A stretch of 35,271 nucleotides of DNA from contig JAFLUU010000004.1 of assembly GCA_022508585.1 (NCBI GenBank), forward strand, positions 1,484 through 36,754, given 5' to 3'. Source of the stretch: Prevotellaceae bacterium. Its GTDB lineage: Bacteria; Bacteroidota; Bacteroidia; Bacteroidales; Bacteroidaceae. Shown piece after piece: positions 1 to 35,271 of the stretch; within the stretch, counting starts at the first letter, position 1; every line of letters begins with the position of its first letter. The translations under genes and the position numbers were made by a program. The notes under the pieces are model-generated. The model saw nothing but the letters and a program-made list of their open reading frames with translations, was not told the origin of the DNA and did not search any database.

Positions 1-47
1 GTCTCCAAAACCAGGTGTCGGGAGTTCGAGCCTCTCTTCCCGTGCCA
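1..47 (+). tRNA. tRNA-Trp (CCA), 3' portion
   Basis: Only the 3' part of the gene is in the window. The anticodon loop reads CT-CCA-AA (3-9, anticodon CCA at 5-7). The T arm is GGGAG (20-24), loop TTCGAGC (25-31) and CTCTC (32-36) with one G-T pair. The acceptor 3' strand is 37-43, the discriminator is G44, and CCA is genome-encoded at 45-47. Position just upstream of secE-nusG is a common arrangement in Bacteroidetes. Confidence 0.93.
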
Positions 48-60
48 AAACAAATAGAGT

Positions 61-252
61 ATGTTTAAAAATTTTGTAAATTACTGCAAGAATTCCTACG
101 AAGAATTAGCCCATAAGACAACTTGGCCCTCTCGCAAGGACTTAACACGCAGCGCGCTGATCGTACTTACCGCTTCCATTATCATTGCGCTTGTTGTGTT
201 TGCTATGGATAAGGTCTTCCAGTTCGTTATGACCACGGTCTACCCGGGTTAA
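61..252 (+). CDS. secE: preprotein translocase subunit SecE
   Basis: SecE is the small essential subunit of the SecYEG protein-conducting channel in the inner membrane, clamping the two halves of SecY. The 63-residue product has the short, single-helix form typical of Bacteroidetes. It shows the conserved cytoplasmic amphipathic motif TTWPSRKDL (residues about 20-28) followed by one hydrophobic transmembrane segment (about 33-58). It begins 13 nt after the tRNA-Trp CCA end and lies 22 nt before nusG, the classical secE-nusG arrangement. Confidence 0.95.
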   Translation: MFKNFVNYCKNSYEELAHKTTWPSRKDLTRSALIVLTASIIIALVVFAMDKVFQFVMTTVYPG

Positions 253-274
253 CCCTACTAAACACAAGCGCGCT

Positions 275-808
275 ATGGCTGAAATGAAATGGTATGTGCT
301 TCGTGCAATAACTGGTAAGGAAAGCAAGGTTAAAGAATATATTGATGCTGCAGTAAGCAATGGTGTATTCTCTGGCTATGTTGGTCAAACGCTGGTACCA
401 ACGGAGAAAGTTGTTCAGGTACGTAACGGTAAACGCGTTGTCAGCGATCATGTGCTTTATTCAGGTTATGTATATGTTCAAGCTGTCATGATCGGAGAAA
501 TTGCTTACGCACTGCGCAACATTCCTAACGTGATTGGCATTCTCGGTGGCATGGATCACATGGCAGAAGTTCGCCAATCGGAAATAGACCGCCTCCTTGG
601 CGCCTCCGAGCAGCAAGAGATAGACCTTGAAAATTCTGTTTCTTTCTTGATCGGCGAGCAGGTTAAAGTTACAGAAGGGCCGTTCAGTACTTTCAATGGA
701 GTTGTCAATGAAGTCAACCTCGAACGTAAAAAACTGACGGTTCTAGTAAAGGTTTTTGGCCGCGAAACTGCCTTAAATCTTGGCTTTGGGCAAGTAGAGA
801 AACTCTAA
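275..808 (+). CDS. nusG: transcription termination/antitermination factor NusG
   Basis: NusG binds RNA polymerase and couples it to Rho or to the leading ribosome. The 177-residue protein starts with the NGN-domain signature KWYVLRAITGKE and contains SGYVYVQAVM and IPNVIGILGG. The C-terminal KOW domain is visible at about residues 128-176 (GEQVKVTEGPFSTFNGVVNEV). Length is normal. It sits between secE and the L11 operon and is very probably cotranscribed with both. Confidence 0.96.
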   Translation: MAEMKWYVLRAITGKESKVKEYIDAAVSNGVFSGYVGQTLVPTEKVVQVRNGKRVVSDHVLYSGYVYVQAVMIGEIAYALRNIPNVIGILGGMDHMAEVRQSEIDRLLGASEQQEIDLENSVSFLIGEQVKVTEGPFSTFNGVVNEVNLERKKLTVLVKVFGRETALNLGFGQVEKL

Positions 809-871
809 CATCGTATTGTTACGGACGAAGTACGAGAATCTCAGGAATAACTTAAATTAAAAAATAAAACA

Positions 872-1315
872 ATGGCTAAAGAAGTTGCTGGAATAATCAA
901 ATTACAGATTAAAGGCGGCGCAGCTAATCCTTCACCTCCAGTTGGTCCTGCTCTTGGTTCCAAGGGTTTGAACATCATGGACTTCTGCAAGCAGTTCAAT
1001 GCACTGACGCAAAATAAGGCTGGTAAGGTTTTGCCTGTTGTCATCTCTTATTATGATGATAAGAGCTTTACATTTGTTATTAAGACTCCTCCTGCAGCAG
1101 TGCAGCTCCTTGAAGCAGCGAAGGTTAAAGGCGGTTCTCCCGAACCTAACCGTAAGAAGGTTGCCTCTGTTACTTGGGAACAGGTAAAGGCTATCGCCGA
1201 AGACAAAATGCCCGACCTTAACTGCTTTACCCTTGATAGCGCAATGCGCCTAATCGCTGGAACTGCTCGCAGTATGGGTATTACTGTAACTGGGGAATTT
1301 CCCGCCAACATCTAA
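872..1315 (+). CDS. rplK: 50S ribosomal protein L11
   Basis: L11 binds 23S rRNA in the GTPase-associated centre together with the L10-L12 stalk. The 147-residue protein begins [13 protein letters not shown] and contains the proline-rich [11 protein letters not shown] segment that forms the thiostrepton/EF-G contact, and the C-terminal [11 protein letters not shown] motif of the RNA-binding domain. Length matches the family. It lies 11 nt upstream of rplA, the usual rplK-rplA pair. Confidence 0.97.
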
Positions 1316-1326
1316 ATCTTCAAACA

Positions 1327-2022
1327 ATGAGTAAACTTACAAAAAATCAGAAGTTGACCGCCGGGAAGATTGAAGCAGGAAAGGCCTACACTATCGCAGA
1401 GGCATCTGCATTACTTAAGGAGATAACAACCACTAAGTTCGATGCTTCTGTAGACATGGATGTGCGTTTGGGCGTTGATCCACGCAAAGCAAACCAAATG
1501 GTTCGCGGTGTGTGTACCTTGCCTAATGGTACCGGTAAGACAGTTCGCGTATTGGTTCTATGTACCCCCGACAAAGAAGCAGAGGCTAAAGAAGCTGGTG
1601 CAGACTATGTTGGTCTTGATTAATATATTGACAAGATTAAGGGCGGTTGGACCGATATTGATGTTGTAATTACAATGCCTGCGGTAATGGGCAAGCTCGG
1701 TCCTTTGGGACGTGTGCTTGGACCTCGTGGATTGATGCCTAATCCAAAAAGCGGCACTGTTACTATGGATGTTGCCAAGGCTGTTACAGAAGTAAAGTCT
1801 GGTAAGATCGACTTTAAGGTAGACAAGAGTGGTATCGTTCACGCATCTATCGGCAAAATATCCTTTGATCCCCAAAAGATTGCCGAGAACGCTAGTGCTT
1901 TCATCTCGACTATCAATAAGTTGAAGCCTGCTACAGCCAAAGGCACTTATATGAAGAGCGTTTTCATCTCAACTACTATGAGTAAGGGCATTAAAATTGA
2001 CCCCAAAAGTATCATAGACTAA
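1327..2022 (+). pseudogene. rplA: 50S ribosomal protein L1, interrupted by an in-frame TAA
   Basis: L1 forms the mobile L1 stalk near the ribosomal E site and commonly represses its own mRNA. The reading frame 1327-2022 would encode 231 residues, the normal length, and is collinear with L1 throughout ([20 protein letters not shown] and the C-terminal [13 protein letters not shown] are present). However codon 99 (1621-1623) is TAA. The flanking residues are ADYVGLD[15 protein letters not shown]. From memory of Bacteroides L1 the missing residue is Glu, so one G-to-T change (GAA to TAA) explains it; there is no frameshift. The two halves are open reading frames 1327-1623 and, from an internal ATG, 1675-2022. 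All neighbours are intact. This could be a real nonsense mutation, a readthrough site or a consensus error. Confidence 0.9.
1621..1623 (+). other. premature in-frame TAA inside rplA
   Basis: This is the single stop codon splitting the L1 frame. The next codons (TAT ATT GAC AAG ATT AAG) continue the L1 sequence in the same frame. TAA also serves as the ordinary terminator of rplK, rplJ and rplL nearby, so the genome does not appear to reassign it. Confidence 0.9.
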
Positions 2023-2035
2023 ATTTCTTGAAATC

Positions 2036-2548
2036 ATGAGAAAAGAAGATAAAAACGTTGTTATTGCCAATCTTGGCGAAATGTTAAAGCAGTACCCCCA
2101 TTTCTATATTGTAGACACAGAGGGGCTTAACGCAGAGCAAACAACAGCACTTCGTCGTCTCTGTTTCAAGCAGAGCATCAAGATGGTAACAGTTAAGAAT
2201 TCCCTTTTTCAGAAAGCTCTGGATGCGGCAGAAACTGATTTCTCCCCTCTGTATGACGCACTGAAAGGTACAACTTCGGTTCTGTTCTCTGGAGTAGCCA
2301 ACGTGCCTGGCAAAATGCTACAGAAGAATCCCAAGTCTGGTATCAAGGCTCTTAAAGCAGCCTATGCCGAGGGAGGATTCTATAGCGCAAACCAATTGGC
2401 AGACCTCGCCTCACTCAAGAGCAAGGACGAACTTGTTGCCGATGTTATTGCGCTGTTGCAATCTCCGATTCAGAATGTTCTGTCCGCCCTTCAGTCTGGT
2501 GGCAACAACATTCACGGTGTCCTAAAGACTTTGAGCGAGCGTTCCTAA
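2036..2548 (+). CDS. rplJ: 50S ribosomal protein L10
   Basis: L10 anchors L7/L12 dimers to the ribosome and with L12 often autoregulates the operon. The 170-residue product shows the N-terminal rRNA-binding domain (RKEDKNVVIANLGEML, then FYIVDTEGLNAEQTTALRR) and a C-terminal helix rich in leucine (VIALLQSPIQNVLSALQS) of the kind that carries L12. Only 13 nt separate it from rplA, so there is no room for an L10-leader structure in that gap. Confidence 0.96.
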   Translation: MRKEDKNVVIANLGEMLKQYPHFYIVDTEGLNAEQTTALRRLCFKQSIKMVTVKNSLFQKALDAAETDFSPLYDALKGTTSVLFSGVANVPGKMLQKNPKSGIKALKAAYAEGGFYSANQLADLASLKSKDELVADVIALLQSPIQNVLSALQSGGNNIHGVLKTLSERS

Positions 2549-2616
2549 TTAGAAACGTTGCTTAGAGCATATTTTTAACCAATTTTAGTATAAACAATAA
2601 TTTAATTTGAAATAAA

Positions 2617-2997
2617 ATGGCAGATATTAAAGCTATTGCCGAAACTTTAGTCGGCTTAACAGTAAAAGAAGTTAACGAGTTGATTACTGAACTGAAAGAA
2701 GTTCACGGAATTGAACCCGCTGCTGCTGCAGTTGCAGTTGCTGGTCCCGTTGCTGGCGGTACTACCGCTGAGGCTGCTGAGGAGAAGACCTCTTTCGATG
2801 TTATTCTGAAGAGTGCTGGCGCTGCAAAGTTGCAGGTTGTTAAAGCTGTCAAGGAAGCTTGCGGTCTCGGTCTGAAAGAAGCAAAGGAGATCGTTGATGC
2901 TGCTCCCAAGGCTGTCAAGGAAGGCGTTTCTAAGGACGACGCTGAAGCTTTGAAGAAAGCTATCGAAGAAGCTGGCGGCGAGGTAGAGATTAAGTAA
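2617..2997 (+). CDS. rplL: 50S ribosomal protein L7/L12
   Basis: L7/L12 is the multimeric stalk protein that recruits translational GTPases. The 126-residue protein has the N-terminal dimerisation helix region (about 1-35), an Ala/Val/Gly-rich hinge (about 36-52) and the C-terminal domain with [20 protein letters not shown] and [15 protein letters not shown]. The gap to rplJ is 68 nt and AT-rich. An attenuator-like hairpin follows the stop codon. Confidence 0.97.
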
Positions 2998-3023
2998 TCC
3001 AAATTTACTTGCAAAAACACAGC

Positions 3024-3061
3024 GGTTAAGAATCTTCTGGTAGGGGATTCTTAACCTTTTT
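3024..3061 (+). terminator. rplL-rpoB intergenic attenuator/terminator hairpin
   Basis: A perfect 11-bp stem, GGTTAAGAATC (3024-3034) with GATTCTTAACC (3046-3056), has an 11-nt loop and is followed by TTTTT (3057-3061). It lies between rplL and rpoB, where many bacteria have a partial terminator that lowers rpoBC expression relative to the ribosomal proteins. No consensus promoter is visible between it and rpoB, so readthrough probably feeds rpoB. Confidence 0.85.
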
Positions 3062-3155
3062 GTATACTTATGTTAACTACAAGTTCTTTTCTGCATCTTA
3101 TATAGACAGAGCTAAACCATCAAGAGGAACATTAACAAACGACAATATTCCGTTT

Positions 3156-6100
3156 ATGTCTCAGATTATCAACGACAGAATAAATTTTGCTTCCATCAGA
3201 AAGCCAATGCCATATCCTGACTTTCTTGATGTGCAATTAAAGTCTTTTAGGGATTTTTTCCAACTTGATACTCCGCCAGAATTACGCAAGAACGATGGAC
3301 TTTATAAAGTATTTGCGGAAAATTTCCCAATCACAGATACTCGCAATAACTTCGTATTAGAGTTTCTAGACTATTACATTGATCCTCCACGTTATACCAT
3401 TGAGGAGTGTTTGATTAATGGATTAACTTATAGCGTTCCCCTTAGAGCAAAATTGAAGTTATATTGCACTGACCCAGATCACGAAGATTTCGACACAAAA
3501 ATTCAAGATGTATTTCTGGGTCCTATTCCATATATGACTAATAATGGAACCTTTATTATAAATGGTGCTGAGCGTGTTGTTGTTTCCCAGCTACATCGTT
3601 CTCCAGGTGTATTCTTTGGTTCTTCGGTTCATTCAAATGGAACACAACTTTACTCTGCGCGTATTATTCCATTCAAAGGTTCGTGGATTGAGTTTGCCAC
3701 AGACATCAATAATGTGATGTACGCCTACATTGATCGTAAGAAGAAATTACCTGTTACTACTTTACTTCGTGCCATCGGTTTTGAAAGTGACAAAGACATC
3801 TTAGATATTTTTGGTCTCGCCGAAGAAATAAAGGTAAATAAAGCTACGTTAAAGAAATATGCTGGTAAAAAACTTGCGTCACGTGTTCTTAAGAGTTGGT
3901 CAGAAGATTATGTTGATGAAGAAACTGGCGAAGTTGTCTCTATTGAGCGTAACGAGATACTTGTAGAGCGTGAGACCATCCTTGACGATGAAACGGCTGA
4001 CAAGATTCTTGAAAGTGGCAGTAAGAAAATTCTTATACATAAAGAAGAAACCACTACCGATTATTCTATTATCTTTAATACTCTTCAGAAAGATACAAGT
4101 AATTCCGAAATTGAAGCTATAATTACAGTCTATCGTTCTTTGCGTAATGCTGACCCCGCAGATGATGCCAGCGCACGTGAAGTAATAAATAATTTGTTCT
4201 TCTCTGATCGCCGTTATGATTTAGGAGAAGTGGGGCGTTATCGTATAAACAACAAACTCGGACTTACTACAGATATAAACGTGCGTGTGCTGACCAAAGA
4301 AGATATTATTGAGATTATTAAATATCTTATCCAACTTATCAACGCAAAAGCACAATTAGACGACATTGATCATCTAAGCAACCGTCGTGTCCGTACTGTT
4401 GGCGAACAATTGGCAAACCAATTCTCTATTGGCTTAGCAAGAATGAGCCGTACTATACGCGAGCGTATGAATGTTCGCGATTACGAGGTGTTCTCTCCTA
4501 CGGATCTCATAAATGCTAAAACTGTTTCGTCTGTAATAAACTCTTTCTTTGGTGCTAATCCTTTGTCGCAGTTTATGGATCAGACCAATCCACTTGCAGA
4601 GGTTACACATAAGCGTCGTCTCTCCGCTCTTGGCCCTGGCGGTCTTACGCGCGATAGAGCAGGTTTCGAGGTGCGAGATGTTCACTATACGCATTATGGT
4701 CGTCTCTGCCCTATCGAATCTCCAGAAGGCCCTAACATTGGTCTTATCTCTTCTCTTTGTGTATATGCAAAAATTAACGATCTCGGCTTCATTGAAACTC
4801 CGTTCCGAAAAGTCAAGAACTCTGTCGTTAATCTTGATAACGATAATATTGTATATCTCTCAGCAGAAGAAGAAAGCCAGAAGATTATAGCTCAAGGTAA
4901 CGCTCCGCTTAAAGAAGATGGCTCTTTCATTCGTAAAACTGTTAAATGCCGTCAAGATGCCGACTATCCAGTCGTTGCTCCCTCTGATGTTGAGTTAATG
5001 GATGTCGCTCCACAGCAGATTGCCTCTATAGCAGCAGCCCTTATCCCATTCCTTGAACATGATGACGCACACCGCGCATTGATGGGTTCTAACATGATGC
5101 GTCAGGCAGTACCTCTCATTACCACAGAACAACCCATCGTTGGTACAGGTATCGAGAAGCAGGTATGCGAAGACTCTCGCACAATGATTACTGCCGAGGG
5201 AGATGGCGTTATTGACTATGTTGATGCATCAAAGATCATCATTCGTTACGATCGTTCAGAAGACGACGATTTTGTAAGCTTTGATAGTGCAATAAAAGAA
5301 TATGCGCTGCCTAAATTCCGTCGTACTAATCAGAATATGACTATCGACCTTCGTCCTATCTGCAAGAAAGGCGATAAGGTTAAGGCTGGCGATATTCTTA
5401 CCGAAGGTTATGCCACTTCAAAAGGCGAGCTCGCGCTGGGTCGCAACCTTCTTGTAGCATATATGCCTTGGAAGGGATATAACTATGAGGATGCCATTGT
5501 GCTTAATGAGCGTCTCGTTCGTGAAGATATCCTTACTTCTGTACATGTAGATGAGTATTCACTCGCAGTTCGTGAAACAAAACGCGGACAAGAAGAGTTT
5601 ACAGCTGATATTCCCAATGTCAGCGAAGAAGCAACCAAAGATCTTGATGAAAACGGCGTAGTTCGCATTGGTGTCCGTGTCGAGCCTGGCGATATTCTTA
5701 TTGGTAAGATTACTCCTAAGGGTGAAAGCGACCCATCGCCCGAAGAAAAACTATTGCGTGCCATCTTCGGCGACAGAGCAGGCGATGTTAAAGATGCTTC
5801 TCTCAAGGCCAATCCTTCGCTCTCTGGCGTAATTATTGATAAACGCATGTTTGCTCGCGCTCAGAAGACGCGCACTTCACGCGCAGACGATAAAAAGAAG
5901 TTGCAAGCTATTCAAGAGCTATTTGAGACTGAGGTTGCCGAGCTGAAAAAGATACTTATCTCTAAGTTGCTCGTTCTAACTAAAGACAAGACTTCCATTG
6001 GAGTAAAGAATAACCTTGGCGAGATAGCTATTTCCAAGGGCGCCAAGTTTACAGAGGGCTTGCTTAATATGGTTGATTATTCTTCTATACAAATAAGCAA

Positions 6101-6962
6101 GTGGACCAACGATGCACACGCCAATGATTTAATTGCAAAGCTTATCATCAACTACCTTAAGAAGTACAATCTTAAAGATGCCGAACTCAAGCGTAAGAAC
6201 TTTGCCGTAACAATAGGGGACGAACTTCCTTCCGGCGTTCTTCAACTTGCAAAAGTCTACGTTGCCAAGAAGCGTAAAATTGGTGTCGGCGACAAAATGG
6301 CAGGTCGCCATGGAAACAAGGGTATTGTATCCAAGATTGTTCGTCAAGAAGATATGCCATTCCTTGAAGATGGCACTCCAGTCGACATTGTTCTCAATCC
6401 GCTTGGCGTACCCTCTCGTATGAACCTCGGTCAAATTTTTGAAGCCGTTCTTGGCTATGCAGGTCTAAAGCTGGGCGTCAAGTTTGCCACTCCTATCTTT
6501 GACGGAGCCTCTTTGGAGGATCTTGAGGAATGGACCAGCAAAGCCGGTCTCCCGCATTTAGGTTCTACACAGTTGTATGATGGCGCAACAGGTGAGAAGT
6601 TTGACCAGAAAGCAACAGTGGGCGTTACCTATATGCTTAAACTCGGCCACATGGTAGAAGATAAGATGCACGCCCGTTCTATTGGTCCGTACTCTTTCAT
6701 TACTCAGCAGCCCCTCGGTGGTAAAGCCCAATTCGGTGGTCAGCGTTTCGGTGAAATGGAGGTTTGGGCAATCGAGGCATTTGGCGCTTCCCATGTGCTT
6801 CAGGAAATGCTCACTATCAAGTCCGACGATGTCGTTGGTCGTGCCAAAGCATACGAGGCTATCGTCAAGGGCGACCCCATTCCGACACCGGGTATTCCCG
6901 AGTCTCTCAATGTATTGCTCCATGAGTTACGCGGCTTAGGCCTCAGCCTTAAGTTAGACTAA
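3156..6962 (+). CDS. rpoB: DNA-directed RNA polymerase subunit beta
   Basis: RpoB is the beta subunit of RNA polymerase. I place the start at the ATG at 3156 ([13 protein letters not shown]...), which aligns with Bacteroidetes RpoB and gives 1268 residues. An in-frame TTG at 3060 would add 32 residues that overlap the attenuator T-run and do not resemble the family. The rifampicin-binding region is wild-type in appearance ([20 protein letters not shown], then [16 protein letters not shown]). Also visible are [18 protein letters not shown] and the C-terminal [17 protein letters not shown] and [16 protein letters not shown]. It is followed after 29 nt by rpoC. Confidence 0.97.
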
Positions 6963-6991
6963 ACAATTACCTCTCTTACAGCATAAAAAAC

Positions 6992-11296
<4,305 letters not shown>

Positions 11297-11322
11297 TTAC
11301 GTTAACATAACCCTTTAACACG

Positions 11323-11360
11323 CAGGGGCAAGTGAGAGCAATTCTCACTTGCCCCTGTTT
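11323..11360 (+). terminator. intrinsic terminator of the rpoBC operon
   Basis: A perfect 15-bp stem, CAGGGGCAAGTGAGA (11323-11337) with TCTCACTTGCCCCTG (11343-11357), has a 5-nt loop and is followed by TTT. It separates the housekeeping operon from the lipoprotein array. Confidence 0.93.
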
Positions 11361-11500
11361 CATATATCCTATCTCCCACCCCATGTACCCTAACCGCAAA
11401 CTCACGACACCTTACGCTACTCAACCATCCTCCAATCACTATTTCGGCACATAATAACCTCACAAAAAGCCGCCCCAATTGTAAACAAACGTTAAATCCA

Positions 11501-11509
11501 CCCCCCCCC
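11501..11509 (+). repeat. C9 homopolymer upstream of the lipoprotein array
   Basis: Nine consecutive C's lie about 50 nt upstream of the putative -7 element of the first lipoprotein gene. The context A-C9-TATTA resembles the A-C8-TATTA tract inside lipoprotein gene B4. Long C runs are prone to slipped-strand length changes; an effect on the promoter is conjecture. Confidence 0.7.
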
Positions 11510-11558
11510 TATTAACATTTTTCTTTACATAAACAAGCGTTTTTATAATTATATTTTC

Positions 11559-11566
11559 TATATTTG
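11559..11566 (+). promoter_or_regulatory. putative Bacteroidetes -7 element for the lipoprotein array
   Basis: TATATTTG fits the TAnnTTTG consensus and lies 87 nt upstream of the A1 start codon. No good TTTG -33 box is visible 19-21 nt upstream (an AT-rich stretch occupies the position), so confidence is moderate. The remainder of 11361-11653 has no gene that I can support. Confidence 0.55.
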
Positions 11567-11653
11567 CAGCAGAAGGGTCAAACAACCTCATATTTACATT
11601 GCCCTATCGGCTCACCCTATCAGCATACACAATAACGCTAAATAATTTTTACG

Positions 11654-12775
11654 ATGAAAAGTTCATTACTCCCAATCCTCCTCTGCCTCGCAGCTTTTTG
11701 TGCCTCATGCAGTAAGCAGATGACAGAAGAAGAAATGCTCAACTTTCGGTCTGACATCTCCACAGCTTATGATTTTAATCCCCCACCTATAGAACAACGC
11801 CAATACGATTTACCTCCCGGCGTAAAGGGCCGGCATGTCAACCCTTATACATACTCTTTCGTTCTCGATAGCGACCTCAAGCAGTTCTACCAGGCAGGCA
11901 TTGACCTCAGAATGAAGGTCTTGGACAACTTCTATTCGCAGATAAGCGGCGCGAATTTCAATAACTCCGACTTCAGCAATCAATACCGCCCCCTCCTCGC
12001 GCCAAATGTGCGCGCCGAGATACGAAAATACGCCAAAACAAACCATGATGGCGACGACCTATACATGTGGCAGCCCTTCACGCCCCTGCCAATCGTTAGC
12101 AAGATATACGTGCGCTACCAAATCACCTACGAGGGCGATGATTGGTTTAGCATTACCCCTATGGGCGACGACACAGGCGTCCGCCTCCGCGTGGTGCTCG
12201 CCGGCAAAAACATGATGCCGGTAATAACAGAGTTGAAAAACCCCGCTTTCGATGTCAATATCGCCATTACCGACAGCAAAGGCGTCGGCAAAGGTTACAC
12301 CCTCAAGCAAGAGTGGGAGTATGGCGTGTTCAACAACAAAGGCTACAACAACACCTACTGGAACTACGTTGCCAACATAGTGTATAACACCTGCAACGGA
12401 CACAAAGCCGACAAAGGATTCATTACCGAAGCCGAACTTCTTGCTTTTGCCGACCGCATAGAGCGCAAGCGCGCACAATTCCTGCAAGATTTCTGTGCCG
12501 ACCTCACCGCACCCAACTACACCGCGCCAACATTCGTGCAAAAGTACTCCGGCAACCTCACAACCGCTATCTCAAGCGCACTAATCGAGACAAACAAGCC
12601 TACCGCCGCAAACGAAACCCTGCCCTCCGGACTGCAAGTAGTGCTCTACGGCAAAGAACTGCGTCCCCTCGTCGTAGGACTTAGCGACGAAACCCTCGGC
12701 ATAGACATACACAAAAACTTCGATGTCCATCGCAACAACCTGTGGTATGGCATAAGCATCAATAAAGACAAATAA
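11654..12775 (+). CDS. putative surface lipoprotein, array member A1
   Basis: I do not recognise a named family. The 373-residue product has a lipoprotein signal peptide (LPILLCLAAFCAS then Cys19), followed by SKQMTEEE, an acid-rich stretch of the kind linked to surface export of Bacteroidetes lipoproteins (inference). Residues about 25-68 differ from other members. Module 1 (about 70-215) contains LKQFYQAGIDLRMKVLDNFY, ITYEGDDWFSI and PVITELKNPAFDV. Module 2 (about 265-365) begins FLQDFCADL and ends RPLVVGLSDETLGID but lacks the DW[FY] core, about 25 residues shorter than in A2. The two modules recall an NTF2-like fold; this is only a guess. From position 11858 to past its stop it is identical to A3. 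It overlaps no neighbour and precedes B1 by 9 nt. Confidence 0.85.
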   Translation: MKSSLLPILLCLAAFCASCSKQMTEEEMLNFRSDISTAYDFNPPPIEQRQYDLPPGVKGRHVNPYTYSFVLDSDLKQFYQAGIDLRMKVLDNFYSQISGANFNNSDFSNQYRPLLAPNVRAEIRKYAKTNHDGDDLYMWQPFTPLPIVSKIYVRYQITYEGDDWFSITPMGDDTGVRLRVVLAGKNMMPVITELKNPAFDVNIAITDSKGVGKGYTLKQEWEYGVFNNKGYNNTYWNYVANIVYNTCNGHKADKGFITEAELLAFADRIERKRAQFLQDFCADLTAPNYTAPTFVQKYSGNLTTAISSALIETNKPTAANETLPSGLQVVLYGKELRPLVVGLSDETLGIDIHKNFDVHRNNLWYGISINKDK

Positions 12776-12795
12776 ACTACGATTATGAAACGCCT
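11858..12795 (+). repeat. 938-bp direct repeat, copy 1 (A1 body to B1 start)
   Basis: Reading base by base I see no difference between 11858-12795 and 16833-17770 (offset 4975). The tract starts inside the A gene just after the variable N-terminal segment, covers the rest of the A gene and the 9-nt gap, and ends in codon 4 of the following B gene. Similarity continues at a lower level through the B signal peptide. It implies a recent duplication or gene conversion. Confidence 0.93.
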
Positions 12796-13969
12796 CTCCC
12801 TCCCTCAACTGCTGCCATTTCTATGTGCGTGCGCAGTGTTATCACTGGCCTCGTGCTCAAAGTCCCTCACAGACTTGGGATATGACACGCAAGAAAGGAA
12901 TAGTACAATGATGGGAGTTCATAACTTTGCATTTGATAGCCCAAGTTCCAGAATTGTAACCCTCTCCCGAAATTACAACTACAACGTCTACTCCTTCATC
13001 TCCGACGAAGATGTGAGAAATCTCCTTGCAGCACACATCTACCTCCGCGAGAGCATCTTGCATGATTTCTATGCACGCATGAACACCAAGGACTTCTCGC
13101 AGGTTGCTTTCAACAACGAGTTCAATTCACTCTGCGCGCCGGATATTCTCGCCGTTGCTACTAACTACGCCAAGCAAAATCCAGACAACGCTCTGGGCGG
13201 TTGGCAAATCTTCAAACCGATGCCCGGCCTCAACGCTATAAAAGCGGAAAACGATATTACCTACGAGGGCAACGACTGGTTTAGCATCACACCAAAAGGC
13301 GATGATACGAAAGTTCGCTTAAAAGTAGTGATGACCCCTTACAAGATGCGCCCTGTCATTGTTGCGGTAGACAATCCTGCCTTCGGCATCAGTGCAACCA
13401 AACAGGCAGAGTCAAAGTTAGCCAAAGGCTACAAAAACATGAAGAAATTCATTTATAGCCCTGCTTATACATTCCCGAGAAGTAAATCCTACTTCGCTAC
13501 ACTCTCCCAAAAAATATCTCGCATCAGCGACGCAGCCCAACGGGGCGTAGTAACGGAAGGCGATTTCAGCCTCTTCCTTAATCAGACCATCAAAGAGCGA
13601 GAGCAAATGCTGACAGCGTTCCTCAACGAGCTCAGCGTAAAGGACATCAACAAGCACCGGCTCTCACGCAAGTATGACAATTGGCTTCACGCCGATGTAA
13701 ACAAAGCTATCATCTCTGCCCAAGAAAACAAAAGCGACAAATGGAACGCCTTTAATACCGGCAGCAACACACCCAACATCGTCTACGAGGGCAACAATTG
13801 GTTCCGACTCTCATCAGACAGCGACAAGGCAAAAGACATTCAAGTCCAGATGATACTAAACAAAGACGGACGGACACCAATCATCACCGGTCTTGTCAAT
13901 CCCGACGCAGGCATCGCCTTAGGCACCGACTTTAGCCTAAACATTTACTTATCTCGCGCCAGTCGTTAA
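12785..13969 (+). CDS. putative surface lipoprotein, array member B1
   Basis: Family not recognised. The 394-residue protein has a signal peptide ending LSLAS-Cys25 and then the type-B signature SKSLTDLGYD. Two tandem modules follow: the first (about 75-205) contains LLAAHIYLRESILHDFYARM, GGWQIFKPMPGL, ITYEGNDWFSI and RPVIVAVDNPAFGI. The second (about 265-385) contains IVYEGNNWFRL and TPIITGLVNPDAGIALGTDF. Both modules retain the YEG-x-[DN]WF core. It sits 9 nt after A1, so A1-B1 are likely cotranslated or cotranscribed. The 3' flank (TAAATATCT-x-TCGATAACTAA-x-AGCGAC) is shared with B2. Confidence 0.85.
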   Translation: MKRLSLPQLLPFLCACAVLSLASCSKSLTDLGYDTQERNSTMMGVHNFAFDSPSSRIVTLSRNYNYNVYSFISDEDVRNLLAAHIYLRESILHDFYARMNTKDFSQVAFNNEFNSLCAPDILAVATNYAKQNPDNALGGWQIFKPMPGLNAIKAENDITYEGNDWFSITPKGDDTKVRLKVVMTPYKMRPVIVAVDNPAFGISATKQAESKLAKGYKNMKKFIYSPAYTFPRSKSYFATLSQKISRISDAAQRGVVTEGDFSLFLNQTIKEREQMLTAFLNELSVKDINKHRLSRKYDNWLHADVNKAIISAQENKSDKWNAFNTGSNTPNIVYEGNNWFRLSSDSDKAKDIQVQMILNKDGRTPIITGLVNPDAGIALGTDFSLNIYLSRASR

Positions 13970-14035
13970 ATATCTTTCGATAACTAACAGCGACCTCACA
14001 GTACCAAAGTCCACTTTCACCAACACGCAATCATT

Positions 14036-15259
14036 ATGAAACATTCTTTCCTCCCAACCCTCCTCTGCCTCGCAGCCCTCTTGTCTTCTTGCCACAGCAA
14101 CACAGAGGATATTGTCAGTCATAAACACGAAGCGGTCTACGCCTACGAAGGAATGTACACACAGACACAGTTTCTCCCTCACAAAGAGGATATTCCTTCA
14201 GTTCAGACAATAAACTCTAACACTCTTCCCGCGTCGAAAACCGGCGATGAAGTCTACACCTTTGTCTTGAGCAACGACATAAAGCAGTTTTATCAGGCAA
14301 GCATTGTCCTCAGAATGAAAGTATTGAACAACTTTTATTCAGACATAGCCGCAGGCAACTTTTATAACCCCGACTTTGCTCGGCAGTATCAGCCGCTTCT
14401 CTCGCCGTACATCAGAAAAGCCGTGCGCCAATACGCCAAAGCTGCCAATCCCCGCAACGACATCTACGCTTGGCAGCCTTTCACGCCCCTGCCCATCGCC
14501 AGCAAGATATACACACGCTACGAAATAACCTACGACGGCGATGACTGGTTTAGCATCAAACCTATCGGCGACGACACGAGTGTCAGACTTAAAGTTGTGC
14601 TTGCAGGCAAGGAGATGCACCCCGTCATTGCAGAGATAAGCAATCCCGCTTTCGACATCAATACAGGTCTTGGCACAAGCAATAACCTCGGCTCGGGCTA
14701 CACTTTCAATCAAGACTGGGAGTTCGGCATTTTCAATAATTGTAAGGGTAACCGCAATTATTGGAACTATATAGCCGGCATCATCTATCGCCACCGCGCG
14801 GCAGGCAAGAGTGGTAACAGCTTTATCTCCGAGGCCGAACTCTTGGCTTTTGCCGACCGCATAGAGCAGAAGCGTGAGCAATTCCTGCAGGACTTCTGTG
14901 CCGACCTTACCTCAACAGCCTACACAGCGCAAACCTTCTCTCAGAAGTATGACCGAAACATCACCCGCGATGTCGCCAAGTCTTGCAGCGAGTCCTCTCA
15001 GCCCTTGTCCCTCCTCCAGATGTTTGCGCCCAAAGACCGGAAGCACTACACCATCACCCATATCGACCGCGATTGGTACGGCATCTCCAGCGCCGACTCG
15101 TTAAACCCCGACCTCAAGGTGCAGGTAGTCTTCTACGAGCGAGAGATGCGCCCCCTCATCGTAGGTCTCTGCAACGATGCTCTCGGCATTGACAGCCAAT
15201 CGGACTTCGGTCTACGCCGTGACGCCTATGTAAGCGGCATACAAATAAACAAGCAGTAA
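14036..15259 (+). CDS. putative surface lipoprotein, array member A2
   Basis: A 407-residue type-A protein with a signal peptide ending LLSS-Cys19 (then HSNTEDIVSH). Module 1 contains IKQFYQASIVLRMKVLNNFY, AWQPFTPLPIASKIY, ITYDGDDWFSI and NPAFDINTG. Module 2 begins FLQDFCADL and, unlike A1 and A3, keeps a full core (YTITHIDRDWYGIS) and MRPLIVGLCNDALGID. It therefore probably represents the ancestral full-length type-A layout. It is 66 nt after B1 and 42 nt before B2. Clear sequence divergence from A1/A3 shows that the A1/A3 identity is not simply general conservation. Confidence 0.85.
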   Translation: MKHSFLPTLLCLAALLSSCHSNTEDIVSHKHEAVYAYEGMYTQTQFLPHKEDIPSVQTINSNTLPASKTGDEVYTFVLSNDIKQFYQASIVLRMKVLNNFYSDIAAGNFYNPDFARQYQPLLSPYIRKAVRQYAKAANPRNDIYAWQPFTPLPIASKIYTRYEITYDGDDWFSIKPIGDDTSVRLKVVLAGKEMHPVIAEISNPAFDINTGLGTSNNLGSGYTFNQDWEFGIFNNCKGNRNYWNYIAGIIYRHRAAGKSGNSFISEAELLAFADRIEQKREQFLQDFCADLTSTAYTAQTFSQKYDRNITRDVAKSCSESSQPLSLLQMFAPKDRKHYTITHIDRDWYGISSADSLNPDLKVQVVFYEREMRPLIVGLCNDALGIDSQSDFGLRRDAYVSGIQINKQ

Positions 15260-15289
15260 CCCTCTGCCGTCGACCCGCCCCAAAACAAA

Positions 15290-15297
15290 TACCTTTG
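15290..15297 (+). promoter_or_regulatory. possible internal -7 element immediately before B2
   Basis: TACCTTTG matches TAnnTTTG exactly but ends only 4 nt before the B2 ATG. If used, transcription would start at or within the first codons (a leaderless mRNA). No TTTG box is seen about 20 nt upstream, so this may be chance. Confidence 0.3.
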
Positions 15298-15301
15298 CCT
15301 T

Positions 15302-16465
15302 ATGAAGGATCATCATTTCCCTACAAGCGCATTCCTTTTGTTCGTTGCAGTAATGCTGTTCGCCTCTTGCTCGCGGTCATTGACCGACTTGGGGTATTCA
15401 ACAAGGTATATCATATATGATAAGTGGGACAGGCGTACTCAACCTATCACCAATCCGGAGGAATACCTCTTGCTGTCAAGAACAGGCACCTACAAAACAA
15501 ATCAGATAATCTGCGATGAAGGTGTGAGAAATTTCCTCGCGGCACAAATATACTTCCGCCAGAACATCTTGAAGGATTTCTATGCGCAAATGAATGCCGC
15601 CGACTTCTCGTCCGACGCATTCGCCAAAGAGTATAGCTCCCTCTGCGCACCCGATATTCTTAACGCTGCAACGAACTACGCCAAAGCCAATCCCGACAAC
15701 GCTTTGGGCGGCTGGCAGGTCTTCAAACCTATGCCCGGACTCGACACAAAGAAAGCCAAATACGACATCGCCTATGAGGGCGACGACTGGTTTAGCATCA
15801 CTCCCGACGGCGACGATGTGGGAGTAAGGCTTCGCATCGTTTTGACGGCCGACAAACTGCGTCCTGTCATTGTAGCGGTAGAAAATCCCGCCTTTGATGT
15901 GAGTGCTGCCATAGAAGCCGGCTCCAATGTAGGCAAGGGCTACAAGAATGTAGACAACTACTCACTCGGCGTCGTCAGGTTGCCTCTAAGAAATCAATCT
16001 TACTTCGATTGGCTCGCTAAAAAACTGTCGCACATCAGCGGTGTCGCAGAGCGAGGCGTTGTAACGGAAGCCGACATCACTGATTTCTACAACGATATGG
16101 TTGAAGACAGAGCGATGCAGCTCACCGCGTTTATTAGCGCGCTCGGCGCCACAGACTTCAACAATCGCCAGCTCTCGCACAAGTATGGCAATTGGCTGAA
16201 TATAGATGTGAACCGAGCAATCACCGCCAATGCCGGCAAAAGCGGCAAGTGGAACGCCTTCAACACCGGCGGCGAAAAGACAAACATCGCCTACGAGGGC
16301 AACAACTGGTTCCGCCTCTCGTCTGATGCTGACAGCACAAAAGAGATTATGGTGCAAATGGTGCTCTGCGGCAACAAGCAGTTACCTATCATCACCGGTC
16401 TCAACAGTCCTACCGACGGCATAGCATTAGGCACCGACTTTAGCCTAACTCGCGCCAGTCGTTAA
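15302..16465 (+). CDS. putative surface lipoprotein, array member B2
   Basis: A 387-residue type-B lipoprotein: signal peptide ending MLFAS-Cys23, then SRSLTDLGYS. The first module has FLAAQIYFRQNILKDFYAQM, GGWQVFKPMPGL, IAYEGDDWFSI and RPVIVAVENPAFDV. The second has WNAFNTGGEKTNIAYEGNNW and LPIITGLNSPTDGIALGTDF. The C-terminus LTRASR and 3' flank match B1 closely. Its stop is followed 19 nt later by an orphan 3' fragment of a type-A gene. Confidence 0.85.
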   Translation: MKDHHFPTSAFLLFVAVMLFASCSRSLTDLGYSTRYIIYDKWDRRTQPITNPEEYLLLSRTGTYKTNQIICDEGVRNFLAAQIYFRQNILKDFYAQMNAADFSSDAFAKEYSSLCAPDILNAATNYAKANPDNALGGWQVFKPMPGLDTKKAKYDIAYEGDDWFSITPDGDDVGVRLRIVLTADKLRPVIVAVENPAFDVSAAIEAGSNVGKGYKNVDNYSLGVVRLPLRNQSYFDWLAKKLSHISGVAERGVVTEADITDFYNDMVEDRAMQLTAFISALGATDFNNRQLSHKYGNWLNIDVNRAITANAGKSGKWNAFNTGGEKTNIAYEGNNWFRLSSDADSTKEIMVQMVLCGNKQLPIITGLNSPTDGIALGTDFSLTRASR

Positions 16466-16484
16466 ATATCTGTCGATAACTAAT

Positions 16485-16571
16485 AGCGACGAAACCCTCG
16501 GCATAGACATACACAAAACTTTCGATGTACATCGCAACAACATATGGTATGGCCTGCGACTAAACAAATAG
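16485..16571 (+). pseudogene. orphan 3' fragment of a type-A lipoprotein gene
   Basis: In frame, this stretch reads SDETLGIDIHKTFDVHRN then NIWYGLRLNK-stop, matching the last 28 residues of A1/A3 (SDETLGIDIHKNFDVHRN, NLWYGISINK) with a few changes. There is no start or 5' part. It is fused directly to the 3' flank of B2 at AGCGAC (16485-16490), a hexamer present both in the B-gene 3' flank and in A genes at SD of SDETLG. This marks a deletion junction that removed at least one type-A gene body. Confidence 0.88.
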
Positions 16572-16604
16572 TAACAAACACCCACTACACAAACTACAAT
16601 AGCT

Positions 16605-17750
16605 ATGAAAAAAACATTTCTCCCAATCCTCCTCTGCCTCGCAGCCTTATGTTCTTCCTGCAACAAGCAGATGACAGACAATGATATGCCTTATGTGGAA
16701 AAAGACGGTCGCACATTCTATGGCCGTTCCTATTTAGTCGAGGACTTAAATCCTCCACCCATTACCCAACGCCAGAACTTTAAGCCCCAAAGCTTCTACA
16801 CCGCAGGCTATAACAGCAACACCGATTATTCCTTCGTTCTCGATAGCGACCTCAAGCAGTTCTACCAGGCAGGCATTGACCTCAGAATGAAGGTCTTGGA
16901 CAACTTCTATTCGCAGATAAGCGGCGCGAATTTCAATAACTCCGACTTCAGCAATCAATACCGCCCCCTCCTCGCGCCAAATGTGCGCGCCGAGATACGA
17001 AAATACGCCAAAACAAACCATGATGGCGACGACCTATACATGTGGCAGCCCTTCACGCCCCTGCCAATCGTTAGCAAGATATACGTGCGCTACCAAATCA
17101 CCTACGAGGGCGATGATTGGTTTAGCATTACCCCTATGGGCGACGACACAGGCGTCCGCCTCCGCGTGGTGCTCGCCGGCAAAAACATGATGCCGGTAAT
17201 AACAGAGTTGAAAAACCCCGCTTTCGATGTCAATATCGCCATTACCGACAGCAAAGGCGTCGGCAAAGGTTACACCCTCAAGCAAGAGTGGGAGTATGGC
17301 GTGTTCAACAACAAAGGCTACAACAACACCTACTGGAACTACGTTGCCAACATAGTGTATAACACCTGCAACGGACACAAAGCCGACAAAGGATTCATTA
17401 CCGAAGCCGAACTTCTTGCTTTTGCCGACCGCATAGAGCGCAAGCGCGCACAATTCCTGCAAGATTTCTGTGCCGACCTCACCGCACCCAACTACACCGC
17501 GCCAACATTCGTGCAAAAGTACTCCGGCAACCTCACAACCGCTATCTCAAGCGCACTAATCGAGACAAACAAGCCTACCGCCGCAAACGAAACCCTGCCC
17601 TCCGGACTGCAAGTAGTGCTCTACGGCAAAGAACTGCGTCCCCTCGTCGTAGGACTTAGCGACGAAACCCTCGGCATAGACATACACAAAAACTTCGATG
17701 TCCATCGCAACAACCTGTGGTATGGCATAAGCATCAATAAAGACAAATAA
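16605..17750 (+). CDS. putative surface lipoprotein, array member A3
   Basis: A 381-residue type-A protein. The signal peptide (LPILLCLAALCSS-Cys19, then NKQMTDNDM) resembles A1, but residues about 28-75 are different and include DGRTFYGRSYLVEDLNPPP. From the FVLDSDLKQFYQ motif to the C-terminus it is identical to A1. Like A1 it has a complete first module and a shortened second module lacking the DW[FY] core. The pattern of a variable N-terminal segment joined to an identical body suggests cassette exchange. B3 follows after 9 nt, as in A1-B1. Confidence 0.86.
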   Translation: MKKTFLPILLCLAALCSSCNKQMTDNDMPYVEKDGRTFYGRSYLVEDLNPPPITQRQNFKPQSFYTAGYNSNTDYSFVLDSDLKQFYQAGIDLRMKVLDNFYSQISGANFNNSDFSNQYRPLLAPNVRAEIRKYAKTNHDGDDLYMWQPFTPLPIVSKIYVRYQITYEGDDWFSITPMGDDTGVRLRVVLAGKNMMPVITELKNPAFDVNIAITDSKGVGKGYTLKQEWEYGVFNNKGYNNTYWNYVANIVYNTCNGHKADKGFITEAELLAFADRIERKRAQFLQDFCADLTAPNYTAPTFVQKYSGNLTTAISSALIETNKPTAANETLPSGLQVVLYGKELRPLVVGLSDETLGIDIHKNFDVHRNNLWYGISINKDK

Positions 17751-17770
17751 ACTACGATTATGAAACGCCT
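16833..17770 (+). repeat. 938-bp direct repeat, copy 2 (A3 body to B3 start)
   Basis: Second copy of the tract at 11858-12795, same orientation, no difference seen. Recombination between the copies would delete or duplicate a 4975-bp unit containing B1, A2, B2 and the hybrid A gene ends. Confidence 0.93.
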
Positions 17771-19091
17771 ATCTTTCTCTCAACTGCTGCCATTTCTATG
17801 TGCGTGCGCAGTGTTATCGCTGGCCTCGTGCTCAAAGTCCCTCACAGACTTGGGCTACGAGTCCCAATTCACCTCAAGCAGTCGTGATATATGGCAACCA
17901 AACACATCATACGGCACGATGAGCTGGAGTCCTGTGCCGAGTGGCGGTTTCTTTGCAGGCGGATCTTATACTACCCACTACAAATTTGACAGCCATAAGC
18001 TCATCAATGACGCCAATGTCAACAATCTGTTTAAGGCGTATGTCAACATCAAGACACAAGTGCTGCAAAACTTCTATGCAGACATGAACACTCAGACATT
18101 TGCCAATACAGCCTTCAGCAAAGAGTATGTCCCTCTTTGCTCTCCCGACATACTGAGTGCAACAGACCGATTTGCCCTTGGCAACACCGGCAGCGCCATA
18201 GGCGGCTGGCAAATCTTTAAGCCCACACCCGGCCTCGACGAACCAAATGCAAAGTACACCATTGCATACGAGGGCGACGACTGGTTCAGCGTCAAGTCCG
18301 CAGACAATAACGTTGGCGTGAGGCTGCGCATTGTGCTGACGCCCGACAAACTGCGCCCCATCATCGTGGCGGTAGACAATCCCGCCTTTGGCATCAGCGT
18401 CAATCAGGCAGCCAACACCGACTTAGGCAAAGGCTACCCCTATACAAAGAATTTTATACTCGGGCTTACCATTACAGGAGCAAACATCTTCTCGTGGCTA
18501 AACAAGACCTTCGTACGCGAGAGCGGCGCAAAGCAGGGAGAAGCTATCACGCAGGCGCACTTCGAGCACTTCTTCCAAACAAATATCGCCCAAAGAGAGC
18601 AACTATTGTCTAATTTCTACAGCGAACTCCGCTCCCCGAAGTTTACCAAGCACAAGTTCTCAAACAGATACACCACTTGGCTCAACTACGACATAGACCA
18701 AACCGCATACACCTCTAAAGGCAAAAAACATAATAAGCATTTAGGCAAATGGAATGCCTTTACTGCCGATAGCTACACGCAACAAATCATCTACGAAGGC
18801 GACGACTGGTTTCGCCTCGCTGTAGAGCAACCCGACACAAGCCTCAACACCTCATCTTTGCAAGACATACATGTGCGCATAGTAACGTTTGGCCGCGACA
18901 AACGCCCCATTATCGTAGGGCTATTCAATCCGCAGAAAAACATAAGCGCAGGTGCAGACATTGCTAAGTACATTATGCCCTCCTATTTCAGTATCTGGCG
19001 AAAGCAACCACCTACACCGAGCATCAACACCGCTCACAGACAAAGCAATTACACCTCTCACCGCAGCAATTATACTTCTGCCAATAACTAA
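17760..19091 (+). CDS. putative surface lipoprotein, array member B3
   Basis: A 443-residue type-B lipoprotein, the longest of the array. The signal peptide is nearly identical to B1 (LLPFLCACAVLSLAS-Cys25, SKSLTDLGYE). Residues about 36-75 form a Ser/Tyr/Gly-rich variable segment. Module 1 contains LFKAYVNIKTQVLQNFYADM, GGWQIFKPTPGL, IAYEGDDWFSV and RPIIVAVDNPAFGI. Module 2 contains IIYEGDDWFRL and RPIIVGLFNPQKNI. A C-terminal tail of about 35 residues with two SNYTS copies is not found in the other members and could reflect a shifted stop codon. Confidence 0.84.
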   Translation: MKRLSFSQLLPFLCACAVLSLASCSKSLTDLGYESQFTSSSRDIWQPNTSYGTMSWSPVPSGGFFAGGSYTTHYKFDSHKLINDANVNNLFKAYVNIKTQVLQNFYADMNTQTFANTAFSKEYVPLCSPDILSATDRFALGNTGSAIGGWQIFKPTPGLDEPNAKYTIAYEGDDWFSVKSADNNVGVRLRIVLTPDKLRPIIVAVDNPAFGISVNQAANTDLGKGYPYTKNFILGLTITGANIFSWLNKTFVRESGAKQGEAITQAHFEHFFQTNIAQREQLLSNFYSELRSPKFTKHKFSNRYTTWLNYDIDQTAYTSKGKKHNKHLGKWNAFTADSYTQQIIYEGDDWFRLAVEQPDTSLNTSSLQDIHVRIVTFGRDKRPIIVGLFNPQKNISAGADIAKYIMPSYFSIWRKQPPTPSINTAHRQSNYTSHRSNYTSANN

Positions 19092-19138
19092 CAGCGAGCC
19101 GACAGGAACAAAAACAAACCACATAAATCATTATAACT

Positions 19139-20346
19139 ATGAGACTTACACAATTTACTACCCCCCCCTATTATTGCTCATATTAGCAATTTTAATCCTC
19201 GTATCCTCATGCTCTAAGTCCCTCACAGACTTAGGATATGACACGCAGGCAAAACCGGACAGAGACTATACTCTGCTTGAGACCTATCAAGCACCGTTAC
19301 CTGAAACACCTTTTTATCGCCCGACTAATCAAAACTACGACGTATACTCCTACATAGCAGATGAAGACATACAAAACATTTTCAATGCCTATGTCTCCCT
19401 GCGGCTCAAGGTCTTACACAAGTTCTATTCAGAGATAAGCACAGACTATTTCTACCCAAAGACCTTCGACAAGGAGTATGCCACCCTTTGTTCGCCGGCC
19501 GTTGTCAAAGCCGCCGCCAACTATGCCGCCAGCAACCCCAACAGCGCCATAGGCGGCTGGCAGATACTCAAGCCTACTCTCGGTCTTGACGCGCCGAATG
19601 CAGAATACACCATAGCCTATGAGGGCAACGACCTCTTTAGCGTCAAGCCCGCAGGCGACAGTGTCGGCGTAACACTGCGCATAGAGCTCACTCCCGACAA
19701 GATGCGCCCCGTCATCGTAGGAGTAGTCAATCCGGCATTCGACATTAACGTCTGCCAGTCATTATTTGCCAACGTAGGCAAAGGGTATAAGTATCCACTG
19801 CCCTTTAGCTACAACGCCACCAAATCATACGCCCGCAGCGAGGACTACAGCCGCGACTTGGCAAAAGCCATACACAAGACAGTTAGTTCCAAAAGCCTTC
19901 ACTCTATCACAGAAGCCAGTTTTCACTTCTTTCTTGCAGGAATTAACACAGCCAGATGGCAACTGCTTAATAGCCTCGTCGAAGAATTGCATAACAAAGA
20001 TTTCAACAAGCAGCAGTTTACGCGCGAGCACTCCACACTGCTGCACACCAATGTAGCCAAAGCCATAGACACGGCGAGCAACATCGACAAGGCAGACAGC
20101 CTCGGCCAATGGGAAGCCTTTTATGTTGGCGGCACATTCCATGATATCGCCTACAAAGGGAACAACTGGTACCGCATAACGTCGATGGATAACAATCGCA
20201 AGACTATATACGTGCAAATGGTGGTCAGCAAGGACAAAGACCGCACTCCTATCATTACAGGCTTGAGCAATAACGACATGGCTATCAACGTAGGTGCAGA
20301 CTTTAATACCCGTCGCCTTCCCACCAACAGCTGGAGGTGGAAATAA
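19139..20346 (+). CDS. putative surface lipoprotein, array member B4, out of frame at a poly-C tract
   Basis: The only well-placed start is ATG 19139. As sequenced it reads MRLTQFTTPPYYCSY and stops at TAG 19184-19186. Adding one C to the C8 run (19161-19168) gives MRLTQFTTPPLLLLILAILI followed by LVSS-Cys-SKSLTDLGYDTQ, a correct type-B lipoprotein signal. The rest of the frame (to 20346) is fully open, about 395 residues, with LFNAY-type helix (IFNAYVSLRLKVLHKFYSEI), GGWQILKPTLGL, IAYEGNDLFSV (Leu in place of Trp) and a second module with IAYKGNNWYRI and TPIITGLSNND. The frame extends upstream to an ATG at 18952 inside B3, but that extension is not lipoprotein-like. Best read as a phase-OFF gene or a homopolymer sequencing error. 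Confidence 0.82.
19161..19168 (+). repeat. C8 tract within the B4 signal-peptide codons
   Basis: Eight C's at codons 8-10 of the frame from ATG 19139. C9 (or any change by +1 modulo 3) puts the start in frame with the lipoprotein; C8 does not. This is the classic geometry of translational phase variation by slipped-strand mispairing. Confidence 0.85.
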
Positions 20347-20416
20347 CAATAACACTTGCCGACCAATAGCGCACCAAGCACTATAGCCTTATTAACAACG
20401 GCGCAGCCGTCGCGAG

Positions 20417-20524
20417 CCGCATTGGTAAACGTCGCGCGAAGCGCGGTGTACCAACAAGAATGCGGCGAGAGCGTAAGCGACAACTCCGCTCCACAGCGCG
20501 TCAGTGCGCTATGGAGCGGAGTTG
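20417..20524. repeat. two strong hairpins in the post-array spacer
   Basis: First structure: CCGCATT (20417-20423) with AATGCGG (20459-20465), overlapping TTGGTA (20422-20427) with TACCAA (20449-20454). Second: CAACTCCGCTCCA (20481-20493) with TGGAGCGGAGTTG (20512-20524), extended inward by AGCGC/GCGCT across one mismatch, with a 6-nt loop. Neither has a T-run, so they are not typical terminators. They lie downstream of the whole lipoprotein array, in a spacer without a gene I can support. The sequence is GC-rich compared with the flanking element. Confidence 0.75.
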
Positions 20525-20607
20525 TTCGTCGTAGCGCCGGCAGCAGATGTCGTGCGCGCACTATCTATAGTCGTGCAAACAGAGAGAATAAGCCTCCGCA
20601 TCGCAAG

Positions 20608-20813
20608 AAAAGGCCTCGGCACACGATTTTTGAGCCTCCGCGCCAGATTTTTGCTCGTGATAGTTTAATAATTCATATAAGAATTTTCAAAAAATCATAT
20701 AAGAATTTCCGGAAATTTATATAAGAATTTTTGAAAATTCTTATATGATTTTTTAAGGTTTCACGACATTTCTACGAATTTCGAGGCTCAAAAATCGCGC
20801 GCGGAGGCCTTTT
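20608..20813. repeat. MITE-like element with 31-bp imperfect terminal inverted repeats
   Basis: The arms are 20608-20638 (begins AAAAGGCCTCGGCACACGAT) and 20783-20813, whose complement begins AAAAGGCCTCCGCGCGCGAT. They match at 28 of 31 positions. The 144-bp interior is very AT-rich and contains the 22-bp repeats at 20673-20748. No open reading frame fills it. A matching tip (AAAAGGCCTCCGCG) recurs at the end of the window. No target-site duplication is obvious. Confidence 0.75.
20673..20748. repeat. iteron-like 22-bp repeats ending in a palindrome
   Basis: Three head-to-tail units of 22 bp (20673-20694, 20695-20716, 20717-20738) share [T]CATATAAGAATTT. The third unit forms a perfect 13-bp-arm palindrome, ATATAAGAATTTT-TG-AAAATTCTTATAT (20719-20746), so an inverted copy ends at 20748; a T6 run follows (20749-20754). 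On the plus strand it could act as a terminator; its phased 22-bp spacing (about two helical turns) also fits a protein-binding array. Confidence 0.85.
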
Positions 20814-20899
20814 GTAGGTGTACGCACGCGCAAAAAATTGAAACGCACGACGAGAAAGTGGGGAATAGTGTTGTTTTGGGATTGTTCGGCAGCATCTTG

Positions 20900-21712
20900 C
20901 TACTCGCCCAGGAACTTTCTGACGGCGGCGAGCTCACTGTCGGAGAACTTCTGCGAGCGCATATACTGCTGGTAGCCCTGTCGGGAACCGATAGTGCCGA
21001 ACTCGCGCTGCAGGGCGGCGAAGGTGGGCATCATGATATGGCCTTCCTCCACTGCGCATCGCACGACGAGGGCTACGCGACGCCCTTTGTGGCCGTCGAT
21101 GAGGCTGTGCATCTTGGCCAACAGCGTTTGAGGATCGGCGTGCAGGATATGCAGTCCTGTGGCAGCGGTCTCTGCCGATGGCGCAGGGGCAACGGATACT
21201 GCCGACTCGCGGTGGGGCTCGGCGGCGAGGGCAGAGGGTGCGCCGAGGCGGTAGAGGCGCATGGGGCGACGCGGACGGAAGCTGTGGAGGGCGGCACGCA
21301 GCACACCCTGCACCTTGAGGCGCGCAGCCGGCTCGGCAATGGTGATGGTCTGATACTCCGGATTGGTGGGCACGAGACGCACGCTATGGGTGGCGTCGTC
21401 GCGATAGTATTGCTTGACGACAACCTCTTCGCCGTCGAGCAGAGCGACCACGATGTCGCCGTTGTGCGGAGTGGCTGCAGCGTCGAAGACGAGCATATCG
21501 CCGCTCTTGATGTCGGGCATCATGGAGTCGCCGCCGGCTTCGAGCAGAAAGGTGGTGTCGGGGTCGAGACCGAGGAAGTCGGTGAAGTTAAACCGCTCCT
21601 CGGGGAGGTCTAACAGTCCGTTGGGGCGACCGCAGGAGGCGCGGTAGTCGTACATCAGCAGGCCGGGCTGCCGGTCGCTCAGCTTGTAGTAGATAGCTTG
21701 TGCTGTTTTCAT
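20900..21712 (-). CDS. UmuD-like S24 self-cleaving regulator with C-terminal extension
   Basis: The N-terminal ~140 residues match UmuD/LexA-type S24 peptidases, which autocleave when RecA is activated. The cleavage site is Cys27-Gly28 (RASCGRPNG), the nucleophile Ser63 (AGGDSMMPDI) and the general base Lys100 (EEVVVKQY). The spacings Cys-Ser 36 and Ser-Lys 37 equal those of E. coli UmuD (C24, S60, K97). There is no N-terminal helix-turn-helix as in LexA. Total length is 270 residues against 139 for UmuD: after an Ala/Pro-rich linker (about 155-185) there is a further domain (about 186-270, with GRRVALVVRCAVEEGHI and FGTIGSRQGYQQYM) that I do not recognise. No umuC follows. Transcribed from a clear promoter at 21866-21896, divergent from the M15 gene. 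Confidence 0.85.
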   Translation of the reverse strand: MKTAQAIYYKLSDRQPGLLMYDYRASCGRPNGLLDLPEERFNFTDFLGLDPDTTFLLEAGGDSMMPDIKSGDMLVFDAAATPHNGDIVVALLDGEEVVVKQYYRDDATHSVRLVPTNPEYQTITIAEPAARLKVQGVLRAALHSFRPRRPMRLYRLGAPSALAAEPHRESAVSVAPAPSAETAATGLHILHADPQTLLAKMHSLIDGHKGRRVALVVRCAVEEGHIMMPTFAALQREFGTIGSRQGYQQYMRSQKFSDSELAAVRKFLGE

Positions 21713-21775
21713 GGTTCTAAATAGATTTAAGGTTTTTATTTTATTGTATTATGGTGTACATTCCTCAAGGAACAA

Positions 21776-21847
21776 TGCGGACTTGCTGCATAAACAGTCG
21801 TTACGACCGCGGACTTGGCGCACATTCCGCCGAACTTGGCACATAAA
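21776..21847 (-). repeat. REP-like hairpin repeats, left cluster (inverted orientation)
   Basis: Three degenerate copies of a motif whose minus-strand form is TTATGCrGCAAGTCCGCA: 21776-21793, 21809-21824 and 21829-21847. Each unit is a short hairpin (TGCGG/CCGCA type around CAAGT). The same motif occurs in the opposite orientation at 22566-22647. GTCGTTACGAC at 21797-21807 is matched by GTCGTAACGAC at 22550-22560. Confidence 0.75.
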
Positions 21848-21848
21848 G

Positions 21849-21863
21849 CCATCCTTAGGATGG
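21849..21863. promoter_or_regulatory. palindromic operator candidate at the S24 gene transcription start
   Basis: CCATCCT-T-AGGATGG is a perfect palindrome with 7-bp arms. It begins 3 nt downstream (minus strand) of the -7 box at 21866-21873 and so covers the expected transcription start. Its core ATCCTTAGGAT is repeated upstream of the Lrp gene at 26438-26448. Confidence 0.65.
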
Positions 21864-21865
21864 TG

Positions 21866-21896
21866 CAAAGGTAGGAGTTTTGTGCGGCATACCAAA
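21866..21896 (-). promoter_or_regulatory. promoter of the UmuD-like gene
   Basis: On the minus strand TTTG (21893-21896), a 19-nt spacer, then TACCTTTG (21866-21873): a full match to the Bacteroidetes consensus. The leader to the ATG at 21712 would be about 145 nt and contains the REP-like hairpins. Confidence 0.78.
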
Positions 21897-21977
21897 GGGG
21901 AGGCGAGCGTTTTTCTGCGTGAGATGATTGCTAACGATTGCGTCTGCTTGCAGGCAAAAGATAGCAACGCCGAATAG

Positions 21978-22009
21978 TTGGAAACACCCCTCCCGAAGCA
22001 GTACTTTTG
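21978..22009 (+). promoter_or_regulatory. promoter of the M15/HU cluster
   Basis: TACTTTTG (22002-22009) fits TAnnTTTG; TTGG (21978-21981) lies 20 nt upstream as a partial -33 box. The leader to the M15 ATG is about 100 nt. Confidence 0.65.
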
Positions 22010-22112
22010 CACTGCGAACGGAGAGCGAGACCGACGAACGGCGGCTTGCCGGCGAGGCTCGGCAGAAGCTACCTGCGTAACGACATAACCTTATTTATAA
22101 TACCAAAAAACT

Positions 22113-22556
22113 ATGAAACATTTACTCTCTCTTAACTTCACCTTGGCTGAGCTGACGCGCTCCGCCATTGCCTGCAGGGCGGGGCTGGACAATCTGCCGT
22201 CGCTCAAGGATCAAGACAACCTGCTGGCACTGTGCCACGACATACTGCAACCGCTGCGCGAGAGCTGGGGCGAGCCGATCATAGTGAGCTCGGGCTACCG
22301 CTGCCGCGAGCTCAACGAGATGGTGGGCGGCGTGAAATACAGCGACCACATCTATGGTAATGCTGCCGATATCCGCACGTTGAGCAACCGCCGCATAGAC
22401 AACCGCTGCCTCTTCGATCTGGCCGTGAGGCTGATGGGCGAGGGCAAGCTGAAGAACGTGAAGCAGATTATCGACGAGCATGACTACAGCTGGCTGCATA
22501 TCTCACGACAGGACGGCAGGTCGACGAAACGCAACCAAGTACTCCACCAGTCGTAA
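22113..22556 (+). CDS. M15-family zinc D-Ala-D-Ala carboxypeptidase-like peptidase
   Basis: A 147-residue protein of the Peptidase_M15_3 type, which cleaves peptidoglycan stem peptides and is common in phage lysis modules and Bacteroidales accessory clusters. It has FTLAELTRS at the N-terminus, PIIVSSGYRCRELNEMVGG, the metal-binding SDHIYGNAADIR (His and Asp ligands) and the third ligand in YSWLHIS. There is no signal peptide, so export would need another route, or it acts on lysis. Its stop codon lies within the GTCGTAACGAC repeat (22550-22560). It heads a row with two HU-like genes and a smalltalk-like peptide. Confidence 0.85.
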   Translation: MKHLLSLNFTLAELTRSAIACRAGLDNLPSLKDQDNLLALCHDILQPLRESWGEPIIVSSGYRCRELNEMVGGVKYSDHIYGNAADIRTLSNRRIDNRCLFDLAVRLMGEGKLKNVKQIIDEHDYSWLHISRQDGRSTKRNQVLHQS

Positions 22557-22565
22557 CGACCGGTC

Positions 22566-22647
22566 TTATGCGGCAAGTCCGCACCGCTAAGCAATGTTTT
22601 ATGCGGCATGTCCGCACCGCCGAGAGGTGTTTTGTGCGACAAATCGG
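22566..22647 (+). repeat. REP-like hairpin repeats, right cluster
   Basis: Two near-identical 22-nt units, TTATGCGGCAAGTCCGCACC plus GC (22566-22587) and the same with CATGT in the loop (22599-22620), spaced 33 bp, followed by a degenerate third (from 22632). Each folds as TGCGG/CCGCA. The 33-bp (11-codon) period keeps a minus-strand frame open with repeated GAD[ML]PHKT-type peptide, which I regard as a by-product. Confidence 0.8.
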
Positions 22648-22763
22648 TAATCGGCAGCAGGCGCAGGGCTATGGCTGACCGCGGAGCCACAATCCTCGGC
22701 GCAGGCTGCACATTGCATACAACAACAACTTTTATTATTAACATCTAAAAAACTTTAGAAATT

Positions 22764-23144
22764 ATGGGACTTTTAAGAACCGGTATCGTGAAGCGCTCTG
22801 TGTTTAAGGACGGCAAGAAGCTGTTCCCCACCGTGCTGCTCTACTCCAACATCACCGACCGCGAGCTTATCAACTACATGCTCCAGAACTCGCAGGTGGG
22901 CCGCACTACCGCTGTGGCCGCCGTGGAAGCCTTCAAGGCTGCGTTTACCACCTTTCTGCTCAACGGCCACACTATGGTGGTGCCGGCGGTGGGCACCTTC
23001 AGCCTCTCGGCTAAATGCAAGGCGGTGGATAGTCTCAAAGATGTGGGCAGAAGTATTCAGCGCCTCAGGATACGCTACACACCGGAGAGCATTATCAAAG
23101 TGGCTGCCAAGAGTTCGCAATTTCGCGGCTTGCTGGAGGGGTAG
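22764..23144 (+). CDS. HU-HIG-type DNA-binding protein (1)
   Basis: A 126-residue HU-like protein of the Bacteroidetes HU-HIG class rather than canonical HU. Visible are the N-terminal strand region (GIVKRSVFKDGKKLFPTVLL), the helical pair (DRELINYMLQNSQVGRTTAV, AAVEAFKAAFTTFLLNGHTM) and the beta-arm region (VPAVGTFSLSAKCKAVDSLK ... RLRIRYTPESIIKVA). HU proteins bend DNA or bind branched DNA; the target here is unknown. It lies 207 nt after M15 and 71 nt before its paralogue. Confidence 0.83.
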   Translation: MGLLRTGIVKRSVFKDGKKLFPTVLLYSNITDRELINYMLQNSQVGRTTAVAAVEAFKAAFTTFLLNGHTMVVPAVGTFSLSAKCKAVDSLKDVGRSIQRLRIRYTPESIIKVAAKSSQFRGLLEG

Positions 23145-23215
23145 CGAGTGGCTGCAGAGCCAAGGCTACATCGGCTTATCAACAATCTTTACTAATCTTA
23201 AATCTAATTAACACC

Positions 23216-23704
23216 ATGGCATTGATCGACAACACCAAGACTAACTACGGAAAATTGGGATATTACCCCGTGAAGCTCGAAGATGAGAACACCGGCGTAG
23301 TGAAATACTACGCGCGCCTCGCCCCTTACTCCAAGAAGGAGAAGGAGGATATTAACGCCTGGGCGGCTCAGTTTAAGAAGGTGAGCGAAGCGAGCATGAA
23401 GGTGGCCTTTGAGGCTCTGGCCGAGGCTATCCAGTACTTCACTCTCAACGGCCACTCCGTGAGCCTCGAGGGTCTGGGCTCCTTTGGCCTCAGCTGCAAG
23501 AGCGGCGTGTGGGACGAGAAGAACCAGAAGTGGAAATCGGCAGGCAAGACCTCCGCGAGCGATGTGAACAGCACTGACATAAGGAGCGTGCATGTGCGTT
23601 TCCGCACCGGCACCTTGCTGCGTGAGAAGATGAAGTCCTGCCGCTTGTTTGACGTGACCAAATCGCCTTTCGGCCAGCAGTTTCTCGGCATGGCCAACGT
23701 CTAA
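23216..23704 (+). CDS. HU-HIG-type DNA-binding protein (2)
   Basis: A 162-residue paralogue of the preceding gene. It keeps the family pattern: YGKLGYYPVKL at the N-terminus, a helical pair (KVSEASMKVAFEALAEAIQY, FTLNGHSVSLEGLGSFGLSC) and a C-terminal beta-arm segment (DIRSVHVRFRTGTLLREKM). The extra length lies before and within the arm (about residues 85-115). Adjacent divergent HU-like genes suggest a heterodimer, as in HU alpha/beta; that is inference. Confidence 0.83.
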   Translation: MALIDNTKTNYGKLGYYPVKLEDENTGVVKYYARLAPYSKKEKEDINAWAAQFKKVSEASMKVAFEALAEAIQYFTLNGHSVSLEGLGSFGLSCKSGVWDEKNQKWKSAGKTSASDVNSTDIRSVHVRFRTGTLLREKMKSCRLFDVTKSPFGQQFLGMANV

Positions 23705-23725
23705 CCGCCAAAAACAAGCAGCCTT

Positions 23726-23839
23726 ATGTGCAACGACAAGAACAATAACAAGACGATGACCATCATCAACGCCATACTGACGGCTATCAGCACTATCATC
23801 GGTGCGCTGTTTATGCACTCGTGCCTATCGTTGGTATAG
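23726..23839 (+). CDS. smalltalk-like short membrane peptide
   Basis: ATG 23726 opens a 37-residue frame with a polar, Asn/Lys-rich start (CNDKNNNKTM) and a hydrophobic segment (IINAILTAISTIIGALFMHS) ending in Cys. This matches the shape of the Bacteroidales smalltalk peptides, which are usually found beside HU-like proteins and a peptidoglycan amidase or peptidase, as here. It starts 21 nt after the second HU gene. The function of the family is unknown. A perfect 10-bp hairpin (23819-23828 with 23836-23845) covers its stop codon. Confidence 0.65.
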   Translation: MCNDKNNNKTMTIINAILTAISTIIGALFMHSCLSLV

Positions 23840-23845
23840 GCACGA
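23819..23845 (+). other. hairpin over the smalltalk stop codon
   Basis: TCGTGCCTAT (23819-23828) pairs perfectly with ATAGGCACGA (23836-23845) around a 7-nt loop. The TAG stop at 23837-23839 is inside the 3' arm. There is no T-run, so it may protect the mRNA end rather than terminate. Confidence 0.6.
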
Positions 23846-23924
23846 CAGGCAAAACCGGAGGCACGGACGGCATTAGCCATGCGCTCCGCGACAATTGCCG
23901 CCCGGCGGTCTGCACTTGACGAAA

Positions 23925-23960
23925 TCCCCTGCCCCGAACACTCGGGACGGGGGATTTTTT
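23925..23960 (+). terminator. intrinsic terminator after the M15/HU cluster
   Basis: TCCCCTGCCCCGA (23925-23937) pairs with TCGGGACGGGGGA (23942-23954) with one mismatch and one G-T pair, loop 4 nt, followed by T6 (23955-23960). Confidence 0.9.
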
Positions 23961-24013
23961 ATAATAATTGCACTTTTTCAGGTATTATTTTTCATAATGT
24001 TATTTAATAAGCC

Positions 24014-24021
24014 TATCTTTG
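24014..24021 (+). promoter_or_regulatory. -7 element for the S8 protease gene
   Basis: TATCTTTG matches TAnnTTTG; the -33 region is only T-rich (TTTTTC near 23988). A leader of about 70 nt would precede ATG 24095. Confidence 0.6.
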
Positions 24022-24094
24022 TACATGGTTTGTATAGGTTTGCTGAAAACTCTGTGCCGACAACCGCTATAATTTACTCCCTTAATCACACGTC

Positions 24095-26353
24095 ATGAAA
24101 AAGTTATTCTACTCCCTGCTGTTTATATTTATCTGCGCCGGCCTGCAAGCGCAGGAGGCCGACCTAAGGAAGATGTCGTCGATGATTGCTCAGAAACTGC
24201 ACACGGCATATAAGGCCAACGCCCTGCACAAAACGGACAAAAGGCGCAGCGAGGCTATCTTCGCATTAGTGAAGCTGCAAAAGGGCGACAACGATGATGC
24301 GCTGCTGAGCCGAGGGTGCAAGATTGTAGACAGGATAGGCGACATCTGCTTCACTATGCTGCCGGTCAACAGCATTGCGGAACTGTCTGCCGACAGCCGT
24401 GTGATAAGGATGGAGGCTAATCCACCCATGAGTGTGCTCTTAGACAGCGTGCAGAAGAGCCATAACCTGATACCTGCATACGAAGGCAAAGATCTGCCAC
24501 AGGCATACACGGGCAGCGGAGTGGTGGTAGGAGTGGCAGACGTGGGGTTTGATTTCACCAACCCGATGTTTCTCGACAAGGAGGGCAAGAGCAGAATCAA
24601 GTCTGCGTGGGATATATACACCGGCAAGGGTGAAGGATTTCAAGGGATAGGCTCGCTATACACCACCCACGAGGAACTGATGAGGGCGCGCGGCACTTGC
24701 GACACTACGCAATATCATGGCACACACGTAATGGGCATTGCTGCAGGCAGTGCGGTGAAAGGGGGCAAATACAGGGGCATAGCGTATGAGGCCGACATCG
24801 TAACAAGTCTGGCCATGCTGTCGGGCTATACGGAAGATAACCTGAAAAGTCTGATAGAAGACATTAACCGGACATTAGAAGATGGGAATGCCGACCCTTA
24901 CTGGTCTCTCTATTTCGAAGATGACCTGTCGCTATCGGGAACAATGGATATTTTGGCTATCAAGCACATCTTTACTTATGCCGCCGAGCACAATCAGCCG
25001 TGCGTGGTGAACTGTAGCTGGGGCTCGCAGATGAGATTGGTCAGCGACTACACATTAGCGAACGAGATATTCACGGAACTGACCGGCCCGGGGCGCATCA
25101 TTGTCTGCGCGGCAGGGAATAGCTCCGACACCGACATATATAGGGTGAAACTGAATGGGGAAATCTTAGAGACTCCACTATGGTTTAAGTCGTCGATGAC
25201 GCCTGCCATAACGCTACGCTCGTCAAAAGCGTTCAGCATCACGATGCACCCTGACATAGACGGCTTCGGCACTATAGCGTTGTCGTCGGCAGACATTCCG
25301 TTGGCGACTGAAGACAGCGTGTTTGAGCAATATATCTACAAGGGAGACGAGACTAATCGCTTCGGCGTAATGAATGCGGCAAAATATATCATGGAGGAGG
25401 GAGACACGGCCTACGCTATGACTCTGCAGCTGCCCGACACGAAACTGAACACGTACAATTCGCCCTCGCTCAACCTCAAAATAGAGGGAGAAGGCGCGGT
25501 GGAGATCATGGGGCAGTATGATTGCGCCGGATTTACCAGATTTTCGCTCAATCCGAAGAATTGTCCTTACACCGTGTCGACACCTGCTGCATACGACGAC
25601 GCGATAGCCGTGGGATTTACAAGCAATCGTAATGAGTTGCCCAACATTTATAAAGACACGATAAAGGCTTCGTACAACCTGAACGAGGAAGGAAAGATTG
25701 TGTCGTGGTCCGGAACGGGGCCGACGCTTAGCGGAAATATCAAGCCGGACATCAGTGCCGCAGGATACAATATTGTGTCGGCGTACAGCAGCTTATTGCG
25801 CAAGGGGTACTACTTTGCAGAAGAAGATGTCTACAAACCTTACATTATCGACTCGCTCAGCTATGACGGCAAGCCGTATTACATGTATGTGATGAGCGGT
25901 ACGTCAATGTCTGCGCCTGTGGTTACCGGCATCATCGCCTTATGGCTACAGGCTGACCCGACTCTTACGCCTAAGCAAATCAAAGAACTCTTTGCCAAGA
26001 CTGCCACGCACCCCGAAGAGGACGAGACATACCCCAACAACCGCTATGGTTACGGAGTGATAGATGCGTACAAGGGATTGTGCGAAATTCTAAATCTGAA
26101 CACAAATATACCGGACTTTTCCGACCGGCAACCACAGAGGCTGAAAATCTCTGTTGACAATAAGAAGCTCATGCTGAACACCAATACGGAGGTTACGGTA
26201 AGTATTTACAGTCTTAACGGACATCTGCAAAGAAGAACGACAACGGACAATGGCGTTGTAGACCTGTCGGATCTGCAACCTGCAGTGTATGCAGTACAGA
26301 TAAACTCCGACGATCCGTCTGCGACAGGCTCCACACTGATTAGGCTGCAATAA
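24095..26353 (+). CDS. secreted subtilisin-like (S8) serine protease
   Basis: A 752-residue exported protease. The signal peptide is KKLFYSLLFIFICAGLQAQ. The catalytic triad can be placed: Asp149 in VADVGFD (the usual IDTG is changed to ADVG), His208 in YHGTHVMG and Ser604 in SGTSMSAPVVTG; the oxyanion Asn is in CAAGNSSD. A long insert (about 350-510) separates the Asn and Ser blocks and may hold a PA-like or beta-sandwich domain. The C-terminal ~70 residues (VSIYSLNGHLQRR ... LQPAVYAVQIN ... TLIRLQ) resemble a type A T9SS sorting domain. It appears to be monocistronic. Substrate unknown. Confidence 0.88.
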   Translation: MKKLFYSLLFIFICAGLQAQEADLRKMSSMIAQKLHTAYKANALHKTDKRRSEAIFALVKLQKGDNDDALLSRGCKIVDRIGDICFTMLPVNSIAELSADSRVIRMEANPPMSVLLDSVQKSHNLIPAYEGKDLPQAYTGSGVVVGVADVGFDFTNPMFLDKEGKSRIKSAWDIYTGKGEGFQGIGSLYTTHEELMRARGTCDTTQYHGTHVMGIAAGSAVKGGKYRGIAYEADIVTSLAMLSGYTEDNLKSLIEDINRTLEDGNADPYWSLYFEDDLSLSGTMDILAIKHIFTYAAEHNQPCVVNCSWGSQMRLVSDYTLANEIFTELTGPGRIIVCAAGNSSDTDIYRVKLNGEILETPLWFKSSMTPAITLRSSKAFSITMHPDIDGFGTIALSSADIPLATEDSVFEQYIYKGDETNRFGVMNAAKYIMEEGDTAYAMTLQLPDTKLNTYNSPSLNLKIEGEGAVEIMGQYDCAGFTRFSLNPKNCPYTVSTPAAYDDAIAVGFTSNRNELPNIYKDTIKASYNLNEEGKIVSWSGTGPTLSGNIKPDISAAGYNIVSAYSSLLRKGYYFAEEDVYKPYIIDSLSYDGKPYYMYVMSGTSMSAPVVTGIIALWLQADPTLTPKQIKELFAKTATHPEEDETYPNNRYGYGVIDAYKGLCEILNLNTNIPDFSDRQPQRLKISVDNKKLMLNTNTEVTVSIYSLNGHLQRRTTTDNGVVDLSDLQPAVYAVQINSDDPSATGSTLIRLQ

Positions 26354-26435
26354 CGTCTGGGTTAGGTGTGGTCGGGTTAGGTTATTCGTGCATCAACATA
26401 AAGAAAATAATCCAAAACTGGACTTAGAGATAAAT

Positions 26436-26450
26436 CTATCCTTAGGATAG
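26436..26450. promoter_or_regulatory. palindromic operator candidate at the Lrp promoter
   Basis: CTATCCT-T-AGGATAG is a perfect palindrome with 7-bp arms, directly abutting the -33 TTTG box (26451-26454). The core ATCCTTAGGAT equals that at 21851-21861 in the UmuD-like promoter. Confidence 0.65.
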
Positions 26451-26482
26451 TTTGGCTTTTCGCTCGCCTTGCACTAACTTTG
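26451..26482 (+). promoter_or_regulatory. promoter of the Lrp-led operon
   Basis: TTTG (26451-26454), 20-nt spacer, TAACTTTG (26475-26482): a full Bacteroidetes consensus. The ATG follows 27 nt later, giving a leader of about 20 nt. Confidence 0.85.
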
Positions 26483-26509
26483 TACTGCAAAACAAAAACA
26501 CAATAGAAT

Positions 26510-26968
26510 ATGGCTGCAAAAATAGACACCCTTGACTTAAAAATCCTCGATATTATAACCAAGGACGCCAGAGCTTCGCTGAGCGACGTGGCGGAAGTGT
26601 GCGGCGTGTCGCGCGCGGTGGTGCATCAGCGCGTGGGTAAGATGGTGGAGAAGGGCGTTATACTCGGCTCCGGCTACAAAGTGAACCCGAAGAGCGTCGG
26701 TTACTCCACCTGTACCTATGTAGGCATCAATCTCGAGAGGGGTAGTATGTACAACGACGTGGTTGAGAGTCTCCGCCGCATTCCGGAAATAGTGGAGGGG
26801 CACTTTACCACCGGCAACTACACTATTCTGGTCAAGCTGTACGCTAATGACAACGAGCATCTGATGGATTTGCTCAACAACAAGATTCAACAGATACCGG
26901 GGGTAATCTCTACGGAGACGCTCATCTCCTTAGAGCAAAGCATCGACCGCCAACTGCCCATCTTGTAG
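26510..26968 (+). CDS. Lrp/AsnC family transcriptional regulator
   Basis: A 152-residue feast/famine regulator. The N-terminal winged helix-turn-helix is seen at about residues 5-55 (LDLKILDIITKDARASLSDV, AEVCGVSRAVVHQRVGKMVE, KGVILGSGYKVNP). The C-terminal RAM ligand-binding domain follows (about 65-145: STCTYVGINLE, HFTTGNYTILVKLYANDNEH, IPGVISTETLISLE). Such proteins sense amino acids and form octamers. It is the first gene of a compact operon rich in peptide- and amino-acid-handling enzymes, which fits control by amino acid supply. A palindrome abuts its promoter and could be an autoregulatory site. Confidence 0.92.
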   Translation: MAAKIDTLDLKILDIITKDARASLSDVAEVCGVSRAVVHQRVGKMVEKGVILGSGYKVNPKSVGYSTCTYVGINLERGSMYNDVVESLRRIPEIVEGHFTTGNYTILVKLYANDNEHLMDLLNNKIQQIPGVISTETLISLEQSIDRQLPIL

Positions 26969-26972
26969 AGCA

Positions 26973-27251
26973 ATGAATTGGTTAGGGCTTGCCGTAGGAA
27001 TAGGCGCATTCTTGATTATAGGTCTGTTTCACCCCATTGTGATAAAGACGGAGTATCATACGGGCACTCGCCTGTGGTGGATATTCCTATTAGTGGGGAT
27101 TGCGACCGCCGCCGGCTCTGTTATGGTGGAGAACGCGCTGCTGTCGTGCCTGCTCGGCGTGTTTGCGTTCTGCTGCCTGTGGAGTATAAAGGAGCTGTTC
27201 GAGCAACGCGAGAGAGTGCGCAAAGGTTGGTTCCCGAAGAAAGGGAAATAA
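26973..27251 (+). CDS. DUF4491 family small membrane protein
   Basis: A 92-residue protein with three hydrophobic segments: about 3-24 (WLGLAVGIGAFLIIGLFHP), 33-48 and 52-70 (ALLSCLLGVFAFCCLWSIKE). The ending FEQRERVRKGWFPKKGK is the typical DUF4491 tail as I remember it. The family is largely restricted to Bacteroidetes and has no known function. It starts 4 nt after the Lrp stop and is certainly cotranscribed. Confidence 0.82.
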   Translation: MNWLGLAVGIGAFLIIGLFHPIVIKTEYHTGTRLWWIFLLVGIATAAGSVMVENALLSCLLGVFAFCCLWSIKELFEQRERVRKGWFPKKGK

Positions 27252-27260
27252 CACATCGCG

Positions 27261-29015
27261 GTGGACTGGGAAAAAAAATATCAGGAGCTGACGGCCGGCA
27301 ATTACGCGTTTGGCGACAGGCCGGTGGTCGGAATAACGGCTAACTTCGGCGAATATGGCAGCCAGCTGGCTGAAGCATACTACGAGAGCGTGCGACAGGC
27401 CGGCGGCGTGCCGATAATTATTCCTGCTTCGGACAATATAGACGATCTCGAATATATTTTGCGCCGTCTCGACGCTATTATCTTCAGCGGCGGCGGCGAT
27501 ATTAACCCGTTGCTCGTCGGAGAAGAGCCTATCCCCGAGCTTAGGAGCATTACCGAGAAGCGAGATGTGCAGGAGCTGGTGCTAATGCGCCGCGCCGTGG
27601 ACAAACAGATGCCCGTGCTGGGCATTTGTCGCGGCATTCAGGTGATGGCTGCCGCACTTGGCGGGAAAATATATCAAGACATCGGCAATCCACAAAACTG
27701 CGCCGCATCTAAGTCCGTATTGAAGCACTCGCAGCAAGCGGCGCGCCACATTGCGACCCATTCCGTCGCCATTGAGCAAGGTACGGTGCTGCATAGCATC
27801 TTCCAGACCGCCAAATTGGAGGTCAACAGCTTTCATCATCAAGCCGTGGCCGTGCCTCCGTGCGGCATGAGGGTAGTTGCTCAAAGCCCCGACGGCATTA
27901 TCGAGGCTATCGAGAGCACGGAGCACAAGCCTATCGTCGGAGTGCAATGGCACCCCGAGTGTTTCTGCGTTCTGTACGACAATCCGATGCAGCCGCTGTT
28001 CCGTTGGCTCGTGGGCGAGGCGCAAAAATACCGCGAGGCGCGAGAAATTCACCGGCGCGTGCTGACTTTGGACACTCATTGCGACACTCCGATGCTTTTC
28101 GACCAAGATATTGACTTCGCCCAGCGCGATAATCGCCTTCTCGTGGACGCAACGAAGATGCGCGACGGAGGTTTGGACGCTGCCATTATGGTTGCTTACC
28201 TTCCGCAGGGCAATCGCGACGACGCCTCGCTGCTTCAAGCCACTCGCGAGGCGCACAAGCTGCTTGACGGCATAGAAAAGCGCATTGCCGGCGCGCCGAT
28301 GGTCGGTCTCGCCGACACTCCGAACGACCTGCTGCGCTTAAAAGCCGAGGGGAAGCTGGCAATCATGCGCGGCATCGAGAATGGGTACGCCATTGGCAAG
28401 GATTTGCGCAATGTCGAGGCGTTTCGCAAGCGCGGCGTGGTCTATATGACCCTCTGCCACAACGGAGATAACGACATCTGCGACTCGGCCGTCCGCACCA
28501 ACGACGAAAATGGCGGCCTCAGCCCGTTCGGGCGCGAAGTGGTGAGAGAAATGAACCGCGTGGGCATGATAGTAGACCTCTCCCACGCAGGTAAACGCAG
28601 TTTCTACGACGCTATGGAGGTCAGCGCCACACCAATTGTCTGCAGCCACGCTTCATGTCGCGCCTTTTGCGACCATCCGCGCAATCTCGACGACGAACAG
28701 ATGCGCGCCCTTGCCCGCACTGGCGGCGTGATGCAAATTACCCTCTATCCGGGCTTTCTGCGCAAGGACGGCGAGGCGACAATCCTCGACGCGATGGCGC
28801 ATCTTGACCACGCCATCGACATTATGGGCCTCGACCATGTGGGTATTGGCACCGACTTCGACGGCGACGGCGGCGTCATCGGACTTTCCCACGCCGGCGA
28901 GCTTATTAACTTCACTCGCCAGCTTCTGAACCGCCGCTACAGCGTGCCGGACATCGAGCAAATCTGGGGCGGTAACTTTCTGCGCGTGATGAACATCGCG
29001 CAAAACACGAAATAA
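27261..29015 (+). CDS. C26 gamma-glutamyl hydrolase / M19 dipeptidase fusion
   Basis: A 584-residue two-enzyme fusion. The N-terminal domain (about 20-255) is a class I glutamine amidotransferase-like C26 hydrolase of the PuuD type: FSGGGDINP, nucleophile Cys123 in LGICRGIQ, and His in VGVQWHPE. The C-terminal domain (about 265-584) is a renal-type M19 dipeptidase: LDTHCDTPML, DLSHAGKRSFYDAME, VCSHASCRAFCDHPRNL and VGIGTDFDGDGG. No signal peptide. The start is GTG 27261, the only start after the in-frame TAA of the upstream gene (27249-27251) that keeps the domain. Combined activities would remove gamma-glutamyl groups and split dipeptides. Such fusions occur in other Bacteroidales to my knowledge. 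Confidence 0.88.
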   Translation: MDWEKKYQELTAGNYAFGDRPVVGITANFGEYGSQLAEAYYESVRQAGGVPIIIPASDNIDDLEYILRRLDAIIFSGGGDINPLLVGEEPIPELRSITEKRDVQELVLMRRAVDKQMPVLGICRGIQVMAAALGGKIYQDIGNPQNCAASKSVLKHSQQAARHIATHSVAIEQGTVLHSIFQTAKLEVNSFHHQAVAVPPCGMRVVAQSPDGIIEAIESTEHKPIVGVQWHPECFCVLYDNPMQPLFRWLVGEAQKYREAREIHRRVLTLDTHCDTPMLFDQDIDFAQRDNRLLVDATKMRDGGLDAAIMVAYLPQGNRDDASLLQATREAHKLLDGIEKRIAGAPMVGLADTPNDLLRLKAEGKLAIMRGIENGYAIGKDLRNVEAFRKRGVVYMTLCHNGDNDICDSAVRTNDENGGLSPFGREVVREMNRVGMIVDLSHAGKRSFYDAMEVSATPIVCSHASCRAFCDHPRNLDDEQMRALARTGGVMQITLYPGFLRKDGEATILDAMAHLDHAIDIMGLDHVGIGTDFDGDGGVIGLSHAGELINFTRQLLNRRYSVPDIEQIWGGNFLRVMNIAQNTK

Positions 29016-29016
29016 G

Positions 29017-30015
29017 ATGAGACTACGAGTTTTTTTATCCATCTTTTCGCTCTTAACCTTGTTCTTCCTTTTTAGTTGCAAGGGCGAAAAAAACATTAAC
29101 CCCACCGACAATACTGCAAACTCCGACAGCGTGAACATTCCGCAGTTCTGCGCTGACAGCGCGATGCTCAGCATCGAGACACAGTGCGCTTTCGGCCCTC
29201 GAACACTCGGCAGCAAGGCACACGAAGACTGCGCAGCCTACATTATCGAGGCTTTCAAGGCGCAAAACCTCGATGTAACGCGACAGGAAGCCGATTTCAC
29301 GCTGTATAATGGCGAACGTTTCCGCGGTTGTAACATCATCGCCGCGTATAAGCCCGAGCTTACCGAGCGAATCCTCATCTGCGCCCATTGGGACAGCCGC
29401 CCTTGGGCGGATAATGACCCCGATCCCGCCAATCATCACACTCCCGTGCTTGCAGCCAACGACGGCGCCAGCGGTATTGCCGTCATGCTTGAGATTGCGC
29501 GCCTGCTCAAGGCGCAAAACCCCGAGGTCGGCGTTGATTTCATCTGCTTTGATGCCGAAGATGCCGGCGTGCCCGAATGGGAGACCAACTTCAGCGGCAA
29601 CGAACAGCTTACATGGTGCCTCGGTTCGCAACACTGGGCGAACAATCCCCACCGAACCGACTTCCGTTTCGGCATCTTGCTGGACATGGTAGGCGCAAAA
29701 GATGCAAAATTCTATAAGGAACTCTTTTCGCAGCGCTATGCCAGCGGCGTGATAGCCCATGTCTGGAATGCTGCCCGCGAGGCCGGCTACAGCAGTGTCT
29801 TTGTTGACGAAGACGGTGGCGGCATCACCGATGATCATCTGCCTCTCAACACCATTACTCAAATTCCCACCATAGATATTATCCCTTATTTCCCTCACAT
29901 GGAGCACAGTTTCGGAGCGACATGGCACACCGTCAGCGACACTCCCGCCAACATCGACCCTAACACCCTCAAGGCTGTGGGGCAAACCCTGCTCCATGTC
30001 ATTTACCACTTTTAG
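29017..30015 (+). CDS. M28 family lipoprotein, glutaminyl cyclase-like
   Basis: A 332-residue lipoprotein: signal peptide LSIFSLLTLFFLFS-Cys, then KGEKN. The M28 metal-binding pattern is visible: LICAHWDSRPWAD, PVLAANDGASGIAVMLEIAR, CFDAEDAG, and DDHLPLNTITQIPTIDIIPY with a late HMEHSFGATWHTVSDTP. This arrangement is that of bacterial glutaminyl-peptide cyclotransferases, which convert N-terminal Gln to pyroglutamate in the periplasm, though aminopeptidase activity cannot be excluded. It starts 1 nt after the fusion hydrolase. Confidence 0.87.
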   Translation: MRLRVFLSIFSLLTLFFLFSCKGEKNINPTDNTANSDSVNIPQFCADSAMLSIETQCAFGPRTLGSKAHEDCAAYIIEAFKAQNLDVTRQEADFTLYNGERFRGCNIIAAYKPELTERILICAHWDSRPWADNDPDPANHHTPVLAANDGASGIAVMLEIARLLKAQNPEVGVDFICFDAEDAGVPEWETNFSGNEQLTWCLGSQHWANNPHRTDFRFGILLDMVGAKDAKFYKELFSQRYASGVIAHVWNAAREAGYSSVFVDEDGGGITDDHLPLNTITQIPTIDIIPYFPHMEHSFGATWHTVSDTPANIDPNTLKAVGQTLLHVIYHF

Positions 30016-30027
30016 AACCACTTTTTA

Positions 30028-30456
30028 ATGAGCATCAACGAGATACAAGACGAGATAATCGCGGAGTTCAGCGAGCTCGACGACTGGATGGACCGCTATC
30101 AGATACTGATAGACATGGGCAGCGAGCAGACGCCCCTGCCCGCGCAAGACAAGAACGAGAGCAACCTCATAGATGGCTGCCAGAGCCGCGTCTGGCTCGT
30201 GTGCGAGGAGCGAAACGGCCTCCTTCACTTTCGTGCAGAGAGCGACGCCCTCATAGTTAAAGGCATCGTCAGTCTGCTCATCAAGGTTCTCTCCGGTCAT
30301 AGCGCGCAGGAGATACTCGATGCCGACCTCTACTTTATAAAGGAAATCGGACTGGCAGAACATCTCTCGCCCACCCGCTCCAACGGCCTGCTCGCCATGC
30401 TGAAGCAAATGCGCATGTACGCTATGGCCTACAAAGCCAAGGCAACAACCGACTAA
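30028..30456 (+). CDS. sufE: SufE family Fe-S cluster assembly protein
   Basis: SufE accepts persulfide sulfur from the cysteine desulfurase SufS and passes it to the scaffold. The 142-residue protein begins in the usual way (IQDEIIAEFSELDDWMDRYQ, LIDMG) and has the acceptor Cys51 in NLIDGCQSRVWL, the same position as in E. coli SufE. The C-terminal half shows IVSLLIKVLSGHS and the HLSPTRSNGLLAML motif. No other suf gene is adjacent. It lies 12 nt after the M28 gene. Confidence 0.92.
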   Translation: MSINEIQDEIIAEFSELDDWMDRYQILIDMGSEQTPLPAQDKNESNLIDGCQSRVWLVCEERNGLLHFRAESDALIVKGIVSLLIKVLSGHSAQEILDADLYFIKEIGLAEHLSPTRSNGLLAMLKQMRMYAMAYKAKATTD

Positions 30457-30479
30457 CACACAACCACACATCGACAACC

Positions 30480-31421
30480 ATGGCAAAGATCATAGGCACA
30501 GGCGAAACAGTAACCGACTTCATCATTCGCAACGGCAAGCCCGAAGAGATGGTGTGCGGCGGTTCGTGCTACAACTCCATTATCAGCATCGGGCGTTGCG
30601 GTATCAGCGCAGCGTTTATCGGCGAGGTCGGCGACGATAAGCTCGGGCTGCGCACCAAAGCAATGCTCAGGGAGAACAATGTCGACGACACCTTTCTGAC
30701 TATCACTCCGGGCAAAAAATCGCAGCTCTCCCTCGCCTTTCTCAACGAGCGCAACGATGCGGAATACGCCTTTTACAAAGACCATGCCGCCGACATTTTC
30801 CCAACCAAGCTCCCCACTGTCAGCAACGGCGATGTACTCCTTTACGGCTCCTACTACGCCCTCAATCCCACCATTCACGACGCACTGAGCCGCTACCTCG
30901 CCGCAGTCAAAGCCGCCGACGGCATCATCTATTACGACATCAACTTCCGCGCCAGCCACCTCGCCGACCGAGAGCGCATTATGCCCTCGCTCATAGACAA
31001 CCTCAGCAAGGCAACCATTGTGCGCGGCTCTCACGAAGATTTCCTCAATCTTTTCGATACCGACGACACCGCACAGATATACGACAAAGTCAGCGCTTAC
31101 TGCCCCAACCTCATCATCACTCGCGGCGGTACGGCTATCAATCTGCTCACGCCCTCGCTAAGAAAGGACTATGCCGTGCAGCCCACCCATGTTGTCAGCA
31201 CTGTGGGTGCCGGCGACAACTTCAATGCCGGCATCGTCTGCAGCATCATCGCCAACAAGATTGGCAAGACTGACATCGCCACGCTTACCGAGCCTCAGTG
31301 GGACGAACTCATCGCCACCGCCACCACCTTTGCGCAGGAAGTCTGCGGCACCACCGACAACTACATCAGCCAAGCCACAGGACAAAGATTTAAGTCAAGA
31401 CTGCTGCGCACGATTTCCTAA
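30480..31421 (+). CDS. PfkB (ribokinase) family carbohydrate/nucleoside kinase
   Basis: A 313-residue PfkB-fold kinase. Evidence: the N-terminal glycine motif (VCGGSCYNSIISIGRCGISA, FIGEVGDDKLG), YYDINFRASHL, and the ATP/anion-hole signature VVSTVGAGDNFNAGI carrying the catalytic Asp (about residue 247). The substrate (fructose, ribose, adenosine or other) cannot be told from sequence. It is the last gene of the operon, and its 3' end overlaps the end of the convergent higA by 32 nt. No terminator is visible in the overlap. Confidence 0.9.
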   Translation: MAKIIGTGETVTDFIIRNGKPEEMVCGGSCYNSIISIGRCGISAAFIGEVGDDKLGLRTKAMLRENNVDDTFLTITPGKKSQLSLAFLNERNDAEYAFYKDHAADIFPTKLPTVSNGDVLLYGSYYALNPTIHDALSRYLAAVKAADGIIYYDINFRASHLADRERIMPSLIDNLSKATIVRGSHEDFLNLFDTDDTAQIYDKVSAYCPNLIITRGGTAINLLTPSLRKDYAVQPTHVVSTVGAGDNFNAGIVCSIIANKIGKTDIATLTEPQWDELIATATTFAQEVCGTTDNYISQATGQRFKSRLLRTIS

Positions 31422-31695
31422 TAAACCGCAACCTTTCCAACAGTGTCGGTTTCGTGCGAGCCACAGCAATGTTATAACGATTTTGCATATTGATAAGCAG
31501 GTCGGGATTGATGCCCAAAGAAGCCTCTATCATCAACGCAAAATCCGCCGACACAGAGCGTTTGCCATTCAGTATCTCATTAAGTTGCGTATATGGCACA
31601 TCGATAAGTTCCGCAAACTTTCTTTGCGACATATTGCGACATTCCAATTCCTCTTTTAATATCTCGCCCGGGTGTGTCGGTATTCTTGTTTCCAT
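31390..31695 (-). CDS. higA: HigA-type antitoxin (XRE family)
   Basis: A 101-residue antitoxin/transcriptional repressor. I chose the ATG at 31695, giving METRIPTHPGEILKEELECR, the usual HigA start; a longer frame to 31737 overlaps the toxin gene. The helix-turn-helix is MSQRKFAELIDVPYTQLNEI then LNGKRSVSADFALMIEASLG. It lies 5 nt after the toxin gene. HigA normally neutralises HigB and represses the operon by binding a promoter palindrome, which is present here at 32053-32069. Confidence 0.88.
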   Translation of the reverse strand: METRIPTHPGEILKEELECRNMSQRKFAELIDVPYTQLNEILNGKRSVSADFALMIEASLGINPDLLINMQNRYNIAVARTKPTLLERLRFIRKSCAAVLT

Positions 31696-31700
31696 ATCTC

Positions 31701-32009
31701 CTATTGATAATGGTTTGTAATATCTGTTATAATGCAAATAGTCAGCATCTTTTCTGCCCCCTCCTCACGCAGTTTGAACTGCAAGCGGTAGTGGTAGTCT
31801 ATCCTTATGGAGTAATAACCATTGCTAAGAGTTTCAAAGTTTAGCGAATTAAAGACAAACAAGTCCTCGAGTCTTGTCGCTGCCAACAGAGTATCTATTC
31901 TCCTCTGGTATTTTTGTACTACCTGCGGCTGAAAGCGATATTTCTTGTTCTTGCATTTCCCCTTTTCGTAGAGTTCCTGCAAATAGTCTTTCTCGTATTC
32001 TACAACCAC
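31701..32009 (-). CDS. higB: HigB/RelE-type toxin
   Basis: A 102-residue RelE-superfamily protein, expected to be a ribosome-dependent mRNA endonuclease. Typical features: KYRFQPQVVQKYQRRIDTLL, LFVFNSLNFETLSNGYYSIR and the strand-loop IDYHYRLQFKL, ending ITDITNHYQ. Toxin-first order matches higBA. An upstream promoter and operator are present. Confidence 0.85.
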   Translation of the reverse strand: MVVEYEKDYLQELYEKGKCKNKKYRFQPQVVQKYQRRIDTLLAATRLEDLFVFNSLNFETLSNGYYSIRIDYHYRLQFKLREEGAEKMLTICIITDITNHYQ

Positions 32010-32028
32010 TATGTTGCTCTTTTGTTTG

Positions 32029-32069
32029 CAAAGGTAATGTTATCTTTTAATATTCACAAATTTTGTGAA
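32029..32069 (-). promoter_or_regulatory. higBA promoter with operator palindrome
   Basis: On the minus strand: TTTG (32057-32060), 20-nt spacer, TACCTTTG (32029-32036), ending 19 nt before the higB ATG. The palindrome TTCACAAA-T-TTTGTGAA (32053-32069, 8-bp perfect arms) covers the -33 box, the right place for repression by HigA. Confidence 0.85.
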
Positions 32070-32160
32070 CACCTTTTTATCAACCCTAATTGATGCTCAT
32101 AAAAGTCCATGCCCCGACACTTGGTTTATTAAGCACTGCGATAATTCATTAAAACACCCC

Positions 32161-32191
32161 CTCGCAGAGGCATCGCCTCTGCGAGTTTCTT
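32161..32191 (+). terminator. hairpin with T-rich tail in the higB to ncRNA spacer
   Basis: CTCGCAGAGGC (32161-32171) pairs perfectly with GCCTCTGCGAG (32175-32185), 3-nt loop, then TTTCTT. No plus-strand gene ends just upstream (pfkB ends at 31421), so what it terminates is unclear. Confidence 0.7.
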
Positions 32192-32256
32192 TATAATTGC
32201 TTCACGCGCAGTTATTTTTATCTTGACATTATTGTGAGTAATTATGAAAAAACATC

Positions 32257-32264
32257 TAACTTTG
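32257..32264 (+). promoter_or_regulatory. -7 element upstream of the structured RNA
   Basis: TAACTTTG matches the consensus; TTGTG (32232-32236) is an imperfect -33 box. A weaker candidate, TTAACTTG (32331-32338), would start transcription at the base of the RNA stem (about 32345). Confidence 0.55.
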
Positions 32265-32345
32265 CCCAATCTAATCACAAATAGCTCTGCCTATGAAATA
32301 AACGCACACAAGACATTTAGATAAAAAGCGTTAACTTGTACTATT

Positions 32346-32494
32346 GCCTTACGAAATCGCCAATTCCTACAGCAATAACACTTCAAGTTGTGCATAGTTG
32401 ATGTTCACAGCAAGCGTGGACTTTGACTTGTGCTGAAGTGTAGGTGTTTGGCGATACCTGTAAGGCGGACAATGTTAGTAGTCCGCGTTTTTTT
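32346..32494 (+). ncRNA. structured RNA with 6S-like outline and intrinsic terminator
   Basis: A long interrupted hairpin: P1 GCCTTAC (32346-32352) with GTAAGGC (32460-32466); P2 ATCGCCAA (32356-32363) with TTGGCGAT (32448-32455); an asymmetric central bubble (14 nt against 6 nt); P3 ACACTTCA (32378-32385) with TGAAGTGT (32434-32441); and a G-T-rich apical helix closing on AGCAAGC. Closing stem, central bubble and terminal stem is the layout of 6S RNA. A terminator (GCGGAC 32465-32470 with GTCCGC 32481-32486, then T7) ends it. Alternatives: a cis-regulatory leader of the gene at 32561, or a Bacteroidales RNA of another class. Confidence 0.6.
32465..32494 (+). terminator. intrinsic terminator of the structured RNA
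   Basis: Stem GCGGAC/GTCCGC (32465-32470, 32481-32486), 10-nt loop, T7 at 32488-32494. Its 5' arm shares two bases with the 3' arm of P1. Confidence 0.8.
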
Positions 32495-32560
32495 ATTGTC
32501 TCAAATCCGCCATTGGACTGCAATCAAAACACTTAATAACAACCAAATTAAAACACAACA

Positions 32561-33661
32561 ATGAAAAAAATCTTTTCAATCCTTATCGCGTTGTGCTTAG
32601 CACTGGCAATTCATGCCCAAAGCACCGACAAACAAGTCGCAACTCTACAATATGGCGACCAGACTCGCGTATTTTATGGCATCGATGCCCTCAAACAAGC
32701 ATACGATGCCGCACCGGACACTCTTGGTGTCATCACTTTGTCAAGCGGAGGCTTTCGTGGTCCAAATAATATCGAAAAATCTATCACTATATATGGTACA
32801 GGATTTGAAGACGACACAATAACAGGAATTCCCAAAACATCTGTAATAGAAACTTACAATATATATGCAAGCGGTGTACATATAGAGGGAATATACTTCG
32901 ACTCTGGTTTCGGTAATCTTACCAACAAGCCAACTTCTCTTACTATTGGTTTAGCAGGCTCTAACTCAGAAGCAAAGAAAGCAGAACCTATTCACAATCT
33001 GTCTATCGTAAAATGTAGTTTGACGAACATTTGGTTTAGAGTAGACTGCTATGATTGTGTTATACGGCAATCACATTTAAATAACTTCATCGGAAGCATA
33101 CGTACAAGGCCATATCCTTCTCTTGGTCCACAAGTGTTTATGCATAACCTCCTTGTATCAAATAATTACATACGAGGCATACGCACATCTGAAATAAACA
33201 ATTCGTTAAATAATGCAACTCGCTCTTTTTATGATTTCGACCCCACATCAACTATCTATGTTGACCATTGCATCCTGCTAAGTGATATGATGTCTGGCGA
33301 TTGGCATTACACAAACAACATTATTAAAGATTTTCACGTCAATGGCAAATGTAATATCTTCCTTGGCGACGATTTGCCAGTATTTGACAAAGACAACAAC
33401 TGGCTTAACGTAAGTCCGGAATATGTTTGGGCTGAAGAGGGAGAAGACGGAGAGTATGCAGAAAACAAGAGCTTCGCAATCAAAACGCCCGAGCTGTATC
33501 GCGCCACCGACGGCACGGAGATAGGTCTGCACGGCGGCGTGTACGCTTGGAACAAAATCCCCTCTACTCCTCGCATCACGGAGTGCATCATCGACACCAA
33601 AGACGCAGCTAACGGCACTCTCAAACTGAGCATCAAGGCCGAGGCACAGACCAAGGAGTAA
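32561..33661 (+). CDS. exported protein, probable right-handed beta-helix fold
   Basis: A 366-residue secreted protein with signal peptide KKIFSILIALCLALAIHAQ. The body has short repeating strands and Asn-rich turns (GVHIEGIYFDSGFGN, NLSIVKCSLTNIWFRVDCYD, VIRQSHLNNFIGSI, LLVSNNYIRGI, HYTNNIIKDFHVNG) typical of pectate-lyase-like beta-helices. The C-terminal phrase GTEIGLHGGVYAWNKIPSTP is common in Bacteroidetes parallel beta-helix proteins. No catalytic residues can be assigned, so enzyme activity is unproven. It lies 37 nt before the next gene. No own promoter is evident after the upstream terminator at 32494. Confidence 0.75.
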   Translation: MKKIFSILIALCLALAIHAQSTDKQVATLQYGDQTRVFYGIDALKQAYDAAPDTLGVITLSSGGFRGPNNIEKSITIYGTGFEDDTITGIPKTSVIETYNIYASGVHIEGIYFDSGFGNLTNKPTSLTIGLAGSNSEAKKAEPIHNLSIVKCSLTNIWFRVDCYDCVIRQSHLNNFIGSIRTRPYPSLGPQVFMHNLLVSNNYIRGIRTSEINNSLNNATRSFYDFDPTSTIYVDHCILLSDMMSGDWHYTNNIIKDFHVNGKCNIFLGDDLPVFDKDNNWLNVSPEYVWAEEGEDGEYAENKSFAIKTPELYRATDGTEIGLHGGVYAWNKIPSTPRITECIIDTKDAANGTLKLSIKAEAQTKE

Positions 33662-33698
33662 TCCATCACAAAAAACTTATCTGATAAACCGTTTTAAC

Positions 33699-35114
33699 AT
33701 GAACAGATTTATCTATACTCTCTTGCTCTCCATTATGGCGCACCCACTTTTAGCACAAGTGAAGACCGCCACATTGGAGTACTGGTTCGACAGAAATTTT
33801 GCCGACCGCCAGTCTACCAATATCAATGGGAGCATAGAGAAAGAAGTGGACATCAGCTCACTGCGCAACGGTCTCCACTCGTTAGAGCTTCGTGTCAGCG
33901 ACACTAACGGCAAATGGAGCAGTCCGCAACTGCGCTATTTTATAAAGGATGTCCCCATACCTGCCAACACTCACCTCAACACTCTTGAGTATTGGCTCGA
34001 CAGAAATTTTGCTGCTCGGCAGTCGATGAATATCGACGGCGATGCAGAGCAGGAACTTGACATCAGCTCGTTGCGCGACGGACTACACTCATTGGAGCTT
34101 CGCGTGAGCGACACTAACGACAAATGGAGCAGCACTCTGCTCAAATACTTCATAAAGAACGACCCCACGCCAGCAAAGAGTGTCATCAGCTCTTATACAT
34201 ACTGGATCGATGATTACAACAACGTGCAGACCGGCACTATAGCCAGCGACAACCTAATGCTCGACATAGACGTGTCAGCGTTGACCAAGGGGCTTCACTC
34301 GTTGGGCTATCAAGTGCAGTACAACACAGGCAAAAAGAGTTCGCCACGCCTGCTCTACTTCATCATACCCGACTTGGAACAGGGTGCAGGACTCATCAGC
34401 ACCTACGAATACTGGTTCAACCATGGCGCACGCACTCGCGTGGAGCTGCCTGATCCCGCTCCTGCCGTGAGCCTCAGCGACCTAATCATAGAGATACGCG
34501 ACGTGTTGCCCAACTCTGTCGACGGATACACATTTGATGCCGCCACCGAGCAGGCAAGCGTTGACGACAACGTTACCTTTGGCGTACAAGTCTACAATGC
34601 TGACGACCGAGGCTCTCTCGCTGCCGTGTCGGAGACATTCCCTATGGTCGTGCCTATAGAGCTGAACATGGAAACATTATCGCCCAACCGTCAGCCCCTC
34701 ACGACGGCCGCTCCTACTACAGGCAGAATGCAGGGCTTCAAGTCGGAGACCGCAGCCGGCGACTCTCTCCGCTATCTGCTGACACCGGAAAACGTAGTGG
34801 CAGACTTCTATGACGCCGAAGGCAACCGCATCAGTGCCGAGCGCGAAGCAAATGAAGACGGCAGCGTAACATACACCCTCGAGGCAACATCTGACTGCAC
34901 ATATATGTTAGTATATGGAGCATCAGACGTGCAGACAGAGCTGACGGCCACATTGCTGTCCTCCACACCCACCGGACTGCACTCCGCACAGCAAGGCGAA
35001 GCACTCTCCGGCGTGCACTACAACACGAGCGGCCAGCGCATAGACGCCAAGCAGCGAGGCGTACACATCGTGAAGATGAGCGACGGAACGGTACGCAAGG
35101 TGGTAGTCAGGTAG
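33699..35114 (+). CDS. exported protein with tandem YW[FL]DRNF modules
   Basis: A 471-residue secreted protein (signal peptide NRFIYTLLLSIMAHPLLAQ). It has four tandem modules of about 60-70 residues: starts EYWFDRNFADRQS, EYWLDRNFAARQS, TYWIDDYNNVQTG and EYWFNHGARTRVE, each of the first three followed by [IV]DxS[SA]L..GLHSL and a K.SS..L.YFI end. Modules 1 and 2 are very close, a recent duplication. A linker region (about 250-410) follows, and the C-terminus (GVHYNTSGQRIDAKQRGVHI, VKMSDGTVRKVVVR) is a T9SS-like or Bacteroidetes anchoring tail. Probably cotranscribed with the beta-helix gene. Role unknown; adhesion or matrix binding is a guess. Confidence 0.8.
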   Translation: MNRFIYTLLLSIMAHPLLAQVKTATLEYWFDRNFADRQSTNINGSIEKEVDISSLRNGLHSLELRVSDTNGKWSSPQLRYFIKDVPIPANTHLNTLEYWLDRNFAARQSMNIDGDAEQELDISSLRDGLHSLELRVSDTNDKWSSTLLKYFIKNDPTPAKSVISSYTYWIDDYNNVQTGTIASDNLMLDIDVSALTKGLHSLGYQVQYNTGKKSSPRLLYFIIPDLEQGAGLISTYEYWFNHGARTRVELPDPAPAVSLSDLIIEIRDVLPNSVDGYTFDAATEQASVDDNVTFGVQVYNADDRGSLAAVSETFPMVVPIELNMETLSPNRQPLTTAAPTTGRMQGFKSETAAGDSLRYLLTPENVVADFYDAEGNRISAEREANEDGSVTYTLEATSDCTYMLVYGASDVQTELTATLLSSTPTGLHSAQQGEALSGVHYNTSGQRIDAKQRGVHIVKMSDGTVRKVVVR

Positions 35115-35173
35115 CATCTGCTTCCGGGCACCCTGCCACGAGAGCTAAACCTCTCTCTGGCGGTAAGCAATCA

Positions 35174-35206
35174 GTGCGAGTTTTTGCGAAAAACTCGCAC
35201 TTTTTT
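35174..35206 (+). terminator. intrinsic terminator after the last gene
   Basis: GTGCGAGTTTTT (35174-35185) pairs perfectly with AAAAACTCGCAC (35189-35200), 3-nt loop, followed by T6 (35201-35206). Confidence 0.93.
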
Positions 35207-35251
35207 ATTTAATGTCGTCAAAAGCGCACCCAACATCGTCGAAAATCATAG

Positions 35252-35265
35252 AAAAGGCCTCCGCG
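35252..35265 (+). repeat. tip of a second copy of the MITE-like element
   Basis: AAAAGGCCTCCGCG equals the outer 14 nt of the complement of the right arm of the element at 20608-20813, and differs at one base from the left arm. The window ends 6 nt later in a G run, so the rest cannot be seen. Confidence 0.55.
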
Positions 35266-35271
35266 GGGGGG

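Follow-up and report, generated by a model that had tools for sequence, protein, structure and literature searches.

The window, a stretch of 35,271 nt from a Prevotellaceae bacterium whose genome assembly is incomplete (1.98 Mb in 176 contigs), carries on its forward strand a gene for an exported protein, and this gene is preceded by a structured element that extends from about 32257 to 32520. Just upstream of this leader and divergent from it lies a HigB-like toxin and HTH antitoxin-type gene pair (31390–32009, – strand), and a perfect 11-bp palindrome with a T-rich tail (CTCGCAGAGGC/GCCTCTGCGAG, 32161–32185) lies 70 nt before the promoter of the leader and resembles a further, distinct terminator. 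The features of the window copy, with their basis, are as follows.

32257–32264, + strand: promoter –7-like element TAACTTTG (consensus TAnnTTTG), from the sequence; fits the Bacteroidota –7 element
32293–32301, + strand: minimal ORF ATG-AAA-TAA in a GCCTATG motif conserved in the close subfamily, from the sequence
32326–32337, + strand: 5′ element AAGCGTTAACTT, at the position of the family's small P0 hairpin, which is weak in this copy
32346–32352, + strand: P1 5′ strand GCCTTAC, 7 bp with GTAAGGC at 32460–32466; fold and covariation
32356–32363, + strand: P2 5′ strand ATCGCCAA, 8 bp with TTGGCGAT at 32448–32455; covariation
32378–32385, + strand: P3 5′ strand ACACTTCA, 8 bp with TGAAGTGT at 32434–32441; fold, with an equivalent stem of variable sequence in relatives
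32390–32401, + strand: P4 5′ strand, partner at 32423–32433; fold
32403–32408, + strand: P5 5′ arm of the apical hairpin, partner at 32416–32421; fold and covariation
32413–32428, + strand: segment A, the 3′ arm of P5/P4, with A′ as its alternative partner; complementarity in the window and family-wide
32434–32441, + strand: P3 3′ strand TGAAGTGT; fold
32442–32445, + strand: P6 5′ side AGGT, pairs with ACCT at 32456–32459 across P2 (pseudoknot); covariation
32448–32455, + strand: P2 3′ strand TTGGCGAT, within the P6 loop; covariation
32456–32459, + strand: P6 3′ side ACCT; covariation
32460–32466, + strand: P1 3′ strand GTAAGGC; covariation
32465–32486, + strand: local stem GCGGAC, 10-nt loop, GTCCGC, previously read as the terminator; from the sequence
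32474–32488, + strand: segment A′, complementary to A and ending at the U-tract; complementarity
32488–32494, + strand: U-tract, from the sequence
32515–32519, + strand: segment C GGACT, complementary to AGTCC at 32480–32484 of A′; from the sequence
32561–33661, + strand: downstream gene, 366-aa exported protein

We found that the 161-nt core (32340–32500) folds with a minimum free energy of –53.9 kcal/mol as compared to a mean of –38.2 kcal/mol for dinucleotide shuffles (z = –3.85; none of 200 shuffles was as good); for the full 304 nt (32257–32560), the z-score is only –1.91. A sequence-only reading of this DNA had described P1, P2 and P3 (7, 8 and 8 bp), an apical helix, the local stem and the U-tract, and all of them lie where it had placed them; it had also seen no second promoter, and indeed there is no TAnnTTTG between the U-tract and the ATG in the window copy. 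It had further proposed that CCTACA could pair with TGTAGG. This pairing exists, but it lies in a stretch that the window copy has as an insertion in comparison with its relatives, and it does not characterize the family. What the sequence-only reading overlooked were the multiple copies of the element, the NGGY/RCCN helix (P6), the pairing of the apical hairpin with the segment before the U-tract, and a segment further downstream with which the latter can pair again.

Copies across the phylum and covariation of the stems

When we used 32257–32520 as a blastn query against 61 related genomes, we found matches to the window copy in 13, several of which hold more than one copy. We then built a covariance model (R1) from 17 of the blastn-found copies. 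Among 151 genomes of the same family, 106 gave matches, at most 13 per genome; in the genome that contains the window there are about a dozen, or 7 when stricter filters are applied (E ≤ 1e-4). With a broader model (R2; E ≤ 1e-4), at least 68 of 393 genomes of the phylum were positive, in 36 of 180 genera, a count that is a lower bound. The hairpin is nearly palindromic and reverse-strand matches score 17–39 bits; therefore, we did not trust scores below about 40 bits alone. An exact degenerate core pattern matches named genomes at 118 places or more. Most of these are in Bacteroidales, with others in Flavobacterium, Tenacibaculum, Winogradskyella, Algibacter and Flagellimonas, and in single MAG contigs that bear the labels Ignavibacteria, Cloacimonadota and Lentisphaerae, which rest on metagenome bins and could reflect misbinning. 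The pattern also matches 14 viral contigs. Cultured species that carry the element include Paraprevotella clara, Leyella lascolaii and Flavobacterium segetis. A blastn search of plasmids and phages with one sequence gave no matches, as expected for such a variable sequence. We discarded a pattern match in Stutzerimonas (L108) as a chance occurrence in open, G+C-rich sequence with no such RNA. At two loci (the end of L010 and the start of L016), the 5′ halves of leaders are cut by CTGAACCCCGAAAGTTAGACA-like insertion-sequence ends or by contig breaks.

To count covariation, we aligned stems P1, P2 and P6 from 88 diverse copies and found that 97.0% of cells are paired, as compared to 74.0% in shuffled sequence and 32–52% when the strands are slid; 16 of 18 pairs show double (compensatory) changes, and the covariation score is 0.587 versus 0.144. 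In P1, 94–98% of cells are paired, every pair has double changes, and all four Watson-Crick types are used (e.g. UA 37, AU 18, CG 16, GC 16). P2 is 99% paired with double changes in 7 of 7 pairs, and model-found copies carry variants such as CUACCAA/AUGGUAG, GUGAGAA/UUCUCAC and CUUGCCG/CGGCAAG, among others; P2 seems conserved in pattern-found copies because the search pattern contains it. P5 is 97.1% paired, again with double changes in 7 of 7 pairs, and P3 and P4 are seen, with different sequences, in individual folds of relatives. The near-invariant nucleotides are GAAA before P2 and the GG/CC of P6, while the sequences of P1 and P2 vary. The RNA structure is real and highly conserved, and the covariation in homologues on which the sequence-only reading had made its structure depend is strongly present.

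P6 is a helix of 3–4 bp (NGGY/RCCN) whose GG/CC is kept in 84 of 86–87 copies and whose outer pairs change together (GGU/ACC to GGC/GCC; A-U to U-A, C-G and G-C). Because P6 flanks and crosses the 3′ strand of P2, the two would make a pseudoknot. Two of the four P6 pairs are without any compensatory change, so the alignment makes P6 a well-supported helix, not a proven one.

Upstream of the stems, TAnnTTTG stands 60–140 nt before P2 in 64 of 129 copies, as compared to 5.75 expected from shuffles. The small P0 hairpin takes different sequences in relatives (AAGC..GCTT, GAGC..GCTC, GAAG..CTTC) and has a mean hairpin score of 10.9 versus 9.3 when shuffled. ORFs of two codons or fewer are found in 27 of 80 non-core copies, where 15 are expected, and are not universal. 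In the close subfamily, a start-stop or two-codon ORF lies in the GCCTATG motif just after the promoter (L002–L017, L086, L112, L158). We rejected a conserved mini-ORF as a general leader peptide since the excess is limited to some subfamilies, and we dropped a closing helix between the 5′ element and the 3′ end, for which the excess was weak (13.9 versus 12.2), could be explained by relatedness, and was absent from the close subfamily.

A second pairing that ends at the U-tract

Directly before the U-tract lies segment A′. Its sequence complements that of segment A, which forms the 3′ arm of P5/P4 in the apical hairpin. In the alignment, one register of A:A′ is 83% paired and the next best 62%; by a formal count, 82.2% of cells are paired and at most 53% when the segments are slid. 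Outside the close subfamily the pairing is cis-specific, scoring 23.1 as compared to 16.3 with swapped partners (n = 86). Within the close subfamily, which includes the window copy, members have identical A and A′, so the swap test is uninformative there (20.9 versus 20.5) and cannot show cis-specificity. A run of T follows A′ in 127 of 132 relatives, and a strong A:A′ is predicted in 8 of 9 further loci found by covariance model. In the window copy, A:A′ comprises 14 bp (–18.3 kcal/mol).

The mean energy of A:A′ is –20.7 kcal/mol, as compared to –11.2 kcal/mol for shuffled A′; to release A costs 20.0 kcal/mol on average. These two averages balance, which is what one would expect of a bistable switch, although part of the balance is to be expected because P5 and A:A′ use segment A in common. 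Since A lies inside P1–P3, A:A′ would be a pseudoknot if P1–P3 were retained.

The terminator of the sequence-only reading survives in part. The local stem and the U-tract are present, but the stem is kept in the close subfamily alone, where it scores 10.4 versus 9.3 with swapped arms and coexists with A:A′ (GCGGAC/GTCCGC in the window). Outside the close subfamily it does no better than swapped (8.1 versus 7.4), and we therefore rejected a universal local terminator hairpin.

Beyond the U-tract, segment C is complementary to the first half of A′. The excess of A′:C pairing is found solely 14–48 nt beyond the U-tract and was absent in the four other intervals checked; the score is 11.39 versus 10.05 with swapped partners, and pairing is strong in 29% versus 15%. 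Examples covary (AGTCC/GGACT, GTTCC/GGAAC, GAGCCC/GGGCTC, GCAACC/GGTTGC) and distant copies keep the segment, which occurs in a minority of members. In the window's own genome, three paralogous genes for secreted repeat proteins (L055, L056, L058) each have their own diverged leader, with covaried P5 and A′.

Downstream genes and portability of the leader

In 114 of the 117 copies with enough downstream sequence, a co-directional ORF lies within 260 nt (within 100 nt in 104), usually 20–80 nt from the U-tract, and the RNA is thus the leader of a gene. The 85 complete downstream proteins share no common family and no one metabolic theme: they include BspA-type leucine-rich repeat proteins (LRR_5; 8), HSDR_N proteins (3) and DNA methylases (2), as well as SPFH, kinase, acyltransferase and OmpA proteins, along with many unknown proteins; signal peptides can often be recognized by eye. 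The 366-aa protein of the window matched no Pfam family; we recovered 29 homologues (27–54% identity), about a dozen of which have a leader within approximately 110 nt upstream. In three distant genomes (L217, L218, L223), the next long ORF begins roughly 230 nt after the leader, which exceeds the usual spacing, and by eye it resembles a SusC/TonB-linked transporter.

Closely similar leaders often stand before unrelated genes. Among leader pairs that are at least 85% identical, homologous proteins lie downstream in just 13 of 43, and copies that are 90–97% identical are found before unrelated genes, with homology that stops near the U-tract. On one contig (L122), two leaders separated by 3.1 kb share 96% identity over 348 nt, and the genes downstream of them are unrelated. 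In nine such pairs, homology begins 46–220 nt upstream of P2 and stops 6–64 nt after the start of the U-tract, mostly within 28 nt. These limits, read from the alignments, would be expected if the module is copied or swapped between loci, but they can also be sharpened by selection acting on the transcript. No shared terminal or flanking repeats were found in 123 upstream and 91 downstream flanks, and on this ground we ruled out an integron cassette or a transposon end.

A candidate transcription attenuator and its alternatives

Two of the three defining features of a transcription attenuator are seen in this family: a 5′ leader position, co-directional with a gene, and mutually exclusive conserved pairings (P5 versus A:A′), one of which abuts a U-tract. 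Condition-dependent termination and readthrough, which we infer, would be the third, and the best-supported reading is that the leader works like an attenuator. We give a probability of roughly 0.6 to a cis-acting leader RNA of about 220–230 nt that is a portable bistable transcription attenuator. Transcription would start directly after TAnnTTTG, and the RNA would fold into the P1–P5 hairpin, held by the small NGGY/RCCN pseudoknot. Once A′ and the U-tract emerge, the 5′ arm of P5 and A′ would be rivals for segment A. Pairing of A with A′ would place a duplex immediately against the U-tract and make the polymerase terminate, an effect that the local stem could also have in the close subfamily. 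If the P1–P5 hairpin holds, the polymerase would read through, and in a subset of members C may capture A′ in the readthrough RNA, fixing the open state. The trigger would more likely be a protein, a ribosome or a factor acting on RNA polymerase than a metabolite. Several points count against an attenuator: P1–P5 forms before A′, so that A′ must displace a stable hairpin; in the close subfamily, swapping partners cannot show that A:A′ is cis-specific; C occurs in a minority of copies; the downstream genes have no function in common; and we know of neither a conserved ligand pocket nor a cognate regulator. Known attenuators and expression platforms of riboswitches, of the trp and pT181 types, have the same promoter-proximal leader, mutually exclusive pairings and U-tract before a coding sequence. 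In contrast, here a large RNA with a pseudoknot contains the terminator 5′ arm within its apical hairpin, and A:A′ consequently crosses P1–P3; there is an extra partner, C, beyond the U-tract; and the module stands before unrelated genes.

If the element were instead an independent small RNA (6S-like or of another type) that carries its own promoter and terminator, and the gene were expressed separately or by leaky readthrough, this would account for the promoter and the U-tract, and also for homology between copies before unrelated genes that spans roughly the transcript, from promoter region to U-tract. We consider such an RNA unlikely, since the gene stands at a narrow distance in 114 of 117 copies, no second promoter is seen, the sequence beyond the U-tract contains a conserved partner of A′, and genomes have many diverged copies. 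6S RNA (RF00013) and 6S-Flavo (RF01685) are likewise long imperfect hairpins with internal loops in Bacteroidota; the leader differs from them in its copy number (7 or more in the window's own genome), its position, its conserved motifs and the absence of an Rfam match. Using Rfam 15 at gathering and permissive thresholds, we found no family that matches the element in any set tried; the sequence-only reading had suggested the 6S and Bacteroidales-1 models, and neither matched over the element. RF01685 had no match in the own genome, RF01693 (Bacteroidales-1) is absent from the window and from that genome, and neither RF01693 nor RF01705 (Flavo-1) matched any element examined. The proposal of a 6S-like free ncRNA thus fails, both on the covariance models and because 6S RNA is free, usually single-copy and independent of a gene, whereas here there are several copies per genome and nearly every one precedes a co-directional gene. 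One locus in a same-genus genome (G008:C22:38300–38411, L214) gives a sub-threshold 6S-Flavo match (42.5 bits; cut-off 85), possibly a divergent 6S RNA of the window's clade. The riboswitch-like leader with readthrough control, also proposed earlier, holds in its architecture, with conserved, mutually exclusive pairings that end at the U-tract shortly before the ATG; a metabolite aptamer is not supported. A metabolite riboswitch would use the P1/P2/P6/P3 junction as aptamer and A, A′ and C as expression platform, and the conserved GAAA before P2, the pseudoknot and the exclusive pairings all suit it; we judge it improbable because invariant nucleotides are few, the stem sequences of P1 and P2 change freely, and the downstream genes are heterogeneous, with no common pathway. 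Regulons of the c-di-GMP riboswitch (GEMM) similarly have many leader copies per genome before diverse, often exported, genes; the GEMM aptamer is strongly conserved, whereas here most stem sequence is free.

A translational switch, in which the P2 3′ strand, exposed in the P6 loop, pairs with a copy of the P2 5′ strand adjoining the start codon, draws on TCGCCA (P2 5′ strand) between the U-tract and the ATG in 7 of 112 copies, as compared to 0.4 expected, and on repeats such as CTCGTTAAAAATCGCCATTATG or GTAGAAATCGCCAAACAATG at the ATG in some copies. As the general explanation it is very unlikely, given that a small minority has TCGCCA, that the window copy has it weakly (AAATCCGCCATT), and that A:A′ and the U-tract are left unexplained. 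The copies in which TCGCCA, sometimes with the end of P1, adjoins the start codon (L099, L125, L143, L153, L179, L200, L203) may represent a translational form of the switch. A mobile element or recombination site at the DNA level, attC-like or MITE-like and functional as a folded strand, would likewise fit stems of freely varying sequence, an association with accessory genes, the presence of copies in viral contigs and near-identical copies before unrelated genes. We consider this very unlikely: the flanks lack shared terminal or flanking repeats, homology ends at transcript features and not at inverted repeats, and placement is always promoter-proximal and co-directional.

Weinberg et al. 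(2010; PMC2864571) listed Bacteroidales-1 and Flavo-1, which are likewise structured RNA candidates from Bacteroidota; the leader family matches neither model. An open-literature search, which included the core sequence and the texts of Weinberg et al. (2010) and Fremin and Bhatt (2021; PMC8040213) as far as these were accessible, returned no description of the motif; a numbered, undescribed candidate in the supplementary tables of Fremin and Bhatt (2021) may be the same RNA. The family is previously uncatalogued, and absence from the papers searched is no proof of novelty.

This new covarying family, with its model and boundaries, holds independently of the mechanism: it is a large, phylum-wide class of leader RNA that is absent from current Rfam. 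A single genome can have as many as a dozen copies, and the genes behind them include some for surface proteins, restriction-modification and phage functions. The A, A′ and C pairings give direct mutational predictions. More tentatively, promoter and bistable pseudoknotted attenuator together may form a portable RNA gate that spreads as a module among unrelated accessory genes in Bacteroidota and phages, placing surface-protein, restriction-modification and phage genes under one common signal. Should the leader gate expression, a large part of the accessory genome in gut Bacteroidota would be under the control of a single RNA mechanism.
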